Below the pieces are notes generated by a model. It was given only the letters and a program-made list of their open reading frames with translations. It did no database searches and was not told the origin of the DNA. 64,000 nucleotides of DNA from contig NZ_CP028922.1 of the NCBI RefSeq assembly GCF_003060825.1, positions 3,021,001 to 3,085,000 of the forward strand, written 5' to 3'. Origin of the DNA: Paenibacillus sp. CAA11 (GTDB lineage Bacteria > Bacillota > Bacilli > Paenibacillales > Paenibacillaceae). Of the stretch, positions 1 to 64,000 are shown one piece after another. How positions within the stretch are numbered: position 1 is the stretch's first letter; the number at the start of each line of letters is the position of its first letter. Position numbers and translations under genes: made by a program.

Positions 1-2
1 TG

Positions 3-821
3 TCTAAAAACAAAATGAACATCAAAGAGCTGGCAGAAGAACTTCAATTAAGCAGCCCTATTGTGATCAAACATATTAAGAAGCTTGAAGATGCCGGATT
101 GATCAAAACTGAGAAGGTACCCGGAAAATCAGGGCTGCAAAAAATTTCAATCCTAAAGGTAGATCATATTGAAATCAACTTTCCAAAGAAGATCTTTCAC
201 TCTTTCGCTTCCTATGAGACCTCAGTCCCAATCGGGCATTATACGGACTTTGACTTGCAGCCTACCTGTGGGCTGGCTACCGAGAAGGAGTTTATCGGCC
301 GAGTGGATGAACCCAAATATTTCATGGATCCTAAACGGGTAGATGCTGAAATATTATGGTTTACGAAAGGCTTTATCCAATACAACATCGCTAACTTTCT
401 GCAGCAAGAAGAGAAGCTGCAGCAGTTCGAGATCAGCCTGGAAATTTCTTCGGAATTTCCCTTCTCCAATGATGTCTGGCCATCGGATATTACCTTCTCC
501 TTGAACGGAATCGAGCTCGGCACCTGGACTAGTCCAGGAGATTTTGCCGATACCCGCGGGAAATTCACGCCTGATTGGTGGCCCCATAACATCAATCAAT
601 ACGGACTGCTTAAGACGATCCGCATCTTCAAGCACGGAACTTACATCGATGGCGACCAGATATCCGAAGTCTCTATTGATGACCTGGATACATCTTGCGA
701 CAGATGGACCTTCCGCATTGAGGTGAAGGAAGACGCCAAACATGTGGGCGGAGCCACCATTTTCGGGAAGAAATTCGGAAACCATGATCAAGATATTAAC
801 TTCAAATTGTATTACTTGTAG
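3..821 (+). CDS. HTH transcriptional regulator, 5' end outside window
   Basis: The reading frame is open from the window edge; the first ATG is at 15, but four in-frame codons precede it and no ribosome site is visible, so the gene probably starts upstream. The N-terminal 45 residues form a winged helix-turn-helix of ArsR type (ELAEELQLSSPIVIKHIKKLEDAGLI, split here only by my reading), which would bind DNA. The remaining 220 residues are a beta-rich, tryptophan-containing domain that I do not recognise as a known ligand-binding fold. The gene ends just before a strong hairpin. The target is unknown; ArsR-like membership is an inference from the HTH. Confidence 0.75.
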   Translation, partial: SKNKMNIKELAEELQLSSPIVIKHIKKLEDAGLIKTEKVPGKSGLQKISILKVDHIEINFPKKIFHSFASYETSVPIGHYTDFDLQPTCGLATEKEFIGRVDEPKYFMDPKRVDAEILWFTKGFIQYNIANFLQQEEKLQQFEISLEISSEFPFSNDVWPSDITFSLNGIELGTWTSPGDFADTRGKFTPDWWPHNINQYGLLKTIRIFKHGTYIDGDQISEVSIDDLDTSCDRWTFRIEVKEDAKHVGGATIFGKKFGNHDQDINFKLYYL

Positions 822-825
822 CAAA

Positions 826-868
826 AACTCGCGAGGCTTGCATGAACCGCAAGCCTCGCGAGTTTTTT
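826..868 (+). terminator. Rho-independent terminator
   Basis: A 15-bp near-perfect stem (AACTCGCGAGGCTTG with its complement, 9-nt loop) is followed by six T residues, five bases after the regulator stop codon. Confidence 0.9.
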
Positions 869-920
869 AGTTGAGTCCGGGTTATTTGTAATTCTATTAA
901 CGATGTACCCTAGCAACCTT

Positions 921-1343
921 CTAGAGATGTTTTGTTAAGATCATTTCAAGAGGCTGAGTGTCAAGGATCAGACATCCGGCATCCCGGTATCCAATTTTCC
1001 TGTAAAAATGCTGTGCCTCATCATCGGATTGTGTGGAAGTCATAACGAGCATATATCCTCTTTGACGCATAGCTGCTTCCCAATGGTATACAGCTTCCTT
1101 CCCCCCACCTTGTCCTCGGTACTCCTCATCGATCCATAACATATTCATAAACGGTATGTTATCCCAAAAATATCCGAATCTCATCCAACCGATGTTTTCC
1201 TGGTCAGCATTTTTAAAGATAAGAATCTCCTTCTCACGGATCTTCCTGCTCACCAGCGGCTCAGAAATATGTTGATCTCTCTCAATAATATACTCATAAT
1301 CTTGTTCCGTTGCCCACTCTATCTTCAACGCCATCCCCTCCAA
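921..1343 (-). CDS. GNAT family N-acetyltransferase
   Basis: A 140-residue protein with the GNAT acetyl-CoA-binding motif A at the RGQGGGKEAV segment, followed by a helix and the typical C-terminal HFYRKIGY motif. It should move an acetyl group from acetyl-CoA to an unknown amine. Two starts are possible: TTG at 1343, with an AGAGG site five bases upstream, or ATG at 1334, where GGAGGGG abuts the codon too closely. I prefer TTG. It lies downstream of the efflux gene on the same strand with a 71-bp gap, so it may be read from the same transcript. Confidence 0.8.
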   Translation of the reverse strand: MEGMALKIEWATEQDYEYIIERDQHISEPLVSRKIREKEILIFKNADQENIGWMRFGYFWDNIPFMNMLWIDEEYRGQGGGKEAVYHWEAAMRQRGYMLVMTSTQSDDEAQHFYRKIGYRDAGCLILDTQPLEMILTKHL

Positions 1344-1414
1344 ATATGCCTCTATTAAGAAGTGAAAAGGACTTATGATTTGCCCTACTCCGCTGATGAA
1401 TTGTCGTATCAGGA

Positions 1415-2788
1415 CTATGTGTCTGTAATCCGCTTAGCTCTTCTGACAGTAAACCAGAATACAGTTCCGCAGACCATGAGTACCCCAAGCAGTAGCAGTG
1501 CCAAATTGCTGTACAAATAAGCTCTAGGATCCGTTATGGTCGGAATTATTCGGAGGTCTAGCGAATGTTGCACGAGCATGCCGCCTACAACTGCGATACC
1601 GATCCCTTCAGCTAGGAAGCAGGCATAGTTCAAAAAGCCCATCCCTGAACCCGTCTCGTCAGAACCAAGCGCATCTGCCACCGTTGTTGAGATGACAGTC
1701 TTGACAAAGGAAAGGCCTCCAAAGATCAGAATTAAAGCACCGGAAATCAGCCATGGGCTACCATCTGTCAACAACGCAATAATCAAGAAACCTGCTCCTA
1801 ATAAGAATATACCAGTAACCAAGACAAAGCCTGCTCCCCGCCTGTCTACCCAATTACCGCCTGCAACCCCAAAAAGAATGACGCTGATCGTTCCGGGAAA
1901 TAAGACGCCACCCCCAATCAAACTGGTCGTCATCTGATACACTTCTCGCATCATATAGGGAACCATGGAAATAAATCCGGCAACGATTCCAAGGAGTATG
2001 CCGCCTAACAACACGCCGACAATGAACTTTCGCTTTTTGAATAAAGCGGGATCGATGAAAGGTTCCTTCACGCTACGTATCCGCCACGAAAACAACGCCA
2101 GCAAAATAATACTGGCGCTTCCATACAGCCAGTTATAATTCGTCATAAACAAGGAAAATGATACAATGCCCAGAACCAAAAGTCCTCCTCCAATAACATC
2201 AAGCGGCGCTTTTTTCGAAGGTGTGTCCGGAAGTGTTCTCATAAAGAACGGCAGTGTGACCAGCGTAATCATAGGCAGAACAAATAGATATGACCAATGC
2301 ACAAAGTCTGCGATCAATCCTCCCAGAACCGGACCGATCCCTTCTCCCAAGGCCACAGTCGAACCGATCAATCCGAAGGCTTTGCCCCGGTGCCGGTGAT
2401 CTACACAAGTGGCGACAATGACCACAATGAGCCCTGGAACGACGGAAGCGCCTACCCCTTGAATGAATCGAGCAAGCAGCAAACCCGGAAACCAGGTATG
2501 AAGCAATAGGCCCGCCATCGATCCACCGGCGTAAAGACACAGGCCAAAGCGCAACAATCGTTTCACACCGAACGCATCAGCTATTTTCCCATAGACCGCG
2601 GTTCCTGCCGCAAAAGAAAGCATAAAGCTTGTATTAACCCAATTCGCTGCAGACGGCTCAATTCCGAATTGGGCACTAATGTCCGGCAACGAAACATTAA
2701 ATACCGTCTCATTTAGCACGCTAAAAAATGCAAGAATGATGAGCCAAATCAAGAATTTTGGGAAAGCTCCCGCCACCTGTTGTTCCAT
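1415..2788 (-). CDS. Tet(L)/Tet(K)-type 14-segment MFS efflux transporter
   Basis: A 457-residue, very hydrophobic inner-membrane protein that would exchange protons for a tetracycline-metal complex. From memory it follows Tet(L) along its whole length: FFSVLNE near the N-terminus, NVSLPDI, ANWVNT, GTAVYGK, ARFIQG, RGKAFGLIGS, the antiporter motif C (GEGIGPVLGGLI), SMVPYMM and VDRRG. The length matches the usual Tet(L) size. Two features upstream fit this class: a 20-residue leader peptide and a hairpin hiding the ribosome site. The substrate is inferred; it could be a chromosomal relative with other or weak drug specificity. Confidence 0.85.
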   Translation of the reverse strand: MEQQVAGAFPKFLIWLIILAFFSVLNETVFNVSLPDISAQFGIEPSAANWVNTSFMLSFAAGTAVYGKIADAFGVKRLLRFGLCLYAGGSMAGLLLHTWFPGLLLARFIQGVGASVVPGLIVVIVATCVDHRHRGKAFGLIGSTVALGEGIGPVLGGLIADFVHWSYLFVLPMITLVTLPFFMRTLPDTPSKKAPLDVIGGGLLVLGIVSFSLFMTNYNWLYGSASIILLALFSWRIRSVKEPFIDPALFKKRKFIVGVLLGGILLGIVAGFISMVPYMMREVYQMTTSLIGGGVLFPGTISVILFGVAGGNWVDRRGAGFVLVTGIFLLGAGFLIIALLTDGSPWLISGALILIFGGLSFVKTVISTTVADALGSDETGSGMGFLNYACFLAEGIGIAVVGGMLVQHSLDLRIIPTITDPRAYLYSNLALLLLGVLMVCGTVFWFTVRRAKRITDT

Positions 2789-2798
2789 TCGTATAATA

Positions 2799-2818
2799 CC
2801 CCTTTATATCGTAAGGGG
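2799..2818 (-). promoter_or_regulatory. Hairpin hiding the efflux gene ribosome site
   Basis: In the mRNA, CCCCTT and AAGGGG pair around an 8-nt loop; AAGGGG is the ribosome site ten bases before the efflux ATG. A second AAAGGGG inside the leader coding region (2852-2858) could pair with the same CCCCTT and free the site. Confidence 0.8.
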
Positions 2819-2828
2819 AACATGCAGT

Positions 2829-2891
2829 TTATAGGGCCAGTGATGCGTGATCCCCTTTGTTTTGTGCCCAGTTTTTTGTATCGCACTTCAT
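2829..2891 (-). CDS. Tetracycline-resistance leader peptide (20 aa)
   Basis: The 20-codon frame encodes MKCDTKNWAQ then NKGDHASLAL, with a GGAGG site seven bases before the ATG. The known Tet(L)/Tet(K) leader peptide starts MKCNE, has 20 residues and ends SLTL; length, start and end agree here. Its role would be regulatory: ribosome stalling or resumption on the leader controls access to the next ribosome site 40 bases downstream. It is too short for ordinary ORF callers. The match to the known leader is from memory. Confidence 0.82.
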   Translation of the reverse strand: MKCDTKNWAQNKGDHASLAL

Positions 2892-2959
2892 TGTAACGCC
2901 TCCAATAATGTAGTTAATGACTTTGTTCCAACGCAATGATACCCTGCCTGAGAAAATAA

Positions 2960-2987
2960 ATCATAGTAAAAAATAATTTATAATCAA
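2960..2987 (-). promoter_or_regulatory. Sigma-A promoter of leader and efflux gene
   Basis: TTGATT and TATGAT separated by 16 bp on the minus strand; transcription would start near 2953 and run through the leader peptide. Confidence 0.7.
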
Positions 2988-3014
2988 TTATTGCTTGGCT
3001 TCTTCTTCATCAAG

Positions 3015-3569
3015 TTACCTACTTAAATTCACTATGCTTTGGATAACTGACTTAACCTCTGCGGAATCTTTAATGATAAATAAGTCATCAGCTTCTCCCT
3101 CTCTAGGATCGATGTTATGCCCAAGATCATACTCTGCATCTTGTCTACTTAGCACTTCCTTAAAATTCGAAGCAGTTCGGAAGATCGATTTACTGCGGCA
3201 ACTGTTACGAACACGTTCCTCCAAAATAGGGTTCGGAAGATCAAAATGAACAAGAACGCTTCTAAAACTTTTGCTATGAAAATAAACAAGCAGCTCTGAT
3301 CGATTTTTCAAATTAAGGTTTGAATTACTAAGGATAAGATGATAATTCGTCATCTGTACCGCATAATCTACTATGGTATTTGTAATGGCATATTTGATTA
3401 TGTTGGGTCCCTGCTCTGGACGTAGTGATTTATAGTGTGTATTAATGAATTCAGCATGATGATCTTGATCTATTACAACAGAATTCTTCAGTTGCTGTTC
3501 TAATTCTTTAGCAAATGTAGTTTTACCGCTGTGGGTCTTGCCCACGGTTATAATGGCGAGCCGTTTCAC
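3015..3569 (-). CDS. P-loop kinase-like ATP-binding protein
   Basis: A 184-residue soluble protein opening with a beta strand and a Walker A loop, GKTHSGKTT, at residues 10-18. Later segments (VVIDQDHH, LILSNSNLN, SVLVHFDLP) alternate strand and helix in the way of small-molecule kinases and zeta-toxin-like phosphotransferases. The phosphate acceptor cannot be told from sequence. It is monocistronic and convergent with nothing close; the 140-bp gap to the next gene holds that gene's promoter. Confidence 0.7.
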   Translation of the reverse strand: MKRLAIITVGKTHSGKTTFAKELEQQLKNSVVIDQDHHAEFINTHYKSLRPEQGPNIIKYAITNTIVDYAVQMTNYHLILSNSNLNLKNRSELLVYFHSKSFRSVLVHFDLPNPILEERVRNSCRSKSIFRTASNFKEVLSRQDAEYDLGHNIDPREGEADDLFIIKDSAEVKSVIQSIVNLSR

Positions 3570-3740
3570 AGCACACCTCCTTTAAAGAGACTTCAACCAA
3601 GATCACACAGTTTCGTTCTGATATGTCTCATATCATAATTCGACCGAACAGTATTTTATTCCATTTGGCTACCCCTTCTTCCTGTAGCACATTCGTAATT
3701 TTACAATCCGGTGGCACAACGATCTTCGTCTTACCATGAC

Positions 3741-3769
3741 TTGACAAAAGAGGTTTATCACAATAAACT
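3741..3769 (+). promoter_or_regulatory. Sigma-A promoter of the BlaI-like operon
   Basis: TTGACA and TAAACT with a 17-bp spacer, 22 bp upstream of the regulator start. I could not settle a BlaI-type operator in it. Confidence 0.7.
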
Positions 3770-3791
3770 TCGTGTAGCAGGGAGCGATCAC

Positions 3792-4151
3792 ATGGAAAGC
3801 TACAAATTGTTCGATGCCGAATACAAATTTGCATGCCTGATTTGGGATCATGAACCCATTAATTCCACAGATCTTGTTAAACTGAGCCAGGCCAATCTGG
3901 GTTGGAAAAAGTCCACGACGTATACCGTATTAAGAAAACTGTGTGAACGGGGAATTCTTAAAAATGAGAAAGCAACGGTCACGGCTATTGTTAAGCGGGA
4001 AGATGCTCAGAAATATGAAAGTCAGACGGTTGTTGAAAAAGCATTCAACGGGTCGCTGCCGCAGTTCTTAACCGCATTTTTAGGAGAGAAGAAGCTGTCA
4101 GAGAAGGAAGCGGAAGAATTAAAGCGGATTATTGAGGAGGCGACCCAATGA
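3792..4151 (+). CDS. BlaI/MecI/CopY family repressor
   Basis: A 119-residue protein starting at ATG 3792 with an AGGGAG site seven bases upstream; the longer open frame from 3711 overlaps the promoter and is not used. Residues 1-75 are a winged helix of the BlaI kind (WDHEP, GWKKSTTYTVLRKLCERGIL); the C-terminal half is the helical dimerisation and cleavage-control region. It would repress its own operon until the partner sensor protease acts. Its stop overlaps the next start (ATGA), so both are co-translated. Confidence 0.88.
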   Translation: MESYKLFDAEYKFACLIWDHEPINSTDLVKLSQANLGWKKSTTYTVLRKLCERGILKNEKATVTAIVKREDAQKYESQTVVEKAFNGSLPQFLTAFLGEKKLSEKEAEELKRIIEEATQ

Positions 4152-5623
4152 CGAGTCTGTTTCTTACAATTCTTAATATGAGCATTACGGCAAGCTATGT
4201 CGCCCTTGCGGTGATTTTGGCGAGATTTCTACTTAGGCGTGCCCCTAAAATATTCAGCTATATTTTATGGTCGGCCGTCATCATCAGACTGGTGATCCCC
4301 GTGAGCTTCACCTCAAGCTTCAGCATATTAAGGTGGGTGCAGCCAGAGTACCAAGCTCAGACAAACACAAGTTCCATAGAGTTCGTATCGAAAGACATGG
4401 AGATCTTGAAAAATCCGGTCGTAGACCATGGAGTTCGGGAAATCACCCGCTTGATCCATTCTTCCCTTCCGGGCACTCCCCCAATAGCAAGTGCAAATTT
4501 ACTGCAGATCATCCTGTGGATTGGAACGATCATCTGGATCGCCGGCGCTGCCTTACTCCTTCTTTACAGTATTATCTCATATCTGAAAATTATGGCTAGA
4601 ATCCGAACGGCAACGCTCGTTAAGGATCATATTTTTGAGACCGATCAAATTACAACTCCGTTTGTCTTCGGATTCCTGAGACCAAGAATCTACATTCCCA
4701 CCGGCATGCATGAGCAAGAGCTATCTTACATTTTATTGCATGAAGAGACTCATATCCGAAGACGTGATTACTTGATTAAGCCTTTTGCATTCATACTCCT
4801 AATCATCCATTGGTTTAATCCTTTAATGTGGCTGTCTTATGCGCTGATGTGCAAAGATATGGAGATGTCCTGTGATGAGCGTGTCGTGAGCAGAATGGGC
4901 GAACAGATTAAGGGCAGCTACTCTAAGACCCTGCTTTCCCTGTCATTAAGCAGAGGCCGGTTCATCTCCGGCAGCCCGCTTGCTTTTGGAGAGAGCAATG
5001 TTAAGGCCAGGATTCGGAATGTTCTCTCTTATCGCAAGCCCTCTTCCTGGATGCTTGTAAGCTCCATTCTGCTTATTGCCGTCTTCGCCGTTGGGTGTAC
5101 GACCAATCCTAATTCTAAGACTATATCTCTAGAGCCTTCTAAGCAGCCTCTCTATTCCGGCTACAATATGGAAACGCTAATGAAGAACAAGACCCTTTAT
5201 GTAGGTAATCATATCAAAGTAGGGGGGCTTATTGGCGGAATGCCAAGACCTGAAGGACTCGAAGCTAAAGGGCTTGAACTCCAGACAACTAAGCAGCCCT
5301 ATGGAGTCATTGTCCATTATTTAATGAACGACTCAGCGGAAGTGATGAAGGAAGGGGCACCCAACGTTGAGGCTTTTTACCGTAACGCCATTCTGCTCCT
5401 GAGCCTGATTGATAATGTGGGTTATATTACTTATTCCATGGTTGACCATACCGGCAGGCTGAACGGAGAGACGTATAACTGTACTTTCACAAGAGAGCAA
5501 GCCGAGCAATTCCTTGGAGAAGATGTCCGGCGCTATGCCGATGATGAAGCAAGCCTGCGGAAGTTGATCGATCGGTTAAATAACCAGTCCTTCAATGTGG
5601 CAAACTCTGCTTCTTCACTCTAA
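4148..5623 (+). CDS. BlaR1-like M56 sensor metallopeptidase with DUF4825-like tail
   Basis: A 491-residue membrane protein. The N-terminal 300 residues hold four hydrophobic segments and the M56 zinc motif HEETH near residue 197, followed by the second motif around MEMSCDERVV. After a further transmembrane segment (near residue 300, with a lipobox-like VGCTT) comes an extracellular domain starting SGYNMETLMKNKT that resembles DUF4825 and not a penicillin-binding domain. It would sense a signal at the cell surface and cause loss of the adjacent repressor. No beta-lactamase gene is nearby, so the inducer is unknown. Confidence 0.85.
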   Translation: MTSLFLTILNMSITASYVALAVILARFLLRRAPKIFSYILWSAVIIRLVIPVSFTSSFSILRWVQPEYQAQTNTSSIEFVSKDMEILKNPVVDHGVREITRLIHSSLPGTPPIASANLLQIILWIGTIIWIAGAALLLLYSIISYLKIMARIRTATLVKDHIFETDQITTPFVFGFLRPRIYIPTGMHEQELSYILLHEETHIRRRDYLIKPFAFILLIIHWFNPLMWLSYALMCKDMEMSCDERVVSRMGEQIKGSYSKTLLSLSLSRGRFISGSPLAFGESNVKARIRNVLSYRKPSSWMLVSSILLIAVFAVGCTTNPNSKTISLEPSKQPLYSGYNMETLMKNKTLYVGNHIKVGGLIGGMPRPEGLEAKGLELQTTKQPYGVIVHYLMNDSAEVMKEGAPNVEAFYRNAILLLSLIDNVGYITYSMVDHTGRLNGETYNCTFTREQAEQFLGEDVRRYADDEASLRKLIDRLNNQSFNVANSASSL

Positions 5624-5636
5624 AGCCATAAACACT

Positions 5637-5682
5637 AAAGAACCCGAGCAACGGAGTGCTTATTCTCCTGCCCGGGTTCTTT
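5637..5682 (+). terminator. Rho-independent terminator
   Basis: AAAGAACCCG pairs with CGGGTTCTTT 25 bases downstream; it closes the repressor/sensor operon. Confidence 0.8.
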
Positions 5683-5705
5683 AATACAATACCTATTATC
5701 TGATT

Positions 5706-6026
5706 TCAATTGTTAGCCTCTTTAATATACTTAACCAATTGCATAGCTTCACCCAAGGAACGATCCATCGAAATAGCGAATTCACCCGATGTAAAAACAC
5801 TGGATACTCCGGGTGAAACCACTAATTCACCATTATAATATATTGGAAGTTCTTCCCCTAACACCTTTTGAGTAATGTATTTTAGTTTCTCTTTATCCTT
5901 GAACTGTCCTGCGACACTGTACCCCCCATCCCTGTCCACCACGACCTTAAATGAATCTTTATCAAGATCGGATCCGGTTGCTAATACATTTCTGTCTTTA
6001 TCTTCAAACGTTAAACCATCTTCCTC
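5706..6026 (-). pseudogene. 5'-truncated gene, SecD P1-like fragment
   Basis: The frame is open from just after the GNAT stop at 6027 to a stop at 5706, but has no ATG, GTG or TTG near a ribosome site; the first GTG is at 5942, mid-domain. An AGGAGG at the GNAT stop leads only to ATG-GTT-TAA. The readable product (ATGSDLDKDSFKV, YYNGELVVSPGVSSVF) recalls the beta head of SecD P1 domains. I read it as a 5'-deleted remnant; the family call is tentative. Confidence 0.45.
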
Positions 6027-6542
6027 CTAGCTTGAGTGTCTTCGTGATACTCCAATAGATAAATGATAGAACTTCTTATCAACGGGCATTATAGGGAATT
6101 CTGTTGGCAAAGCTTCCTCCGAAATCTCTTTAAAATTGTTTTTCTCATAAAACCTATGCGCAGCTTTAAATTGTAGGGTTGTCCCTAAATATATATTCTC
6201 GATATTCTTCGATTCCGCCCAGTTTACGGCATGCTTCAATAATAATGCTCCTGTATTCCACTTACTCCCTCTATATTCTTGTGCGACAAACATTTTTCTT
6301 AATGCGAGATTCCCTCGGCCGATATCTAATAAGGCTATAGTTCCTACGACAACTCCTTCAACTAATGCAATCCAAAAATTTCCTATACCCTGCTGATAGA
6401 CCCCTGGTATATCAAGTAGATCCGGTTGATCATCCTTGGTGATCGGTACATCATATTCTACCTGTTGTATGTGCAAAATTAAGTTCAGGACCCCATCCTG
6501 ATTCGATTGTGAAAATTCCTGAATTGTCAGTTCTTTGCTCAT
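6027..6542 (-). CDS. GNAT family N-acetyltransferase
   Basis: A 171-residue acetyltransferase with the motif LRKMFVAQEYRGSKWNTGALLLKHA (motif A, here written as read across residues 82-106) and the C-terminal HRFYEKNNF. AAAGGA lies six bases before the ATG. The usual Q/R-x-x-G-x-G/A loop is degenerate (RGSKWNTG), but this variant occurs in the family. Substrate unknown. The start overlaps the end of a degraded upstream frame (ATGA). Confidence 0.8.
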   Translation of the reverse strand: MSKELTIQEFSQSNQDGVLNLILHIQQVEYDVPITKDDQPDLLDIPGVYQQGIGNFWIALVEGVVVGTIALLDIGRGNLALRKMFVAQEYRGSKWNTGALLLKHAVNWAESKNIENIYLGTTLQFKAAHRFYEKNNFKEISEEALPTEFPIMPVDKKFYHLSIGVSRRHSS

Positions 6543-6675
6543 AGAGTTCCTTTCTTTTGCTCTTCTTCAATGATTCCCATTTGAATGTCTCTAATTATAT
6601 GATCGTTAAGCTCAGCACAGCGTTGATCCGTACAAATGCAGTGCCCTTGGCGTCCCGATTAGCATAGATATCCTG

Positions 6676-6834
6676 TTAGGTTATTAGTAATTCTGGAATA
6701 TTCGCAGTATCCCATTTACCTAAGCCCCCAACAGGTCTATACACCGTCTTCTTCACGTTGTTATCAAATGTTTCTGCAACTAGAATTTGATCATCTCTTC
6801 GAATCAGACATAAAGAAACGATTCCAATTTTCAT
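6676..6834 (-). pseudogene. NUDIX hydrolase N-terminal stub (52 aa)
   Basis: A good ribosome site (GGAGGG, seven bases) leads into MKIGIVSLCLIRRDDQILVA and then ETFDNN and YRPVGGLG, the usual first strands of a NUDIX domain. The frame stops before any NUDIX box (GX5EX7REUXEEXGU), so the enzyme cannot be active. The 130 bp downstream contain a second broken frame with paired cysteines running into the GNAT start. Probably a deletion scar. Confidence 0.55.
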
Positions 6835-6858
6835 TATATCCCTCCTTTAACTTCTACC

Positions 6859-7602
6859 TCATAAGCTTCTTAAGTAGTCTGTTGTCCCTGTCATTTCTGA
6901 CCATCTGGCTGAGAGGAATTTCGCATAGTTTAGTGGGCTAATTCCATATGTCCCCAGAGAATGACCGTCGTTAATTTCCACCAATTTCATTCTGCCTTCT
7001 TGATCCAGTCCAAAATCCATACCATAAGCCGCCGGAGCATCCCTAAAATCCTTAACAGCACTTGTTACCACACTTAAATCCAGCTTAGAGTCCCAGGCTC
7101 CCTTATAATACCGAATGTCTAGGATCTCTCCGTATCGTATAAAACAACGCCATTCTGTCTTAAAATCAACAATTTCCGAACACCAAATATTCGTATCCTG
7201 ATGTTCTTCAACTAAGCCTATAAAATCTTTATATTCTTTCACAACGATTCCAGCAAATTTCTTGGTGACATCTTTGGGCTTAATAAAGACATTCCAATTC
7301 TGTTTATTCTCAAACAGCTCTTGAACCGTTGTAGCCCATATTTTTCTGCCAAAATAAGCAGATAAGGATGACGGGTAATCGATTTCTCCCTGCCCTCTGT
7401 CTAATCCTAATGATTCAAGGCGTCCGCGCACATTACCAATTCCACCAACCACTACATCTTCCGGGTCATTTCCTTCAATCTCTGCAAGGTCATAAAACTT
7501 AACGGTCTCCCAGCCTAATAAACTAAAGCCCTCATTAGCGATGAAGGCATTTACATTGTAGAAGTCCCCATTTTTATTGGTTTGGATATAGGCTCTCATC
7601 AC
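6859..7602 (-). CDS. ATP-grasp domain protein
   Basis: A 247-residue soluble protein with an ATP-grasp layout: an N-terminal lobe, a central lysine segment (NWNVFIKPKDVTKKFAG), a catalytic-lobe arginine in ETEWRCFIRYGE-like sequence at about residue 150, and the metal-binding VEINDGHSLG near the C-terminus. It resembles the DUF4343 group, probably a ligase joining a carboxyl to an amine at ATP cost. The substrate is unknown. It follows the DMP19-like gene by 30 bp on the same strand, so the two are likely co-transcribed. Confidence 0.75.
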   Translation of the reverse strand: MMRAYIQTNKNGDFYNVNAFIANEGFSLLGWETVKFYDLAEIEGNDPEDVVVGGIGNVRGRLESLGLDRGQGEIDYPSSLSAYFGRKIWATTVQELFENKQNWNVFIKPKDVTKKFAGIVVKEYKDFIGLVEEHQDTNIWCSEIVDFKTEWRCFIRYGEILDIRYYKGAWDSKLDLSVVTSAVKDFRDAPAAYGMDFGLDQEGRMKLVEINDGHSLGTYGISPLNYAKFLSARWSEMTGTTDYLRSL

Positions 7603-7632
7603 TTACACCTCCTGCGTTAGAGAAACAATCGG

Positions 7633-8196
7633 TTATACAATCCGCTTTATATCCTTGATTAATTCATCTTGGTTAATTTCGACATATTGAAACAGCGCAT
7701 CAAATAAATCCTCATCATCACGATATAAATACAGCTGCTCTGCTTCTTTCTCCACCAGCATTAGAACATGGCGAATGTCATCTCCGTGAGTCTTAGAAGA
7801 ATAACTAACTTGATTCACAGTCAAATGGTTCATATTTCCTCTTAGTTTTTCGGTGCAGATCCCGTGTTCTTCTAGCACTTCCTTGATGCTAATCATAATA
7901 GCCTGGTCTTTAGTTTGTTGAATGTTCCCTAGAGCTTTTATGGTTTCATTCAAATAGCACCCGCTTGTGTTCTCCAAAAAACCTACAATTCCGTTCATAC
8001 TTAATTCCGTATCAAAGTCAATCAACAGTAAGATGTCTCTCAACACCTCAGGCAAAGCACCTATGTTCTCTCTTATACTACTAAAATCACTATGATACAT
8101 ATTAAGCGCAATATGCCCCACAATCTCCTCACTAGACATGCGGGATAGCTCATCCGCTGAGATCAATCTATTTATGGAATGTTTTATATGGTTCAT
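7633..8196 (-). CDS. DMP19/DUF4375-like protein
   Basis: A 187-residue, mostly helical soluble protein. The central part (LIDFDTELSMNGIVGFLENTSG, read over residues 53-74) matches the DMP19 signature of an asparagine-glycine step followed by an aromatic helix. Function is not known for this family in Firmicutes. It heads a probable two-gene transcript with the ATP-grasp gene. Confidence 0.6.
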   Translation of the reverse strand: MNHIKHSINRLISADELSRMSSEEIVGHIALNMYHSDFSSIRENIGALPEVLRDILLLIDFDTELSMNGIVGFLENTSGCYLNETIKALGNIQQTKDQAIMISIKEVLEEHGICTEKLRGNMNHLTVNQVSYSSKTHGDDIRHVLMLVEKEAEQLYLYRDDEDLFDALFQYVEINQDELIKDIKRIV

Positions 8197-8233
8197 TCTT
8201 ATATCCTCTATACTTGAAAAATTATTATGGATT

Positions 8234-8270
8234 CTAAAAGAAATAGACCGCCATAACTAGGTAACGGTCT
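8234..8270 (-). terminator. Hairpin with T-rich tail on minus strand
   Basis: AGACCG and CGGTCT pair; the minus-strand product continues ATTTCTTTT. It follows a 20-codon remnant (stop at 8400) that ends in TTWKYVP and has no start. The rest of 8197-8460 holds nothing else I can support. Confidence 0.5.
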
Positions 8271-8460
8271 GCTCTCTGGCCTAACTTTCAGCGGCCGGCT
8301 GCTCCTTATGCATGTATTGTGCTTTAAAGTTAGTATGCAACACAGTCCTTATCTGTTCTTGCCCCAGTATAACTCAATCTATTACGCCCTCACAGAGTCC
8401 TAAGGTACATATTTCCACGTAGTATAGTGCTCCTCTTGCTCCCAAGTGATCTCCCAGACA

Positions 8461-8493
8461 AAAGAAAGAGACAGCCCTCACGAGGGTCTGTCT
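8461..8493 (-). terminator. Terminator of the pentapeptide-repeat gene
   Basis: AGACAGCCCTC pairs with GAGGGTCTGTCT and is followed on the minus strand by CTTTCTTTT, nine bases after the stop codon. Confidence 0.85.
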
Positions 8494-8501
8494 TAGTCAC
8501 T

Positions 8502-9149
8502 TTAATACTTCACCTTCAGCCCTAACAGCTTGGCGAACCCGATCGCCTGCTCCGGCGAGACCGTACAACCAGCCAGGGCCTGCATTGGGATGTCGATCCG
8601 TTCATAGGTGCAGGTGCTGATATCTATCCCTTTCAGGGAAGTATCATTGAAGTCTGCTTCGTTCAGGTCATTCTCATGAAGCTCCAAGTCTTTGAACTTA
8701 CAGCCATAGAAATTCGCGCTCTGCAAAGAACAACTGGCAAACCGTACTTGCTTCAAAGAAGCCTCTACCAGGTCCGCCAAATTCATAAGACAGTTCTCAA
8801 AGGTAACATGTCCTAAGTTTGCTTTGGACAGATTCATCCCCGTCAATTTGCAGTCTTTGAAATGAACGCGGTGAATTACCCCCTTTTCAAGCCGGGCATT
8901 GGACAAATCACAGTTTTCCAGCACGACGTCGGTCAGATCCAGCCGGTCAAACGTCGTATTTGTAAAAGAACAATTGCGAAGCTGCACCTTGGCCAAGATA
9001 CAGCGTTCCATGACTTCATAATCATAGGAAGCGCTGTTTACCAAACCGTTGACCAGCTCATGATCGTGATCTGCTAGCACGTCCTCCCAGCTGGCCTCAG
9101 TCAATTCCGTCGAAAGCTGGGGGGAGTTAATTTTACTTTTCCCTGCCAT
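8502..9149 (-). CDS. Pentapeptide-repeat protein
   Basis: A 215-residue protein with at least 20 tandem A(D/N)LXX-type repeats from about residue 50 to 180 (for example CSFTNTTF, LTDVVLENCDLSNARLEKG, LHENDLNEADF). Such repeats form a square beta helix; some members mimic DNA and protect gyrase, most are uncharacterised. The N-terminal 45 residues are not repeats. It is the last gene before the Shango-like operon, separated by about 100 bp, with its own ribosome site (GGAG) and terminator. Confidence 0.85.
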   Translation of the reverse strand: MAGKSKINSPQLSTELTEASWEDVLADHDHELVNGLVNSASYDYEVMERCILAKVQLRNCSFTNTTFDRLDLTDVVLENCDLSNARLEKGVIHRVHFKDCKLTGMNLSKANLGHVTFENCLMNLADLVEASLKQVRFASCSLQSANFYGCKFKDLELHENDLNEADFNDTSLKGIDISTCTYERIDIPMQALAGCTVSPEQAIGFAKLLGLKVKY

Positions 9150-9254
9150 GATCTATTTATCTCCTCTATATCAACTCGATTCGCAGCAAGCCTTTAGGGA
9201 TTTGATTTGTCCTAGAGCTTCCCACGGGCTGCTCTCAGCACTAAATGCACTTTA

Positions 9255-11480
9255 CTACACTTCCGTGCTCCTGCCTATCGCTAGCGCCTCAGCCAACCCC
9301 TTCAGGTCCAGCCCATCTACAGCGAACGCACGCCGAACCAGTGCTGGCGGGATATATTCATCATATTTACCAAGGTACGGAGCCTCCGACTCATCCAGCA
9401 GAGCTTCCGGCTCCTGAGCGCCAGCCAGCTCGGCCTGAATCCCGGCAAGCAGTTCCTCCGCCCCCGTTCTCCCCGCCACAACCATATAGTACGGCTCCAT
9501 CGGCACGACTTGCCTTAGTCCCATAGGCTCTGTCAGGTTATGCTTCAGCAGACGCTCCAGCGTACGGAACTGCTTACTTCCTGCCCACGGTAAAATAAAC
9601 AGGGAATCCCCGCCCGCCGGAATCACTGGACTGCGCAGCAGCCCACTCTCCCGAGCAAGCCGCCGGGCACGTTCCAGACGATTCACCGCACCGGGGGCCA
9701 GGTACGGATACAGCATCTGCTCCTCAAGCACCTGGCGCATCTTTTGCAGGATACGAGTATGGACGTCTCCGCCCGCGCCAAGCCAGAGCGTATCTACCTT
9801 TCCCCTGGAGGACTTTACGTACACCGCCTTGTGCTTGTTATCCACTTCCTCCACCTTCCACAGCTTACCAGCTAACGAGAAGCAGTAGCCTGGGGGTGGC
9901 ACTGTCGTAATGCTCCCGATCTCCTCGGAGCCATTGTATACCACATGCTCCTCATCATCCTTGAACACGGCATAGAAGCGAAAGTTGTTCACAATCTTCT
10001 CCCCGCCGAGTCCAATGATCAGCGTGCCTTCTTCGGTCTGCTGGATATGGTCGGTTTGCAGCAAATATTGCAGCATTCCCCGGTATTCCTCCGGCTCAAT
10101 GCCGCGAAAAGCCGGCAGTGTCAGCACCGCCCGTGCCAGCTCGGCGGGCGCGGCCTCGCCCATACTCTTCAGCGTGCTCATCGTCTGGTGGTAGAGAACG
10201 CCGACTGGCTTGCGCCGCAGATCGAGCGGCTCGACCCACCTCTCGCGAATGTACAGCTCGATCACGGCGATCGCCCGCAGCAGCGTCCACGGCATGCGGG
10301 CAGGCAGCTGCGCCTCCTCGTCCTCTTCCTCGGCGCAGAGGAACATCATCTCGGACGCCTGGTCTCCCCGGCGTCCGGAGCGGCCGAGCCGCTGCACAAA
10401 GCTGGAGCAGCTGTACGGTGCTCCGAGCTGGATAACCCGTTCCAGCTCGCCAATGTCAATGCCCAGCTCCAGCGTTACCGTCGCTGCGGCTACCGCAGGC
10501 CCCGGGCCGGTGCGAAGCGCGGCCTCGGTCTCCTCCCGCAGCATCGCGGAGATGCTTCCGTGATGCACATGGAACACATCGCGTTCCTCCCGCTTAACAG
10601 CAATCCGCCGCAGCTCCAATGTCGTGAGCTCAGCGTCGGAACGGCTGTTGGTGAAGACCAGCGCTTTTTTACGGTGCGTATGGTCGTAAATATAATTGTA
10701 GTAATTCTGCTTAGCCAGCTCCAAATGCTCGGCCTCCCGCTCATTCCGTGCATCCGGGAAGGAGAAATGCTCCACCGACAGCTTCAGCTTCCGTCCGCCG
10801 TGCGGAGAGACGACCTCAACCGGCTGCGGAGTTCCTCCCCCAAGCCAGCGGGCGGCGGTGTCATAATCACTAAGCGTGGCCGACAGCCCAATCCGCCGCG
10901 GCGTGCAGCACGCCATGCGCTCCAGCCGGGTCAGCTGGCTCAGCACCTGAATGCCCCGGTCTGCGCCCATAAAAGCATGTACTTCGTCGATCATAATATA
11001 CCGCAGATCATGGAACAGGGCGGGGATCGCATTCGGGCGGTTCATCAGCAGGCCCTCTAACGATTCAGGAGTAATCTGCAGCACACCGCACGGGCGCTGC
11101 ATGAGCTTTGTTTTCTCGGCCTGAGAGACATCCCCGTGCCAATGCCAGACCGGCACCTCTCCCTCCCGGAGCAGCTCGCTGATTCGCTCGAACTGGTCGT
11201 TGATCAGCGCCTTCAGCGGCCCGATATAGAGGATGCCGACAGAGCCGGACGGCCGGTGGTACAGCTCGGTGAGCGCCGGAAAAAAAGCAGCCTCCGTCTT
11301 CCCCGACGCCGTCCCCGAAGCGATCAGCAGATGATGCTGCGTATCAAACAGCACGCGGCAGGCCTCGACTTGAGCCTCGCGTAGGGAATCCCACTGCTTG
11401 CGGTAAATGTACTCCTGTATAAACGGGGCTAACCGGGAGAAAGGGTTCCCTCTCCCTGCTTTAGAATCATGCCCGCTCAT
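9255..11480 (-). CDS. sngC: Shango helicase: Lhr-like DEAD/DEAH protein
   Basis: A 741-residue SF2 helicase. Motif I is SGTASGKT at residues 55-62, motif II DEVH at 165-168, motif III SAT at 200-202, and the C-terminal helicase domain has the arginine-finger segment QRLGRSGRRG. The last 350 residues carry a winged-helix/Lhr-type extension (VYNGSEEIGSI, RILQKMRQVL). It should unwind or translocate on nucleic acid using ATP. Its ATG overlaps the stop of the ATPase gene by four bases, so the two are coupled. Similar helicases (BrxHI) occur in BREX type 2. Confidence 0.85.
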   Translation of the reverse strand: MSGHDSKAGRGNPFSRLAPFIQEYIYRKQWDSLREAQVEACRVLFDTQHHLLIASGTASGKTEAAFFPALTELYHRPSGSVGILYIGPLKALINDQFERISELLREGEVPVWHWHGDVSQAEKTKLMQRPCGVLQITPESLEGLLMNRPNAIPALFHDLRYIMIDEVHAFMGADRGIQVLSQLTRLERMACCTPRRIGLSATLSDYDTAARWLGGGTPQPVEVVSPHGGRKLKLSVEHFSFPDARNEREAEHLELAKQNYYNYIYDHTHRKKALVFTNSRSDAELTTLELRRIAVKREERDVFHVHHGSISAMLREETEAALRTGPGPAVAAATVTLELGIDIGELERVIQLGAPYSCSSFVQRLGRSGRRGDQASEMMFLCAEEEDEEAQLPARMPWTLLRAIAVIELYIRERWVEPLDLRRKPVGVLYHQTMSTLKSMGEAAPAELARAVLTLPAFRGIEPEEYRGMLQYLLQTDHIQQTEEGTLIIGLGGEKIVNNFRFYAVFKDDEEHVVYNGSEEIGSITTVPPPGYCFSLAGKLWKVEEVDNKHKAVYVKSSRGKVDTLWLGAGGDVHTRILQKMRQVLEEQMLYPYLAPGAVNRLERARRLARESGLLRSPVIPAGGDSLFILPWAGSKQFRTLERLLKHNLTEPMGLRQVVPMEPYYMVVAGRTGAEELLAGIQAELAGAQEPEALLDESEAPYLGKYDEYIPPALVRRAFAVDGLDLKGLAEALAIGRSTEV

Positions 11481-12826
11481 AGCTCAAACTCCGCCAAAAA
11501 GTCATCGAGCTCGTCTTTTTCCTCATTATGACCACGCGCGCCTGCTGCCGCAGCCTCCAGCTCCCGTTCGCCCATCAGCTCTTCAAATGTCAGCTCGCTA
11601 TGCTGATGCAAAATATGCAGCACATCCATAAAGTCCCGCACGACCTCCCGGGTCGTCAGCAGCTCCTCCGCACCAAGCCGGTTCACCGCGGCCTGCATGA
11701 ATGCAATCAGCTGCTCGTCGCTAAGCCTAGCTTCATAGCCAAAATGCAGCGCATGAATACCCCGAAGCTTCTGCAGCAGGATCATAATCTCTTCATGGGA
11801 CAGCATGTCCAGCTTCAGAATCGGCGAGGTGTAGGTCCGCCGGGCCCCGCTGCTATACCTTCCATCCATCAGCCGTGACCGGAGGGCATCATAGCTGAAC
11901 AGCCCTCTGCGCTCATCCTCCACAAACTGCGGCGTCCCGCCCAGGTAGATGCCCAGATATTGGGCTTTGCCCTGCATCGTATCATTAAACATTGTCAGCA
12001 GCTTCTCGTAATTGCTCTGCCTGGAGATGCTATTCGTAATTTTGTACAAATTCACACCTTCATCAATAAAGAGCAGGAGCCCCTTGTACCCGATCCGCAC
12101 GGCGAATTCCGCCCACAGCTTCATATAATCGTACCAGTTGTCGTCATCGATAATGACGCCAACCCCCAGCTCTTTCCGCGCTTCCGTCCGGGTCGGGAAT
12201 TCTCCGCGCAGCCAGCGCAGAGCCGCCGCCTTCCGTTCATCGTCGCCCAGCTTGTAGCCCGACCAGTATGCGGCCAGCACTTTGGAGAAGTCAAAGCCGT
12301 GCACCAGATTTTGCATTTCAGCCGTGACCGCATAAATGCGCAGCTCTACCGCCTCCAGCAGCTGAGGATCTCCTGGACGCAGGCCACTTGACTGCATCTG
12401 CTCCTGCTGTAATCCGGCGATCCACTTCTGCAGTATACTCTCCAAAGCGCCGCCGTCCGGCCTTGTCCGGGTAGACAGATGCATCATCAGCTCACGGTAT
12501 GTAGCCAGTCCCTGTCCCTTCGTGCCGACGAGCCGCCGCTCTGGCGACAGATCGGCATCTGCCACCACAAACTCCCGATCCATCGCATAATTGCGGATCA
12601 TCTGCAGCAGAAAGCTTTTCCCGCTCCCATAGCGCCCGGTAATCAGCCGGAAAGCCGCTCCGCCTGCCGCGATATTGTCCATATCCTGGAGGATGGATGC
12701 CACCTCGGCCCGACGGCCGACCGTGATATGCTCCAGCCCAACCCGCGGCACCACGCCCGCCGTGAGGGAATTCACCAGTGCGGTTGTGAGCCGTTTCGGA
12801 ATTTGCACCTGTTTCAACGTGACCAC
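11477..12826 (-). CDS. sngB: Shango ATPase: BrxD/DUF2791-like P-loop protein
   Basis: A 449-residue AAA-type ATPase. Walker A is GRYGSGKS at residues 64-71 and Walker B LLFIDE at about 250-255, followed by a sensor-like YLGIYLGGTPQF. The sequence fits DUF2791, the BrxD family of BREX type 2, which normally sits beside an Lhr-like helicase. It would supply ATP-dependent assembly or gating of the helicase on phage DNA. It is the middle gene of the operon: 28 bp after the TerB gene and overlapping the helicase gene. Confidence 0.85.
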   Translation of the reverse strand: MVTLKQVQIPKRLTTALVNSLTAGVVPRVGLEHITVGRRAEVASILQDMDNIAAGGAAFRLITGRYGSGKSFLLQMIRNYAMDREFVVADADLSPERRLVGTKGQGLATYRELMMHLSTRTRPDGGALESILQKWIAGLQQEQMQSSGLRPGDPQLLEAVELRIYAVTAEMQNLVHGFDFSKVLAAYWSGYKLGDDERKAAALRWLRGEFPTRTEARKELGVGVIIDDDNWYDYMKLWAEFAVRIGYKGLLLFIDEGVNLYKITNSISRQSNYEKLLTMFNDTMQGKAQYLGIYLGGTPQFVEDERRGLFSYDALRSRLMDGRYSSGARRTYTSPILKLDMLSHEEIMILLQKLRGIHALHFGYEARLSDEQLIAFMQAAVNRLGAEELLTTREVVRDFMDVLHILHQHSELTFEELMGERELEAAAAGARGHNEEKDELDDFLAEFEL

Positions 12827-12854
12827 CTCTTCTATCTAAACATTCTATTCAAAA

Positions 12855-14864
12855 TTAAGAACCTCTTCGGAGCACATGATGAAGCTCGTCCCGGTATTCC
12901 TCCGTAATTTCATCCACATCAATAAGCAAATCGCCGATCTGCTCCATCGAGATCTCGTTGATCTCATCCATCATCAGCTCTGGCATCGAGCCAGCTTCCT
13001 CAGCAATGCTGTAACGTACGGCGTCACCTTCCCCGCGAAGCAATGCAGCCAGCAGCTTCCTATGAGGCTCAGATAATCGCGCCGCCAGCTCCTGCCATTC
13101 GATTACTATCGGCCACTCATCCGCCTCATCAATCAGCTGACCATCCGTATCAAGGTAAACTGCACCACCTTCACCGAACGGTGAGTCTTCCGACAGAGCA
13201 GCACAGGTATGAAGCTTCTGGCTCAAGTCCTTCTCATGGCTATCCACTGGAGCCTGCTCCACAAGCTGCTCCAACAGATGCTTCTCAGTTCCCTTATCAC
13301 TATGCCCTTTAGCTCTTTCTTCGCTGCTACCTTCAGCTCGTTCAGCGCTGCTTACTTTAACCCTTTCATCACTTCGCCGCATTTCTTCCGGCTCCCACAC
13401 TTCCTTTGGTTTCTCCTCTGGAGATGCAGCCTTGCCCTGAGTTTCTTCCTTGTACGATTCTTCCTCATATCCCAGCCAGCCCCGTTCGAAATCCAGCACG
13501 CCCTGCTGAGGCTCATTCCCAGCTTTATGGCGGCCTGCCTTGCTAGCTCCCGGCTTAGCTTGAGATATTAATTCAGCCGCTCCGAAAGATGCTGTTGTTC
13601 CTTGCGTGACTGGGTCATCAGATTCGCCGGATGGTTTCCCATAAACACGGTTGTCCCCTAGGTTCAGCTTCAGTTCCTCTGTAAGCAGCATGTCCCGCAC
13701 CTCGTCCGACTCCCGCTGAAGCTTGCGAAGCTTCGCAGTATTGATCTTGATCGCAGGAACCTGGGACTTCACTTCTTTCGCCCGGCGCAGTTCAAATTCC
13801 TTACGCAAGTAACGGGAGATTATCTGCTCAACCTCTGGCTCAACCTGGATGCCCCGCAGCCGTCCCTTGAATCCTGTCAGCTCCCGCAGCTGATTCTCCG
13901 TAAGCCTTGTCAGCTGCGTCAAATAAGCCCGGAGTGGGGGATGCTGGCTGATCGGCAGCACAGGTACCGTTATCGTGCGCCCGTAAAGCCCATGGTCATA
14001 AACCGCGCTGCGGAACAGGTAGCGGGTAACCCTTTTTTCACGTGGCATAAAAAGGTCTAAAAGCCGTCTTCCCTTCGTCTTCGATAAGTACCCATCGACC
14101 AAAACCACCACTTTCGGCAGATATTCCCGCAGCACCTTTCGCCCTTGCTCACGGTAATAGCGGCCCTTCTCCACCTCATAATCGATGAGCTGCAGCAGCA
14201 GCTCCCAGGTCAGCTCCAGCGGCTCGGCGCGAAAGCGTCTTCGCCATTCCAGCTCCCTTAGCTCGGGAGATAGGCTGCGCGGAATCTTGGAAAGCGGTTC
14301 GGCGGGAGTCGGGTCCAACCCGAACACCAGAACTAAATCGTACAGCCATTCCCGCACATACTGATCCAGCTTAGGGTACCTTTGCCGATAAGCCTGCCAT
14401 ATTCGATCCATCAGCTCGTAACCCTGCTTAGGCTCACGCCAGCCGATTCCGTGGATTAGCTCATACAGATATACAAATACATAGGACAAGTCTGTATCCG
14501 GATAACGCCCGGCCCGAACCTCTCCCCGCCAATACAGGTACCACCGCTTCTGTGCGGATTGCATCTGCTCATAAGTCGGCCAGTAAGTGTGAAAAGGAAC
14601 AAATTCGGCATGCTCCACAGCCACCTCCTCCAGGTCCCGTGCCTGCTGCACAAACTGCCCTTCCCGGGAGACATAGCGAAAGCTATCCCCCCATTCCACA
14701 TCCCGCTCGTAGCGGTCTGGGGTCACAACCCTGCTGATCGGTTCCTTCTCCTCATGCACCGGCACATCAAGCTCTACCTCCGCAAATTGAGGCTGCCGCT
14801 CTCGCGGTATTCTTGCTCCGTCCTTTTCTATATGAATGTCGTGTTTGTACGTTCTATTGTTCAT
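12855..14864 (-). CDS. sngA: Shango TerB-domain protein
   Basis: A 669-residue soluble protein, started at ATG 14864 (GGAGG ten bases upstream); the longer frame to 14981 has no ribosome site. Residues about 95-330 hold the TerB-N domain (VPFHTYWPTY, WYLYWRGEVRAGRYPDTDLSY). A charged linker follows (about 440-560, rich in Glu and Lys), then a TerB-C-like acidic helical domain at the end (LLAALLRGEGDAV, MEQIGDLLIDVDEI). TerB proteins act in stress and phage-response systems; here it is the presumed sensor or scaffold. First gene of the operon. Confidence 0.85.
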   Translation of the reverse strand: MNNRTYKHDIHIEKDGARIPRERQPQFAEVELDVPVHEEKEPISRVVTPDRYERDVEWGDSFRYVSREGQFVQQARDLEEVAVEHAEFVPFHTYWPTYEQMQSAQKRWYLYWRGEVRAGRYPDTDLSYVFVYLYELIHGIGWREPKQGYELMDRIWQAYRQRYPKLDQYVREWLYDLVLVFGLDPTPAEPLSKIPRSLSPELRELEWRRRFRAEPLELTWELLLQLIDYEVEKGRYYREQGRKVLREYLPKVVVLVDGYLSKTKGRRLLDLFMPREKRVTRYLFRSAVYDHGLYGRTITVPVLPISQHPPLRAYLTQLTRLTENQLRELTGFKGRLRGIQVEPEVEQIISRYLRKEFELRRAKEVKSQVPAIKINTAKLRKLQRESDEVRDMLLTEELKLNLGDNRVYGKPSGESDDPVTQGTTASFGAAELISQAKPGASKAGRHKAGNEPQQGVLDFERGWLGYEEESYKEETQGKAASPEEKPKEVWEPEEMRRSDERVKVSSAERAEGSSEERAKGHSDKGTEKHLLEQLVEQAPVDSHEKDLSQKLHTCAALSEDSPFGEGGAVYLDTDGQLIDEADEWPIVIEWQELAARLSEPHRKLLAALLRGEGDAVRYSIAEEAGSMPELMMDEINEISMEQIGDLLIDVDEITEEYRDELHHVLRRGS

Positions 14865-15034
14865 CTTCCACAGACCTCCATCACGATTCCCATTATACCA
14901 TCCTACCGAAAATTTGTTCGCTTTTTCTAAAGAACAAATATGGCTCGGAAGGAATAAAATTGGCATCCGGCAAGTTTTCATATTATGCTGAGAAGAGTAT
15001 GGAACTTTGAATTAGAGTTAAAAGGGGCAATGTT

Positions 15035-15748
15035 ATGAATAAATGGCTTAAGGCGCTACTGTTCCTGGTGGGAGCGGCATTTCTGACAAGGCTGATTCCG
15101 TTCTCCAGCTGGTTCCGCATGCTGGACACCATGGTGCATGAGCTGGGGCATGCCATAATGACCTTGGTGATGTCCGGACGCGTCCTCCGTATTGAACTCA
15201 ACGCCGATCACAGCGGTGTGACTTATTCCCTGCTCACTTCCACAGGCTGGGGACAGATCCTCGTGTCACTAGCGGGCTACATTTCGGCTTCTCTGTTTGC
15301 GATTGCCTTGTTTTATGGCTACCATAAGCACAAAGAAAAGGCCGGTCTCATGACCATCAACGTGCTGGCACTGGTTACACTTCTCTTTTTTGTGCGATCC
15401 GGATACGGTTTGTGGTGGCTGATCATCTTTATCGCGATCAACCTGGCCTTCCACTTTATCGGCGGGCGAATTGTGAACTTCTATTATTTGCTGCTGGCGT
15501 TTCTTTGCTTGGAAGAGTCCATTATGGGCCCGGTTACACTCTTGCTGCGTTCCATTACCTCCCCCAGCCAAGCCGGAGATGCCGCCAATCTGGCCCATAT
15601 GACGATGGTTCCCGCCTTTATCTGGTCACTGCTGTTCCTTGGCATCTCGCTCTGCTGCGCCATGGCCGCGCTGCGATTATTCTGGAGAGATCGAGGTCAG
15701 AGCAGACAGAGTAAGGCTAATCCTAGACCGGTACGTCGTCCGCTGTAG
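15035..15748 (+). CDS. M50-family membrane metallopeptidase
   Basis: A 237-residue membrane protein with six or so hydrophobic segments and the zinc motif HELGH at residues 36-40 inside the second segment. The second M50 motif (a D near the C-terminal half) is less clear. AAAGGGG precedes the ATG. Relatives cleave membrane-bound anti-sigma factors or are uncharacterised M50B-like proteins; no partner is visible here. It is transcribed away from the Shango operon. Confidence 0.75.
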   Translation: MNKWLKALLFLVGAAFLTRLIPFSSWFRMLDTMVHELGHAIMTLVMSGRVLRIELNADHSGVTYSLLTSTGWGQILVSLAGYISASLFAIALFYGYHKHKEKAGLMTINVLALVTLLFFVRSGYGLWWLIIFIAINLAFHFIGGRIVNFYYLLLAFLCLEESIMGPVTLLLRSITSPSQAGDAANLAHMTMVPAFIWSLLFLGISLCCAMAALRLFWRDRGQSRQSKANPRPVRRPL

Positions 15749-15947
15749 TGCAGTGAGTTGAGCGGATGAATCACCTATACCACCCGAATTAGATGGTGGT
15801 TGGCCGCCTTATCGGCAAACGCAAAAAAAGCGCAGCTCATGCGGAGTTATCTCTTGGCTGACTCATAGTGTGAAACAAATTAAAACACCTTCAAGAGAAT
15901 GCAACCCTGTCGTAAGATATGGAGACAGCCTTGGAGGTGTTTTTGCG

Positions 15948-16109
15948 TTGGCAACAAGAGTCAGCTCCCCAGTAGAAGTGAAGATGAAAGCCATTGAAAT
16001 GAGATTGGAAGGTATCTCCGTGAAGGAAGTCATGGAGCAATTGAATATACGAAATAAGACACAAGTGGAAACTTGGATGAGATGGATTTATAACTCCAAC
16101 ATGAAGTAG
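15948..16109 (+). pseudogene. IS3-family orfA stub
   Basis: A TTG start ten bases after GGAGG leads into ATRVSSPVEVKMKAIEMRLE, then GISVKEVMEQLNIRNKTQVE, the helix-turn-helix start of an IS150-type orfA. The frame stops after 53 codons (RWIYNSNMK) where the real protein would continue. No orfB, no right inverted repeat. This is the left end of an insertion sequence cut off by a later rearrangement. Confidence 0.7.
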
Positions 16110-16111
16110 AT

Positions 16112-16330
16112 AATATTATAGCTACAACGACATTTTGTGGTAAAATAAAAGGAACATGCATTCTCGGAACAATACATTGCCGAAAACAAAAATGTGTTGC
16201 TAATTATTTTGAAATGTTCAAGTTACACGAAAGAATACCCTTCTTTATTCAACTAAACGAGGCAGGTTTGCCTGAAGGGAAATTTTTAACTTGTTCCACA
16301 AACGCGCTATTTAATGGAGGAAGAATCTAA
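16112..16330 (+). pseudogene. 5'-truncated gene fragment
   Basis: An open frame without a start codon runs from the IS3 stub to a stop at 16330; readable parts are TTTFCGKIKGTCILG, IPFFIQLNEAGLPEGKF and CSTNALFNGG. Composition looks coding but I do not recognise the family. It was probably truncated by the same event that cut the IS. Confidence 0.4.
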
Positions 16331-16396
16331 AAGCAAAATTGAGTATGTTAGAATCGGTGTTTGCGAAAGAAAAAGAATATAATCGGAGATGAAATA

Positions 16397-16882
16397 ATGA
16401 AGAAAGAAATGACTAAAGCAATTGAGTTAAGGATAAACGGAAATCTAAAAGAATCTAATGAGTTACTCATAACCATGGTTAAAGAGTCTCCTAATGATGC
16501 CTACATTAACTATCAATGTGCTTGGAGTTTTGATGTATTAGGTGAAGAAATGAAAGCAGTCCCCTTTTATGAAAATGCAATCAATTTAGGATTGGATGGA
16601 AAAGATTTAGAAGGCGCCTTATTGGGACTAGGAAGTACATATAGAACACTAGGCGAGTATGAAAAGTCAAAGAGTACATTCAGTAAGGGGATGGAATTGT
16701 TTCCAGGTAATAAAGCAATTCAAGTGTTCTACTCAATGACTTTGTATAATTTAAAAGAGCATAATAGCGCTATGAAGTTACTGTTAAATTGCTTAATAGA
16801 TACGACTACAGATAAGGAAATTTTGAGTTATAAGAAAGCAATCAGTTTCTATTCCGATAAATTAGATGAAATTTGGAGTTAA
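16397..16882 (+). CDS. Tetratricopeptide-repeat protein
   Basis: A 161-residue soluble protein starting at ATG 16397 (GGAGA site seven bases upstream); the ORF extension upstream has no ribosome site. It contains about three TPR units (AYINYQCAWSFDVLGEEMKAV, cut here as residues 35-55; LLGLGSTYRTLGEYEKSKS; KAIQVFYSMTLYNLKEHNSA) typical of a small Bacillus/Paenibacillus protein family of unknown role. TPR proteins bind partners; no partner is apparent. A+T content is higher than in the flanking genes, suggesting acquisition. Confidence 0.8.
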   Translation: MKKEMTKAIELRINGNLKESNELLITMVKESPNDAYINYQCAWSFDVLGEEMKAVPFYENAINLGLDGKDLEGALLGLGSTYRTLGEYEKSKSTFSKGMELFPGNKAIQVFYSMTLYNLKEHNSAMKLLLNCLIDTTTDKEILSYKKAISFYSDKLDEIWS

Positions 16883-16943
16883 TTGTATTTATTCCAACCA
16901 ACATGATTGTTGTGGTAAATGAGGTCATTTGTTGTATAAAAAA

Positions 16944-16990
16944 GGATAGATGAATACAGGTATTTTAATCCTGTTAATCTATCCTCTCTT
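16944..16990 (+). terminator. Terminator of the TPR gene
   Basis: GGATAGAT pairs with ATCTATCC across a loop that holds a smaller ACAGG/CCTGT stem, followed by TCTCTTCT. Confidence 0.6.
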
Positions 16991-17105
16991 CTGTTATAAA
17001 AGTTAGTTGTTCAATTATTTCTACTTTCAACCCTGTACTAAGTTCAAGTGCTTCTAGTACTTCCTCTGCAAATAATTTAACTAAAGCAGCAGCTGCACCT
17101 TGTTC
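16974..17105 (-). pseudogene. C-terminal gene fragment
   Basis: After an in-frame TAA, the minus strand encodes EQGAAAALVKLFAEEVLEAL and then a tail ending TFITEERID. There is no start codon. It lies directly next to remnants of the older prophage and may belong to it. Family unknown. Confidence 0.35.
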
Positions 17106-17107
17106 TT

Positions 17108-17210
17108 AACGCTTTCCTCCGTAATTTCCACAATCTTATCGCATTCATCGAGTTCTTCCGCAGCAAATACGACAATTGGCGCTTGCTCCAATGGATTCAA
17201 TTTTCCTGCA
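17108..17210 (-). pseudogene. Remnant copy of the small phage gene at 58896-59099
   Basis: About 90 bp (from ACGCTTTCCTCCGTAATTTC onward) match the middle of the gene at 58896-59099 with scattered substitutions; both ends are lost. This places the debris at the integrase-proximal end of a related phage. Confidence 0.7.
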
Positions 17211-17255
17211 ATATCGTAAAAGAAACGCTCACCTCCGAAGAGATGAGCGTAGCAA

Positions 17256-17615
17256 TCATTTTAACTTTGTATTACGTTTTGTTTGTGTTAATAACGAATT
17301 AACAGGACATTCCTTTTCATGCGTTGTACGTAAGTCGTAGTTAACAAGTCGTTTCCTCGTACTATGTCAGAGTAACTTCTGCGTAGAGAAAGCGTTCGCA
17401 CCGTTACGAAGAAATTCAAGCGCAAAGGCATGTCTTAGATCATAGGGCCGGATGTAATGGCCGATACTCTTACTACTGTAAAGCTCCATACGATCACCCC
17501 ACGTATGACAGTTAAGCGGGCGCCCTTCATACGAGCAGAATATTGGAGTATCTTCGCCCCATTCCTCCATTCGGACGGATAACAACTTACGTAACGTAAT
17601 CTTACCAAAACAAAA
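17256..17615 (-). pseudogene. Decayed integrase of an older prophage
   Basis: Residues corresponding to the C-terminal third of the integrase at 60331-61269 are readable: EEWGEDTPIFCSYEGRPLN, HIRPYDLRHAFALEFLRNGA-type sequence, then a stop and further matches to the tail (TQTKRNTKL). The start region (GGAGGCGTTTTTGTTTTGGT) is fused directly to the ITLRKLL codons, so about two thirds of the N-terminus is deleted. The catalytic arginine I and the final tyrosine are missing. It is dead. Confidence 0.85.
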
Positions 17616-17699
17616 ACGCCTCCTTCGTATTTAGAACGGAGAGGCGCCTTGCTGGTCCTGTGTATTTGCGTTTTCATCGGTGCAGCTACGCAGGACCTC

Positions 17700-17713
17700 C
17701 CGCCATTTGACGG
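17700..17713 (+). promoter_or_regulatory. Arm-type site in the older remnant
   Basis: CGCCATTTGACGGG resembles the three arm-type repeats of the resident prophage and lies about 36 bp from the tRNA gene. Confidence 0.4.
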
Positions 17714-17749
17714 GCATTTTTCGTGATGTGACCGTGAAAAACCGTTGTA

Positions 17750-17835
17750 TGCCGAGGACCGGGATCGAACCGGTACGGTAGTCACCTACCGCAGGATTTT
17801 AAGTCCTGTGCGTCTGCCAATTCCGCCACCCCGGC
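17750..17835 (-). tRNA. tRNA-Leu (anticodon TAA)
   Basis: An 86-nt cloverleaf: acceptor stem GCCGGGG with CCTCGGC (one G-U), discriminator A, long class II variable arm, T-loop GGTTCGATCCC and anticodon TAA in the loop ACTTAAAAT. No CCA is encoded. The 5' half is part of the phage attachment repeat, so in the lysogen this 5' half and the promoter above it come from the phage. Confidence 0.95.
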
Positions 17836-17839
17836 ATGG
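17788..17839. repeat. attL, 52-bp attachment core
   Basis: Identical to 61414-61465; sequence identity ends at 17788 (T versus A) and 17839 (G versus A). It covers the tRNA 5' half through the anticodon arm and four bases above the tRNA. Confidence 0.93.
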
Positions 17840-17886
17840 GTGACCGCTTAATAGCGATAGGTCTTACGCAACTACCCGAGGACCTA

Positions 17887-17904
17887 GTCGCACATTTAAA
17901 CGAT
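17887..17904 (+). promoter_or_regulatory. Integrase arm-type site, left
   Basis: GTCGCACATTTAAACGAT fits the consensus CGYNCATTTAACG shared with two sites beside attR. Confidence 0.5.
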
Positions 17905-17906
17905 AT

Positions 17907-17942
17907 GTGTCACGCAAGGTTAAAATCCTGTGCGTTTGACAC
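17907..17942 (-). promoter_or_regulatory. Hairpin at 5' end of the phage-driven tRNA transcript
   Basis: GTGTCA/TGACAC, CGCA/TGCG and AGG/CCT pair around ATTTTAA with two small bulges. The arm ACGCACAGGATTTT also resembles the tRNA core ACGCACAGGACTTAAA, so it may be an imperfect extra core-type site. Confidence 0.55.
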
Positions 17943-17948
17943 CAATAT

Positions 17949-17977
17949 AGTTTACGACAGATTTAGCGATTTGGCAA
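17949..17977 (-). promoter_or_regulatory. Phage promoter now serving tRNA-Leu
   Basis: TTGCCA and TAAACT with 17-bp spacing on the minus strand, about 115 bp above the tRNA. In excised phage the same promoter would face the integrase gene across attP. Confidence 0.65.
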
Positions 17978-18108
17978 GCGTAATGTTAAAAAAGATCCAG
18001 CTCTCGTTAATCAACGTGAAGTTACGTTAAAACTATTAAAAATACCTAGTCGTATTTGTTCCAATCTGGTAAATTATAACTATACTAATACCTAGAGAGG
18101 GTGCAACA

Positions 18109-18447
18109 ATGCTTAAAAGTTTCGCACAATTATTTTATGTCGCAGCAGCGGCTCTGCTTATTTTCGGAGTTGTTGTTATGTATCATTACGGAGATTACAG
18201 CGCAGATTACAATGTTACCGGTAGCAAATTCGGACACATCGTTGAAGGCGACGCCTACAATTACATAATCAACGCAACTAGAGGCGTAGGCATTATCGTC
18301 ATAGGCGCTATGTTTGCGATTGTAGCCACTGCGCTATTAATCGTCGAGAAGCTCGGGGACATACGCAAAGCAATCGCTAATAACAATAGCGAAAAACCCG
18401 CGCAGATGACCGAGACTACCGTGCCAGCTCCGGAAATAACCGCATAA
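18109..18447 (+). CDS. Small membrane protein, possible lysogeny-expressed gene
   Basis: A 112-residue protein with two transmembrane helices (LFYVAAAALLIFGVVVMYHY near residue 8 and a second near residues 63-83) separated by a short external loop with NYIINATRG, and a charged cytoplasmic tail rich in Thr and Glu. AGAGGGTG precedes the ATG. It is the only plus-strand gene at the left end, next to attL, where phages often carry genes expressed in the lysogen. Superinfection exclusion is a guess; the family is not recognised. Confidence 0.65.
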   Translation: MLKSFAQLFYVAAAALLIFGVVVMYHYGDYSADYNVTGSKFGHIVEGDAYNYIINATRGVGIIVIGAMFAIVATALLIVEKLGDIRKAIANNNSEKPAQMTETTVPAPEITA

Positions 18448-18452
18448 AACGT

Positions 18453-18499
18453 AAAAAAAGGCGCAGCCCCTACGGAATCATATCCGCAAGGGCTGCGCC
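18453..18499 (-). terminator. Terminator of the late operon
   Basis: GGCGCAGCCC and GGGCTGCGCC form a 10-bp perfect stem; on the minus strand seven T residues follow. It also lies behind the plus-strand gene. Confidence 0.88.
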
Positions 18500-18510
18500 T
18501 CATCTATTCG

Positions 18511-18723
18511 TTATTCCTCGTCATTTCCGCCGTTCGACGCGTCACTCGCACCCTCCGCAAGCATATACGCAACGCACGCACCAACCGCCCCGATAACTCC
18601 CGTTACCTGCAGCGTTACATTGTCACCGGCCCCTGCCGCAGCCAGTACGCTAGTTGCCAGCGCAGCCAACAACGCCCAAAACTTACGCGATGAGAGTTTA
18701 CGCGACCAATCGATTTTCTTCAT
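18511..18723 (-). CDS. Holin
   Basis: A 70-residue protein: short basic N-terminus (KKIDWSRKLSSRKFW), two hydrophobic helices (LLAALATSVLAAAGA and VIGAVGACVAYMLAEG) and an acidic tail. The start is ATG 18723 with a GGGGGC site ten bases upstream. It sits right after the amidase gene, the standard holin-endolysin pairing, and would open the membrane for endolysin release. Confidence 0.75.
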   Translation of the reverse strand: MKKIDWSRKLSSRKFWALLAALATSVLAAAGAGDNVTLQVTGVIGAVGACVAYMLAEGASDASNGGNDEE

Positions 18724-18727
18724 CGTA

Positions 18728-19417
18728 TTACTTCGCCCCCTTTTCGATTTGCACCGCGTTATTAGCGCCATCCCACGTTACACACGCGCCTAATGCTTCG
18801 GCCACTACACGCACGGGCACGTAAGTAACGCCGTCATCTACGACACCTTCGCCGATCTTCTTGCCGCCCACCTTAACGCTAACGATTACGTCCTTTTTCA
18901 CGCTTTTCTCGCTCCCCTTCGATTCATTTAGTTTTGCGGATACCTTCGCCTTAAACTCGGCCCAGCCCGTCCACTTGCCTCCGTCGTACATTAGGCGCGG
19001 ACATACCTTGCCGGACCAATCGTAATGCCGGCGCAATCTATCAACGCCCCAGCCGCGCTCTTTTAGCATTTGCGCAACCAGGCCCGCAGCATTATCGAGC
19101 GTCTTCGCATAGTTGCCGCTCTCGCATATCTCGATGCCGATCGATGTGCGGTTGCCGGACTTTGCTCCGCTTCCGTCCCCGGCATGCCATGCGTTCTCGT
19201 TAAGCGGAATGCACTCGAGGGCTTCGCGCTCGTCCACTACGATGTGAAACGATGCTGTGCGCGTATTCGATGGATTTGTCAGCCAAGCGCGCTCATTTGC
19301 AGCCGATGAAGACGCGTTGCCCGTGTTATGGATCGTAATCGTTGTCGCGTTCATTGCGTTGCCGGGACGCCGGCTGTGTGCGGTATTTCTCGGAATAAAG
19401 TCTTTACGATAGTTCAT
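18728..19417 (-). CDS. Endolysin: N-acetylmuramoyl-L-alanine amidase with stalk domain
   Basis: A 229-residue protein starting at ATG 19417 (AAGGAG eight bases upstream). Residues 20-150 form an Amidase_2 domain with zinc ligands in TIHNTGN, the HAGDGSG segment, and a final HYDWSGKVCP. Residues about 170-229 are a copper-amine-oxidase-N/stalk domain (VKVGGKKIGEGVVDDGVTYV) used by Paenibacillus proteins to bind the wall. It cuts the amide between MurNAc and the stem peptide at the end of the lytic cycle. Confidence 0.9.
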   Translation of the reverse strand: MNYRKDFIPRNTAHSRRPGNAMNATTITIHNTGNASSSAANERAWLTNPSNTRTASFHIVVDEREALECIPLNENAWHAGDGSGAKSGNRTSIGIEICESGNYAKTLDNAAGLVAQMLKERGWGVDRLRRHYDWSGKVCPRLMYDGGKWTGWAEFKAKVSAKLNESKGSEKSVKKDVIVSVKVGGKKIGEGVVDDGVTYVPVRVVAEALGACVTWDGANNAVQIEKGAK

Positions 19418-19463
19418 GCGAATCACTCCTTATAAATAATAAAAAGCCGCTCAACAGAACGGC

Positions 19464-19859
19464 TCATTCTTCTTTCCATATTCTATTTTTAACAATGTCA
19501 GAAATAGTTGACCTACTAACGCCGTATTTAGATGCCAAAGCTTGCTGCGATACTTCATAGGGTACGTACTCTTCTCTTATCTTCCTGACGAGTGCCCAGG
19601 TCAATTTAGCCTGAGGGTTTAACTCCCCTTTCTTCCGTTCAGATAGCTGAATTACATATTCAGGAGTGCACCTTTTTTCCAGTATCCCTCTCCGTATGTT
19701 AATTTTGGCTTCCTCTCCCATCGTGTATCCTCGTTTTCCATAGAACGGGTGCCCTTTTTTTGCCTCACTCATCTTTCTCCTAGACTCTAGTGAAGCCTTT
19801 CTACCGGTCAGCGTTTGACTGATTTTTCTTTTTGTTTCTTCGCTGTGAGGCTTATTCAT
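19464..19859 (-). CDS. NUMOD3/HTH DNA-binding protein, homing endonuclease remnant or accessory
   Basis: A 131-residue basic protein. It has three NUMOD3-like helices (HSEETKRKISQTLTG, LESRRKMSEAKKGHPFYGK, GEEAKINIRRGI) and a C-terminal HTH (ALASKYGVSRSTISDIVKNRIW). These modules normally form the DNA-binding half of GIY-YIG or HNH homing enzymes, but no nuclease motif is present here. Its ATG overlaps the previous stop (ATGA). It may be an eroded homing gene sitting in the lysis region. Confidence 0.65.
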   Translation of the reverse strand: MNKPHSEETKRKISQTLTGRKASLESRRKMSEAKKGHPFYGKRGYTMGEEAKINIRRGILEKRCTPEYVIQLSERKKGELNPQAKLTWALVRKIREEYVPYEVSQQALASKYGVSRSTISDIVKNRIWKEE

Positions 19860-20062
19860 AAGTACCAACCATCATTGATCACTGTTAGATGCGCCTTGTT
19901 GTCAAGCATTGTCATATGATGAACAGTGTTCTCTCCAAGTTTAGCGTATAATATAACAGTCTCATTACCGTTTGTCTTCACGCCGGTTATGTTAAACTTT
20001 TTTCGTCCCTGTACTACCACATCCCCCGGAACAAGAAGGTCTGCCCTTATTTGCGTTCTCAT
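19856..20062 (-). CDS. Small phage protein of unknown function
   Basis: A 68-residue protein, mostly beta strands (LLVPGDVVVQGRKKFNITGV), with a GGAGG site. It is coupled to the NUMOD3 gene by a 4-bp overlap. The start resembles an SH3-like or Hint-type barrel edge, but this is not enough to name it. Confidence 0.55.
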   Translation of the reverse strand: MRTQIRADLLVPGDVVVQGRKKFNITGVKTNGNETVILYAKLGENTVHHMTMLDNKAHLTVINDGWYL

Positions 20063-20161
20063 TTAATTACTCCTCCTATTTCGCTATTGACCAAAATGTA
20101 ACACATTCCAATTGTATGGTCAACACCTATTAAGTGGATTTAAATGAGAAACAGAAATCTA

Positions 20162-20374
20162 TCACTCCTTATCATGGTCGCGAGGAAGGCGATCCTTCAT
20201 CTCGCGTATCTCTCCGATAATCAGGTCGTACTTGTCCGAAAATTTATCGAGTAAGTCCTGCAGCCGGCCCTCGCGTTCCTTATTCGTGCGCATGACGTAG
20301 ATTAAGAGCCACACGAACAGGACGGCGAACGGTCCCTGCGTTAGGAAATACTTGACGATGTCGATTTCGCTCAC
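20162..20374 (-). CDS. bhlA: BhlA/UviB-like holin-type protein
   Basis: A 70-residue protein with one N-terminal transmembrane helix (QGPFAVLFVWLLIYVMRTN) then a charged coiled-coil tail. This is the BhlA/UviB pattern, associated with holin-like or bacteriocin release function. It starts with GTG 20374, overlapping the stop of the upstream small gene (GTGA). Confidence 0.82.
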   Translation of the reverse strand: MSEIDIVKYFLTQGPFAVLFVWLLIYVMRTNKEREGRLQDLLDKFSDKYDLIIGEIREMKDRLPRDHDKE

Positions 20375-20550
20375 CCTTCGGCCTCCTCCGCTAATAGGGC
20401 GCTTGTGATCTCTTCGTCAAGCCTGCGCAGTAGCTCTGTCCGGCCCTCCGCGTTAGGGACGGTCGCTAGGACAGCGTTGATAACTGCGGACAGCTCTTCG
20501 AGAGGCTGCGCGATATCGATCGTACATTCGATTAGTTGGCGTATTTTCAT
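20371..20550 (-). CDS. Small helical phage protein (59 aa)
   Basis: ATG 20550 follows AAAGGAG; the product (MKIRQLIECTIDIAQPLEEL at its start, ending LLAEEAEG) is acidic and helical. It is translationally coupled to the BhlA-like gene. Too small for reliable naming; position between tail and lysis genes suggests a lysis accessory. Confidence 0.6.
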   Translation of the reverse strand: MKIRQLIECTIDIAQPLEELSAVINAVLATVPNAEGRTELLRRLDEEITSALLAEEAEG

Positions 20551-20572
20551 ATTCGTGGCTCCTTTTGCGGAA

Positions 20573-20602
20573 ATAAAAAGAGCGCAGCCATTTCGGCCAC
20601 GC
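20573..20602 (-). terminator. Hairpin with T-run before the lysis genes
   Basis: GCGTGGCC and GGCTGCGC pair with two wobble pairs; TCTTTTTATTT follows on the minus strand. Confidence 0.6.
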
Positions 20603-20621
20603 CCTTTCGATTGATATGCGG

Positions 20622-21182
20622 TTATTTTAGTTGCGCGAGAGCTGCTTCTGCTTGCGCGATGTCAGCTTTTGTTTCAGATATTTTAGCCTCTATTTCAGCA
20701 AGTTGCTTTTGTTTCGATGATAGTAGCTCAGGGGCTTCCGCCTTCTTTGCCTGTTCGATTTCTTTAAGAACACCATCTCTAGCAGTCTCGTTAATTCTTA
20801 AAATTTGGTTCTTTAATACGTCTAAGGAATCCTCTATAGATGCTTTACTTAAACCGATATATTTATTCGTGGAAGGCGTTGCAGGACTGGCTGCTGCAAG
20901 AGGCTCATCTTGCGAAGGTGTCCCGGTAGTTACCTTCACTGTCTTTCCATCTACCATTATGTCAGCTCCCATAGCATCAGCCAACGCCCGGACTGGAACG
21001 TTGGTTTTATTGTTAATTACTGCACCTTTGTCGCTCAGCACTTTGCCGTTAACAACAACTGTCAATTCAGAAGTCACCTTCTGTCCCACAAGGCTCTTAA
21101 CCTGAGCAGCTAACGCGCTACCCGATGTTGCTAAAACTGCTCCTATTACTACTCCGCTTACGAGATACATCCACTTTTTCAT
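20622..21182 (-). CDS. Secreted stalk-domain protein with coiled coil
   Basis: A 186-residue protein with a signal peptide (MKKWMYLVSGVVIGAVLATS then ALAAQ), a copper-amine-oxidase-N type stalk domain at residues 28-85 (VVVNGKVLSDKGAVINNKTNVPV read as two strands), a proline/serine linker and a C-terminal coiled coil (ELLSSKQKQLAEIEAKISET). It would be exported. Such genes between tail fibres and lysis genes may help virion release or wall binding. It is unusual for a phage late gene to encode a signal peptide. Confidence 0.7.
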   Translation of the reverse strand: MKKWMYLVSGVVIGAVLATSGSALAAQVKSLVGQKVTSELTVVVNGKVLSDKGAVINNKTNVPVRALADAMGADIMVDGKTVKVTTGTPSQDEPLAAASPATPSTNKYIGLSKASIEDSLDVLKNQILRINETARDGVLKEIEQAKKAEAPELLSSKQKQLAEIEAKISETKADIAQAEAALAQLK

Positions 21183-21222
21183 TACTTACTACCTCCGTTG
21201 GTATAATTAACCTTATACTACA

Positions 21223-23391
21223 CTACAGGGCAGTTGTTGTGAAGGTCCCTCCGCCGGAGTTCGAGTTTTGCGGATTTCCGTGATTATGGTTCGGAATAGT
21301 AACACTGTGTGTGTGACTAAGCGGTGCCTTACTGTTTATCGCAATCCATATCTGGCTAAGCTCTTTACTTAGGCCAGTTATAGTGTTAATAGGAATATCA
21401 CCGCTAACTGTACTTCGGAATGTAACCGGTCCACTGAAAATAGCCGCACCGTCCATGCGTATCGGGTTTGCTGTGTTATTAGACCCGATTGTAATATCGT
21501 TAGAGAATATCATGAGCTGCCCCGTATTTTGATACGAGTTAATTTCGCCAGCAAACGCGCCGCCTGTTCCGTAAAAGGTTAACGCAGCCACTCCGGTATC
21601 TGTTCCGGTATTAATCTTAATCCGATTGGCACCGCTGCCGTCATAAGTACGCAAGCCCTGCGCGTCCAGCTCGATACGCCGGCCAGACGCAGACGTCCGG
21701 ATAAGCGACCCGGTAATTGTGCCGCCGATCGTCGTACTGCCCTCTGCGTACATATTCCCCGCGCTGTCTACCGTGAATCTTCCGCCACCGACGTTAATCG
21801 ACGAACCTACAATCGCGCCATTCGTAAAGTTGGACGAGAATATATTCGCGCTGTTTGCGGTGAGCCTATTCGCTGTGATGTTGCCCTGCATATCGACGCG
21901 AAACGGTGCGCTGTTAAAGTCCGCATGGCCCGCGCTTAACCCGTTCGTATTGATCTTCGTAATGTTATTGCCTGAGCCGATCTCTAGCGTAACGAAATTC
22001 CCGAGCTGGCCCGAGATGACTTCCGCTGCAATCCCGCGTGCCGTTATCGCAGTCCTTGCGGTTCTTCCCCCATCCGTCGTTAAAACGATCCCGTTCGATG
22101 TCATAATGACCTGATTGCGCGCATCCGTCTTATCCTGCAGGATGATTCCGCGTGTATCGTACTTAACCTCGGTCTTCGAGTTATTGACATCAATGACCGC
22201 CTGCTTTGCGAAATCCTCGAACGCATCCGCCCGAATGCGGCCGCCGCTGAGCAGGTCCGTGAATGCCCGCTTAGACTTGTCGAGGTCAGCGATGATCTGC
22301 GCATAATCCCGCGTCATTACGTTAGCAACGGTTACGGTCGATTGCTTGTCCCGCTCGTACGGATACTCGGTCAGCTCCGTAATCCGCGCCCTAATATTGG
22401 CGAGGCCAAGCTCCGGATCGACACACGTTACCACATCGCCGAGGCCCGGCTTAGGCTCCGTTTTATCGAGTTTATATAGGTCCGCAGCGTTGACGGATAC
22501 TTCCAGCGTTGGCATCTCACGCTCGGCCAACGCCTTTCTCGCGAGCTCCAAGAGCTTAACCGGATCGGTAACGTTTTGGTCAATAATCTCATCGTCAAAA
22601 AACGGCACGCTATCACTCGCCCACTGGCTCGCGTATTGGGATACGAGATAGTTAACCGCAAGCTTCCCGCCAACAATGGCGCCCGGAATCGCTTCGAGAC
22701 GCGCCCGCTCATCCGCCGTTAGTATCGACGCAGGCTGACCGATCCAGGTACGCCCATCTTTCATCTGCGCGAACAATCGCGTACACAAAGAGGAGCTATC
22801 GTCTGTAAACGTAGCCCCTACGATATTTTTCGCAAGCTGATAGCGCATCTCAGACGCTTGGTCGCCGACCCTTTTGCGCAGGTGAATCGTAAAGTTGTCC
22901 GGCTCTACCTCGGCGCCGTACATCTCAACTACGCTATTTAGCGCCTGCAGACACGTGCCTCGGCCGAAGTCCTTAACGTCGACCAAATCGAAAGTATCGT
23001 CGATTGAGAACGTAAAGCGGCCGCCAGTAGCCTGCGAGATAAGCGAGGTAAGCTGCGAAATGTGAATCCCGTAGCCCTCAGCCATATATGACGCGTACGG
23101 GAACTTGTAATCCGTGAGCTTAAACATAACGTGCGTACACGAGATTTGCGCCGTAAGCTTGCGGCCGTCTCTCGTTCGTTGCCGCGAGTTAATAACGTAG
23201 TATTGGCCGCGCTCATCCCGAACGTGGCCTTTTACTACGATTTTTTCGCGAAAGTCTGCGGAGGTCATCGGCACCGAAAACGTTAGCGAGTAGTCTGAGT
23301 TAATCCGCCTTGTCCGCTGGATTTCGTAAGCATCGACGAGAATGCCGATGCGTTTGCGGTCCTTATCGTATGACTGTAAATACTCCGTAAT
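21223..23391 (-). CDS. Tail endopeptidase/fibre protein (Gp18-like), non-AUG start
   Basis: About 720 residues. The N-terminal 350 match prophage tail endopeptidase (SYMAEGYGIHISQL, LVDVKDFGRGTCLQALNSV); the middle has fibre-like repeats (NMYAEGSTTIGGTITG, LTANSANIF); the C-terminus is histidine-rich (SHTHSVTIPNHNHGN). The conserved frame extends 39 codons above the first GTG (23274) to just after AGGAGG. The only candidates there are ATT 23391 (six bases from AGGAGG) or CTG 23394 (three bases). No canonical start fits. It would form the tail tip that contacts the wall. Confidence 0.75.
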   Translation of the reverse strand: MTEYLQSYDKDRKRIGILVDAYEIQRTRRINSDYSLTFSVPMTSADFREKIVVKGHVRDERGQYYVINSRQRTRDGRKLTAQISCTHVMFKLTDYKFPYASYMAEGYGIHISQLTSLISQATGGRFTFSIDDTFDLVDVKDFGRGTCLQALNSVVEMYGAEVEPDNFTIHLRKRVGDQASEMRYQLAKNIVGATFTDDSSSLCTRLFAQMKDGRTWIGQPASILTADERARLEAIPGAIVGGKLAVNYLVSQYASQWASDSVPFFDDEIIDQNVTDPVKLLELARKALAEREMPTLEVSVNAADLYKLDKTEPKPGLGDVVTCVDPELGLANIRARITELTEYPYERDKQSTVTVANVMTRDYAQIIADLDKSKRAFTDLLSGGRIRADAFEDFAKQAVIDVNNSKTEVKYDTRGIILQDKTDARNQVIMTSNGIVLTTDGGRTARTAITARGIAAEVISGQLGNFVTLEIGSGNNITKINTNGLSAGHADFNSAPFRVDMQGNITANRLTANSANIFSSNFTNGAIVGSSINVGGGRFTVDSAGNMYAEGSTTIGGTITGSLIRTSASGRRIELDAQGLRTYDGSGANRIKINTGTDTGVAALTFYGTGGAFAGEINSYQNTGQLMIFSNDITIGSNNTANPIRMDGAAIFSGPVTFRSTVSGDIPINTITGLSKELSQIWIAINSKAPLSHTHSVTIPNHNHGNPQNSNSGGGTFTTTAL

Positions 23392-23403
23392 CAGCGCCCT
23401 CCT

Positions 23404-23928
23404 TTAGTATAAGTATCGGTCTCGGTGCGTAACCCGCGTGAGGACTGATCGCACCGATTCGTTGTCCGTATAGGTTATTGCGTTGGCTCCGAAAATAAGC
23501 TCGAAGAAATCCCCGTCCATCTTATCAAGCACATTGACGCCGTTTAGCGTAATCGTCTTAGTGCGCGTATCAATAACGAGACGGTCGCCCGGCCTAAAGT
23601 CGCCAGTAAACGCGATCTTATCGACGTGCGTGCTAACCGCCTTCGCGATAAACTCGGTCGACGACTGGATGGGCGCCGTGAACGACCGCTCTCGAATGAG
23701 CTGCGTAAATAGCTCGGACGCCGACTCGATCGCTGCGATAATCTCGTATTCTCGCGTTAGGCTTACGCTAAGGTCGGACGCGGATTCGAATACGACGGTC
23801 ACCGGGAAGTCAACGGAGAGGCGCCCGTTCGCCTCCGTCAGAGATTCGAAAACTGCGGAAAATAACGTCTCTAGCGAGTAGGGACGGTTAAAGGGCAACC
23901 GGTTAAAGGGTCCGCCGAACGTGGTCAC
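23404..23928 (-). CDS. Tail protein with distal-tail C-terminal-like domain
   Basis: A 174-residue protein starting with GTG 23928, overlapping the XkdX stop. The last 70 residues (GDRLVIDTRTKTITLNGVNV, then FELIFGANAITY) match the jelly-roll C-terminal domain of siphophage distal tail proteins. The N-terminal part has several helices ending SA(S/D)LS-type repeats. It probably docks on the baseplate. The true Dit N-terminal protein is at 26166-26714, so the Dit modules seem split over two genes. Confidence 0.6.
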   Translation of the reverse strand: MTTFGGPFNRLPFNRPYSLETLFSAVFESLTEANGRLSVDFPVTVVFESASDLSVSLTREYEIIAAIESASELFTQLIRERSFTAPIQSSTEFIAKAVSTHVDKIAFTGDFRPGDRLVIDTRTKTITLNGVNVLDKMDGDFFELIFGANAITYTDNESVRSVLTRVTHRDRYLY

Positions 23929-24068
23929 GCGCTGTACTCCTCGCTAGTGATTTTCTTATATTCTTCCGGAGTGATCACCTCAAACTTAACGTACAGCTTA
24001 AGCTGCGGCTCTTTAGCCCACTTTTTTTCGAAGTAATATTTCAGGCGCTCAAAATCGTTCTCAAACAT
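23925..24068 (-). CDS. xkdX: XkdX family protein (47 aa)
   Basis: MFENDFERLKYYFEKKWAKE followed by VKFEVITPEEYKKITSEEYS, the typical XkdX layout with the terminal EEYKxIT motif. It overlaps the preceding gene by 8 bp and the next by 4 bp. Small tail-associated protein of PBSX-like phages, exact role unknown. It was absent from longer-ORF predictions because of its size. Confidence 0.85.
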   Translation of the reverse strand: MFENDFERLKYYFEKKWAKEPQLKLYVKFEVITPEEYKKITSEEYSA

Positions 24069-24501
24069 TTGCGGTATCCCCCTCTGTTTTAGTAGTTTCT
24101 AGCGTCAGCACGCGCAGTTCCAGCCCTACGATCTGCCCGCCAAGCGCTTCATTCTGCGCCTTTAAGTCGGTCGCTTCTAACTCGCGCTGAACGATTTGCT
24201 GACCTAAGATTTCGTTTTGTTGGCGCAGTTCTAGCGCCTCTAATTCTCGGGCAACTATTTCCGCGCCCATACGGTCGAGTTCGGACGGCTGCGGTAGGTA
24301 GTCTTTTGCGTACCATCCGCCGTCCTCACTCTGAGTTACCTCCATTTCCACTATTTCAGCGTCTTCAGGCAATGGGTTATTAATCCGTTCCTCGAAAAGT
24401 GGTTCGTCTTCCCCTGGATTAATCAGCACTCGTTCTTTTTGATAATCCCACGGACCAATATTGATAACTTGACCGTTTAGCAAAACACATTCCTTTATCA
24501 C
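24061..24501 (-). CDS. Tail accessory protein with coiled-coil repeats
   Basis: A 146-residue protein. The first 80 residues (NGQVINIGPWDYQKERVLIN, EEMEVTQSEDGGWYA-like) recall XkdW; the last 65 are three near repeats of a coiled-coil unit (AREIVA, REL/LE-A, LRQQNE, GGQIV). Gene order (fibre, this, XkdX) matches PBSX-like phages. Likely a trimerising tail-fibre accessory protein. Confidence 0.65.
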   Translation of the reverse strand: MIKECVLLNGQVINIGPWDYQKERVLINPGEDEPLFEERINNPLPEDAEIVEMEVTQSEDGGWYAKDYLPQPSELDRMGAEIVARELEALELRQQNEILGQQIVQRELEATDLKAQNEALGGQIVGLELRVLTLETTKTEGDTANV

Positions 24502-24513
24502 TTGCAGCCCCCC

Positions 24514-25707
24514 TTACTTAGCTGTCCAGCCAGTGTTTCCTGATCCGGACGTTTTGATATACAAGGTAGTGGACGTTGCCCCATCCGATCTAAGGTACAT
24601 TGTTCCAACAGAAGCCGTGACCACACCTTCTGGGCTTCCTGTCCCGCGTCTGATTACTGCTGATAAGTTATTAACTATACCGGAAAGCACCACTGCATCA
24701 GCCTCGTTGGAATACGGTGTATCATAGGGTGTTTCGGCTAGCTTAATCCGTGCAAAAGAGGTTCCAGCACCTTCGGGGACATTATTAACTACCAATCGAA
24801 CAAACACAGAAGAAACGCCGGAAGGCATCACAAATGTTACTGCTTTTCGATGCCACCACCTTTTAGGATCAGCAAGCAAAGTAAGAATAATATTATATGG
24901 CGCTACAGCGTTAACCACTTCGATGTATACCCTGGAGTCATTGGGTAAATCACTCGTTGCAAACATAGCTTGCAAATGGTAGCTCGAACCTTGATTGACA
25001 TGTATATCCTCGCTACGCAGTAACTTGTAATCTGTGCTGCCCACTGCACTATTAGTCCAAAAACCTCCCCCAGTAGTTGGATTATTAATATCATATCCCC
25101 ACTGTCCTAAACTCGGATCGGATTGTGCTATCCACCCCTCTAAACCTAGCAGAGCAGTTGAGTTCTTGATCAAGTTTGGACTAGCCAGGACAGTTGATTT
25201 ATAAAGATCATTTACTGCGGAGACAGCATTAGACTTGTCCAGTGTATTGAGCTTAGATAAATCACCAATTTTACCATCGCTGTGAGTGTTAGCCGCAGAA
25301 ATTGCAGCCGCTTGTGCCGCGTCCGCCTTAGCTTGAGCGCCTGCCGGCGTTTCTGCTGTGTCTGCTATCGCTTTAACGGATTCTAACCGCCCGTCAAGAT
25401 CCGTAATATTTTCGCGAAACGCTTCGTGATCGGCCGCCGTAAAGTACCGCGCTACCGAAGCTCCTGCGACCCACGCCTTCGCGGTCCCGTTAAACCCGCG
25501 CACACATCCGGTTAGTTTATTGCCGCTTATCCCCGTATACTTAACCGTCTCTGCCGTCTCATCCGCCCCAATCGTAAACAGGTTCGGAGCCGCCGCCAGC
25601 TTAGACGCATCCAGTACGGTAATTGTCGTATCGGTTGCGCTAATGTCTGCGGCCAGCTCCGTTTCGGGCGAGTTTACGACGGCGCTATACATCTCAACTT
25701 GCGCCAA
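24514..25707 (-). CDS. Tail fibre / receptor-binding protein candidate
   Basis: A 397-residue protein. Residues 1-90 form a beta module (ADISATDTTITVLDASKLAA, GCVRGFNGTAKAWVAG) seen at the start of baseplate fibres. An alanine-rich coiled coil follows (AKADAAQAAAISAANTH), then a carbohydrate-binding-like beta sandwich (LEGWIAQSDPSLGQW, SYHLQAMFATSDLPNDSR, WWHRKAVTFVMPSG) and a short tip (GNTGWTAK). I infer a role in host recognition. The GC content is lower from about 24530 to 25200, hinting at exchange of the tip domain. Confidence 0.65.
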   Translation of the reverse strand: MAQVEMYSAVVNSPETELAADISATDTTITVLDASKLAAAPNLFTIGADETAETVKYTGISGNKLTGCVRGFNGTAKAWVAGASVARYFTAADHEAFRENITDLDGRLESVKAIADTAETPAGAQAKADAAQAAAISAANTHSDGKIGDLSKLNTLDKSNAVSAVNDLYKSTVLASPNLIKNSTALLGLEGWIAQSDPSLGQWGYDINNPTTGGGFWTNSAVGSTDYKLLRSEDIHVNQGSSYHLQAMFATSDLPNDSRVYIEVVNAVAPYNIILTLLADPKRWWHRKAVTFVMPSGVSSVFVRLVVNNVPEGAGTSFARIKLAETPYDTPYSNEADAVVLSGIVNNLSAVIRRGTGSPEGVVTASVGTMYLRSDGATSTTLYIKTSGSGNTGWTAK

Positions 25708-25729
25708 TATTTACGCCACCTTTCCGTTT

Positions 25730-26134
25730 TTATTGTACGAATGCTACCGTTACGCCTGACGCCAGGAATTTCGGCTTGTCGCCGGTCTGAATCGTACGCG
25801 GACTCGGCAGCGCCACCGTCCAAAGTAAGTTTCCGCCTGTTGCCGCGTCTCGAATGCCGACATGTGTAACGAGGCCCCAGTCCGCCGTAGCAATCGGGAA
25901 CTCCACGTCAACCGCGCTACTCACCGTTTGCCTGCCGGATACGAGCGCAGGCGCCGCGAATGTAATCGCCTTGCGCACATAGCCCCCGCCCGTTACTTCC
26001 GCACCAGTATCTGCCGCTGTTGGGTCCGACGTGTAGAGCGCAAGATAAACGCTAGTCGGCGCCGTAAAGTTTGTGCTGCGCAGGGCTGCGTTAAGTAGCT
26101 GCGCGGATAGCCAATTCGATATTTGTACCGCCAT
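25730..26134 (-). CDS. Phage tail fibre-associated protein
   Basis: A 134-residue beta-rich protein; TNFTAPTSVYLALYTSDPTA near residue 22 and VTGGGYVRKAITF are typical of a phage family annotated as tail fibre protein, which in other phages is found beside Dit. It lies between the Dit gene and the fibre gene. GGAG-type ribosome site present. Confidence 0.65.
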   Translation of the reverse strand: MAVQISNWLSAQLLNAALRSTNFTAPTSVYLALYTSDPTAADTGAEVTGGGYVRKAITFAAPALVSGRQTVSSAVDVEFPIATADWGLVTHVGIRDAATGGNLLWTVALPSPRTIQTGDKPKFLASGVTVAFVQ

Positions 26135-26165
26135 TTAGTCCGCTCCTTTCGCGCTTTAAGCGCGT

Positions 26166-26714
26166 TTAATCGTTGCTGTACTCGTTTGTGATCGTAAATC
26201 CGTGAATTGTATTCGCGCCGGTATTTGTGAGCACGATAACCGGTTGAGCCGGCACATCTGCGTCTGACGAGATGACTACGGATTCCGGCGAGCGGGTTAT
26301 CGTAACTTCGCGCACCTGCTCGGGACCGCTCGGCCACGGGTCATTCATGCGCAGGCTAACGTCCAATAGCCGACTGCCGATCTGCCCGTCCAACGCGAGA
26401 GTCCCCGTGTACACCGCCCGATAATACTTGCCAGGCATATCGCTAAACTCAAGCGTTAGCTCGCCGCGCTTCGCGTTAAAGATGCGAGCCAGCTTCGCAA
26501 GTGTGCGGTGAAACTCCTCGGGGGCTACCGTGATCTCTAGCGTTAAGTCGAGCTGTCGCGTAGAGTATGTGCTCCCAAAATCGACCACGCCGTCAGTGCC
26601 CGCGATCTTAACCGTGTTCTCTTCCTCCGCCGGCAAGACGGGAATGTGACGCTCGAATAGCGAGGCGCCCAGCGTTGATAACCACGTCCCATTTACACAA
26701 ACGTCATAGATCAT
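26166..26714 (-). CDS. Distal tail protein (Dit)
   Basis: A 182-residue protein. The N-terminal 125 residues follow Sipho_tail proteins (LFERHIPVLPAEEENTVKI; GTDGVVDFGSTYSTRQLDLT), which form the ring linking tail tube and baseplate. The last 50 residues begin the second domain (VIVLTNTGANTIHGFTI). It overlaps the tape-measure stop by 4 bp, the standard order in siphophages. Confidence 0.82.
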   Translation of the reverse strand: MIYDVCVNGTWLSTLGASLFERHIPVLPAEEENTVKIAGTDGVVDFGSTYSTRQLDLTLEITVAPEEFHRTLAKLARIFNAKRGELTLEFSDMPGKYYRAVYTGTLALDGQIGSRLLDVSLRMNDPWPSGPEQVREVTITRSPESVVISSDADVPAQPVIVLTNTGANTIHGFTITNEYSND

Positions 26715-29700
26715 CGCGTCTTCACTCCTTGCGCCTGAATTCTCGCAGCTACACGGGCCCGCTCATCGACAATGGCGCGCCCTGTATCAGGGTCCGCGGC
26801 CTCAACGCTACCGATAGACATATCGATATGGTTCGTGATCTGCTGCGTTGGCTGTGCGCTCGGCGCTAGTCCGGAGTGAGCCGCCGTTGCTCCGCCATTT
26901 AGCAGGCCCCAAAGCGCCGCCTGCTGCTGCGGATTTAGGACGATCTCTCCCGCGTGTGCCTGGACCATAACTGCCGAACCGCTCGCTCCTTGCACGATTC
27001 CGCCGGTTGCAAAGGACTGCAGCTTCCCGGTATCCTTCGTAATTCCGTACTGTTTGCGAATCTCAGCGTTCCGTACCTCAAGCCGCGCCATCTCCGCTTT
27101 ATTGCCGCTCGCCTTAGCCGCGTCCCATGCGTCCTTATTCGAGTTATATTCCGCAAGGTCAGCGTCTCGCCCCGAAAGAGATGCGTTAGCAACTACGGCC
27201 ATCTTAGCGTTATACTGCGCTAAGAAATTATCGAGATCCGCGAGAATCTGAGCGTTAGCTGTTGCGCTAGAGCTTACGCGAAAGGCCGCAATACCGTCCT
27301 CAATCGATTTGATGTTACCGGAGTAACTATCGAATGCTTCGGCCAGTGCGGTGTATTGCGCCTCAGCCGCAGCCTTTTCGTTTTCAAATGCCGTCTCTTG
27401 CTCGGACTTCTCGTCCTGGATCGCTTTCTTCTGCGATTCCAATTCGCGTTTGCGGAGATCACGGTCATGCTCAAGCCTCATCCGCTCGATCTCTTTTATC
27501 GTATCCTCGCGCTCTTGGATGCCCTCCGGCCCGACTGCGCTTGCCAGTAAGTCAACACGTGCCTGCTTTTCCCGGAGCTGCGTTTCGTAGTCAGCGTCCG
27601 TATTAAGCTCGGCCTCTTTCGCGAGGAGATCGTCAATCGCCTTGATGCGCGCATCATAGTCGGCCAGCGCCGCCTTCTTCCGTTCCTCAATCGCAGCAAG
27701 TTCCGCTTTCTTCGCATCCTCGATCGAGGACTTCTGCGTCTTAACGAGGTCCTCCGCAAGTTTCTCCGATTTCTGCGTCAGGTCCTTGCGCGCCCGGTAG
27801 ACCTCCTCGTCGGCCTTCTTATATAGTTCAGAGTAACTTTTGTATAGCTCGGAGTCCTTTTTGTAAAGCTCAGATTCCTTCTTGTAACGATCGCGAACCC
27901 GAGTCCAGGCCGCAAGCTTCGCAGCCGCGATGTCCTGTTCGGATTTGCCGGCGTCTTCCATGCGGCGCTCTTCCTTCTCGATCCACTCGGCCGAGGCTTC
28001 GTACTGACGCTTTGACTCGGCTACTAGCGCAGAGGTGAGTTCCTTACGCGCCTGATACAGCTTGTCGTCCGCATCTTTAAACTGATCGGAGGTTTTCGCG
28101 TATTTACTGCGCAGGCGAGTGTAAGCGTCAACTTTCGCCTTCGCCATCTCAACGTCCGTCTTATTCGCCTCTTCCATGCGTCGTTGGTCCTTATCGATCC
28201 ACGTTGTTGACAGTTCGTAGCGTGACTTAACGCTATCCTCCGTCAGCCGCTTAAGTTGTAGGTTGAGTGTGCGCTGATCCTCGATAGACTCCGCAAGGTA
28301 CTTTTTGTGACGGCCGCGTACCTTTTCGTACGCCTCGATTTGCTTATCGGCAGACCAATCGTACATGTCCGCCTGGTAACGTACCGTCGCAATGTCCGCG
28401 TCATACGCTTTCTTGCGGGCTTCTTCCGCCAATTCAGCCGCCGACTTTCCGGACTTTTTCGTCTTCTTCGCCTTGGCCCCGCCAGTCTTCGCTTTGCGCG
28501 TTTTAGACGGAGGCGTCAGGTCAATACTCGGAAGCTTAGCGCCTCCTCCCTTGTAGCCAGCGTCTAAACTCGCTAGGGCGCGTTTGACCGCTTGCTCCGC
28601 CTGATTGTTAGCCGCGAGTTTTTGCTCTAAATCAAATAGCTCGCCTTGGTCCGTTTTGAGCGTTGACTTGTGGTTTTTTCCGGCAGGCGCGATAATCGAT
28701 GCCCCGGCTTTAGCGCCAGCCAGCGTAGACATCACATTTATCAACTGCTGATAGTTCTGGATTTGCGCCATGATCTCGGAGCGCTGGGCCTCCGTCGTCT
28801 TCTGTAGGTTCGTTAGATAGCCGCGCATACTCTTCGCAGATTGTTCGTAAAAATTACGGTCGGCCTGTATTTGCTTCTGAACCATGTCGACTTCGCCCGC
28901 CCGCATTGTCGTCGCTGTGCCGAGTTTGTCGTTAAGATCCGGATATTGCTTGCGGAGTTGATCGGTGATGCTAACGAGTTCCTGCTGCTGCGCGGCGCTA
29001 GTGTTCTGCGCACCCGAGAGTTCCCGGTACCGTTTAACGAGTCCCTCCATCGTGGAGATTTTATCGTTTTTAGCGGCCAGGTCATCGATTTCGGCGCGCT
29101 TCATTTCGAGGAGTGCCGGAACGGATTGTTCAGCCGCCTTCCCCATTTCGGCGAGCTTCTTCTGCGCTTCGGGCGCAGAGTCATAGCCGAGTTCTCGCAG
29201 CTTTTCGTCGAGCCCCTCTATTCCCTCTTTTAGCACGTCTATCTCTGAAACAACCCCGTAATTATCACCTTTGCTACCCTGGGCTTCCAGCTCGTTCAAT
29301 CTTTCTTGGAATTTAGTCCGCTGATCTAACACCTTCGCAAGCTCGTCGTGCTTAGCCTTCAATTCTTTAAGCTCCTGGACGCTACGACTAAGCGGCGACT
29401 TATTGAGCGTATCGTTTAGGGCTTTCTGTGCATCGTCGTGTTTTTTAACCGCTTCAGCAGCTTCCCTATTCTTAGCAACAATCGCTGATATTCCGGCAGC
29501 TAACGCACCCACCGCAAGTGATATCGCGCCAATAACCGGAATACTCGCACTGAACGTCGCCATTTGGACCCCGGCTGCTGCAAGCGTGGTTTGTAGCGTA
29601 GCGAAGGCCGCCCGAAGCGCCACAACTGCAGTAATAGCTCCGGCGACAAGCGGCGTAATTGTTGCGAAGATTACGATCGCATTCCGCATCTCAGGGTTCA

Positions 29701-31357
29701 TTTGCGAGAAGCCGGATAGCAGCTTCGTTATACCCTCCGCCGCTCCCCTTATCGCAGGGGCAAACGTGTCTCCGACGGTAATGCCTACACCCTCTAGCGC
29801 CGATTTCATTTCCGTTATCGAGCCTTTCAGCGTATCCATCTGTACGCCGGCAACCCGCTCAGCCGTGCCGCCTGCGTTTTTGAGCGACTCCGTATATTGG
29901 TCGAGTGTGCCTTGCCCGTTTTGAATGAGCGTGATAAATCCGGATGCTGCCTCACGTCCTACGAGCGTAGCTGCAACGTCCGCCTGCTGCGCCTGTGTTA
30001 AGCGCCCCCATACAGATGTTAGTTGTCCGATCAAGTTCGAGAGTGGCACGATATTGCCTGAGCTGTCTTTAATATTGACGCCGAGTCTCTCCATATAAAA
30101 CGCGGCTTCTTTAGACGGGGAAGCGAGCGCGAGAAGAATTGCGCGAAGTTGCGTGCCAGCCATTTCGCCTTTAATACCTGCGTTACTGAGTTCGCCGACG
30201 GCTGCCGTTGCTTCCTCAATCGATATACCCATCGATGCCGCTACCGGAGCCACATATTTCATCGCATAACCTAAGTCCGTAACGTCCGCGTTTGTGTCGA
30301 TTGAGGATTTAGCGAGGACGTCTACAACTCGGCTCGTCTCTTCCGCTTGCAGCCCGAATCCACGCAAAATACTCGATGAGATATCCGCTGTTGTTGCGAG
30401 GTCGACCTGCCCTGCGGCCGCAAGCGATAAGACGCCAGGCATGGCCGCGATAATTTCGTTCGTCTTAAAGCCGGCCTGAGCGAGCAAAGCCTGCGCGTCA
30501 GCACTTTGAGCCGCAGTATATGCGGTCGTGGCACCTAACTGTAGCGCTTGGTTTTTTAACCGCTCAAACTCGTCACCCGTTGCCTCTGAGATCGCTTTGA
30601 CGTTAGCCATCGATTGCTCAAAGTCAGCGGAGGTTTTAACAGCTTTGGTAATAGCCACGCCCATCGCTACTGCCAGTCCCGTGTACGCAACTCCTAGCGC
30701 CTTAACCTCGTTAGATACCCGTCTTGATGACGTTGCATTACGCTCTAATTCCTTCGTTACTTTATCGATATCTGCGCTGCTCGCGCCAAGACGCTTCATC
30801 TCCGCCGTTACCTCAGCGAGTTCCCGCTTCAACACTTCCGGGTTCGCCTGCTTCAACGACTTCTCAATTGCCGCTATTTGAGATGAGCTTGCGCCTAGCT
30901 GCCGTAGACTGTCTCCGATTTGCTTAAAATTAGCGGAGGTGATTTGCGCAGACTTTCCGGACTTAGCAAGCGAATCCTCAAGCGCCCATATTTGCTTTGC
31001 CGTTTTGTCTGAGGTCGCGGTAAGCCGGAGTAACGCCCCTTCCGTATTCGCAATTTGAGCCTCTAGCTTACTGCGTTTCTGCGCGTCAAACGTTGTATCG
31101 TAAGATGCTTTAAGCTCCGCTAATTTCTTCCGCTGGACCTCAATACGCGAGTTAACGTTGTCCAATACCGACGTTAGCTGCGTAATTTTACTACGAGTCT
31201 CCGCCATTTGAGCTAATCCGGCACTTGCCTGTCTGCCGGCAACTCCTAGCTCGGCCGTTTTCGCCTTGGCCCGCTCAACCCCCGCCTCATACCCGCTTAT
31301 GTCCGCGGTAATCTTGGCGCGTATACCCCCTACGTCTACTGCTTCGATCTTCGTCAC
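26711..31357 (-). CDS. Tail tape measure protein
   Basis: A 1548-residue protein. The first 640 residues hold coiled coils and the conserved tape-measure core (EYATGDEFERLKNQALQLGA-like region, YTAAQSADAQALLAQAGFKT, EEATAAVGELSNAGIKGEMA). Two hydrophobic stretches follow (about 560-640), then long charged repeats: units of roughly 110 residues with EWIEKEERRMEDAGKSEQDI and DKLYQARKELTSALVAESKR recur. Length sets tail length, roughly 230 nm at 0.15 nm per residue if that rule holds. It starts with GTG 31357. Confidence 0.95.
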   Translation of the reverse strand: MTKIEAVDVGGIRAKITADISGYEAGVERAKAKTAELGVAGRQASAGLAQMAETRSKITQLTSVLDNVNSRIEVQRKKLAELKASYDTTFDAQKRSKLEAQIANTEGALLRLTATSDKTAKQIWALEDSLAKSGKSAQITSANFKQIGDSLRQLGASSSQIAAIEKSLKQANPEVLKRELAEVTAEMKRLGASSADIDKVTKELERNATSSRRVSNEVKALGVAYTGLAVAMGVAITKAVKTSADFEQSMANVKAISEATGDEFERLKNQALQLGATTAYTAAQSADAQALLAQAGFKTNEIIAAMPGVLSLAAAGQVDLATTADISSSILRGFGLQAEETSRVVDVLAKSSIDTNADVTDLGYAMKYVAPVAASMGISIEEATAAVGELSNAGIKGEMAGTQLRAILLALASPSKEAAFYMERLGVNIKDSSGNIVPLSNLIGQLTSVWGRLTQAQQADVAATLVGREAASGFITLIQNGQGTLDQYTESLKNAGGTAERVAGVQMDTLKGSITEMKSALEGVGITVGDTFAPAIRGAAEGITKLLSGFSQMNPEMRNAIVIFATITPLVAGAITAVVALRAAFATLQTTLAAAGVQMATFSASIPVIGAISLAVGALAAGISAIVAKNREAAEAVKKHDDAQKALNDTLNKSPLSRSVQELKELKAKHDELAKVLDQRTKFQERLNELEAQGSKGDNYGVVSEIDVLKEGIEGLDEKLRELGYDSAPEAQKKLAEMGKAAEQSVPALLEMKRAEIDDLAAKNDKISTMEGLVKRYRELSGAQNTSAAQQQELVSITDQLRKQYPDLNDKLGTATTMRAGEVDMVQKQIQADRNFYEQSAKSMRGYLTNLQKTTEAQRSEIMAQIQNYQQLINVMSTLAGAKAGASIIAPAGKNHKSTLKTDQGELFDLEQKLAANNQAEQAVKRALASLDAGYKGGGAKLPSIDLTPPSKTRKAKTGGAKAKKTKKSGKSAAELAEEARKKAYDADIATVRYQADMYDWSADKQIEAYEKVRGRHKKYLAESIEDQRTLNLQLKRLTEDSVKSRYELSTTWIDKDQRRMEEANKTDVEMAKAKVDAYTRLRSKYAKTSDQFKDADDKLYQARKELTSALVAESKRQYEASAEWIEKEERRMEDAGKSEQDIAAAKLAAWTRVRDRYKKESELYKKDSELYKSYSELYKKADEEVYRARKDLTQKSEKLAEDLVKTQKSSIEDAKKAELAAIEERKKAALADYDARIKAIDDLLAKEAELNTDADYETQLREKQARVDLLASAVGPEGIQEREDTIKEIERMRLEHDRDLRKRELESQKKAIQDEKSEQETAFENEKAAAEAQYTALAEAFDSYSGNIKSIEDGIAAFRVSSSATANAQILADLDNFLAQYNAKMAVVANASLSGRDADLAEYNSNKDAWDAAKASGNKAEMARLEVRNAEIRKQYGITKDTGKLQSFATGGIVQGASGSAVMVQAHAGEIVLNPQQQAALWGLLNGGATAAHSGLAPSAQPTQQITNHIDMSIGSVEAADPDTGRAIVDERARVAARIQAQGVKTR

Positions 31358-31370
31358 CTTCCTTCGGGCA

Positions 31371-31396
31371 AAATAAAAAGCGCCCTGGTAGGCGCT
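31371..31396 (-). terminator. Attenuator-like hairpin before the tape measure gene
   Basis: AGCGCC and GGCGCT with a loop, then TTTTTATTTTGC on the minus strand, only about ten bases from the tape measure start. Confidence 0.6.
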
Positions 31397-32083
31397 AGAT
31401 TCCGAGCTTCATTTTCGTTTTCAGCCGTTCAAAACCGGACTTGTCGAACGTAGGCTTGTCCGCTTTATCCGCAAAGCCCGCTTGTTGCTGTAGACTCGCG
31501 ACAAACTTCCGGAAATCTTCTGGCTGCGTCGAATGCGACATGACCGCGACATTTAGGTCATCAAGCGATCCTTGAGCGCGAACTCTACGATTAGCCTCAA
31601 GCACTTCGAAAAGGTCCATTACGAAATAGCCAGTTTCAAATTCGAGCTGCGTCTTGCCGAGCCGCACCGCACATTCGATAAAAAATTCATCAAGCGTTAC
31701 TCGGCGCCCTGATCCGCTGTCGTCTCCGGATTCGCCAGTTTCAGAGCGCTCTGCACGTTTTTTAAAACATCGCCAAAGTTATTCGCTCGGGCCGTTGCCG
31801 TGAAAAACGCAACCAATTCGTCGATCGAAGCGTTCTGCTCGATCCACTCCGCATCTAGTCCGGTCAGCACGGATACAACGTTAACCACATCATCGAGTGA
31901 GTTTTCGATCGCCACAATAAACGTAGGTAGCCGATCAGCTTGCGGTGCTACCAAAATCGAGATAAGCAATTGAGGCAGCGTATTGATAACGTTAAATAGC
32001 TCACGCCACTGTGCGATTGTGATCTTGCCGACTTTTACTGGCTTGCCGCCGATTTTTAATGTATCTGAACGCAATAAGCGCAT
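31395..32083 (-). CDS. Tail assembly chaperone, frameshift product (gpGT type)
   Basis: The first 109 codons are shared with the short form; a -1 shift at 31757-31767 joins the second frame, which is open down to a stop at 31395, adding 120 residues (RAERSETGESGDDSGSGRRV at the join, then FFIECAVRLGKTQLEFETG). The second frame has no ribosome site of its own. In lambda-type phages the long form bridges the tape measure and tail tube. The 229-residue total is typical. Confidence 0.78.
31697..32083 (-). CDS. Tail assembly chaperone, short form (gpG type)
   Basis: A 128-residue protein starting at ATG 32083 (AGGAGCG site); the ORF extension to 32179 overlaps a terminator. It has a small N-terminal beta module (LKIGGKPVKVGKITIAQWRE) then helices, matching gpG-like chaperones located between the tube and tape measure genes. 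It coats the tape measure during assembly and is absent from the virion. Confidence 0.78.
   Translation of the reverse strand: MRLLRSDTLKIGGKPVKVGKITIAQWRELFNVINTLPQLLISILVAPQADRLPTFIVAIENSLDDVVNVVSVLTGLDAEWIEQNASIDELVAFFTATARANNFGDVLKNVQSALKLANPETTADQGAE
31757..31767 (-). other. Programmed -1 frameshift slippery site
   Basis: The coding strand reads GTT TTA AAA AAC: two overlapping X-XXY-YYZ heptamers, T-TTA-AAA and A-AAA-AAC, in the chaperone frame. Confidence 0.85.
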
Positions 32084-32101
32084 TATTTTCGCTCCTATCG
32101 T

Positions 32102-32130
32102 AAAAAAGATAAGGCGAGCCGAAGCCCGCC
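32102..32130 (-). terminator. Attenuator-like hairpin before the chaperone gene
   Basis: GGCGGGC and GCTCGCC around a TTCG tetraloop, followed by TTATCTTTTTT on the minus strand. Confidence 0.65.
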
Positions 32131-32144
32131 CCTTTTGCCGTATA

Positions 32145-32669
32145 TTACGGAGTAATTGTGACGTCTCCCAGGACCGCAAGTACGTTATCTTTGTCCGGAG
32201 TCGCGCGCAGTGTTACATTGGTGATTCGCTCGTTTTCGTTGTTATATGAATAGCTCAGGTCAGATTCGGAGTATGCCAGGGGCATAGTGACCCAAAAATC
32301 AGGATCGTTAAGATGGGCGATCGGCTTAATGACGGCCTTTTTCGCAGTATCGATCAAGTTGATACCTACGCCAGTCTTGAGGTTAATCTTCGTTCCGTTC
32401 GCGCCCGTTACCGCCTCAGCGCCCGCCATGATCTTCGGAATAATGGACAGCTCGTACTCGCCGAACGGCACCTCCACGGACACGTTACGTCCAGTTACCC
32501 GTTTGCCTACGACGGTCTCGCCCGTTTGGTCGGTCTTTTGCTCCCGGTAAGTCGTTTCGGTGGTGAGCGTTACACCACCGATGGTCGTCTCAAACTTAAC
32601 CATATCCGCCCCTTCGCCGTACTCTACGACCGCTGGGCCAATCTCGATCTTTTCAAAATTTTGAGACAT
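32145..32669 (-). CDS. Major tail (tube) protein
   Basis: A 174-residue beta-rich protein starting at ATG 32669 after AAGGGGG. The N-terminal segment (EYGEGADMVKFETTIGGVTL) and C-terminal strands (LSYSYNNENERITNVTLRAT) fit tail-tube proteins of siphophages. Position between the tail terminator and the chaperone supports it. It stacks into the tail tube. Confidence 0.78.
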   Translation of the reverse strand: MSQNFEKIEIGPAVVEYGEGADMVKFETTIGGVTLTTETTYREQKTDQTGETVVGKRVTGRNVSVEVPFGEYELSIIPKIMAGAEAVTGANGTKINLKTGVGINLIDTAKKAVIKPIAHLNDPDFWVTMPLAYSESDLSYSYNNENERITNVTLRATPDKDNVLAVLGDVTITP

Positions 32670-32693
32670 AATATCCCCCTTGTTTTTGCGCAA

Positions 32694-32723
32694 CACAAAA
32701 AGGCCGCCCGTGATCGGACAGCC
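32694..32723 (-). terminator. Attenuator-like hairpin before the tail tube gene
   Basis: GGCTGTCCG and CGGGCGGCC form a 9-bp stem with wobble pairs around ATCA; TTTTTG follows on the minus strand. Confidence 0.6.
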
Positions 32724-32737
32724 CGTTTATTTGCGGA

Positions 32738-33109
32738 TTAAATTGTTGTTAACGTAAAGTTGAGCGAATACTGCGTTCGCCCATTCGCATCCTTGCCAAG
32801 ATATATCGGAGCGCTCTGGTCAGCTACGCATTTTACAACGCGCGTACCTCCGAGACTAAACGCCGCTTTCCCATGCAAGTCATCGTATATCGCGTTAGCC
32901 TGCGTTTCGGCTGCGGCCGCACTCTTCGCACGTAGGACGATTTGAAACGACGGCCTTCGCTTGCTCGTCCACTGTGACGGGTTATAGCCGCCCGTGATCC
33001 GAGTGTAGGCACAATCGTCCGGGCTCGCCGCCAAAAATTCGTTGCCTACGTAGTTTCCCGGAACTGCTGACCGCAGGTACGCGTTAATGTTCGCTACTGT
33101 CAGCGCCAT
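32738..33109 (-). CDS. Tail terminator / minor capsid-type protein
   Basis: A 123-residue protein starting at ATG 33109 (AAAGGGG). It has an alpha-beta pattern: LRSAVPGNYVGNEFLAAS, then FQIVLRAKSAAAAETQANAI and QYSLNFTLTTI at the end. This agrees with the DUF3168/minor capsid proteins that close the tail tube, and it sits in that position. Confidence 0.68.
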   Translation of the reverse strand: MALTVANINAYLRSAVPGNYVGNEFLAASPDDCAYTRITGGYNPSQWTSKRRPSFQIVLRAKSAAAAETQANAIYDDLHGKAAFSLGGTRVVKCVADQSAPIYLGKDANGRTQYSLNFTLTTI

Positions 33110-33110
33110 A

Positions 33111-33521
33111 TTACAGCCCCTTTCGCACAGCGTCCGCAATCATTTCGTTATAGCGCTGAGAGTTCGCCTTCAACGGCCGCTCTAAAAATTTTGGCCGAGT
33201 ACCAGGCGTTGTCGGGCGCTTATAGTTTTCGCCGAGCTCGTGCTGATAAATTGCGTAGTTAAAACGCTCGCCACTTTCGGACTGGTCAACGACCGAGTAA
33301 TAGACTTCGCCGACTACTTCGTCTCCCTCCACCGTTACCTCCGTGCCTGCCGTTGCCCGAAGCGTGCCTTCTTGTAGTGGAGCCTCCTCGCGAGATAACG
33401 CCAGTAGATCGTCCGTCGCATCGTGTACGCCAGTTACGGCGCTCTGCAAAACGGACTCTACTGACCGATTAAGGCGAGTAATAAACGAATTAAACTCGAA
33501 CGTAACACTATCACGCGCCAT
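33111..33521 (-). CDS. HK97 gp10-like head-tail protein
   Basis: A 136-residue protein with an N-terminal helix (FNSFITRLNRSVESVLQSAV), the EEAPLQEGTLRATAG turn, and YAIYQHELGENYKRPTTPGT near the end, the signature of HK97 gp10-type proteins. It would help join head and tail. The stop touches the next start by one base pair of spacing. Confidence 0.75.
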   Translation of the reverse strand: MARDSVTFEFNSFITRLNRSVESVLQSAVTGVHDATDDLLALSREEAPLQEGTLRATAGTEVTVEGDEVVGEVYYSVVDQSESGERFNYAIYQHELGENYKRPTTPGTRPKFLERPLKANSQRYNEMIADAVRKGL

Positions 33522-33841
33522 TACACATCTACCTCCGTTAGTAGCGGTTTGCCTACGATATCCCTAATTACGCCTATGCTTAATGGTTTGTAGGTCGTCA
33601 CCGTGCCTAATTCGTTGGTAAACGTGAGTTTATCGTCAAAACCAACGCTGACAAGTTTGTTAAACAAGAAGGACCCGTTACTCACGACCTCTTCCCCGCG
33701 TTGGTTACGGACCAACTTAACCCCCTCATCGAATCGGCACTTTAATACGATATCTGGACCGTAAATAGGATCGCCGTAGTCAGGATCGGAACCGACATAC
33801 GGAGAGAGTACGACTTGTTGCCGCATTGCAACGATTGCCAC
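33521..33841 (-). CDS. Head closure protein
   Basis: A 106-residue beta protein (QQVVLSPYVGSDPDYGDPIY, then FDEGVKLVRNQRGEEVVSNG). This matches the minor capsid/head-closure family (gp16-like) that plugs the connector. Overlaps the gp10-like gene by one base. Confidence 0.7.
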   Translation of the reverse strand: MAIVAMRQQVVLSPYVGSDPDYGDPIYGPDIVLKCRFDEGVKLVRNQRGEEVVSNGSFLFNKLVSVGFDDKLTFTNELGTVTTYKPLSIGVIRDIVGKPLLTEVDV

Positions 33842-33842
33842 G

Positions 33843-34241
33843 TCACATCACCGTCCATTTAGGGGCACGCTTCGAAAGAGTTACGCCGTTTTCAGCGCCT
33901 ATAATATCGAGAGCAGCTTGCGGTATAAACTTGCGAGTGTCTCCGCCCGGACCAGTGACGAGCGCGTCCTTGTAACTAACGGAGATTTTGCCGCCGATAG
34001 ACTGGGAGACAACGCCTTTTTGCATCGCCCCAGCCACATCCCCGTAAACCGTTGCTAATACGTTAGCAAATTCGTACACTGCCGCATCTGGTATCGTATA
34101 CTTCGAGTAGTATCGCGCAAGATCCCGAGCAGCGACGGTAACTATACGTTGTTTTTTCGCCTCGTCTGCGCCTATCCACTCGTCAATATCGATACAATTA
34201 GCGGCAATATAAGCATTCGCGTCATCGACCGTTACTGCCAC
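33843..34241 (-). CDS. Head-tail connector (adaptor)
   Basis: A 132-residue helical protein (VTVDDANAYIAANCIDIDEW, ARDLARYYSKYTIPDAAVYE) of the SPP1 gp15-like adaptor class, which binds the portal ring. Gene order capsid, small protein, adaptor, closure, gp10, terminator is standard. Confidence 0.7.
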   Translation of the reverse strand: MAVTVDDANAYIAANCIDIDEWIGADEAKKQRIVTVAARDLARYYSKYTIPDAAVYEFANVLATVYGDVAGAMQKGVVSQSIGGKISVSYKDALVTGPGGDTRKFIPQAALDIIGAENGVTLSKRAPKWTVM

Positions 34242-34256
34242 ACGCTACACCTCCGT

Positions 34257-34466
34257 TTATTTTGCGGAGGATTTCGCTGTGGCCGGCTTGCGTGCCGCTG
34301 GCTTTTCGGCTGGCTCCTCCGCGTGTTCTTTCGTTACATCCTTCATTTGTTCAAGCACCGCGACCACCTTCGCGTCTTCGGTCGAATAGGTCCCGCTTGA
34401 AAACGAGTGCCTAACGCCGTCAACGTAGAAGGCAAGTTCGCGGTACTTCGAGTGAAATACCGCCAT
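34257..34466 (-). CDS. Small structural-region protein
   Basis: A 69-residue protein: a beta start (VFHSKYRELAFYVDGVRHSF) followed by an Ala/Glu/Lys/Pro-rich tail (EEPAEKPAARKPATAKSSAK). Such proteins commonly follow the capsid gene; the beta part may be a capsid-decoration or connector-seal domain. GGAGG ribosome site present. Confidence 0.6.
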   Translation of the reverse strand: MAVFHSKYRELAFYVDGVRHSFSSGTYSTEDAKVVAVLEQMKDVTKEHAEEPAEKPAARKPATAKSSAK

Positions 34467-34485
34467 TTACTCGTCCTCCTTTCGA

Positions 34486-35577
34486 TTACTTCGCGCCTTT
34501 AATGCGGGCGTGTGCAGCTTCTTGCAACAGTTCCAGCGTAAACTCACCGACGATTTGACCTTGATAGTAATCGCCCTTCTTGCCGAGGTACTCATGCCCA
34601 AAGTCGCGGCCCGTCAGCGGTTTAAGAGAGATACGGTTTTTATCAAGAATCAAAACTTCATCATTATCCAAGTTATCGTTAATAGAAACGTTGAACTCAC
34701 CGAAGTCCGTAATCAAGCGATTTACTACCGTTCCGCGAGCTTCATCACCGTTATTAATTCTGATGAGGTTGTCGCTGAATTTGCCGATAGCACGCTTTTG
34801 CTTCGCTGGTACTACGATTTCATAGTTACCACCGCTTTTAAATCCACCGGCTGTGTAAATGCTCTGTAAGGAATCGTTAAGTACGTCCATTGTAAGAGCC
34901 TCGTTGTTCAGGTTCGTAATGTTCGTTTCCAAAAAGCTACGGATACCGTCCATTTGGCGTACAGTTCCATTTTCATAACGTATCCCACCAATGAAAGCTT
35001 TCTCCGCTTGGAGGGTGAGTTCAAGCAATTTCTTGGCTTTCTCATATTCATACAAATCGTCGATTCCGTAGCTAGCTACTACCGCCGCAGTACCAGAGAT
35101 TTCAACAGTGTCATCGAAAATTTGCGTAATATTAGACTTTCTAACACGTTTCTTGTAGCGACTTCCTCTCGCGTCGGCACCCTCAGAACCAGCGGTAAAT
35201 TGTACAGTTAAAGTCTCGCCTACCTTAATATCTGCTGCATTTGTTCCAGCGTACCCACGCATAACAGCAAGCTTATTAGAAACTGTATCGACTCCAGTAA
35301 CAAGGAGTAGCTCATCCCCAATTTTAACAACCTGGTCTGCTCTAAATGGTTCGACTTCTGCTACCGAAAGAGTTGTTTCGGTAGCATCGGCTACGGCGAT
35401 GACCTTAGATTCGTTTCCAAACATAGAGTCTTCAAACCAGATATGCTCAACCTGAGTGACTGGTGAGCCAAAGCCTAACATGGAAATCAATGGAGCTTGG
35501 TATGAATTTAATAGCAGAAGTTGGTCTGTGACAGACTCACGTTTACCAATCAGTTCACCAGAAAGAATTTTAGACAT
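34486..35577 (-). CDS. Major capsid protein (SU10/DUF5309 type)
   Basis: A 363-residue HK97-fold capsid protein of the SU10-like family (QVEHIWFEDSM, TQIFDDTVEISGTAA, DLYEYEKAKKLLELTLQAEK, GGNYEIVVPAKQKRAIGKFS). Residues 58-130 contain an inserted beta domain (VADATETTLSVAEVEPFRAD to LTVQFTAG) that would project from the capsomer. Preceded by a separate scaffold gene. GGAGG site before ATG 35577. Confidence 0.88.
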   Translation of the reverse strand: MSKILSGELIGKRESVTDQLLLLNSYQAPLISMLGFGSPVTQVEHIWFEDSMFGNESKVIAVADATETTLSVAEVEPFRADQVVKIGDELLLVTGVDTVSNKLAVMRGYAGTNAADIKVGETLTVQFTAGSEGADARGSRYKKRVRKSNITQIFDDTVEISGTAAVVASYGIDDLYEYEKAKKLLELTLQAEKAFIGGIRYENGTVRQMDGIRSFLETNITNLNNEALTMDVLNDSLQSIYTAGGFKSGGNYEIVVPAKQKRAIGKFSDNLIRINNGDEARGTVVNRLITDFGEFNVSINDNLDNDEVLILDKNRISLKPLTGRDFGHEYLGKKGDYYQGQIVGEFTLELLQEAAHARIKGAK

Positions 35578-35605
35578 CTAAATACCTCCGTAATGTTATT
35601 TATAG

Positions 35606-35639
35606 GCAAAACAAAAAGACGCCCGATTTCGGTGCGCCT
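35606..35639 (-). terminator. Attenuator-like hairpin before the capsid gene
   Basis: GCGC(A)CCG pairs with CGGGCGT, then TCTTTTTGTTTTGCC on the minus strand. Confidence 0.55.
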
Positions 35640-35643
35640 TCGC

Positions 35644-36345
35644 TTATAATCCAAGTTCTCGCTTTAATTTCGCGTATGCTGCTTGATCCTCGATTCGCCC
35701 GCTCTTACGCGCCTTGTTGGCAGCTTCCGCGAGCAACTGTTCCTTTGTTTTGTCCGCCGAAGTTGCAGTACCACCGCTAGGCCCGCCGATCGGCTTCGGC
35801 TTGTCCGGCGCAGTTTCCACGAGGTACGGATTCGCCTCGACGAGCGCCTTAATCGCGTCCTCTACGCCTTGGGGGTTGCCGTCATCACCGACGGTCGCAC
35901 CGCTCAAGTCCGCCAATTTTAACGCAGCCGCAACGCGGTCAGCCGGAATCTTATGTTCGCGGGCCAACGCTCTAAACTCTGCGTTAATCAATCGTTGATT
36001 TGCCGCTGTAAGCGCGCCGTTCTTAGCCTCTTCGGCCTCTTGCGCTTTCTTACGCGCCTCCTCAAGCTCGGCCTGCAGACGCTCGGTTTCGGTAAGTTCC
36101 GCCTTCTTGCGGGCTTCCTCCGCCTTCTCTAAATCGGTGAGCTTCGCCTTGATATCGTCGTAATCCGCAAACTTTTCGACCTTCTTGCGCTCCCTTGCGA
36201 TTCGATCCGCGATAATCTGGTCGAGTTCCGCCTGGGTAAACGTCTTTTCCGGTTCTGGCGTCGGTGCCGGATCTGGTTCCGGATCGCCCTCCGCGAACAA
36301 TTGCAAATCTAACGGATATCTATAGCGAGTATTTTCGATTTTCAT
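35644..36345 (-). CDS. Capsid scaffolding protein (DUF4355 type)
   Basis: A 233-residue acidic, helical protein: a start typical of the family (RYRYPLDLQLFAEGDPEPDP), a coiled coil (KLTDLEKAEEARKKAELTET) and a short C-terminal helix-turn-helix (RIEDQAAYAKLKRELGL) that binds the capsid protein. It acts inside the prohead and leaves before DNA packaging. AGGAAAC-type site precedes the ATG. Confidence 0.85.
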   Translation of the reverse strand: MKIENTRYRYPLDLQLFAEGDPEPDPAPTPEPEKTFTQAELDQIIADRIARERKKVEKFADYDDIKAKLTDLEKAEEARKKAELTETERLQAELEEARKKAQEAEEAKNGALTAANQRLINAEFRALAREHKIPADRVAAALKLADLSGATVGDDGNPQGVEDAIKALVEANPYLVETAPDKPKPIGGPSGGTATSADKTKEQLLAEAANKARKSGRIEDQAAYAKLKRELGL

Positions 36346-36426
36346 TTCGTTTCCTCCCGTTTAAGGCCCGTCGGCCGTAGCGTTTAAACCGTAGAGTTTA
36401 ACGTCATACCACGTCTGGACAGCTAA

Positions 36427-37386
36427 TCAAGCCGCGAACAGTTCCGGAGATACTTGCGCACATTCCGGTATCTCGCGGCGAATGCGTTCTATGAGTTCCG
36501 CTGCCTCCGCACTCTTGCGTGGACGGTCGTAATAAGTGCGTACAAACTCAACGAACTTATTAAACTTCCGGTCCATGCGGATGCTTGCGTCAGTATTTCG
36601 GTACATTAAAAACAGCCAGCGCAATGCGTCTGACTGTGATACTGCATGAAGTGATATGAAATTGTCTCCGCGGAGGTCAGCCCTTACGCGTATACCCTCG
36701 GACAATAGCGTGTCGCGCATTTGTAACATAAACGACTCGGCAGCACCACAGAAAGAAGCGCGAACGGTTTGACTACGTGTGCTTATTGAAACGCACCCGT
36801 CACCTTCGAATGCCCCACGAATAAAGTCCCACAGAAACTCTTTCGGCAATTCGGGAAACTTAGCGTCGAACGTCTTATTCCTCTCAGGTATCCCTATACG
36901 GCGCAATGAAGCCACCATTTCTCGGTTACAGGTTCGGACTTCACATTTTCCGGGGTACTCGTACAGTGGTCCGTCAAACTCGAAGTGCTGCTTAATCTTT
37001 CTAACTACGTCTATATCCGCGGTCTGCAACCTTATGCCTACGTATTTATCACAAACGTGTCCATCTGTAATGATCCATCCGTACATCCACGCTGATGGCC
37101 TACTCCACTTGTCAAAAACAGCCCCATTTGATTTATATGTGTCTACTCTACCGACCTCACGCTTCCAGCCAAGACGTCGTACCAATCTACTAAATGTCGA
37201 AGAATCATAGGGGAACCCAATCTCCGCGATAATTTCTCCATACTTCATTTTCCTTGCATAGAAAAGGTCTCGGAATTGCTCTTTTGTGATAAAGTAACCT
37301 AAGTTGATCGAATGATTTGGGATTATTTGCCCTTTTGGACCTCGCCCGAGGTTCCACTCTGATAAGGATTTGTCTCCATACTGCAT
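36427..37386 (-). CDS. Free-standing LAGLIDADG homing endonuclease
   Basis: A 319-residue protein with two LAGLIDADG-type helices: SAWMYGWIITDGHV near residue 97 and LWDFIRGAFEGDGCV near residue 189; both acidic metal ligands (D and D) are present. The N-terminal 90 residues carry an HTH. It would cut a long DNA target in an uninfected or intron-less phage. It lies between the intron-split head gene and the scaffold gene, outside the intron. A 21-codon frame (36361-36426) after its stop ends NATADGP and may be the tail of a gene it interrupted. Confidence 0.85.
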   Translation of the reverse strand: MQYGDKSLSEWNLGRGPKGQIIPNHSINLGYFITKEQFRDLFYARKMKYGEIIAEIGFPYDSSTFSRLVRRLGWKREVGRVDTYKSNGAVFDKWSRPSAWMYGWIITDGHVCDKYVGIRLQTADIDVVRKIKQHFEFDGPLYEYPGKCEVRTCNREMVASLRRIGIPERNKTFDAKFPELPKEFLWDFIRGAFEGDGCVSISTRSQTVRASFCGAAESFMLQMRDTLLSEGIRVRADLRGDNFISLHAVSQSDALRWLFLMYRNTDASIRMDRKFNKFVEFVRTYYDRPRKSAEAAELIERIRREIPECAQVSPELFAA

Positions 37387-37477
37387 CCAACATCAAACTC
37401 CTTAAGTTCGATTCCTTGGTGGAAAGCCGCGCAGGACGCCAAGGTCGCGTCTTTTTGGTGATCAGCCTATCGCGGCA

Positions 37478-37501
37478 AAATAAAAACGCCTCAAAGGGCG
37501 T
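37478..37501 (-). terminator. Terminator after the head morphogenesis gene
   Basis: ACGCC and GGCGT around CTTTGA (which includes the stop codon), then TTTTTATTTTGCC on the minus strand. Confidence 0.75.
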
Positions 37502-38530
37502 TATCTGGATTTCTTACTGGAGTTATTACGTGGCGACATCTCGGCTCACGTTGTTGTCTCCGATTTCTCAGAGTGTCGGACTATCCCATGATCTTCGAAA
37601 AGACCCCGCTATTATAGTCTCTGCACGTCCCTGCCTACTTTGTGATTGCGGTATACGCGAGCAGGTTTCGATCAGGATTGCCGTAGCAAATGCCGTAGGG
37701 TTCCCTGAGTTTAAGCGGTTATTCGATGCGAGTCACCCCGCAAAGCCACCCGTTTGTCGATGGAATATTTCGCGTTGGTTTAAATCTCCGATGTAAGGGT
37801 AATCTCCTGGGGCATCTGGTACTAACTTAACGATGCGGCCTTCCCAGTTACGGCACGCATCCTTTGCGCCATGCCTTGATATTTGCCCGTAAAGCACATC
37901 CCGAGACAGTGCTTCGTTTATTGTTGCATCCCGATGAGCTGACATTAATTTGGTTCTGGTGACCATTTCTACATAATTTTGAGGCAACCAGCGCCGACCC
38001 GCGCTATCAATAATTCCGGTATTGACTGCGTTGCCTAGCGTTCGGCGCATCTGATCGAGGATGTCGCGGCTTATCGTCCGTCGGCCGTTAACACCCTTCG
38101 CGAGATTGGCACGAAATGAATCGGCCGTAGCCTGGCGAACGGCTGCGCGGACCTTACGTTCGACGTTCTGCGTTACCGCCAAGAGATCCGCCTGCGTATC
38201 CGCTATGGCCGACGCGACTAACTCCTTGTTGATGCGGTTAAACTTGACGATTTTCTCCGCTTCCTCAACCGTTTCAGCCACGCCGAGTCCAATAATTGCC
38301 TGCGTTACTCCGTCGCGGGCAGCCTTCGGGATGTTCGCTTCAACCCATGCGGCCGATTCCTCATTAAGCCCGGCGAGTATTTCCGCGACAGACTTAAGCG
38401 TGGCCTGTGCTTGTGCTCGACTCATTGCGGACAAGTCTAAGCGTTGCAGCTCCGCCAAGATTGCGGCCACCGCGTCTTTATATGCGGATACTAATCGGTC
38501 GATCTCGTGGTCATATGTTGGATCGACCAT
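37491..38530 (-). CDS. Head morphogenesis protein (Mu F / SPP1 gp7 type), split by a group I intron
   Basis: Exon 1 is 38530-37760 (257 codons, start ATG overlapping the portal stop) and exon 2 is 37544-37491 (17 codons plus stop). Without splicing the frame runs into the intron and stops after HRQTGGFAG. Spliced, the conserved end of the family is restored: REIFH joined to PRCRHVITPV. The CRNWEGR segment earlier supplies the paired cysteine. The protein is packaged with the head in low copy and helps DNA ejection or assembly. Spliced length 274 residues. Confidence 0.85.
37545..37759 (-). ncRNA. Group I intron (about 215 nt, no ORF)
   Basis: The RNA starts after ...UUCCAU and ends with G (GUGAG). 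P1 is CCAUC with GGUGG, placing a U-G pair at the 5' splice site. Core elements in order: TTAAACTCAGGGAACCC (P3/P4), ACGGCAATCCTGA (P4 side), GTGCAGAGACTATA (P7 5' strand) and GGGATAGTCCGACAC (P7 3' strand, P8). ACTAT and ATAGT form P7. Splicing joins codons in phase 0. Confidence 0.85.
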
Positions 38531-40092
38531 CACTCGTCAACCTCAGCGTTAAATATCGAGCCGTCTACGGTGCCACTAACGCGTTGCTCATCGTCGTCGA
38601 TTCGCTTAACTATTTCCTGCGCCTGAGCGTCGCTAACCCCGTCGAGTTCCTTGATCGCATCGGCTACGGATTGGGTCGGTTTGCCTCCGGTACGAATCTG
38701 CGCCACTTCTGCGGCTTCTTTAGGGTCCTGCGGAATGCCATCGCGCCAGTTGATTACGGGATAAATGGGTTCGTAAGGCTCGAAGCCTTCTACGTCTTTG
38801 TTCGCATAGTTTTCGAGCTGCATCGCCGTCCATATTGCGTCGCGAAACGCCCTATCTACGTGTGCTCGTATCCGGTTAACCTTCGCCAGGATCGGCATAA
38901 ACCGCGCTTTGATTGCGCCGGAATCCGTGTGTGATGTGCCTGTGCCGCCTTTATCGTTGGCAAGCGTTGTCCCGAACAACCATTGCGGCGTCTCACTCAT
39001 CTGGTAAACGAGTCCGAGAAGGATATCGAGCTCCTTAAAGGCCCCGTCAAGTTGCGAGTCCCACGTAAGATAGCCCGGCGTTGGGTCATCCTTACTTAAC
39101 GGGATGTAGCGGCCACCCCCGCGAACCTTATCCCCACCGTCGTCAAGGTCCTCCGGCCCATACATCCACGGGTCACTGTGTTTCCAAAGGATATAATCGA
39201 TCTGAGCCAGACGTTCGTTAATCGCACTAAGTACGCTCTCAAGCTTCTCGATCCCGCTAATGCCTTCCCAGCGGTCGTCTACCGATTTGTACGGGATATG
39301 GTGCGCAAGAATTCGAGCAGTTCCCGTTGCGACAACGTCTTCCTCGCGCCCGGTCGGCACTTTCTCGCCGATGGTGTAAACGGAAATGGGTACGTCCCAT
39401 TTCGTATTCACCGTTGGGGATTCGAGTTTATAGCGCTCATAGAGGATGTATCCGGGCACATGCCGTTCGACTACGAGATACGGCGTCGCGTTTACGTATC
39501 GGCCGAGTATCCAACGCTGCAGGATTCCGGTCGGTTCTTCAACCCACTCGACCCACGCAATATTCACGGCTTTAAATTTCTTCCGCGATCCGACGGACAA
39601 TTCCGGGAATACGATGTTAGCCGGAACAGCCTCGATGATAGGTTCCGGATTTGATTCAGGTGCCGTCAATCCGAGCGCCTCCGTCTCGCTAACGTCCGCT
39701 CGCGGTGCATAATACGTTTTGATCCACGAGTCGCCGCGATAGCCGCCACCGATAACAAGTTCGTGCATCATCTGCGTGATGTCGTTTTCCTCTACGATCG
39801 AGTCGAGACGTTCTTGCTCGCGCGTACCCGGACCCGTCCCCGCCTCAAATGTCGGAGGCTCGCCCGTCAGCAAGTCGGCCGGCTTCGTGAGCAAAATATC
39901 CATGAGGTTGACCGCGATAAATAACGTTTTGAGCTGTGCAGCGTGCGGCGTATCTTTAAGTAGCGATGTCGCCCGCTCGTATATTTCCGCATGGCGGCCG
40001 TCGAAAATAACGCGGCCCCGCTTGTACTTGGCTAATCGCGGCACATCTTCGGCCGGAGGATACTGAGCCCCGGTCTTAAATAACTTCGCCAA
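38530..40092 (-). CDS. Portal protein (SPP1 gp6-like)
   Basis: About 520 residues. I start at TTG 40092, six bases after AAGGAGGGG; the ATG at 40125 overlaps the terminase and has no good ribosome site. Conserved parts are NLMDILLTKPADLLTGEPP, ELVIGGGYRGDSWIKTYY, ETPQWLFGTTL and the helical ring segment (AKVNRIRAHVDRAFRDAIW). Twelve copies form the DNA channel at one capsid vertex. It overlaps the head morphogenesis gene (TGATG). Confidence 0.9.
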   Translation of the reverse strand: MAKLFKTGAQYPPAEDVPRLAKYKRGRVIFDGRHAEIYERATSLLKDTPHAAQLKTLFIAVNLMDILLTKPADLLTGEPPTFEAGTGPGTREQERLDSIVEENDITQMMHELVIGGGYRGDSWIKTYYAPRADVSETEALGLTAPESNPEPIIEAVPANIVFPELSVGSRKKFKAVNIAWVEWVEEPTGILQRWILGRYVNATPYLVVERHVPGYILYERYKLESPTVNTKWDVPISVYTIGEKVPTGREEDVVATGTARILAHHIPYKSVDDRWEGISGIEKLESVLSAINERLAQIDYILWKHSDPWMYGPEDLDDGGDKVRGGGRYIPLSKDDPTPGYLTWDSQLDGAFKELDILLGLVYQMSETPQWLFGTTLANDKGGTGTSHTDSGAIKARFMPILAKVNRIRAHVDRAFRDAIWTAMQLENYANKDVEGFEPYEPIYPVINWRDGIPQDPKEAAEVAQIRTGGKPTQSVADAIKELDGVSDAQAQEIVKRIDDDEQRVSGTVDGSIFNAEVDE

Positions 40093-40112
40093 TTCGCACC
40101 CCTCCTTCGTGT

Positions 40113-41906
40113 TTAATACGCCCATGCGGGCTTATTTCGGATCTTCTTCTTGTTCTTTTTCGCGATACTAACGGCCATTTCGAGAGCGTCCGGCAAGTCA
40201 TCGTGGGACCCGGTTGGGTACATTTCGAACTGCTCAAGCAGCAGCGCATGTTTCCGTGAAAACTGGATTGCACCGCTTTCGATATCTGGGGCCAGCGCCT
40301 CGATCCGTAGCTCTTTACGTGCCCGTTGGTGGATCTCTTTAACCCGCGTGTGCGCCGGATAGCCCGCAGCCCGGAGCGCATCCTTAAGCTGCATTACGAA
40401 AAACTCTTGCGCTGCCTGCGCCTCGGCTGCGATAGCACTCGGCTGATAGCGCAGGGCTTTTTCAACGATCACACGCAAAAAAGCGTCCGGCTTAATTCGT
40501 TCGCCGAACGCGTCAATCACGTATTTAGTTCCGGTTTCTTTATGGCGTGCGATGACCACGATTGCCGAATAGTCACCGCGTGTCTTACCCATCGCGAAGT
40601 CAACGCCCATGTAGACGTCAAAAACGTTGGTCGGGAGCGGATACTGCGTTAGGAGGTCGTGAAGCTTGGCGCTGGCGCTGTCCCAATACGTGAAAGTCTC
40701 CGGATTGAAGATCATCGACTCCTCGTCGACCGGATTGTTCATATACTCGGTGTTGAACGCTTTCGATCCGTCATCCCATTTTTTGCGCATCAACACCCAA
40801 ATCGACTGCGCCTCGGGCCATAATACGACAGCTCCCCGATCCATCTCCTCACGATTCAATTCGTAAAGCCGACGCGCCTCAGCGACTCGATCCTCTTTCG
40901 GGCGATCCGGGTCTTTGTATACGAGCCGGCACGCTTCCCATAGATCCATACGCTCAGGCCATTCAATAACTGCGCGATAGACTCGCGACTTAAAATCTGA
41001 CCGGTTGTACAACACGTCAACGAGCAGCGCTTCGTGATGGACCGTTGTTCCCATGTAGATAAACGCCGTACGTTTCCCTTTTGGGTCGCCCAGGGGCACG
41101 ACAGTTTGCGAAAACCAGTCCTTTAGCTTTGCTCGTTGTTCTGGAGTCGCTGCATTACCGCCTGGTCGTGCGTCTTCCAAATCGTCACATACAATCAAGT
41201 CTGGCCGTTTCTGATTCCAGTTACGCCCCCGAAGTGCTTGTCCGGTAGACGCTGCGTCGACCTTCGCGAGCAGCCGTTTAGTTCCATCATCTCGCGGTTC
41301 CCAAGCGATAAACTCCGAACTGTTATCGCGTGGGTTCTCTTGTTGCTTTGGGCTTAGTAATGGACCAAAATCCGCCCGCAATTTTGCGTTACTCTTTAGT
41401 TGGAGCGCGATCCAATCCAGGTTTGAGCTCGATACCGTAGGTGTCTCCGAAATGAGAATCGCATACCTCCGTTTGCGGTAACATATCTCGCGCAAAGGGG
41501 CGGCTTTTGATAAGTACGTTGATTTCGCGTGAGAACGGGGCGCCGCCACCGCGACCTTATCGTTAGTGTGAACGTTAGATATATCGTCTATTATCTCGGC
41601 AATCTCACGGTGAAATTCAGGCGCTTCCTCATACGTCACGATATCGAACCCGTCCCAGTTTCCGTCGTTGCCGGGATTACGCGCTTCCGAGAAGTATTCG
41701 AGCGCAAACTCGATCAGATTCGTTTCGCAGCGGTGAATCCGCGTTAGCCGTTCGTACTCCGTGAGCTGCGCGTCAATCTCCGCCGCGTCTTCCGGACTAA
41801 GTGCGGCGATATCTACGCCATCAAGTACGTCCAGTAACGCTGCGATTTCTGCGATCTTGGCTTCGCGTTCGGGGCGCGTTAGCCACTTGCCGCTGACCCA
41901 TGCGAT
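40113..41906 (-). CDS. terL: Terminase large subunit, probable AUC start
   Basis: The ATPase has Walker A-like APRSHAKST and Walker B LIVCDDLED; the nuclease domain has GVDFAMGKTRGDYSA and a distal GSHDDLPDAL. The first GTG (41639) lies inside the conserved protein: a further 89 codons (SGKWLTRPEREAKI, FALEYFSEARNPGNDG) are open above it. The frame reaches AGGAGG at 41915-41920 with no ATG, GTG or TTG; ATC at 41906 is eight bases away and ATA at 41912 two bases. The only nearby ATG is out of frame. It packages and cuts phage DNA. Confidence 0.85.
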   Translation of the reverse strand: MAWVSGKWLTRPEREAKIAEIAALLDVLDGVDIAALSPEDAAEIDAQLTEYERLTRIHRCETNLIEFALEYFSEARNPGNDGNWDGFDIVTYEEAPEFHREIAEIIDDISNVHTNDKVAVAAPRSHAKSTYLSKAAPLREICYRKRRYAILISETPTVSSSNLDWIALQLKSNAKLRADFGPLLSPKQQENPRDNSSEFIAWEPRDDGTKRLLAKVDAASTGQALRGRNWNQKRPDLIVCDDLEDARPGGNAATPEQRAKLKDWFSQTVVPLGDPKGKRTAFIYMGTTVHHEALLVDVLYNRSDFKSRVYRAVIEWPERMDLWEACRLVYKDPDRPKEDRVAEARRLYELNREEMDRGAVVLWPEAQSIWVLMRKKWDDGSKAFNTEYMNNPVDEESMIFNPETFTYWDSASAKLHDLLTQYPLPTNVFDVYMGVDFAMGKTRGDYSAIVVIARHKETGTKYVIDAFGERIKPDAFLRVIVEKALRYQPSAIAAEAQAAQEFFVMQLKDALRAAGYPAHTRVKEIHQRARKELRIEALAPDIESGAIQFSRKHALLLEQFEMYPTGSHDDLPDALEMAVSIAKKNKKKIRNKPAWAY

Positions 41907-41920
41907 AGATATCGCCTCCT

Positions 41921-42449
41921 TTCCGTTAAATTAGCGATTTTAGGCGTGAAATTAGCGCAATTACCTACGTCCGGGGGTAATCGTTCCCCTTGCGCGATAA
42001 CTCCGCTAATTTCACGGCGATAATAAGCGAGAGGCTAACGCACTATGCGTGGCCCCTCCGTAAAGTCCAAACGTTAATTTTGATGCGCGGATTGTAAATG
42101 CACCTAATGCGGCCGATTTCGGAGGGGGCCTTGGGGGTACACACTTCATCGTATTAACGCGCTGGCATATGTACAAAACCCGCGTTTTATACACTAGTCT
42201 CTCGCTGGCTTAGGCGCCGCAAACCCGCGTCACGACTGCGTTTATACCCCGCTGCCCCTTCCGTAACACCTGCGCACATCCTCCGTTACCCCTATTCGTC
42301 CACCCAGCGCGAACAAAATGGCCCCTTTCGGACCCTCGCGTTGAAAATTTCGGAGAGGGCACGCGTCAGGAGTCCGTCGTAGATAAATCGGGCGGACCCG
42401 AAAGGATACGAAATCATCTCGCCGAGTTTCTACCTATTAAATGCGCGCA
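41921..42449. other. Long TerS-TerL gap, possible packaging site region
   Basis: About 530 bp with no gene I can support. It includes a repeat cluster (41925-42015), a G/C-run segment (GGAGGGGGCCTTGGGGG near 42120) and two short unsupported frames. Such gaps next to terminase genes often hold cos or pac, but that is inference. Confidence 0.4.
41925..42015. repeat. GTGAAATTAGCG repeat cluster, copy A
   Basis: GTTAAATTAGCG at 41925, GTGAAATTAGCG at 41946 (21 bp later) and the inverse CGCTAATTTCAC at 42004. The same arrangement recurs at 50920-51010, and a single unit lies at 51546-51559. Confidence 0.75.
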
Positions 42450-42851
42450 TTATTCGTTCCCTTCGGACGCTTCACCTTTTGTCTGTCTCATTGCGCTAAT
42501 CCGTTGTTTCAGCGCTTCGACATCCGTTCCCTCGCTATCCTTCGTATCTACTTCGATTCTATCCGTCAGCATACCGCTAACCTGTAGCGCAAGCTTCGCC
42601 ATAGCCGCGTTACCATCACGCATCGCAATCGTAGATAACGAATCGACTAATTCCGGTAACTTAGCGCTGTTCTCACGTACAATAGCACGCTTAAACTCCG
42701 CATCGAATGTCGCATCCTTACGCCAGTTCTCAAGCGTGCGTGCAGTAACACCGCATATCTCCGCAATCTCCTCGTATGTCTTTCCGCCTTTACGCGGCTT
42801 AGCAAGCCATTCGATCGCAATCAATTGCCCTGACGTTAATGTCTTCGCCAT
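42450..42851 (-). CDS. terS: Terminase small subunit (phBC6A51-like helix-turn-helix)
   Basis: A 133-residue protein starting at ATG 42851, nine bases after GGAGG. The N-terminal HTH (KTYEEIAEICGVTARTLENW) would bind the packaging site, and the rest is helical for oligomerisation. It precedes TerL as usual but with a 540-bp gap. Confidence 0.82.
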   Translation of the reverse strand: MAKTLTSGQLIAIEWLAKPRKGGKTYEEIAEICGVTARTLENWRKDATFDAEFKRAIVRENSAKLPELVDSLSTIAMRDGNAAMAKLALQVSGMLTDRIEVDTKDSEGTDVEALKQRISAMRQTKGEASEGNE

Positions 42852-42898
42852 ATCTAACATCCTCCTTTCCGTTCACACGCGCAGGCATTACGCATGAA

Positions 42899-43090
42899 CT
42901 AATCGATGTTTATCGTAATAACCGCAGGTCCCGAGAAGTTAACAAATGTATTTGTACGCAACCCTCCGCCATTACATTTAACGTTAATCTCCGCGCTATC
43001 CTCCGTACTTAGAGCGTAGGATTTTACGCCCTCTCTACGGGATATCTCTGCTTGTAAATCCGCTGTACTTACCGTTGATAAATCGATCAT
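42899..43090 (-). CDS. BC1881 family protein
   Basis: A 63-residue protein starting at ATG 43090 (GGAGGG). It begins MIDLSTVSTADLQAEISRRE, the hallmark of the BC1881 family found near terminases of Bacillus phages. Residues 40-63 are beta (CNGGG, PAVITINID). Function unknown. Confidence 0.75.
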   Translation of the reverse strand: MIDLSTVSTADLQAEISRREGVKSYALSTEDSAEINVKCNGGGLRTNTFVNFSGPAVITINID

Positions 43091-43423
43091 AATCGCAATC
43101 CCTCCGCTCACTTAACGTTCGCTTAGCGCGTGTTAATGCCTACATGAGATACTTCTCTGAATAGGCTTCATGACTAACAATAGAGATCATTTAACTCAAA
43201 CATACTCACGCGGCTTTCAGCCTTGCCCGTCGCCTGTCGGCTCCGGAATAGACTTTTATGCGCGGATTAGATATTTACACAAGGACCTGCTCTTTGGTCC
43301 GCGGTGTTCGGAGCTTGCTCCGATTAACTCGCGAAGCACGTTGTTGTCGCGTACATAAGATAAGAGTTGCTCAAGCTAAAAAACGGCTGTAACCCGCGCC
43401 GCTCTAAGGCGCAGGCCACTTTT
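43091..43423. other. Gene-free stretch with hairpins
   Basis: About 330 bp with no supported gene. It holds a TCGGAGC/GCTCCGA hairpin near 43310-43325 and a GCGCCGC...GGCGC stem near 43398. Probably leader of the terminase transcript; no clear promoter. Confidence 0.4.
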
Positions 43424-43476
43424 TAACTCCGCAATATATGGAACGAAATCGCTCTAACTCCGCAGTATATGGAACG
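43424..43476. repeat. 22-bp direct repeats, 31-bp period
   Basis: TAACTCCGCAATATATGGAACG at 43424 is split here as TAACTCCGCA(A/G)TATATGG plus AACG; the second copy at 43455 differs at one base. They lie at the very end of the wHTH gene on the opposite reading direction. Confidence 0.8.
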
Positions 43477-43479
43477 TTT

Positions 43480-44358
43480 TTAGAACGGAAGGCTTTCGTC
43501 AGTAATTCCGAATGCATCCGCAGCTTTAGCGTTTTGCTCAAACTCATAACGGACACTTTGCGTATAGTCATCGTCATCGAACTTCTTCCGGTACATCACG
43601 TCCGGGTTCATCTTGATTACGATCGCGCCGAATGCTTCCGATCTCATTACGAAGCCGTGCCGACTAAGCTCTTTCATGCCGCGAGTAACCGTCTGCTCCT
43701 CTACGCCAATCTCCCGAGCTAGATCCGCCTGGCGCATGTGCTGCAGAAGATCGCCATCGCGCTCGTCCGGATTATGTACGAGATAAAGCCGCTCATAGTG
43801 AATGAACGGTATCATGCAATATAAAAGCCCGGCCGCCTGGACCGATAGGTTCCTGACGTCGGACTTCGTTTTAGTTTGATATACTTTCGTGTATCTGGCG
43901 CCTGCAATCGTTTCGCCCATCGTGTGATATTCCGGATTAACTCCGAATACCTTACGTCGGCCATCGCGCGACTCAGTAAGTACGCCAACCGAAATTAGCG
44001 TTTTAACTACGCTCTCGGCCCAGCGCTGGGACTTGCCGACTGCTCGCGCAATTTCAGCGATCCCCATCCGCTTAGGCCCATCGTATAGGTCGCCGTTTTT
44101 ATCGCGTCGCATATACGGAATGATCTTCATGACTGCACCCAGCTCGTTAATCTCGAGTACATCAGTCAGACTGCGGACTGACTCGTGGTATGACGTCACA
44201 TAATGGCGCGTGTTACGTTTTCTGGCGTCCTCTCGCTGCGCATATTGACGTTTGCGTTCACGCTCTTCGACCGATTCGTGCACGTATCCATCTACCGGAA
44301 AGCTCTCCCGATATTGGCCGAGTGCTTCATCGTAATATACATACGCGTCGTTATTCAT
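43480..44358 (-). CDS. Winged-helix protein, possible replication or late regulator
   Basis: A 292-residue protein starting at ATG 44358, nine bases after GGAGG. Two winged-helix regions are visible: residues about 95-150 (IAEIARAVGKSQRWAESVVK) and 215-260 (ADLAREIGVEEQTVTRGMKE). The first 60 residues are highly charged. Layout recalls plasmid RepL-like or phage replication initiators and also transcription regulators; the iteron-like repeats beside it favour a DNA-site-binding role. Function is inferred only. Confidence 0.6.
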   Translation of the reverse strand: MNNDAYVYYDEALGQYRESFPVDGYVHESVEERERKRQYAQREDARKRNTRHYVTSYHESVRSLTDVLEINELGAVMKIIPYMRRDKNGDLYDGPKRMGIAEIARAVGKSQRWAESVVKTLISVGVLTESRDGRRKVFGVNPEYHTMGETIAGARYTKVYQTKTKSDVRNLSVQAAGLLYCMIPFIHYERLYLVHNPDERDGDLLQHMRQADLAREIGVEEQTVTRGMKELSRHGFVMRSEAFGAIVIKMNPDVMYRKKFDDDDYTQSVRYEFEQNAKAADAFGITDESLPF

Positions 44359-44599
44359 CCGCAAATACCTCCGACGCATCGCCTAGAACCTTGATATCGA
44401 CGAACAACTCATCGTCTCCATCGTGAGATTTCAGGAAGTTGTTAGGCCGAGCAATCAGGCCGTCAAGAGCTGTCAGCAGCTTTCCGTCAATTTTGTGAAC
44501 ATGCGCAAATATTGCTAAAGTAGCGCTAGAGCTGATACACATCATACGTTCGCTCTTATACTCGATTATGCAGTTAATTTGATATCTACGTTTACTCAA
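44351..44599 (-). CDS. Small phage protein of unknown function
   Basis: An 82-residue protein starting at TTG 44599, eight bases after GAGGAG; overlaps the wHTH gene by 8 bp. Sequence (RRYQINCIIEYKSERMMCIS, LFVDIKVLGDASEVFADE) looks like a small alpha-beta fold. Unknown role. Confidence 0.55.
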   Translation of the reverse strand: MSKRRYQINCIIEYKSERMMCISSSATLAIFAHVHKIDGKLLTALDGLIARPNNFLKSHDGDDELFVDIKVLGDASEVFADE

Positions 44600-44658
44600 T
44601 GCTCGCTCTCCTCACCGTTTAAAATGGCGCAAGGATGTGCGGAGTCTGCCCGCAACAT
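44596..44658 (-). CDS. Possible 20-codon leader peptide
   Basis: GGAGG four bases before ATG 44658; 20 codons ending at a TGA that overlaps the TTG start of the next gene. Two tandem hairpins (GACCGC/GCGGTC and TTCCC/GGGAA) lie just upstream near 44730-44765. The coupling is suggestive, not proof. Confidence 0.35.
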   Translation of the reverse strand: MLRADSAHPCAILNGEESEH

Positions 44659-44842
44659 TCGTCCTCCGAGCGTTTTATTTAATCTGTGCGGAGCCTTTCG
44701 GACATCCGCGACCGCAAGGGCCACTGTTCCCAAACGGGAATAAGACCGCACTAAGGCGGTCCTCTCATATACGTAGGCACATTTAGGAGAAAAATGCACG
44801 GTCATTGAAGGAATTTCTAGCAAAAAGTCGAAATTATTTACT

Positions 44843-45037
44843 ATGAAAACGTTAAATTCTGATATTGATTTATTCATTGCAGCCCTTACGCAAGATCGAG
44901 TCACTGTGGTTGAGAAGGATACAGGCAAGATCGCAGACTACGGCGGTCCAGTTGATTACTTCTCCTTCAACGCGGTACGGATAGGTGGTGTTTATTACAC
45001 GCGTGCCGCAAATATTTTTCGAGTAAATCGTACATAG
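44843..45037 (+). CDS. Small plus-strand phage protein
   Basis: A 64-residue protein (LNSDIDLFIAALTQDRVTVV, FNAVRIGGVYYTRAAN) with a weak ribosome site. It reads against its minus-strand neighbours. A competing minus-strand frame of 110 codons covers the same bases but has no ribosome site. Confidence 0.45.
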   Translation: MKTLNSDIDLFIAALTQDRVTVVEKDTGKIADYGGPVDYFSFNAVRIGGVYYTRAANIFRVNRT

Positions 45038-45053
45038 GGAGATGTTTTAACTC

Positions 45054-45284
45054 ATGTTTGACTTTCTAAAGTATAGGGATGGGAAGGCCGTGACTGTTCG
45101 GTATATCCCATCTGGTAAAGAGGAGACTTTTATTATCGGCCGTGATATTGACCGTGACGAGGTAATCGAGAGAATAGACAAAAAGAAAAGAGTAATTCAT
45201 GCAATAATTATGTACGATGAGCGAGGTGAGGCAGTGACGAAATTGATTTCGCCAGAGGACGTAGAGTTTTGGACGCCCTCTTGA
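45054..45284 (+). CDS. Small plus-strand phage protein
   Basis: A 76-residue protein, GGGAGATG ten bases before the ATG; charged (FDFLKYRDGKAVTVRYIPSG, RIDKKKRVIHAIIMYDERGE). It follows the previous small gene by 16 bp. Unknown function. Confidence 0.5.
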   Translation: MFDFLKYRDGKAVTVRYIPSGKEETFIIGRDIDRDEVIERIDKKKRVIHAIIMYDERGEAVTKLISPEDVEFWTPS

Positions 45285-45343
45285 CGAAAATTGCAAATTA
45301 AACAATAAACCTCTATCGTTCGGAAGTGGGGCGAGTTGGTCGC

Positions 45344-45721
45344 TCATGCGTATTTCACCCCCGAATGGAAGCCGTGTTCTCTCATGCGTCGAATTTCGGC
45401 CAGTATGTGGTGGACGGCGAATGCATAGTTAATTTTTCGTTCGCGCGCATAGGATGTCTGGATGAATTGAAATCCAATTTTCCGCGCTAACCCACTCATT
45501 TTATCCGTTTTAATGCGCGCTAGAGCCACTCGGTCAACGGTCGCGTCAACAAAACGTTCAATCGCCGGCATAATGTCCTCCTCGTTCCAGGCGGTTGTAT
45601 GAGAGGTAACCATAGCCTTCTCACGATTGCAAAACAGGCCTACGATATTGCCTAGCGTATCTCTCGTCTCACTTACGACATGCTCTTCGTTACAGAAGCG
45701 ACAGTATGTTCTACGTTCCAT
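45344..45721 (-). CDS. Zinc-finger-like early protein
   Basis: A 125-residue protein with CRFC near the start and another C at about residue 31, suggesting a small metal site. The rest is helical (DATVDRVALARIKTDKMSGL, VHHILAEIRRMREHGFHSG). Family not recognised. It lies in the early block, with a 20-bp run-in to its GGAGG-containing leader. Confidence 0.55.
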   Translation of the reverse strand: MERRTYCRFCNEEHVVSETRDTLGNIVGLFCNREKAMVTSHTTAWNEEDIMPAIERFVDATVDRVALARIKTDKMSGLARKIGFQFIQTSYARERKINYAFAVHHILAEIRRMREHGFHSGVKYA

Positions 45722-45797
45722 TCGTCGAAACCTCCATTTAGTTTGAATTTTATATAGTCATGAAACCTATAAAAATACACGGTCAAACGGTAACTTT

Positions 45798-46265
45798 TTA
45801 ATCGGATGCGACAATCATTCCGCCTTTGTGCCGTCCGTTAATTGTCCAAGAGTCATCTGGTGTGCCATCAAGCCCGGCCGAATTGTTACCTCGTTCCTCA
45901 AAGCTATACCTTTCGTGCTTATTTCGAACCATAGCCAATGCCTTTTCGGACATAAATGTATAGACTAACGGGTCATACCCCGCAGATATCCACGCCTTCA
46001 ATCGTTGGGCTGTTTCATCAGGAAAAGACTCCCCGGTAATGTACTCGTAATAGCCAGTCAAATCAGAGATCGTAGTTCTCTTCTCAGCCATTGTCATAAC
46101 GCACCCTGTTAGCTTGCTTGTTACAACGCTAAGCATCAGTCTATTGTTCGTGCCCTTAGTAAAAGCGCCCACCCAAAAATATCCTTCAGTCCATACATCT
46201 CTCAGGTTGCCCTTAGGAGCTTCAACATCAGTCGGAACTTGGAGTTTATAAGCTAATGTTGTCAT
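45798..46265 (-). CDS. Conserved early protein of unknown function
   Basis: A 155-residue protein starting at the second ATG (46265), eight bases after GGGG; the first ATG is only two bases away. Readable parts: RDVWTEGYFWVGAFTKGTNN, VYTFMSEKALAMVRNKHERY. It may be an enzyme fragment or DNA-modification accessory; nothing secure. Confidence 0.5.
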   Translation of the reverse strand: MTTLAYKLQVPTDVEAPKGNLRDVWTEGYFWVGAFTKGTNNRLMLSVVTSKLTGCVMTMAEKRTTISDLTGYYEYITGESFPDETAQRLKAWISAGYDPLVYTFMSEKALAMVRNKHERYSFEERGNNSAGLDGTPDDSWTINGRHKGGMIVASD

Positions 46266-46354
46266 TTCCATTTCCCCTTTGTATTTTAATGTAAGCCGGA
46301 ACCCTCCGACCTGGTGGTTTACACTAAAAGAAAGTAATATGCAAAATCAGGAAC

Positions 46355-47269
46355 TCATGCCGCTCTAGCTTTAGATAGCGATTTTCTCAATGTGCTTTCC
46401 TCGATGCCCAAACGTTCGGCCAAGTATCTAAAATTAATCCGATAGCTCCCCCTATCATCAACTTTGTAACGAGCCATGTTCCCTGTTCTAATGTCCTCAG
46501 TAACAATATCGTAAACTTTTTGGATACGTTGCCGTTGGGCTTTAGTTAATCGGGCCATCCGCTGCTCTGCCATCCTCGCAGTAACTCCTGGTGCGAATAC
46601 AATCTCCCAAGCGTTTGGCTCTGATGGAGTCACGTAAATATTCCGGTACCTTCCGGACTCGTCTCGCCGGCCGAGCCTACGTGTGCCGGTTTGTTTTAGT
46701 TGAAGCCGGATATACTCCGTTGCAAAGGCTCGGTTTATGTAACGAACCATTTCTTTCTCGCTCCGGGAAGTATCCACGCAAGAAAAGGCGTACTTTAGAG
46801 CTGGAATAATTAACGCAGGTTCCAGCTCAGCGACCGCCTCCTCGATCGCATCAGAACTGGCTACTAAGTGCTCTCTGTATCGCCGTATAGCCTCACAGAG
46901 AGAAGCAAATTGTTCTCCCCCAAGGTACGACAAGATTTGTTTATTATGTGTCATTAAAGAACCAAAGTCAGGCTCCGAAAAAATGTCGATCCCGAGGTCA
47001 TCCTTAATTGCTTTCCGGTAGCTTGGTAGGTCTTCAGGATCGTAACTAGTCGATTGTCGTTTGTATTTTGCTGCTTTCATCTTACCGAGTAAGATCATGT
47101 TAATTCTAAATGCAATGTACATGCCGTGTTCCTCAAAGTCGAAACCGCGCCGCATTAAATGAAATTTAATTCGCATGTAGTCAAGAACCTTATAAATAAT
47201 CCACTCATCAGCGTATTTTTGGTATGCAACTACTCTACTTTTAAATCTGTCTCGGTCCAGCATTGGCAT
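46355..47269 (-). CDS. Sigma-like / HTH early regulator candidate
   Basis: A 304-residue protein starting at ATG 47269, eight bases after GGGAGG; the longer frame from TTG 47323 has no site. The C-terminal 90 residues carry an HTH (NFRYLAERLGIEESTLRKSL), and the block before it (RMARLTKAQRQRIQKVYDIV) resembles phage transcription regulators. The N-terminal 200 residues are helical. It is the first gene behind the operator-flanked promoter at 47376-47436, so it may control later genes. Confidence 0.55.
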   Translation of the reverse strand: MPMLDRDRFKSRVVAYQKYADEWIIYKVLDYMRIKFHLMRRGFDFEEHGMYIAFRINMILLGKMKAAKYKRQSTSYDPEDLPSYRKAIKDDLGIDIFSEPDFGSLMTHNKQILSYLGGEQFASLCEAIRRYREHLVASSDAIEEAVAELEPALIIPALKYAFSCVDTSRSEKEMVRYINRAFATEYIRLQLKQTGTRRLGRRDESGRYRNIYVTPSEPNAWEIVFAPGVTARMAEQRMARLTKAQRQRIQKVYDIVTEDIRTGNMARYKVDDRGSYRINFRYLAERLGIEESTLRKSLSKARAA

Positions 47270-47375
47270 AATAAAGTCCTCCCAAATCAGATAATGTGAC
47301 CACTTTGATTTTGGTGTTGACAAATAAACGATTACGCCTTATACTTATATTGTGATGATAAGTTAAGATCGGAAT

Positions 47376-47436
47376 CTATTGCCGAAAATTAGTGGTCCAT
47401 TTTTCAGTATACCACTTTTTTCTCTTTTCGCAATAG
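47376..47436 (-). promoter_or_regulatory. Early promoter inside a large dyad operator
   Basis: TTGCGA and TATACT with a 16-bp spacer on the minus strand. Flanking arms CTATTGC-CGAAAA and TTTTCG-CAATAG form a 61-bp dyad, and an inner pair AGTGG/CCACT overlaps the start point. Confidence 0.7.
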
Positions 47437-47454
47437 GTTTTTTATTTTTTTCAC

Positions 47455-47910
47455 TTAAGCCTCCACGACGGCATCATAATCCGCCTCCGCCTTCTCACGC
47501 GCCTCCCTTTCCGCCTTGAGTTGCGCCTTAACCTCGCGCAACTCGCGCACGGTCATTTCGTCGACCGTCTTTACTGCGCCCGTGGACGGAATGGTGTGCG
47601 GCTGGGAAACGAACTCGCTGCGATCAATGTCGGATGGGAGCGAGAGCATTTCGAAGATTTTTCCGGCTGGAATTGCGTACGACGTCGTACGGTCTCCGAA
47701 CTGCTCGTACGCTTGAATCATCCGTGTTGCCGTCTGCGGCGCGACGTCAACTTCTCGTAGCCATTCGTACCATCCCCCAAACCCTTCCGCCAGCTTCGTT
47801 TCCTTTACGTGCTTCAACCGTTTGCCTATTTCGAATATTGCTTCGCCGGCTACGCGTTTGTAGGCGTTGATCTCCGCTGTGATTGTCGATAAGTCTGTTA
47901 ATTGCGTCAT
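47455..47910 (-). CDS. DUF3102 domain protein
   Basis: A 151-residue protein starting at ATG 47910 (GGGAGG). The N-terminal region ([40 protein letters not shown]) matches the DUF3102 family of phage and plasmid proteins that show an HTH-like core, and the end is a charged coiled coil ([20 protein letters not shown]). Likely DNA-binding; exact role unknown. Confidence 0.75.
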
Positions 47911-47987
47911 ATAGCTGCCTCCCCATCGCTTGATACCCGACGTGCGCACACTCTCCCGAGATCCTACTCTATCTCACGTAACCCAGG

Positions 47988-48716
47988 TCACGCCCCGCAC
48001 CGTTTAAACCGCCGCGCCTTCAATTCCGCTAAACCCTCTACGTAACAGTCGTAAAATAGCCCGGTCGGACTGTATACGTCTCCTCGCGGCAACCCTGTCG
48101 TCATGTCGACCGCTTTATCGAAGTACCGCTCGGCTGCAAACTGGATCGCGTCCGGCTCTATTGCATCACCAAATCGACGGCTTAACATCGCGTAGATGTC
48201 CTCAAAGTAGTGATCGTAGAGGCTTGCGGTGTCATTGAGCGGCAGGCGGCGTAATACTCGAGTAAGAGTCGTTAAAACGCGAGTATCGCGCGTCTTACTT
48301 ACTTCCTCCTTAGAGTCATTATTATTTATATTATTAATAACTAGTGGCGGGTTATCCGTGTCCGGAACCTCCATATCCGGAAAATCCGTATGTGAAAAGT
48401 CGCCGCTCGGTCGCTCATATACAACCGTCTCCGTTCCGGTAATTCTCCCGTTCTCGCGCGCCTGCCTCCGCTCTACATAGCCGCACGATTCCAGCTCTTT
48501 GAGCGCGGAGTAAACAGCGTCTCTCCCGTCTCTTGAGCGCTTGATTAGATCCGTTGTATAAACCGTCCAGTTGCTCGGCTTGCTCAGCAAATAAGCCAGC
48601 ATCCCCTTCGCCTTCCACGAGAGCCGCGTATCCCCTAAAAAGTATGTATCAAGCACCGCGTAGCCGCTTTCACGTTTGCTGACGCGGACAATGCCAGTCT
48701 GTTTGCTATCGCTCAT
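47988..48716 (-). CDS. Phage replication initiator / replisome organiser
   Basis: A 242-residue protein. Residues 15-105 form a winged helix of the RepA_N/replisome-organiser kind (LDTYFLGDTRLSWKAKGMLA, WTVYTTDLIKRSRDGRDAVY). An Asn-rich linker and a C-terminal helical domain (FAAERYFDKAVDMTTG) follow, a pattern seen in DnaD/DnaB-type loaders. A promoter with a LexA box precedes it. It would load the host helicase at the phage origin. Confidence 0.72.
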   Translation of the reverse strand: MSDSKQTGIVRVSKRESGYAVLDTYFLGDTRLSWKAKGMLAYLLSKPSNWTVYTTDLIKRSRDGRDAVYSALKELESCGYVERRQARENGRITGTETVVYERPSGDFSHTDFPDMEVPDTDNPPLVINNINNNDSKEEVSKTRDTRVLTTLTRVLRRLPLNDTASLYDHYFEDIYAMLSRRFGDAIEPDAIQFAAERYFDKAVDMTTGLPRGDVYSPTGLFYDCYVEGLAELKARRFKRCGA

Positions 48717-48765
48717 ATCGACATACTCCTACTCCAAAAAAAAAGTTAATAAATACGAAACTTAA

Positions 48766-48779
48766 CGAACCTATGTTCG
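48766..48779. promoter_or_regulatory. LexA (SOS) box upstream of the replication gene
   Basis: CGAACCTATGTTCG matches the Firmicute LexA consensus CGAAC-N4-GTTCG exactly at the arms, two bases downstream of a TATAAT at 48781-48786 on the minus strand. Confidence 0.7.
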
Positions 48780-48780
48780 T

Positions 48781-48789
48781 ATTATATAG
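48781..48789 (-). promoter_or_regulatory. Extended -10 promoter of the replication gene
   Basis: TGCTATATAAT on the minus strand gives TGN-TATATA or TATAAT; the -35 region is poor. Confidence 0.55.
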
Positions 48790-49034
48790 CATAAGGGAGC
48801 GGACGACACGGTGCCTGACCCGGACTTAATCCCGGCCGCATCGCCCGCAGAATACTAATCTATGTCAACGCGCCTGCCTGACGGAGCCCGCTAAGCTCCG
48901 GACGCGGTATTAACGGGACCGACCGGAATGTTGGCGCAAACCGGTCGGTACTGCTCAGGCACACCCTCGCATGGCGATCCTCTCCGTTGCAGCGGATAGG
49001 TACGAGGTAAGGCAATATGCGTCACCTCCGCTTA
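48787..49034. other. Gene-free stretch with a strong hairpin
   Basis: About 250 bp without a supported gene. ACCGACCGG and CCGGTCGGT (48918-48926, 48941-48949) pair perfectly; a second stem GGAGC...GCTCC lies near 48892-48905. It may be a terminator-like or origin element. Confidence 0.45.
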
Positions 49035-49397
49035 TCAGCCGTTGGCGCGGCCGGCATCATCGGTGGGCAGATGAAATTCAAAGTCTCCTTGTAGATAGCT
49101 CATTAAGTCAGTGTGCAAAAAGTCAAACGCGCTCATGTTGGCAAGACGGTTGTACATCTCCTCGATAATGATGTCACCGCGGCCCGTGTCGTTCGCAAGA
49201 ATAACGCCGGCCCGTTCCTCATGCGCGAGATAAAGCGAGTCGCGTCCCTCAACCTTTCGGACCGCGCGCAGCCAAAGCAGGCCCTCGCTAATGTACATCG
49301 CCATACCATCAGCGACAAGGTATCCGATATCCTCTTGATACCCGTGCTCAAACTCGTATGGACCGTCAATTATTGATATCCGCTTAAATCGACTCAT
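49035..49397 (-). CDS. Conserved early protein of unknown function
   Basis: A 120-residue acidic protein (FEHGYQEDIGYLVADGMAMY, LAHEERAGVILANDTGRGDI) starting at ATG 49397 after AAAGGAG. Coupled to the 38-aa gene above by ATGA. Function unknown. Confidence 0.6.
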   Translation of the reverse strand: MSRFKRISIIDGPYEFEHGYQEDIGYLVADGMAMYISEGLLWLRAVRKVEGRDSLYLAHEERAGVILANDTGRGDIIIEEMYNRLANMSAFDFLHTDLMSYLQGDFEFHLPTDDAGRANG

Positions 49398-49510
49398 GCG
49401 ATCAGCTCCTTTGCGATGATAATGAGGGCGTACAGGATACGTATTAGTTTCTTGCGGTCAATTCTCTTCGGCGCATTATGCCGAGTATACTGCGGTGTAT
49501 AGGCGATCAA
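49394..49510 (-). CDS. Overlapping small membrane peptide (38 aa)
   Basis: TTG 49510 lies nine bases after AAAGGAGG, inside the end of the gene above. The product begins MIAYTPQYTRHNAPKRIDRK and ends in a single hydrophobic helix (ILYALIIIAKELIA). Its TGA overlaps the next ATG. Both ribosome site and coupling support it. Confidence 0.6.
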   Translation of the reverse strand: MIAYTPQYTRHNAPKRIDRKKLIRILYALIIIAKELIA

Positions 49511-49922
49511 GCTGGCCCGCCTCCTTTCCGTTTACCACGAAGCCGAGACGCTGAGCCTCGGATGGCGTTACGCTCACGGAGCCAAGGACTGCGCGGTTAG
49601 AAACGCCTGTGATGTACCGGAAGTTAACGGCCGGAACGCGGATTACCTGGTTAGTGCCGAGCAGCTCCGCAATATAACGCTTGCCGATCAAGCGCGGCTC
49701 TATGACGTAGCGGATCTGCAGGTCAACAGTGTAGCCTAGCGCCTCAAGTTGCGCAGGTGTCGCTTGGATGACGTCGCCGGTCCAGCGCCGGTCCAGATTC
49801 GGGAAAATGGCGAGAAACAGCGGTAGTCTTACGGTGATATGGCGGCGTTTGTAGTTAACGTGGATTAGGCCAGTGCGGCAGTTGCGGTAATAACCGAGTT
49901 CGAACGTAGGGATAATTTTCAT
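49476..49922 (-). CDS. Conserved early protein of unknown function
   Basis: A 148-residue basic beta-rich protein (GYYRNCRTGLIHVNYKRRHI, VIEPRLIGKRYIAELLGTNQ) with GGAGG nine bases before the ATG. First gene of the leftward early transcript, facing the 50132 repressor-like gene. Function unknown. Confidence 0.6.
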   Translation of the reverse strand: MKIIPTFELGYYRNCRTGLIHVNYKRRHITVRLPLFLAIFPNLDRRWTGDVIQATPAQLEALGYTVDLQIRYVIEPRLIGKRYIAELLGTNQVIRVPAVNFRYITGVSNRAVLGSVSVTPSEAQRLGFVVNGKEAGQLDRLYTAVYSA

Positions 49923-50005
49923 GTCGTGGAACCTCCTAATTGATTAGATTGAAACTCTTTGATAAGATGAACGTATTAGTTCTATAGATGTGAAATTTAC
50001 ATACT

Positions 50006-50111
50006 ACTGTAAACCAAATGCACATTACAGTGTTTATTTCGTTGATTTCAGTATATACAGTGTAGCGTGCATTGTCAACAGCTTAATTAATATTTTAAAC
50101 ACTGTAGTGTT
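50006..50111. promoter_or_regulatory. Divergent control region with AACACT operators
   Basis: ACTGT at 50006, ACAGTGTT at 50027, ACAGTGT at 50057, and the full palindrome AACACTGTAGTGTT at 50098-50111. The plus promoter TTGTCA / TTAAAC (50072-50100, 17 bp) overlaps the last operator. Confidence 0.65.
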
Positions 50112-50131
50112 GAATTATATGGAGGTTCGTA

Positions 50132-50350
50132 ATGATTAAAGTTCACTTATCGCGCATAATGGGTGAGAAAAGGGTTAATATAGCGGAGTTATCCAGGATG
50201 ACGGGACTTCATAGAAACGGAATAACTCGCTTGTATAACGAGGATACAGATGGGGTTAAGTTTGAAACACTCGATAAGATATGCAAGGTACTCGGCTGCA
50301 GGGTTGGGGATGTTATTGAATATGTGGAGGATGAAAATGGAGAAAATTAA
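50132..50350 (+). CDS. Small XRE-family repressor (Cro/CI-like)
   Basis: A 72-residue HTH protein (LSRIMGEKRVNIAELSRMTG, LHRNGITRLYNEDTD) of the Cro/YozG kind, with GGAGG before the ATG. It reads away from the early operon and likely represses its own promoter and the leftward one through the AACACT sites. Confidence 0.82.
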   Translation: MIKVHLSRIMGEKRVNIAELSRMTGLHRNGITRLYNEDTDGVKFETLDKICKVLGCRVGDVIEYVEDENGEN

Positions 50351-50429
50351 GGGTGGTTTGATCGGGCTTACGTCCGTTTCAATTTCTTTTGGCGTTGTGT
50401 ATAAGATACTCGCTAATCTTATGTCTTGA
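50337..50429 (+). CDS. Small membrane peptide (30 aa)
   Basis: GGAGG is six bases before ATG 50337, overlapping the end of the repressor gene. Product: MEKIKGGLIGLTSVSISFGV then VYKILANLMS, one transmembrane helix. It is co-transcribed with the repressor and ends before a terminator. Confidence 0.55.
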   Translation: MEKIKGGLIGLTSVSISFGVVYKILANLMS

Positions 50430-50460
50430 GCCGCAACATAACTATACATAAAGCATCGGC

Positions 50461-50488
50461 CGCCCAGCGTTAAGAGGGCGGTTTTTTC
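50461..50488 (+). terminator. Rho-independent terminator
   Basis: CCGCCC and GGGCGG around ten bases, followed by six T residues. Confidence 0.85.
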
Positions 50489-50677
50489 GTGGGATCGTAA
50501 GGGTACTTACAATATGCGTACCCTCGGAGATGGCATGACCACAGTGCATTTAACGCACGCTGGTTCTAAATAGCAAAGACACGCGGAATAGAATACCCTC
50601 ATTTAAGATGATAGTATTCAATGTGTAAAATAGTGCAAATAGACGTTTACCAATTTTGGCGCGGATAAAATTCGTTG

Positions 50678-50706
50678 TTGACAAATTGGGCCACGCGTGG
50701 TATTTT
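50678..50706 (+). promoter_or_regulatory. Promoter with palindromic spacer
   Basis: TTGACA and TATTTT, 17 bp apart; the spacer holds the perfect palindrome CCACGCGTGG (50691-50700). No plus-strand gene follows closely. Confidence 0.6.
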
Positions 50707-50919
50707 ATTAAATCTTTTTAGATCTTAAAGACTTTAAATCTTTAAAGATCTTTACTCAGTTATTCACTTCGTTCATAACTTCGTACCGCTCCGGTACAAA
50801 AACCGTACCGAAACGGAATATATACACACATTCGACTGCGCGTGCAGTTAAATAAAAGAGAAAAACCGTACCCGATGCGCCGCGCCTGCCATCCTCACTG
50901 TCCCTCGCCACCCTTCCCC

Positions 50920-51010
50920 GTGAAAATAGCGATTTTAAGCGTGAAATTAGCGCGTTTCATATCGAGAGGGGACGATTATCCCTCCCGGTGAAAATAGGCG
51001 GTAATTTCAC
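50920..51010. repeat. GTGAAATTAGCG repeat cluster, copy B
   Basis: GTGAAAATAGCG at 50920, GTGAAATTAGCG at 50941 (again 21 bp later), GTGAAAATAGGCG at 50988, inverse GGTAATTTCAC to 51010; arranged like copy A at 41925-42015. Confidence 0.75.
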
Positions 51011-51152
51011 GGTGGTTTTATGGGCGATGAAATTGGAAGCGGACATGTGCGTACTTACCGTTTGTAAGTGTAGAAAAGTGCAAATCATGCGGCGAGTGCA
51101 GGCGCTTCAAAGTTCGGCCTTCCTCATGAATCAGTGACGGTGTAGTTTGAAA

Positions 51153-51356
51153 CTACATCGACCTTAACCGCCGTTTCTTCGCGGTCGGTGCGGATGCTGG
51201 CCGAAGTTTTCCGTCTGCGGACTCGACATGTTCAACTGCTGATTTTTCAGCGGTTGAAATTACATCCACACCGCGAGTCCAGTGCAAAACTGTAGTATTA
51301 TGAACGCCCAGCCATGCGCCAATCAAACGGTAACTCTTACCTTTCTGGCGGCCTGC
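51153..51356 (-). pseudogene. HTH/ParB-like gene fragment
   Basis: Open after TAG 51357 and closed at 51153, no start codon. It encodes KGKSYRLIGAWLGVHNTTVL, an HTH, then ADGKLRPASAPTAKKRR, a pattern of partition or phage DNA-binding proteins. The 5' part is lost. Confidence 0.45.
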
Positions 51357-51545
51357 CTAATTGACAGGTTGGTTTTGAATGTGCGAGTTGCAGGCTTGCG
51401 TGATTCGTTGATAATGCTATCAGCTCAAGCCCTCAATAGTAATGAGTGCTCGCTCGTCCTAAGAGCCATCACCCAATATATGCGCGTAACGCTCCTGGAC
51501 GATGAGAAAACAGCGCATATACCGCACTATATAGCGAATCTGAGC

Positions 51546-51559
51546 GTGAAATTAGGCGG
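51546..51559. repeat. GTGAAATTAGGCGG, single repeat copy C
   Basis: One unit of the repeat family seen at 41925-42015 and 50920-51010. Confidence 0.5.
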
Positions 51560-51638
51560 TCTGTGTGCGGTTGAGAGGTAACAAATCGTCCGATTATGTG
51601 GTTACGGAATAGCAGCGCCAAGCCAGGAAAGAGACGAA

Positions 51639-52118
51639 ATGGGTGTAAGTTCAATTGACACCCTTGGTGCGTTGGCAGAGAATGGGTGTCCACTACTACC
51701 GGCACCCTCGAAGCCGTTTCTTGAGACACTGGTTGTGAATACTCGTCAAGCGTTGTTTCAACCTACACCGTCACCGATTCACGCCCAAGTCCGAACGGTG
51801 ACAGTCGCCAGAGAATCGTGGTTTGTTGCAAAAGATGTTTGCGAGGTGTTGGGGGTAGGAAATACGAGCCAAGCCTTATCGAGACTCGATGCTGATGAAA
51901 GGAATACTATCATTTTAAATGAGGGTATTCGAGGGAACCCAAATATCACCATAGTTAATGAGTCAGGTCTATACTCCCTTATTCTTACATCTCGCAAGCC
52001 CGAAGCTCGCGCATTTAAACGTTGGGTCACGCACGAGGGAATACCGCTGATCTGCAAAACAGGTGGCTATGTCGTGAACGATAAATTTGTTTACTTGAAA
52101 TCTTACCCATTCCTATGA
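51639..52118 (+). CDS. BRO-N domain protein, shortened antirepressor
   Basis: A 159-residue protein. Residues about 45-125 are a BRO-N domain (VARESWFVAKDVCEVLGVGN, GNPNITIVNESGLYSLILTS, RAFKRWVTHEGIP). It then ends abruptly with KTGGYVVNDKFVYLKSYPFL, lacking the KilA-C/ANT half that normally follows. The first 45 residues do not fit the family. An AGGAAAG site precedes the ATG weakly. May be a truncated or decayed antirepressor. Confidence 0.55.
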   Translation: MGVSSIDTLGALAENGCPLLPAPSKPFLETLVVNTRQALFQPTPSPIHAQVRTVTVARESWFVAKDVCEVLGVGNTSQALSRLDADERNTIILNEGIRGNPNITIVNESGLYSLILTSRKPEARAFKRWVTHEGIPLICKTGGYVVNDKFVYLKSYPFL

Positions 52119-52180
52119 AATCTCATTTTCTTTTCCTACTATTGTATATTATTTAATTTAAGCGAGAAGGAATAAACGAA

Positions 52181-52210
52181 AAGTTGCCTGCTGGGCTTCT
52201 TTTTTTTTTA
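52181..52210 (+). terminator. Weak terminator with long T-run
   Basis: A short GCC/GGC stem followed by CTTCTTTTTTTTT; closes the BRO-N gene. Confidence 0.45.
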
Positions 52211-52259
52211 TTTCCATTAATGTGAGAAATCAAAAATACACTATAACGGAGGAACAGAC

Positions 52260-52484
52260 ATGACAGGAGAAACCGTAAAAAACATTAGACTCGCTAACGG
52301 ATTAGGACAAGTTTCATTCGCTTTAGAGATCGGAGTGTCCCCATCAACGGTCGCAATGATCGAACGAGGCCACCGCCAAGTTACTGACAGTGTCCGCTTC
52401 AAGATAGCTCGACGCTTTCCGATCGACGAATGTACGGTGGAAGTCATTAATAACGCAAAGAAACTCCAAGGGACGGTGAACTAA
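52260..52484 (+). CDS. XRE-family HTH protein
   Basis: A 74-residue HTH (VKNIRLANGLGQVSFALEIG, VSPSTVAMIERGHRQVTDSV) with GGAGG before the ATG. Likely a Cro-type or control-region regulator; overlaps the next gene by one base (TAATG). Confidence 0.8.
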   Translation: MTGETVKNIRLANGLGQVSFALEIGVSPSTVAMIERGHRQVTDSVRFKIARRFPIDECTVEVINNAKKLQGTVN

Positions 52485-52819
52485 TGGGCGCTTGCAAAGT
52501 CGATATTAATAAGAAGCAGCGAGCCTTAGACGAGAGGTATCGGATGACCACGGAGGACGGCGTAAGAGCCGTTCTTTTTTCATATGCAGATTTAAAATCT
52601 GCGAGGTTTTCTGAAGGATACGAGCTAGTTAATTTGATCATAGACTTCGAAGATGCAGTGTCCCGTGCTGGCCTGAACCGCGTTGAATTCAACGCCGTCT
52701 CTATAACCATCCAAGGAGGGCCGCATAGGTGGATCAATACTAATGCACTTGACTCAGCGATTAAAAAAATCACAAAAGTATTTATAGACTGGGACTACGA
52801 TCTCACAAACCGAGTTTGA
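52484..52819 (+). CDS. Small phage protein of unknown function
   Basis: A 111-residue protein (YRMTTEDGVRAVLFSYADLK, GGPHRWINTNALDSAIKKIT). Translation is coupled to the HTH gene above. Found between control genes; no family recognised. Confidence 0.6.
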   Translation: MGACKVDINKKQRALDERYRMTTEDGVRAVLFSYADLKSARFSEGYELVNLIIDFEDAVSRAGLNRVEFNAVSITIQGGPHRWINTNALDSAIKKITKVFIDWDYDLTNRV

Positions 52820-52872
52820 GTTCTGGAATAGCGGGTATGATCCGCAAATATAATTAAAAGGAGAGATTCTAA

Positions 52873-53688
52873 ATGGATCAATTGACAAAGGTATTTAATC
52901 ACGAACAGTTTGGCGGCATTCAGGTGGTCACACTAGCCGGGAAAGTGATGTTTGGAGCGACTCAGGTAGCTAGAACATTGGGGTACTCAAACCCTCAAAA
53001 AGCAATTCGAGACCACTGCAAGTCAGATGGGTGCACGAATCGTTCAGTCATCGACCCCCTCGGCCGATCCCAGATGGTTAAGTTCATCACAGAAGGTAAC
53101 GTTTATCGACTTATCGCTCGCTCAAAACTTCCCTCCGCTGAGAAGTTCGAATGTTGGATATTTGAAGAGGTGCTTCCATCTATTCGAAAAAACGGAATGT
53201 ACGCAACTGATTCACTGCTGGACGACCCCGATCTACTCCTTAAAACAGTCACAAAACTGACAGAAGAACGAAGAGCGCGTCTTGAAGCGGAGAAAAAAGC
53301 AGCATTCCTGCAGGCAGAGACGGAAGCTCAAGCGGAGATTATAGAGGAACAAGCAGGGCGCCTGACCTACCTGGACAAAATCCTACAGTCTACTGATACG
53401 ATGAATGTAACGCAGATTGCGGCAGACTACGGACTTACTGCGCGTCAACTTAACGAAATTCTGAAGGAAGAGCGTATTCAGCGCAGAACCGGTGGTCAGT
53501 GGGTTCTTTGCGCCAAATATCACGGAAAAGGTTACACAAAGTCTTACACCCACGCCTTCCCCATTCCGACAGGCGGTACTAAGACAGTCGTTAATACTCG
53601 GTGGACGCAGAGTGGCCGCTTACTAATTCACGAAGTTCTGGTAGCCCGAGGGATTGAAGCAAACGTTGATCGAAGTTTAGCCGCGTAA
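52873..53688 (+). CDS. Phage antirepressor (BRO-N plus ANT/KilA-C)
   Basis: A 271-residue protein. Residues 1-110: BRO-N (LAGKVMFGATQVARTLGYSN, NVYRLIARSKLPSAEKFECW). Residues about 150-255: ANT domain (TMNVTQIAADYGLTARQLNE, KGYTKSYTHAFPIPTGG). The two are joined by a coiled coil. Such proteins bind and disable repressors during induction. GGAGAG site before the ATG. Confidence 0.9.
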   Translation: MDQLTKVFNHEQFGGIQVVTLAGKVMFGATQVARTLGYSNPQKAIRDHCKSDGCTNRSVIDPLGRSQMVKFITEGNVYRLIARSKLPSAEKFECWIFEEVLPSIRKNGMYATDSLLDDPDLLLKTVTKLTEERRARLEAEKKAAFLQAETEAQAEIIEEQAGRLTYLDKILQSTDTMNVTQIAADYGLTARQLNEILKEERIQRRTGGQWVLCAKYHGKGYTKSYTHAFPIPTGGTKTVVNTRWTQSGRLLIHEVLVARGIEANVDRSLAA

Positions 53689-53703
53689 TAAAGGTACGAT
53701 ACT

Positions 53704-53741
53704 ATCGCCAGGCTAGGATTTCCACCTCGTAACCTGGCGAT
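53704..53741 (+). terminator. Terminator of the antirepressor gene
   Basis: ATCGCCAGG and CCTGGCGAT pair around 20 bases, then CCTATTCCTTT. Confidence 0.65.
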
Positions 53742-53850
53742 CCTATTCCTTTGAATTAGAGGATATATAGCAGTTCCCTCTACCATAGATTGCATAAATG
53801 AAAGTTACTTCCTAAAAATATCGGGCTTATTATGTAGTCTCTTGCTTTAT

Positions 53851-54483
53851 CTACGGCTTGGGTGTTTTCTTGTCGATGAGCATATCAATTACTTTTCTTG
53901 TTTTTATAACTCTCATGTTATTTATAGAAAATAAAAAGCAAGCCGCTCCAATGCCAAATACAAGTAAAAAAGATGATGCGAGAGCAGAAATGACCGATCC
54001 CTTCATTACCATTGAGTTCACTAAGGGTAAACTTATCGAAATTGGTATGCCAATGAAAACGATTATAATTCCAACTTGTTTATTATCTTCTTCCCTACTC
54101 TCATAGATAATCTTTAATTTATGTAGGTCTTCAAGAGTATAATCAGAGTATTTTGAAATTAGTTTATTTAATTTTACTATGTCTATTGCTTTCTTCTCAA
54201 CCTTATTGTTCAGTTGGTTCCGCACAGGTGGCATCCATACTTCGACTAATACGACGACTTGGTCGGGTCCCGTTTTGATCTCTGAGGCGCGAGTAGGCTC
54301 CGGAATATCATCGCTGTCGTCTTCCATTCCGAAAAGGTGGAGCGAGAGGCAATCTTTCGCCATATACAGCGCCTCCTCATCGTTATCTCCGGAAGTGAAT
54401 GCGCCAGGGAGATCGGGAAACTCAACGGAGATTCCGTCGTCCGCGTATGTGAATACGGCCGGGTATACGTAACGATCTTTCAT
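53851..54483 (-). CDS. HicB-like domain fused to a membrane domain
   Basis: A 210-residue protein starting at ATG 54483 (AGGAG seven bases away); the upstream extension lacks a site. Residues 1-75 are a classic HicB antitoxin domain (YPAVFTYADDGISVEFPDLP, GAFTSGDNDEEALYMAKDCL). A typical HicB continues into a DNA-binding tail after MPPVRNQ; here a charged helix (LNKLISKYSDYTLEDLHKLK) and two transmembrane helices (VGIIIVFIGIPISISLPLV and ALASSFLLVFGIGAACFLF) follow instead. No HicA toxin is nearby. It is 22 bp behind the HEPN gene and probably its partner. Confidence 0.75.
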   Translation of the reverse strand: MKDRYVYPAVFTYADDGISVEFPDLPGAFTSGDNDEEALYMAKDCLSLHLFGMEDDSDDIPEPTRASEIKTGPDQVVVLVEVWMPPVRNQLNNKVEKKAIDIVKLNKLISKYSDYTLEDLHKLKIIYESREEDNKQVGIIIVFIGIPISISLPLVNSMVMKGSVISALASSFLLVFGIGAACFLFSINNMRVIKTRKVIDMLIDKKTPKP

Positions 54484-54505
54484 GCGTATTCTCCTATATA
54501 GTTGA

Positions 54506-55087
54506 TTAATAACGAGAGGTGCGATTTTTGTAATATCCATCAGATAGGTTAATATATCCGAATAAGATGCTAAGGAACTTATCGACGACATCGGGCGCAC
54601 CATAAGCCAACTTTTCAACCTTACCCGTGGCGTAAATTTGACTTTTATACGAATTTGAGTAATGAATAATTTTGTTTCGTAAAAAGGTCAGTTGTTTATA
54701 TGGTCTTTTAATTGACAAGGGAATTTTAGATCCAAATATATCTTCCACAACCTTAATTTTGCCATCAATTGATCTAAAAAAGCGAGGTGGGGTACCATTC
54801 GGATCGTTTAGGCTGTTTTTTAGCTCAATATACTCGTCGCCCTGCTCAAGTTCATGCTCGATTTGAACCAGCTTATCGCTCACAATTCTACACATAGCTG
54901 CTTCTACTGACGTGCAAAAGTAAATAATTGATGCTCTAAGAAAACGTCTCTTTAAAAATTCATCTGTAGCTTTTTTAGCTTGCTCCAAGAAGTAGAGACC
55001 GTCATTATGCATTTCTGCCATGTAACTTTGGGAAGCCACTTTACCGCTAATATCAGAACTATTTCCCACATACTCGCCCCTTTTCAT
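54506..55087 (-). CDS. HEPN-motif protein (putative RNase toxin/effector)
   Basis: A 193-residue helical protein ending in a conserved segment FLRNKIIHYSN, an R-x4-H motif as in HEPN ribonucleases. An N-terminal helical bundle includes LRASIIYFCTSVEAAMCRIV, comparable to AbiF/RiboL-type or Abi-like HEPN proteins. It follows the CI-like repressor by 55 bp on the same strand, so it is likely expressed in the lysogen. Toxin activity is inferred; the RX4H alone is not proof. Confidence 0.65.
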   Translation of the reverse strand: MKRGEYVGNSSDISGKVASQSYMAEMHNDGLYFLEQAKKATDEFLKRRFLRASIIYFCTSVEAAMCRIVSDKLVQIEHELEQGDEYIELKNSLNDPNGTPPRFFRSIDGKIKVVEDIFGSKIPLSIKRPYKQLTFLRNKIIHYSNSYKSQIYATGKVEKLAYGAPDVVDKFLSILFGYINLSDGYYKNRTSRY

Positions 55088-55142
55088 GTGTTTATTAACT
55101 CCTGCAAATTACATATCTTAAGTAATTTCTTTAAAGAAGCAC

Positions 55143-55349
55143 TTACTCCGCCTCCCGCAGTGTAAAGAGTTCCTCAATACTTACGTTGAGAACGCGCGAT
55201 ATTGCGAATAAATGAGCGTCCTCATGTCGCGTATTCTTATCGAAGCGTGAGATCGAACCTTGCGGCACACCAGACATTTGCGAGAGCTGCGTCTGCGTGA
55301 TGCCGCGTTCTTTTAAAATCTCGCCTAGACATGGTGTAACGATGAGCAT
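55143..55349 (-). CDS. CI-like XRE repressor
   Basis: A 68-residue HTH (LGEILKERGITQTQLSQMSG, VPQGSISRFDKNTRHED) with GGAGG nine bases before the ATG. It lacks the C-terminal protease domain of classic CI, so its inactivation probably needs an antirepressor. It would bind the ATACGAT-type sites just upstream and heads the transcript to the HEPN and HicB genes. Confidence 0.8.
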   Translation of the reverse strand: MLIVTPCLGEILKERGITQTQLSQMSGVPQGSISRFDKNTRHEDAHLFAISRVLNVSIEELFTLREAE

Positions 55350-55370
55350 AACGAATCACCTCCGAAATCA

Positions 55371-55433
55371 ATTATACGATAACGAATATTTTTCGTCAAA
55401 CCTATTGCAATCGTATATACGATATCGTATAAT
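55371..55433. promoter_or_regulatory. Divergent lysis-lysogeny promoters and operators
   Basis: Minus: TTGACG (55394-55399) and TATAAT (55371-55376), 17 bp apart. Plus: TTGCAA (55405-55410) and TATAAT (55428-55433), 17 bp. Operators: ATCGTATATACGAT at 55410-55423, overlapping ATACGATATCGTAT at 55417-55430, and a half-match ATACGATAACGAA near 55374. Confidence 0.85.
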
Positions 55434-55453
55434 AGAGACAAGGAGGTGAGTTT

Positions 55454-55573
55454 ATGAAAGATTGGGCGATACTAGTAACGGCTTTAATAAACTTACTAAC
55501 AGCTTGGATCAATTACAGAAAAGCCGCCAAAGAAAAAGGAACCCGAAAACGACGCATCCGACGCAGACGTTAA
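55454..55573 (+). CDS. Small basic membrane peptide (39 aa)
   Basis: AAGGAGG before ATG 55454. MKDWAILVTALINLLTAWIN is one helix, then a Lys/Arg tail. First gene of the rightward early transcript. Confidence 0.65.
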   Translation: MKDWAILVTALINLLTAWINYRKAAKEKGTRKRRIRRRR

Positions 55574-55583
55574 AGGTTCCACC

Positions 55584-55606
55584 GGAGGGAGTTAGCGGCT
55601 CCCTCC
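55584..55606 (+). terminator. Attenuator-like hairpin
   Basis: GGAGGGAG pairs with CTCCCTCC around GTTAGCGG, between the first two rightward small genes. It has no T-run, so it may instead be a processing or SD-hiding element. Confidence 0.45.
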
Positions 55607-55654
55607 TCCCAATCTTATCATATACGGAAATGAAAATAAATGGAGGCGGTCGAA

Positions 55655-55738
55655 ATGTTGAACGTAATCACATGGGCGGTAATCCTCGTCGGTTTCGCGC
55701 TGTCTATCGTAGCACTTGTCAAATCGCTGAGAAAGTGA
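55655..55738 (+). CDS. Small membrane peptide (27 aa)
   Basis: GGAGG eight bases before ATG 55655; MLNVITWAVILVGFALSIVA then LVKSLRK, a single transmembrane helix. Confidence 0.55.
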   Translation: MLNVITWAVILVGFALSIVALVKSLRK

Positions 55739-55752
55739 ACGGAGGGGCGCAT

Positions 55753-55866
55753 ATGAATCGTAAGCTATTCGCGGCAGGGCGCCGGTACAACGGGCGTCTT
55801 TACGTTAAGCAACTAGACGGGAGCTGGACAGGGATTACGGAGATCATAAAAGAAAGACCGTCGTAA
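55753..55866 (+). CDS. Small phage protein (37 aa)
   Basis: GGAGGGG five bases before ATG 55753. Sequence NRKLFAAGRRYNGRLYVKQL and WTGITEIIKERPS. Ends at a terminator. Confidence 0.6.
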   Translation: MNRKLFAAGRRYNGRLYVKQLDGSWTGITEIIKERPS

Positions 55867-55878
55867 TGGCGGTCTTTT
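55853..55878 (+). terminator. Rho-independent terminator
   Basis: AAAGACCG pairs with CGGTCTTT; overlaps the end of the small gene. Confidence 0.75.
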
Positions 55879-55917
55879 ATGTCTCAACGCGAATTATGTC
55901 GTGGTGCTCCGGCTATG

Positions 55918-56184
55918 TCAGTACTCCGTCCAGTAGTTAGCGTTCGTGGTAGGCTTCGTAGGCGTTTCGCGTTCCCAGCCTTCGAGGATGACGATCGTGT
56001 CTAGCGCGGGCTTATCCGGCCAGAATATGTACTCCGCGAGCATTAACGAGTTCAAGGCCGCCTCAATGTCGGGAAAGTTGCGGCCAGTCAGACGTGAAAG
56101 CTCGTGGCGAGTCGGCATGCGCCGGCGCTGCGAAGAATAATTGCATAAAATACGAAGCAACTTGCGTTCAAAATCGGATAACAT
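55918..56184 (-). CDS. LexA-like winged-helix protein
   Basis: An 88-residue protein. The first 60 residues resemble the LexA DNA-binding domain (LSDFERKLLRILCNYSSQRR, RHELSRLTGRNFPDIEAALN); the tail (PTKPTTNANYWTEY) lacks the protease. GGAGGG precedes the ATG. Its promoter contains a LexA box, so it is probably switched on by DNA damage and may affect the phage switch. Target unknown. Confidence 0.65.
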   Translation of the reverse strand: MLSDFERKLLRILCNYSSQRRRMPTRHELSRLTGRNFPDIEAALNSLMLAEYIFWPDKPALDTIVILEGWERETPTKPTTNANYWTEY

Positions 56185-56205
56185 ATTAAATCCCTCCCTG
56201 ATGCA

Positions 56206-56234
56206 ATTATAGGGGAACGTACGTTCTTTTACAA
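56206..56234 (-). promoter_or_regulatory. LexA-controlled promoter of the winged-helix gene
   Basis: TTGTAA and TATAAT 17 bp apart on the minus strand; the spacer contains GAACGTACGTTC (56215-56226), a GAAC-N4-GTTC box whose inner bases GTAC also match RNRY. Confidence 0.75.
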
Positions 56235-56302
56235 GGGGCTGCCACTACTTACCGCCTCACTTCATTCATAGCTCGCGTTATAATTATGATGAGGTGTTTA
56301 CT

Positions 56303-57169
56303 ATGTTTATTGACCCGATGTTACTTGCGACGGCACCCGGTCCGTTTTCGGATTCGCGCTTTATCTACGAGCCGAAAATCGACGGCCATCGCTTAATATT
56401 TTCGCAACAGGACGGGGTTATTCGTTTATATACACGGCATAACAACGACTGCACGCGGCAATACCCGGAGATAGCCGACGGGCTCTTTCCGCATGACATC
56501 GTCCTTGACGGAGAGATCGCGTGTGTTAACCCGGAAACAGGCGTGTCCGACTTTGAGGCGGTGATGTCACGCTTTCAGGCGAAGCGCGCCGATAAGATTA
56601 CGCGCCTAACCGTTCAGCAGCCGGCCTATTACGCTATTTTTGATATATTGCGCTATAAAGGCGAGGACTTACGTAAGCTGCCGCTCCTCAAGCGCAAGGA
56701 AATTCTCGCCAACCTAGCGCTACCTAACGGAAGCTTCGGCGTTGTGCCACACGTTGAAGGTGCCGGCGAGGCGTTATTCGCGCAGATTCAGGCTCGCGGC
56801 ATGGAGGGCGTCGTGGGCAAACGGAAGGACAGCGTATATGAGACTGGCCGCCGATCGGAGAACTGGCGCAAGGTTATTAACTGGACGCATGCTGACGTCT
56901 ATATTACGGGATATAAAAAGGGAGAGTTCGGCTGGCTTGCGGGCGTAGCGGATGAGCGCGGCAAGGTGCGGCCGGCTGGCGTTATCGAGTTCGGTGCGTC
57001 GCCTACCGATAAGCAGGCGTTTTATGGCGTGAGTAAGGTGCTGATTACCGGGGAGGATCGCGACTTTGTTTACGTGGAGCCGCGGCGGATTAGGGTGCGC
57101 GTGAAAATGCGAAACTGGACTCGCGCGGGGATGCTGCGGAGCCCAGTATTTGAGAAGTTTATAGTATAA
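56303..57169 (+). CDS. ATP-dependent DNA ligase
   Basis: A 288-residue ligase with all main motifs: nucleotidyl-lysine motif I EPKIDGHRL (K about residue 25), motif III DGEIAC, motif IV MEGVVGKR and motif V WRKVI, plus a short OB-like C-terminus (RIRVRVKMRNWTRAGMLRSP). The start is ATG 56303 (GAGGTG site). Size is that of minimal phage ligases. It seals nicks in phage DNA; its promoter -10 (TATAAT at 56279-56284) faces the LexA-controlled gene. Confidence 0.88.
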   Translation: MFIDPMLLATAPGPFSDSRFIYEPKIDGHRLIFSQQDGVIRLYTRHNNDCTRQYPEIADGLFPHDIVLDGEIACVNPETGVSDFEAVMSRFQAKRADKITRLTVQQPAYYAIFDILRYKGEDLRKLPLLKRKEILANLALPNGSFGVVPHVEGAGEALFAQIQARGMEGVVGKRKDSVYETGRRSENWRKVINWTHADVYITGYKKGEFGWLAGVADERGKVRPAGVIEFGASPTDKQAFYGVSKVLITGEDRDFVYVEPRRIRVRVKMRNWTRAGMLRSPVFEKFIV

Positions 57170-57190
57170 AAGTAATTATAATAGCAGTAA

Positions 57191-57225
57191 TTACACTACC
57201 ATCTGGAAAATATATACTAGGTATA
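57191..57225 (+). promoter_or_regulatory. Promoter with TATAC palindrome for the lone ATPase
   Basis: TTACAC and TATACT with a 16-bp spacer; TATAC-TAG-GTATA (57213-57225) overlaps the -10 and could be an operator. Confidence 0.6.
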
Positions 57226-57263
57226 GTAGACTAGAAAGTAGATTTCCAATAACTGGGGTGGTT

Positions 57264-58865
57264 ATGATTAGCATAAATCAGAATCTAAATAACGCGATAT
57301 TAAAAGTTACAAAGAGAGCAGAGTCAAGTAATAGAGCTCACTTGGTATCTACTTTTGTTGATGTCGGTCCATTATTTACCTTACTTTCGAATATTGAAAA
57401 TCAAATTTTGTTTGGAAGACGGGGGACTGGAAAAACACACGCATTATCCTACTTAGCTAATTACGTTGACGAGAGTGGAGACATTGCTATTCAAATAGAT
57501 ATGCGGAATATTGGGTCATCTGGTGGTATTTACTCGGATAGCTCACTTGGTATTTCAGAGAGAGCAACGACCTTAATCGTTGATACGCTCTCAGCAATGC
57601 ATGATTCACTATTAGAATATGTAATTCAAAAAAGCGAGGAAGTTAATTTAGCAGTAGTCGGCCCTTTACTGGATAATTTAGCTGACGCAATTACGCAAGT
57701 AAAGGTGGTTGGAGAAGTTCAAGTTGAAGATCACAGCTCTGACCGCAGGGTGACTCAAGAAGGGGAAAAGCTAAGCCTGAGCTATGATAAAGGAATTAAA
57801 CTGGGGTATGAACTCAATGACAGTAATCAAAATGAAAGCACAAATAGTAGAAAGGTTAACCGAACTGGGCGTGAGCGCCTTAGGATTCATTTTGGAACTG
57901 TAAAAAAGTTCATTTCAGCCATACTTAAGAGTGTTGCGCCAAAGCGTTTATGGATTATTTTAGACGAATGGAGCGAAGTACCGATTGATTTACAGCCTTA
58001 TCTCGCCGATTTACTGAAGAGAACATTGCTCTCAGTGGAAGGGGTATCTGTGAAAATTGCTGCAATTGAGCAAAGATGTAATTTTAGGATAACAGAAGAT
58101 GGGAGTTTAGATATTGGTATCGAAATTGGAGCGGATGTAGCTGCGAGCCTTAACTTAGACGAGTACATGGTTTTTGAGAATAGCTCCGAAAATGCTAAAG
58201 ATTTCTTTGGTCAGTTAATTTTTAAACACATAGCTAGTATTATACCCGCTGATGATCTAAAAGGGATTAAAACATATGAGCAGTTTACTAAGCTTGCGTT
58301 TACCCAAGTAAATGCCTTTGATGAATTTGTAAAAGCATCAGAAGGAGTGCCTAGAGATGCAATTAACATTCTTGGTATAGCCGCCCAACAAGCAAAATCT
58401 TCACCAATCTCAATACCTAATATTCGGCATGCCGCAAAAGTTTGGTTTAATCGTTCAAAAGAAACAGCGATTACTCCACGACCAGGAGCAACTACGCTGC
58501 TACAGTGGATCATTACTGAGGTAATTGCACATCGGCGGGCGCGAGCCTTTTTACTGAGGAGCGATGTTAAAGACCCGCTAATTGATTTTCTATTTGATTC
58601 TCGTGTCCTACACGTAATAAAACAGAGCGTATCTAGCCACGACTCACCAGGTGTAAGGTACAATGTGTACTCAATTGATTACGGTTGTTATGTTGATTTG
58701 ATAACTACTACAAGAGCTCCAGAAGGATTATTCGAAGTAGAAACAGAGGAAGGGTCTCAGTTTGTGGATGTTCCTTCAAACGACTATCGAGCAATACGTA
58801 GGGCGATCCTCGACCTCGGTAAGTTTAAAGAGTTTCAAGCAACGCAAGGAGTGATGATTTATTAG
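57264..58865 (+). CDS. Stand-alone P-loop ATPase, likely lysogen defence gene
   Basis: A 533-residue soluble protein: Walker A GRRGTGKT at residues 51-58, Walker B LWIILDEW at about 229-236, then a long C-terminal region with no name I can give. The A+T-rich sequence, own promoter and terminator, and position between the ligase and integrase genes mark it as cargo. Such genes at phage ends often act in defence. I cannot match it to a named system. Confidence 0.65.
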   Translation: MISINQNLNNAILKVTKRAESSNRAHLVSTFVDVGPLFTLLSNIENQILFGRRGTGKTHALSYLANYVDESGDIAIQIDMRNIGSSGGIYSDSSLGISERATTLIVDTLSAMHDSLLEYVIQKSEEVNLAVVGPLLDNLADAITQVKVVGEVQVEDHSSDRRVTQEGEKLSLSYDKGIKLGYELNDSNQNESTNSRKVNRTGRERLRIHFGTVKKFISAILKSVAPKRLWIILDEWSEVPIDLQPYLADLLKRTLLSVEGVSVKIAAIEQRCNFRITEDGSLDIGIEIGADVAASLNLDEYMVFENSSENAKDFFGQLIFKHIASIIPADDLKGIKTYEQFTKLAFTQVNAFDEFVKASEGVPRDAINILGIAAQQAKSSPISIPNIRHAAKVWFNRSKETAITPRPGATTLLQWIITEVIAHRRARAFLLRSDVKDPLIDFLFDSRVLHVIKQSVSSHDSPGVRYNVYSIDYGCYVDLITTTRAPEGLFEVETEEGSQFVDVPSNDYRAIRRAILDLGKFKEFQATQGVMIY

Positions 58866-58894
58866 AAAAAGGCCGGTTTAAACGGCCTTTTTTT
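58866..58894 (+). terminator. Terminator of the ATPase gene
   Basis: GGCCG and CGGCC around GTTTAAA, then seven T residues; T-run also exists on the other strand. Confidence 0.85.
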
Positions 58895-58895
58895 G

Positions 58896-59099
58896 TTAAC
58901 CCGCATATTTAAACGTACAGACAGCGCGAAGAAATCGCTCGTCTCCGATCTTCACGCTTTCCTCCGTAATTTCCGCAATCTTACCGCTGCCGACGAGTTC
59001 TCCCGCAGCAAATACGACAACCGGCGCTTGTTCCATTTGCGCGGTATAAAAGTGCAAGTTGGCCGTTAGCGTCCGCATAAATCGACTCGATCGTTTCAT
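58896..59099 (-). CDS. Small conserved phage protein
   Basis: A 67-residue protein (LTANLHFYTAQMEQAPVVVF, GSGKIAEITEESVKIGDERF) with AAAGGAC before the ATG. A decayed copy exists at 17108-17210, so it is a stable part of the integrase end. Function unknown; fold looks like a small beta barrel. Confidence 0.65.
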   Translation of the reverse strand: MKRSSRFMRTLTANLHFYTAQMEQAPVVVFAAGELVGSGKIAEITEESVKIGDERFLRAVCTFKYAG

Positions 59100-59178
59100 T
59101 TGCGTAGTCCTTTCGTCATGTTTGCGTTAATATTTCGACGAATTGGTTCGATTTTTCTGCCGGTAAAAATGTATTGGA

Positions 59179-60222
59179 CTAATAAGTCCGCTTGATCTTT
59201 CTTTCGAGGCTCCGTTTCCCCAACACATCATGCATCGGCGTATACTGCTCATGTTGGGCTTTGAGCGCCTTATCTGAGATATGTGTGTAGCGCATAACCA
59301 TACGCAAGTCTGAATGTCCCATTATTCCCGCAAGGTGACGAAGATCCCCACCATTTTCAAGAAACATCGTGGCCGATGTATGGCGAAACAAGTGCGGATG
59401 AACGCGGATTTTTAATCCTGCATTCTTGGCGTGTTGTTTTATTCGATCGCGAAGTCTATCGTCTCTTATCGGTTCACCGTAATTCGTTAAAAAAATGTAC
59501 TCAGACTCGAACTCCTCGTTCTCTCTAATTAGCTCTTTTAGAAGGCGCAGTGTTCGTTTAGTTACCGGAACAGACCTTCCGCGTCTTGTTTTTACTATTT
59601 TCTCATCAAAAAAGAGCATTCCTAACTTGAAATCAATATCTGTTATTTTCAAGGAAAGCACCTCACTTATACGGGCAAAACTGTCAATTAAAACACACAT
59701 GGCTACGTGATCCCTGAAGCCGGCATAAGTTTTACGGTTAGGTTGATTGAGAAGTCTCCGCATCTCTTCAACACTCATAATTTTCAATTTCTTTACCGGT
59801 TCGTTTAACTTTTTGATGCGTGCAGTTGGATCATGATTGATATGTCCCTCTTCATTAAGATAACGAAACATTCCCTTGATTACTTTAATCTTTGTATTAA
59901 TCGTAACTGGTGACAGTCCTAACGTCATACTATCCTCACTCTTATGAGCATGACCTTCCCACTTTCTCTTTCCATGAAGCATCCAAGAAATATATGACCT
60001 CAGTAGATCTGGAGTTACCGCAGTCTGTGTCCGCTCCACTCCGATCATTTCCATATACTCGCAAAGATGACGATATCCTTCCGTATACGCCTCAAGGGTT
60101 CTGGGGGATCTGCCTTCTGCAGTCTTGGCGTTATAAAATATTTCGAACAACTCATCCAGAGGTAAGTTGCGATTACATACGTTACGTTCATTTTTGTATC
60201 TTCTTCCTATTCGCTTATCCAT
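59179..60222 (-). CDS. Tyrosine recombinase 1 (XerC/D-like)
   Basis: A 347-residue recombinase starting at ATG 60222 (AAAGGG nine bases away); GTG 60228 is too close. SAM-like N-terminal domain at residues 20-110, catalytic domain with Arg I in FARISEVLSL, K in VKTRRGRSVPV, HxxR as HLFRHTSATM, and Tyr in RYTHIS. All catalytic residues are present. It may be a second integrase, an excision-aiding recombinase or a dimer resolver; an equivalent gene is missing in the older remnant. Confidence 0.85.
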   Translation of the reverse strand: MDKRIGRRYKNERNVCNRNLPLDELFEIFYNAKTAEGRSPRTLEAYTEGYRHLCEYMEMIGVERTQTAVTPDLLRSYISWMLHGKRKWEGHAHKSEDSMTLGLSPVTINTKIKVIKGMFRYLNEEGHINHDPTARIKKLNEPVKKLKIMSVEEMRRLLNQPNRKTYAGFRDHVAMCVLIDSFARISEVLSLKITDIDFKLGMLFFDEKIVKTRRGRSVPVTKRTLRLLKELIRENEEFESEYIFLTNYGEPIRDDRLRDRIKQHAKNAGLKIRVHPHLFRHTSATMFLENGGDLRHLAGIMGHSDLRMVMRYTHISDKALKAQHEQYTPMHDVLGKRSLERKIKRTY

Positions 60223-60279
60223 TGCCACAAGCCCTTTCTTCGTTTTGATACCCCTATATTAACAAGATAGACCGTATAG

Positions 60280-60327
60280 AAAAAATAACGCTCACCCCTG
60301 CGGCTATTTGCCGAAGAGATGAGCGTT
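60280..60327 (-). terminator. Terminator of integrase 2
   Basis: AACGCTCAT and GTGAGCGTT pair around a GGC/GCC stem, followed by ATTTTTTC on the minus strand. A related sequence lies in the older remnant near 17221-17250. Confidence 0.8.
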
Positions 60328-60330
60328 ATA

Positions 60331-61269
60331 CTATATTTTCGTTGTTCTTTTCGTGTTCTTCATTAGTTTATTCAACGGACTTGCCTTTGCATGCTCCGCC
60401 TTCAAATCGTCAGTTACCAGAGCGACATATCGCTTAGTCATCTCCATACTCGTGTGCCCGAGTGTTTTCTGTAATGCAAAACTATTCGCCCCATTGCGAA
60501 TGTATTCTAAACTAAACGCATGTCTTAGATCGTAAGGTCTAATATGGACACCCAATTCTCGCGTATACTTTTCAAGCCGATCGCCCCAGGTATGGCGATT
60601 TAGAGAGCGTCCCTCATACGTACAGAAAATCGGAGCTTCCTCGCCCCACTCAGCGGGCCGTGCCGCTAAGAGGCGTTTTAATGTCTTTAGCGTGATATCA
60701 GATATCGGCAGTGTGCGCGATATCCGAGTTTTAGCATTTTTCGCCGGAATATAAATTTCGTAAGAAGCCGGATTAAAATCACAAGGCAATAAGGTGAGGG
60801 CCTCTTTCGGTCGGATGCCGGTGTCTAAAGTTAAGAGGATAAGCGCGTAATCCCTAAGACCAACGAATGTTGACTGATCTGGCATCTCTAGCAACTTCTG
60901 CAAGATGCGCTCATCAACTGCGACAACACGCCCTTCATCTTTCCGCTTCTTCATGTTCGCGATCGGATTATGCGTTATTATTCCCTTCTCCACACACCAA
61001 TTCAAAAACGTGCGCAAGTAAATCAATCGATTGTTAAACGTAGCCGGTTTTACCTCTTCGGAGAGATGTGCGTATAACCCTTCCGTCAAATTGTCCGGAG
61101 TATTCCATGCGTTGGGGAACCGCTTAAAAAATAGCCGCGCGTGCTTATCGTAATCTTCGTAAGTCTGCGCGCTGATACCCTGAGCGGTTTTATAATCGAG
61201 GAATCCTGCGAGGGCTTGCTCCCACGTCATGAGCGAAGGATCAGTGGTAATTTTACGTACTCTAGCCAA
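60331..61269 (-). CDS. int: Tyrosine integrase 2, attachment-site integrase
   Basis: A 312-residue integrase starting with TTG 61269 (GGAGG eleven bases above). Catalytic residues: Arg I in TGIRPKEALT, HxxR as DLRHAFSLEY, Tyr in TKRYVALV. An arm-binding N-terminal domain (LAGFLDYKTAQGISAQTYED) precedes it. It is adjacent to attR and flanked by arm-type sites, and a decayed orthologue lies next to the tRNA at 17256-17615, so it is the likely tRNA-Leu integrase. Confidence 0.9.
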   Translation of the reverse strand: MARVRKITTDPSLMTWEQALAGFLDYKTAQGISAQTYEDYDKHARLFFKRFPNAWNTPDNLTEGLYAHLSEEVKPATFNNRLIYLRTFLNWCVEKGIITHNPIANMKKRKDEGRVVAVDERILQKLLEMPDQSTFVGLRDYALILLTLDTGIRPKEALTLLPCDFNPASYEIYIPAKNAKTRISRTLPISDITLKTLKRLLAARPAEWGEEAPIFCTYEGRSLNRHTWGDRLEKYTRELGVHIRPYDLRHAFSLEYIRNGANSFALQKTLGHTSMEMTKRYVALVTDDLKAEHAKASPLNKLMKNTKRTTKI

Positions 61270-61350
61270 AATAAAAACGCCTCCATTTCGAATGGCTGCG
61301 CTAGGTTCTGTGTAGTATTTTTGCGTATAAATCAGACCCGGAGGACCTTA

Positions 61351-61368
61351 CGTACATTTAACGCTATG
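61351..61368 (+). promoter_or_regulatory. Integrase arm-type site, right 1
   Basis: CGTACATTTAACGCTATG, between integrase 2 and attR; consensus CGYNCATTTAACG. Confidence 0.55.
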
Positions 61369-61380
61369 TAAACGGATAAT

Positions 61381-61396
61381 CGCCCATTTAACGGGG
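61381..61396 (+). promoter_or_regulatory. Integrase arm-type site, right 2
   Basis: CGCCCATTTAACGGGG, 15 bp from the attR core. Confidence 0.55.
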
Positions 61397-61413
61397 ATGT
61401 GAGCGTAAAATCA

Positions 61414-61465
61414 ACCGCAGGATTTTAAGTCCTGTGCGTCTGCCAATTCCGCCACCCCGGCATGG
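61414..61465. repeat. attR, 52-bp attachment core
   Basis: Identical to 17788-17839. It is the orphaned 5' half of tRNA-Leu attached to its native promoter. Confidence 0.93.
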
Positions 61466-61511
61466 AATAATGTACTGTTCTCAAACAGATACTTCAAACT
61501 TCACAAAGAAT

Positions 61512-61540
61512 ATTATATCCATAAACAGTTAGAAGATCAA
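61512..61540 (-). promoter_or_regulatory. Native tRNA-Leu promoter, now facing the integrase
   Basis: TTGATC and TATAAT with 17-bp spacing on the minus strand. It now transcribes half a tRNA, then the arm region and integrase 2. Confidence 0.8.
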
Positions 61541-61554
61541 CACTTTTTTTAAAG

Positions 61555-61588
61555 AAGAAAAAAGCGGGCTCCAAAAGCCCGCCTTTTT
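61555..61588 (-). terminator. Terminator of the YjcZ-like gene
   Basis: GCGGGCT pairs with AGCCCGC around CCAAA; T-runs on both sides. Confidence 0.8.
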
Positions 61589-61618
61589 ACAATAATTCAT
61601 TAAATTATAGTTGGCTTT

Positions 61619-61765
61619 TTAAAAGAAAAAAGACCGTGTAATGATGACCAGCAGGATGAACAGAACCAAAATCGTACCTGTTGATGTCCAGATGCCACCA
61701 ACTACAGGGCCTGGACCCGGGCTTGGAGCAGGTCCGCATCCAACTCCGCCTACAACTCCACTCAT
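61619..61765 (-). CDS. YjcZ-like small sporulation protein
   Basis: A 48-residue protein: Gly/Pro-rich start (MSGVVGGVGCGPAPSPGPGP) and a C-terminal hydrophobic helix (TILVLFILLVIITRSFFF). GGAGG is eight bases before the ATG 61765. The plan matches the YjcZ family of tiny spore proteins. Chromosomal gene between the two prophages. Confidence 0.75.
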   Translation of the reverse strand: MSGVVGGVGCGPAPSPGPGPVVGGIWTSTGTILVLFILLVIITRSFFF

Positions 61766-61907
61766 GCTGATTCCTCCTTTGATTTTGACTACACGATACC
61801 ATATGTTGAAACGACCGAAGTGCTTGGGTATCTGCCTCCTGCCTATAGAAAAAAAGCCTCGGGACACGTAGTGGGAGAAATTAAAAAGAGGGAGTATTCA
61901 AGTTAGT

Positions 61908-62732
61908 TTAAGTGTGAAAGCGAGACAACAATGTCCCCAAAGTACCGATATCAATAGGGTCTTCACTGGCCCATTCTTCGCTGAGCCCCAGCTTTTTGAT
62001 CAGCCATTGGCGGCCCTGCTCCTTCCAGAGCGGCGGGGTCTTGTGGCCTGAGTCTTTATCCTGCTTGTCAGAGTCTTTCTCTCCTGCCTTAACACCCACA
62101 CCGAACGCGGCGTACAGCTCCTCCACTGTTCCTGCATACTCGTTCAAATCTACATTCCCCTGTATGCCCGCTACTTTCCCCTTACTGCTATATTGCCAAA
62201 ATGACCATGCGCTCCAGGCAGGCACAGTATAAGGAACCTCTGTGCTGTAACGGGCTACCCATAACTTATACTTACTTAGCTTGGCCTCAAAATTTCCAGC
62301 AAACGAATTGCCTGAGTATAAAAGGGGCTTCCGCCCGGTGAGACGCTCAATCTCGGTCAAGAACGCTTCGGCAACCGCGGTAATCTGCACCTTGCTCAGC
62401 TTGCCCGGGTTGTCCTCATAATCGAGCACGGGAGGAAGTTCAAAAACAGCTGGGCCTCCAGCCGCCTGCATAGCTGAATGAAAATTAGAGGCTTCCGCCT
62501 TAGCAGTTGCTGCCGAGGTAGCATCCAGAAAATGATAGGCGCCCACCAGCAGCCCTGCACGGCGCGCCTCCTTAACGTTCGTCAGAAACTTGGGATCACG
62601 GTAGCTTATCCCTTGGGACGCCTTGATGAAGACAAAGCTCTTGCCTGCCGCACGCACCTGATCCCAGGAAATGCTGCCGTTATGGTGAGAAACATCAATG
62701 CCTTGCGCATTGTTAGCATTACTCTTCTGCAT
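61908..62732 (-). CDS. GH25 lysozyme endolysin
   Basis: A 274-residue endolysin. Residues 9-205 are a GH25 domain (GIDVSHHNGSISW, VFIKASQGISYRD, GAYHFLD, PPVLDYED, KLWVARY, FWQYSSKGKVAGIQGNVDLN) with the catalytic DxE in LDYED. A linker rich in Lys/Asp and a short C-terminal helix (QWLIKKLGLSEEW) follow, likely wall-binding. It cleaves MurNAc-GlcNAc bonds. Part of a second phage, unrelated to the amidase at 18728. Confidence 0.92.
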   Translation of the reverse strand: MQKSNANNAQGIDVSHHNGSISWDQVRAAGKSFVFIKASQGISYRDPKFLTNVKEARRAGLLVGAYHFLDATSAATAKAEASNFHSAMQAAGGPAVFELPPVLDYEDNPGKLSKVQITAVAEAFLTEIERLTGRKPLLYSGNSFAGNFEAKLSKYKLWVARYSTEVPYTVPAWSAWSFWQYSSKGKVAGIQGNVDLNEYAGTVEELYAAFGVGVKAGEKDSDKQDKDSGHKTPPLWKEQGRQWLIKKLGLSEEWASEDPIDIGTLGTLLSRFHT

Positions 62733-62739
62733 AGGTTGT

Positions 62740-62967
62740 TCACTCCTTCTTCTTCGCGAACTGATAAGCCCCAGTGGCGGAAAGTCCGACGATGGATACC
62801 AGGATCAGCTTATCCTGGAGCCAGCTGGGCACAAGCACAAAAACAGCCGCGATCAACACGGCTGCGATGTTAAGCCATTTTTCCTGCAACCCAAAGCCCC
62901 GGACCACGCCAACATAGGCGGCAACCAGGGCAGCTAGGGTTAGGATGTCGTTTGAAATCGTCTCCAT
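62740..62967 (-). CDS. Holin of the second prophage
   Basis: A 75-residue protein starting at ATG 62967 (GGGAG). Three hydrophobic segments (ISNDILTLAALVAAYVGVVR, NIAAVLIAAVFVLVP, ILVSIVGLSATGAYQ) and a basic tail. It sits between XhlA and the lysozyme, the normal lysis order. Confidence 0.78.
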   Translation of the reverse strand: METISNDILTLAALVAAYVGVVRGFGLQEKWLNIAAVLIAAVFVLVPSWLQDKLILVSIVGLSATGAYQFAKKKE

Positions 62968-62971
62968 ATCG

Positions 62972-63346
62972 TTAACTCCCGCCCAACTTGATCCCAGCAA
63001 TAATCGCGGAAACGATAAGACCGGCAAATCCAGTAATCATGGCACCGTAGAAGGTTCGCCTGAACCATTCCTGGTCATCCTTCTGGGCCTCCTGTTCGGC
63101 AATGGCCGCTTGAGCCGTACGCAGTGCCTCATCCGCTATCTCCTTCGCCGTCTGAAGCACATCTAACCGCTGGTGTGCCGACCTCGCCGACTGATCCGCG
63201 TTCCTTGCAATTTCCCTAAGCGTCTCCACAGCTGCCGCCAAGGTTGGCACGACCTCTAGCGTCTTCTCAATTCTCGCTAGCTGAATTTGAATATCTACAA
63301 GAAGCTTGGCATTTTCTTCATCCACTTTGTTAACTCCTTCCTGCAT
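62972..63346 (-). CDS. xhlA: XhlA-like haemolysin/holin partner
   Basis: A 124-residue protein: long coiled coil (LVDIQIQLARIEKTLEVVPT, AKEIADEALRTAQAAIAEQE) and one C-terminal transmembrane helix (GAMITGFAGLIVSAIIAGIK). This is the XhlA layout of PBSX-like phages, working with the holin in lysis. Confidence 0.85.
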   Translation of the reverse strand: MQEGVNKVDEENAKLLVDIQIQLARIEKTLEVVPTLAAAVETLREIARNADQSARSAHQRLDVLQTAKEIADEALRTAQAAIAEQEAQKDDQEWFRRTFYGAMITGFAGLIVSAIIAGIKLGGS

Positions 63347-63369
63347 CCTCTCCCTCCTTTTCTGTGGAA

Positions 63370-63404
63370 AAAATGATGCCCTCGAATGGGTTCGAGGGCA
63401 TAAA
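63370..63404 (-). terminator. Hairpin between tail and lysis genes
   Basis: TGCCCTCGAA pairs with TTCGAGGGCA around TGGG, then T-rich on the minus strand. Confidence 0.75.
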
Positions 63405-63429
63405 ATAACCGCTGCCAGTATAGCGCGGT

Positions 63430-63558
63430 CTATTCGGCTGCGCCGTTCAGCGCGTCCAGATCTGTTTTTACTGCATCGCGGAGATTGGCCGGTACTTGCT
63501 CAATGGTCCGGCGTCCGGCGACGATTAACGATACGTAAATCGTTACGAACACTTGCAT
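63430..63558 (-). CDS. CD1375 family phage protein (42 aa)
   Basis: Starts at ATG 63558 with GGAGG ten bases away. MQVFVTIYVSLIVAGRRTIE then QVPANLRDAVKTDL, the CD1375 pattern (Y-x-x-L-I-V-x-G-x-x-T-x-x-x-V-P). Found before lysis genes in many Firmicute phages. Confidence 0.82.
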   Translation of the reverse strand: MQVFVTIYVSLIVAGRRTIEQVPANLRDAVKTDLDALNGAAE

Positions 63559-63601
63559 AAATAGTTCGCCTCCTTTCAAAAGTGCAAATCCGGTAAGAAG
63601 C

Positions 63602-63943
63602 TTAAGCATTAGCTTCTTTAAGTAGCATTTCATAGAGTGAAGCTATGGATTCACGATTTTCAATGTCTCTGGCTCTAAGAGCATCGTTCTCTGCCTGTAG
63701 TGCCCGTGTTCGGCTCTCAAAAGTTTCCCTGGCGATATAATCATAATAGAGTTCTTGTGTTTCTAAATTGATTCGCAGATAGGGATCCATATTAATTACT
63801 TCCTCACGCTGCGGAATGTCTCGCTCAATGTACATACCATTATCCACAATTTGCTCGGGATATGGCTGCTGAATAACTGCTTGTACATTACCTATATGGT
63901 CTGTTAACTTTTCATAAATTACATACTTCGTTACTTTTGACAT
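63602..63943 (-). CDS. XkdW-like tail accessory protein
   Basis: A 113-residue protein (VTKYVIYEKLTDHIGNVQAV, DPYLRINLETQELYYDYIAR) ending in a coiled coil (LQAENDALRARDIENRE). GGAGG before the ATG. Its position and coiled coil compare with the protein at 24061-24501. Confidence 0.65.
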   Translation of the reverse strand: MSKVTKYVIYEKLTDHIGNVQAVIQQPYPEQIVDNGMYIERDIPQREEVINMDPYLRINLETQELYYDYIARETFESRTRALQAENDALRARDIENRESIASLYEMLLKEANA

Positions 63944-63955
63944 GTGTGATTCCTC

Positions 63956-64000
63956 CTATCCATAATAAAGATGTCCATCAATGCTCAGATACGCGCTTCT
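63956..64000 (-). CDS. 3' end of a phage tail gene (partial)
   Basis: The last 14 codons and stop of a minus-strand gene entering from the right edge (RSAYLSIDGHLYYG). Probably a fibre or baseplate gene; too short for a name. Confidence 0.5.
   Translation of the reverse strand, partial: RSAYLSIDGHLYYG

What the first reader, a model, noticed from the sequence alone, without database searches (positions are those of the whole stretch)
9255..14864. Complete Shango-like anti-phage operon beside a prophage
TerB-N/TerB-C protein, BrxD/DUF2791-like ATPase (GRYGSGKS, LLFIDE) and Lhr-like helicase (SGTASGKT, DEVH) are in the order and coupling known for Shango (TerB protein, ATPase, helicase). Seen: all motifs and the 4-bp overlap. 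Known: Shango was reported as a three-gene anti-phage system. Inferred: activity here.
Basis: partly seen in the sequence, partly recalled or inferred. Interest (0 to 1): 0.72.

Follow-up and report, generated by a model that had tools for sequence, protein, structure and literature searches.

The report
Core-genome Shango operon in Paenibacillus
A three-gene operon that matches the anti-phage system Shango is real and intact here, but unlike the patchy Shango of E. coli it is a permanent part of almost every genome in parts of Paenibacillus, lacks the TerB core domain, and has a DNA-damage-type switch site in front of it, so it may be fixed immunity or a genome-care machine.

Summary
Three intact minus-strand genes (sngA 14864-12855, sngB 12826-11477, sngC 11480-9255, 4-bp sngB/sngC overlap) score best against the PADLOC Shango profiles SngA/B/C (351, 679, 832 bits), far above BrxD/BrxHI. 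The prophage is real (52-bp att repeats at tRNA-Leu) but the operon lies outside it; the neighbourhood is incidental. (1) The operon is near-core: SngB in 96/96 and SngC in 99/100 species of one Paenibacillus genus, versus 438/5426 E. coli genomes and 16 of about 390 other Bacillota; single copy, ordinary flanks, dN/dS 0.01-0.09 for SngB/C. (2) SngA has TerB_N and TerB_C but no TerB core (PF05099); none of 117 Paenibacillaceae SngA matched a TerB-core profile, while E. coli, haloarchaeal and alphaproteobacterial Shango do. SngB splits into matching clades. (3) An invariant LexA-like box, CGAACAARYTTTCG, precedes sngA in the window's group. I read it as a Bacillota-subtype Shango: a damage-induced ATPase-helicase complex acting on foreign or damaged DNA. 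Anti-phage activity is untested for this subtype; a housekeeping genome-maintenance role is a live rival.

The parts
12855..14864 (-). sngA: TerB_N (res. 51-262) + disordered linker (about 398-582) + TerB_C C-terminal part (576-661); no TerB core
   Evidence: PADLOC SngA 350.9 bits; Pfam PF13208, PF15615, no PF05099; AlphaFold2 model, two folded helical parts joined by a low-confidence linker
11477..12826 (-). sngB: P-loop ATPase of the BrxC/BrxD family (Walker A GRYGSGKS, Walker B LLFIDE)
   Evidence: PADLOC SngB 679 bits vs BrxD 148.5; Pfam BrxC_BrxD 536 bits
9255..11480 (-). sngC: Lhr-like superfamily-2 DEVH helicase
   Evidence: PADLOC SngC 832 bits vs BrxHI 421.8; Pfam DEAD, Helicase_C, weak WH_Lhr; best solved relatives by sequence are ATP-dependent DNA helicases 5v9x and 7lhl
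14907..14920 (-). LexA-like operator candidate CGAACAAATTTTCG, just upstream of the extended -10
   Evidence: invariant core CGAACAA..TTTCG in 15 species while flanks vary; 1 mismatch to CGAACRNRYGTTYG, same as the recA box of this genome
14892..14897 (-). -10 hexamer TATAAT (preceded by TG), candidate sngABC promoter
   Evidence: sequence; conserved in relatives
14875..14879 (-). ribosome-binding site GGAGG of sngA
   Evidence: sequence
8502..9149 (-). pentapeptide-repeat protein, conserved downstream neighbour in the window's species group; not part of Shango
15035..15748 (+). M50B-type peptidase, conserved divergent upstream neighbour in the window's species group; not part of Shango

Best explanation
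sngABC is a Bacillota-subtype Shango operon that has become a fixed, mainly chromosomal and mostly vertically inherited part of the genome in much of Paenibacillus. Shown: three intact, strongly conserved proteins in the Shango order; SngA without a TerB core; an invariant LexA-like box over the promoter in the window's group. Inferred: SngA is the scaffold/sensor that couples two helical domains through a fast-evolving disordered linker; SngB (BrxC/D-type ATPase) assembles on DNA with it; SngC (Lhr-like helicase) translocates on or unwinds DNA at replicating or damaged foreign DNA. Production rises when LexA is inactivated by DNA damage, as during phage replication. No nuclease domain is found in any of the three, so the effect is probably to block or dismantle replication intermediates or to feed them to host nucleases.
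For: Profiles. Complete operon in nearly all of 118 Paenibacillaceae loci examined, window included. SngB in 212/368 family genomes, 96/96 of genus g14; SngC in 99/100, while PglZ (BREX marker) is strong in only about 6/100 of the same genomes. Purifying selection: omega 0.014-0.086 (SngB), 0.025-0.087 (SngC), 0.098-0.243 (SngA), 0.009-0.045 (gyrB). Box upstream of sngA within 1 mismatch in 15/16 loci of the window's group, and within 2 mismatches in 32/64 others, against 10/660 and 56/660 upstream regions of flanking genes; its core is the longest invariant stretch in the upstream region; lexA and recA of this genome carry GAAC-N4-GTTC-type boxes; Firmicutes LexA consensus in PMC2248561. Related mobile Shango is anti-phage in P. 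aeruginosa (PMC10250203).
Against: No member of the core-less clade is known to me to have been tested. The box has T where the LexA consensus has G (half-sites CGAAC/CGAAA), so another regulator is possible, and the 32/64 non-group matches are largely one related species group. Near-universal presence is unusual for immunity. SngB/SngC and gyrB trees conflict across groups (AU p 2.8e-6 for gyrB), so inheritance is not purely vertical.
Confidence: 0.5

Rival explanations
1. Housekeeping genome-maintenance complex. In Paenibacillus the operon serves mainly replication-fork or DNA-damage repair (LexA-regulated), and anti-phage Shango elsewhere is a related, more mobile version.
For: Core-like distribution, single copy, gyrB-like constraint on SngB/C, ordinary flanks, damage-type box.
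Against: Absent from some healthy genomes of the same genus (6 of 37 at 95% completeness or more) and from whole sister genera (g13 0/14), so not essential; SngA evolves fast, as sensor proteins in conflict often do; a divergent sister copy sits on a P. peoriae plasmid.
Confidence: 0.3
2. Ordinary accessory Shango defence, same mechanism as in E. coli and P. aeruginosa, carried here by chance near a prophage.
For: Same three genes, same order, same profiles.
Against: Not patchy here, no island, no TerB core, sister SngB clade.
Confidence: 0.15
3. Part of a BREX type 2 system (BrxD and BrxHI).
For: SngB and SngC also match BrxD and BrxHI.
Against: Scores are 530 and 410 bits lower than for SngB/SngC; no PglZ, PglX or BrxC gene beside it.
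Confidence: 0.01
4. Decaying or silent remnant.
For: A few relatives have a stop or frameshift (G037 SngB TGA; P. rubinfantis SngC split).
Against: All three genes intact here, conserved promoter box, omega well below 0.3 in all pairs.
Confidence: 0.02

Closest known systems
Shango (SngABC), Millman 2022 / Johnson 2023 (PMC10250203)
   Same: Three genes in the order TerB protein, ATPase, DEAD/DEAH helicase; best profile for each protein; coupled genes.
   Different: SngA lacks the TerB core PF05099 present in the E. coli-type protein; separate SngB clade (SngB about 39% identical to the E. coli plasmid copy); near-core in parts of Paenibacillus instead of patchy; LexA-like box.
BREX type 2 BrxD-BrxHI pair
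   Same: Same ATPase and helicase families side by side.
   Different: Much lower scores; no PglW/X/Y/Z; TerB protein instead.
Lhr-type SF2 helicases
   Same: SngC helicase core and weak WH_Lhr domain; by sequence related to solved ATP-dependent DNA helicases.
   Different: Operon with SngA/B; its own profile family.

Membership tests
Shango | Three adjacent genes in order TerB protein - ATPase - helicase | tested here: met
Shango | Each protein best matched by SngA/SngB/SngC profiles | tested here: met
   350.9, 679, 832 bits; next best far lower
Shango | TerB_N and TerB_C domains in SngA | tested here: met
   PF13208 115.7 bits, PF15615 38.7 bits (C-terminal half only)
Shango | TerB core domain PF05099 in SngA (listed for Shango in PMC10952713; not required by the PADLOC profile) | tested here: not met
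   absent in window; no convincing match in 117 Paenibacillaceae SngA or in L183-L196; present in E. coli, Halocatena, Mesorhizobium and L197 and by custom profile in Arthrobacter, Sulfitobacter, Azospirillum. Hence filed as a variant, not as canonical Shango
Shango | Patchy distribution, defence-island or mobile location | tested here: not met
   contrast (438/5426 E. coli genomes)
Shango | Anti-phage activity | not testable with these tools
   needs plaque assays
BREX type 2 | PglZ/PglX/PglW/PglY with BrxD and BrxHI | tested here: not met
   no such genes beside the operon; BrxD 148 and BrxHI 422 bits against SngB 679 and SngC 832
LexA (SOS) regulon | LexA box over the promoter | tested here: inconclusive
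   box 1 mismatch from the symmetric consensus, 2 from the published one, as for recA of this genome; binding not shown

The most novel reading that the evidence does not exclude
A Shango-family complex has been domesticated in Paenibacillus as a core, LexA-controlled genome-integrity machine; the core-less Bacillota clade and the TerB-core clade are two subtypes with different sensing, the first near-universal in a genus and the second mobile immunity.
Probability: 0.35. Interest if true: 0.72.

Novelty: new variant of a known kind. Interest (0 to 1): 0.52.

Why it matters
Shango has no published mechanism that I found. A subtype that is fixed in a genus and lacks the domain the system is described by suggests that the TerB core is dispensable and points at the ATPase-helicase pair as the working part. 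The LexA-like box gives a direct testable link between DNA damage and this machinery. It also warns that automatic defence annotation will count a core Paenibacillus operon as an accessory anti-phage system in nearly every genome of some groups.

Tried and rejected
BREX membership: rejected on scores and neighbours. Prophage cargo: rejected, the operon lies outside the att repeats and relatives carry it without a tRNA gene nearby. Strict vertical descent: rejected, since gyrB rejects the group that SngB+SngC supports, so at least one exchange within the family is likely. Defence island: 141 flanking ORFs gave only scattered matches, no PADLOC family in more than 3. Fold search with the SngA model gave nothing significant (best E 0.63), and no solved structure by sequence. 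Strict consensus LexA boxes were not found in the genome search; the pattern used was widened at one position to admit the sngA site, so that genome count is biased and not used as evidence. No paper in the library joins Shango with Paenibacillus in a relevant way, nor LexA/SOS box with Paenibacillus. Phage records hold no SngB match.

Full report
What is there. The window carries three co-oriented genes on the minus strand, read in the order sngA (14864-12855, 669 aa), sngB (12826-11477, 449 aa), sngC (11480-9255, 741 aa), with a 4-bp overlap between sngB and sngC. The PADLOC profiles give SngA 350.9 bits, SngB 679 bits, SngC 832 bits; the next families are BrxD 148.5 and BrxHI 421.8. Pfam finds TerB_N and part of TerB_C in SngA, BrxC_BrxD in SngB, DEAD and Helicase_C with a sub-threshold WH_Lhr in SngC, and no nuclease. 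The E. coli plasmid copy gives very similar scores with the same profiles.

The prophage. A 52-bp perfect direct repeat at 17788-17839 and 61414-61465, the first in tRNA-Leu 17749-17836, brackets a phage genome with terminase, portal, tape measure, endolysin and two integrases. The operon lies outside it. In 21 related loci around the operon no tRNA gene is found, so the neighbourhood is particular to this strain.

Distribution. SngB is found at about 74-90% identity in most genomes of the window's own genus. In a search of 368 genomes of the family (at least 95% complete) 212 match; reading the listed handles, genus g14 has 96 of 96, g8 16 of 16, the window's genus 31 of 37 and g13 0 of 14. 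SngC is full length in nearly all of 100 species of g14 (99 with a match), whereas the BREX marker PglZ gives strong matches in about 6 of the same 100. Among other Bacillota only 16 of about 390 sampled genomes match. In E. coli the TerB-core type occurs in 438 of 5426 complete genomes at 80% coverage, and SngB relatives lie on hundreds of plasmids, mostly Klebsiella and Salmonella. No phage record matches. So in these genera the operon behaves as core, while elsewhere it is patchy. Named relatives from the GTDB collection are almost all Paenibacillus, from which I infer the host.

Context and inheritance. In 118 loci the three genes are nearly always complete. In the window's species group the operon sits between a pentapeptide-repeat gene and an M50B peptidase gene; in other species groups it sits between other genes that are constant within the group. 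A PADLOC scan of 141 neighbouring ORFs shows no recurrent defence genes. Mean amino-acid divergence over 31 genomes is 0.11 for GyrB, 0.18 for SngC, 0.19 for SngB and 0.47 for SngA. dN/dS in nine close pairs is 0.014-0.086 for SngB, 0.025-0.087 for SngC, 0.10-0.24 for SngA, 0.009-0.045 for gyrB. Trees agree within species groups but not between them: nine genomes united by SngB+SngC are rejected as one clade by gyrB (p-AU 2.8e-6), so the operon was probably exchanged at least once inside the family before being fixed. gyrB is a single marker, so this is provisional.

A TerB-core-less subtype. PF05099 is present in SngA of the E. coli plasmid, Halocatena and Mesorhizobium and of one distant Bacillota (L197), and a profile made from three of these also finds it in Methylibium (weakly), Arthrobacter, Sulfitobacter and Azospirillum. 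It finds nothing convincing in 117 Paenibacillaceae SngA proteins (best E 0.76) or in the other Bacillota operons L183-L196. The SngB tree splits with high support into the same two groups, 95% and 100%. The alignment shows TerB_N running into the first helix of TerB_C, followed by a long, variable, acidic linker and the last TerB_C helices. The AlphaFold2 model agrees: confident helical parts at about 65-395 and 587-669, linker 398-582 mostly below 50 pLDDT. The PADLOC SngA profile is 528 positions long and matches both forms, so annotation tools do not separate them. A review lists PF05099 as the Shango domain (PMC10952713), hence I call this a variant and not a canonical member.

A LexA-like box. 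Upstream of sngA lies CGAACAAATTTTCG (14920-14907), just before an extended -10 TATAAT. In the window's group the pattern CGAACAARYTTTCG is kept, and over 15 species its two halves CGAACAA and TTTCG are the only long invariant stretch in the upstream region. In four loci its distance to the -10 grows by about one helical turn while the box itself is kept, which speaks for a bound regulator and against a mere -35 element (my reading). A box within one mismatch of CGAACRNRYGTTYG is found in 15 of 16 loci of the group and 10 of 660 flanking-gene regions; within two mismatches in 32 of 64 other sngA regions and 56 of 660 controls, although many of the 32 come from one related species group. In this genome lexA has several GAAC-N4-GTTC-type boxes and recA has CGAATGTATGTTCG, each about as far from the consensus as the sngA box; the Firmicutes consensus is given in PMC2248561. 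In the 64-kb window only one other site is as close, inside the prophage at 48766-48779. LexA control is therefore likely but not shown.

How it probably works. SngB is of the BrxC/BrxD ATPase family and SngC is an Lhr-like SF2 helicase; both keep their catalytic motifs. With no nuclease in the operon the likeliest action is ATP-driven binding and unwinding of replicating or damaged DNA, with SngA as scaffold and sensor whose fast-evolving linker may set specificity. Induction by DNA damage would bring the complex up during phage replication. Johnson et al. found modest plaque reduction and strong protection in liquid for the P. aeruginosa operon (PMC10250203). Whether the Paenibacillus subtype protects from phage, repairs the host's own DNA, or both, cannot be settled from sequence.

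Noticed in passing
window 59179-60228 and 60331-61269: Two tandem tyrosine integrases (both phrog_1) at the right end of the prophage, next to attR.
   Followed up: partly
window 17104-17623 vs 58949-61284: The left flank holds degraded pieces colinear with the right-end integrase region (86% over 87 bp, plus shorter pieces), as if an earlier element at the same tRNA-Leu had decayed.
   Followed up: partly
window 48766-48779: LexA-like palindrome CGAACCTATGTTCG inside the prophage, close to putative early regulatory genes; possible SOS link of the prophage.
   Followed up: no
L128, L155, L156, L066 (SngA), L183 10764-14456: Some Bacillota SngA proteins carry several hundred extra N-terminal residues with a conserved stretch (AELILEG...GVGQ...) of unknown nature.
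   Followed up: no
L194, L196 (SngA): SngA of two distant Bacillota has an N-terminal TM2 membrane domain.
   Followed up: no
plasmids collection: SngB relatives on about 690 plasmids, 449 Klebsiella and 144 Salmonella records, mostly conjugative.
   Followed up: partly
L236: Divergent sister Shango on a Paenibacillus peoriae plasmid, SngA about 1050 aa, beside a phospholipase D-like gene.
   Followed up: no
L016 / G037; L034 and L082: Isolated broken copies: SngB with an internal TGA in G037, SngC split in P. rubinfantis.
   Followed up: no

Follow-up and report, generated by a model that had tools for sequence, protein, structure and literature searches.

A small ORF-less group I intron in the minor capsid gene of a Paenibacillus-type prophage, next to a free-standing LAGLIDADG endonuclease gene

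Organization of the locus

The window is the whole stretch of Paenibacillus sp. CAA11 DNA analysed here, 64,000 nucleotides in length. It contains a prophage of Paenibacillus type whose minor capsid gene, with a portal gene (38530-40125) on one side and a scaffold gene (35644-36345) on the other, is interrupted by an intron. The features of the interrupted gene and of the adjoining sequence are listed below; loci used for comparison carry L numbers and genomes G numbers.

37760..38533, minus strand: exon 1 of the gene for the minor capsid protein (a minor head protein, SPP1 gp7/MuF-like), assigned from PF06152, phrog_4611 and relatives
37545..37759, minus strand: ORF-less group I intron, 215 nt, phase 0, assigned from RF00028, same-site homologues and covariation
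37491..37544, minus strand: exon 2, PRCRHVITPVRNPDNAL and stop, assigned from the joined frame and alignment to the uninterrupted L010
37485..37502, minus strand: terminator-like hairpin with T-rich tail, overlapping the minor capsid stop codon, same in L010
37426..37476, minus strand: leader of the endonuclease gene, structured and homologous to the RF02996 (int-alpA) matches of L118, L123 and L222
36420..37475, minus strand: homing-endonuclease cassette of 1056 bp (2-nt ambiguity at its ends), missing in L010 and L009
36427..37386, minus strand: free-standing LAGLIDADG homing endonuclease gene, 319 aa, two motifs, assigned from PF14528, phrog_4645 and alignments

Exon 1 starts with GTG at 38533 or ATG at 38530, and matches PF06152 (Phage_min_cap2; E 1.2e-10) in Pfam and phrog_4611 (E 3e-47) in PHROGs. 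A sequence-only reading of this DNA had placed the gene in the Mu F-like family; the Pfam match, however, is to Phage_min_cap2, and Mu F is not listed by name for exon 1. Exon 1 measures 774 nt, which puts the intron in phase 0, and exon 2 measures 54 nt. Joining 38533-37760 to 37544-37491 on the minus strand yields an open frame of 275 aa, in which GDLNQREIFH runs directly into PRCRHVITPVRNPDNAL and the stop. The unspliced frame hits a stop codon 9 codons into the intron, giving a truncated protein that ends in FHRQTGGFAG, and a full-length minor capsid protein requires a spliced transcript. In a related prophage, L014 (G068), the minor capsid gene carries one in-frame TAG, possibly through decay or misreading.

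The endonuclease cassette starts immediately past the T-run of the terminator-like hairpin, which could reduce expression of the downstream capsid genes or of the endonuclease. A larger intron enclosing the endonuclease ORF was considered and rejected, as exon 2 ends with a stop codon and terminator ahead of that ORF, exactly as in the intronless L010.

Fold and boundaries of the intron

Helices of the intron are as follows.

37746..37763, minus strand: P1, 5' exon CCAU plus C paired with the internal guide sequence (IGS) GGUGG, U.G at the 5' splice site (drawn core)
37728..37741, minus strand: P2 with GUGA tetraloop, five of six pairs changed on both sides (drawn core)
37606..37718, minus strand: P3, CCGCU/AGCGG (drawn core, covariation)
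37579..37619, minus strand: P7, GACUAU/AUAGUC (RF00028 match, drawn core, covariation)
37604-37591, minus strand: P8, inside P7 (drawn core, covariation)
37558..37573, minus strand: P9 with GAAA tetraloop (drawn core, covariation)

The segment 37545-37759 (minus strand) is a group I intron; its insertion point directly follows the histidine codon in FHPxC(R/K)H, a conserved motif. The Rfam model RF00028 matches 37557-37769 (minus strand) over its full length (model positions 1-253) with 39.5 bits and an E value of 4.9e-8; this score falls under the gathering score of 50, and the intron is unlisted at that threshold. It is nevertheless the sole credible match in the 4.9-Mb genome, the runner-up having an E value of 0.86. 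All of P1-P10 can be drawn, including the U.G splice-site pair and a CGG/CCG P10, a pairing that is only partial in L118 and L161. Mismatches in the core comprise one G.G in P4 of three homologues and a C.C in P5.

Alignment alone leaves the intron boundary ambiguous by one base, as a C stands at both ends. The ambiguity is settled by four homologous introns together with the rule that the 5' exon ends in U, here 37760, and the intron in G, here 37545. The folding energy of the intron is no better than that of shuffled sequences (z 0.01); the evidence therefore comes from the covariance model, comparative covariation and empty sites, and not from stability.

The sequence-only reading had proposed that removal of 37545-37759 joins REIFH to PRCRHVITPV in phase 0, which proved correct to the base. 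Of the elements it had picked out, P1, P4, P7 and a terminal G, every one recurs in the complete drawing, and its placement of the intron in a conserved motif of the minor capsid gene agrees with ours. The check it had suggested, a search with the Rfam group I model, gave the match described above, and its overall call of a group I intron is borne out by that match, by exact empty sites, by four further alleles at the same site and by compensatory changes.

Uninterrupted relatives and same-site alleles

Exact empty sites occur in L010, L121, L126 and others. Aligned with L010, from the same genus, the window breaks exactly at the intron, continues through 69 aligned bases to the terminator T-run, breaks again for 1056 bases and then resumes. 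Likewise, L123 differs from its close relatives L121 and L126 by precisely an intron and a cassette insert. About 155 other complete relatives checked, closely related empty sites included, are all uninterrupted. One set, of phages, Paenibacillaceae prophages and IMG/VR contigs, is unbroken across FHPxC(R/K)H or a variant motif. So are 102 of 107 loci in a wider scan that partly overlaps with this set, and the remaining five all carry the intron.

Introns at the identical site occur in at least four other phages: L118 (190 nt, 58.2 bits against RF00028), L123/L125 (213 nt, 40.7 bits), L161/L162 (191 nt, 49.5 bits) and L222 (216 nt, 46.9 bits). The L118 intron exceeds the gathering score, with an E value of 1e-12. 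Splicing restores FHPNCRH or FHPKCRH in each of the four, and the conserved frame of exon 2 in five of five alleles, L222 having been read from sequence. These alleles were found only through host protein scans and not by DNA similarity: a search of phage records and of 296 related genomes with the DNA of the window's intron gave only chance-level short matches outside the window's own genome. A P7/P9 pattern search led to unrelated sub-threshold introns, and aligning the intron by MAFFT with tape-measure introns, which are unrelated to it, gave a result of unusable quality.

Covariation was assessed on an alignment of the five alleles with a hand-drawn core and 500 shuffles. Standard pairs make up 97.6% of the core, and 12 pairs are changed on both sides (five in P2, four in P8 and one each in P3, P6 and P9). 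None of the 500 shuffles reached either value, and sliding the pairing partners abolished the signal. The sub-threshold Rfam score and the fold energy z of about 0 are what a chance insertion, intein, frameshift or sequencing artefact could appeal to, but the same-site homologues on independent contigs, the E value of 1e-12 in L118 and the covariation make any such account next to negligible; an intein and a frameshift are further ruled out by the stops within the insert.

The core is intact and covaries, and the protein needs exon 2; we infer from this that the intron is almost certainly spliced in the cell. Splicing could instead be lost or regulated, with the truncated protein ending in FHRQTGGFAG also functional. 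The homologues do share a similar unspliced tail, RQTGGFxx, though the conserved IGS predicts this anyway. Loss of splicing would bring decay, whereas every core helix is kept with compensatory changes and the frame of exon 2 is conserved in all five alleles, so that we judge this reading very improbable.

Across the intron alleles, the introns are 78-90% identical and the adjoining exons 60-69%. That the introns are more alike than the exons fits lateral movement, to which RNA constraint could add.

The endonuclease cassette

The description of the intron as tiny and ORF-less stands in that no ORF lies within its 215 nt, but it overlooked the adjoining LAGLIDADG gene (36427-37386), which makes a mobile pair of collaborating elements the likelier picture, in place of a tiny intron left stranded. 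The frame of this gene is intact, and the cassette is inserted 70 bp downstream of the intron, in the gap directly 5' of a conserved RNA element that precedes the scaffold gene. The 319-aa product matches PF14528 over its cut-off (E 2.7e-6) and phrog_4645 (E 1e-30), and alignments show the motif aspartates D108 and D196 to be invariant among its relatives. By its motifs, the protein is a member of the LAGLIDADG family, with predicted site-specific DNA cleavage.

The relatives came from tblastn and from MuF loci; single-query scans for the endonuclease found nothing, and a PDB sequence search gave one spurious match, to a large toxin protein (E 0.006). In the annotations of Providencia phage PR1 and Brevibacillus phage Jenst, the relative is flanked by pieces of a DNA polymerase gene, with weak RF00028 matches there, and one in an Alicyclobacillus phage abuts strong RF00028 matches. 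Cassettes at the MuF locus encode LAGLIDADG enzymes in the window, L123, L151 and L222, and Endo VII-like enzymes (phrog_1035) in L118 and L030. The leader is near-identical in five of these six copies, the window's included, and diverged in L030.

Against the endonuclease leaders, RF02996 (int-alpA) scores 43.1 bits in L118 (L118:3534-3598), over the gathering score, and nearly reaches it in L222 (L222:1890-1954) and L123 (L123:3031-3095). Inner-stem pairs of the leader RNA covary, and a Shine-Dalgarno sequence lies within its second hairpin. In related genomes, int-alpA precedes GIY-YIG-like (L226), glycosyltransferase-like (L227) and HTH (L228) genes, as identified from their sequences. RNA of this type may lead accessory genes of phages more generally.

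The conserved RNA element beyond the cassette (36353-36420, minus strand) lies directly upstream of the scaffold gene RBS. It occurs once in the window and is present in the pre-scaffold gap of most relatives (L003-L061). It consists of an H-type pseudoknot (GNC..ACGNNN..GNC-NTTAAAC(T)-NNNCGG), then a covarying 4-bp hairpin and then TTAAACGGGAGG. Its loop-to-tail pairing takes 20 distinct sequence combinations over 46 loci, related loci being counted singly, and is 92.6% paired vs 67% in partner shuffles, none of 5000 of which reached 92.6%. A comparison with Rfam gave no match. The element is a candidate translational operator for the scaffold and capsid genes. Elsewhere in the window lies a tRNA gene (17750-17835, minus strand; 54.8 bits), by sequence probably tRNA-Leu with anticodon UAA, which could be a prophage attachment site or phage-borne.

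Association of intron and cassette

Three of the four other intron alleles have a cassette, one of them, in L118, of the unrelated Endo VII type. Counted in clusters at 90% protein identity, the cassette accompanies 4/5 intron-bearing vs 2/71 intronless clusters (Fisher p 6e-5, not phylogeny-corrected). The two are not obligate partners, because L161/L162 have only the intron, and L151 and L030 only an endonuclease. The enzyme type is also swapped while the intron stays (LAGLIDADG in the window, L123 and L222; Endo VII-like in L118). Between L118 and L127, exon identity drops from about 95% to 65% towards the intron, a fall that resembles a co-conversion tract; none is seen in L123 vs L121 and L126.

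Taken jointly, the best explanation is very probably a group I intron that splices itself, sits behind the His codon of FHP.C.H, is optional and moves horizontally. We lean, by a small degree, towards its having been moved by collaborative homing with the neighbouring endonuclease. The free-standing enzyme would cut the intron-insertion site in intronless phages, the presence of the intron would protect the donor's own copy, and repair would carry intron and endonuclease gene across together.

Alternatively, the intron could be real and spliced, with the endonuclease independent of it and homing intronlessly into the gap between terminator and scaffold leader; the intron would then be a passenger, or have spread by reverse splicing or simple phage recombination. 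This account, which we hold to be somewhat doubtful, draws on the cassettes found in the same gap without a MuF intron (L151, L030), on the one intron without a cassette, on the precision of the insertion site just 5' of the conserved RNA element, and on the frequent clustering of homing endonuclease genes of different classes near one locus (PMC10448857). It is countered by the strong intron-cassette association and by L151, whose intron site deviates as a cleavage-resistant allele could. This phage (L151:3247-3434) has a LAGLIDADG cassette and leader, no intron and an unusual would-be site, FHPCCAH, possibly such a resistant allele.

Within the collaborative homing that we prefer, LAGLIDADG and Endo VII-like enzymes might be interchangeable behind the same RNA leader, each mobilising the same ORF-less intron at one site. 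We put this forward tentatively, from the distribution of alleles; if true, it would describe a collaborative homing system with interchangeable enzymes.

Comparison with known systems

Many phages carry group I introns. As in the window, further ones interrupt late genes, in the same phages or in related ones: in the terL gene of L030 (598-826), and in tape-measure genes of L097, L099, L101-L104, L106 and L107. These differ from the window's intron in their host genes, and several contain internal GIY-YIG or HNH genes. The window's own tape-measure gene (26711-31357) is uninterrupted. Three of the host genomes (G017, G089 and G115) have a MuF gene without interruption and, a few kb further downstream, a group I intron.

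Virion-gene introns are known from the LittleE capsid gene and the BAKA tail gene (PMC3706429) and from tape-measure genes (PMC10448857), and the intron-bearing genes of Bastillevirinae serve mostly nucleic-acid metabolism or are terminase genes (PMC11878797). The intron of mycobacteriophage BAKA is likewise small (265 bp) and ORF-less (PMC3706429). Like it and other RF00028 introns, the window's intron has a U ending exon 1, a G ending the intron, a P1-P10 core and no ORF; like BAKA's, it interrupts a virion gene and is missing from close relatives. Unlike BAKA's, it is 215 nt long (190-216 in relatives), sits in a minor capsid gene and adjoins a free-standing endonuclease gene, and its splicing is predicted. 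A group I intron at the minor-capsid FHPxC motif was not found in the literature searched, which is weak evidence of absence; the window's intron adds one more member to a known class, at a site unreported in those papers.

In collaborative homing, reviewed in PMC3984707, an enzyme encoded by a free-standing gene cleaves the intronless allele where the intron would insert, and the donor is shielded by its intron, according to the account of Zeng et al. 2009 given in PMC6083498. Precedents are F-CphI and the psbA intron of cyanophage S-PM2 (PMC6083498) and the terminase cases of T3/T7-like phages and ICP1 (PMC10448857). The window's LAGLIDADG enzyme belongs, with two conserved motifs, to the same family as the phrog_4645 enzymes of PR1 and Jenst, whose genes lie between DNA polymerase pieces, whereas its own gene lies outside the intron. 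The MuF locus has alleles in every state (intron with LAGLIDADG, intron with Endo VII, intron alone, endonuclease alone and neither), a range that makes both the partnering of ORF-less introns with free-standing endonucleases and the origin of composite mobile introns directly testable. As with F-CphI and psbA, an ORF-less intron is joined by a free-standing endonuclease gene adjoining the interrupted gene, both are missing in relatives, and the L118 enzyme shares the Endo VII-type catalytic family of F-CphI. In contrast to F-CphI, the window's enzyme is of the LAGLIDADG type, two unrelated families alternate here, and cleavage at the intron site is putative; if it holds, the alternation of LAGLIDADG with Endo VII enzymes next to a single intron would be a new form of collaborative homing.
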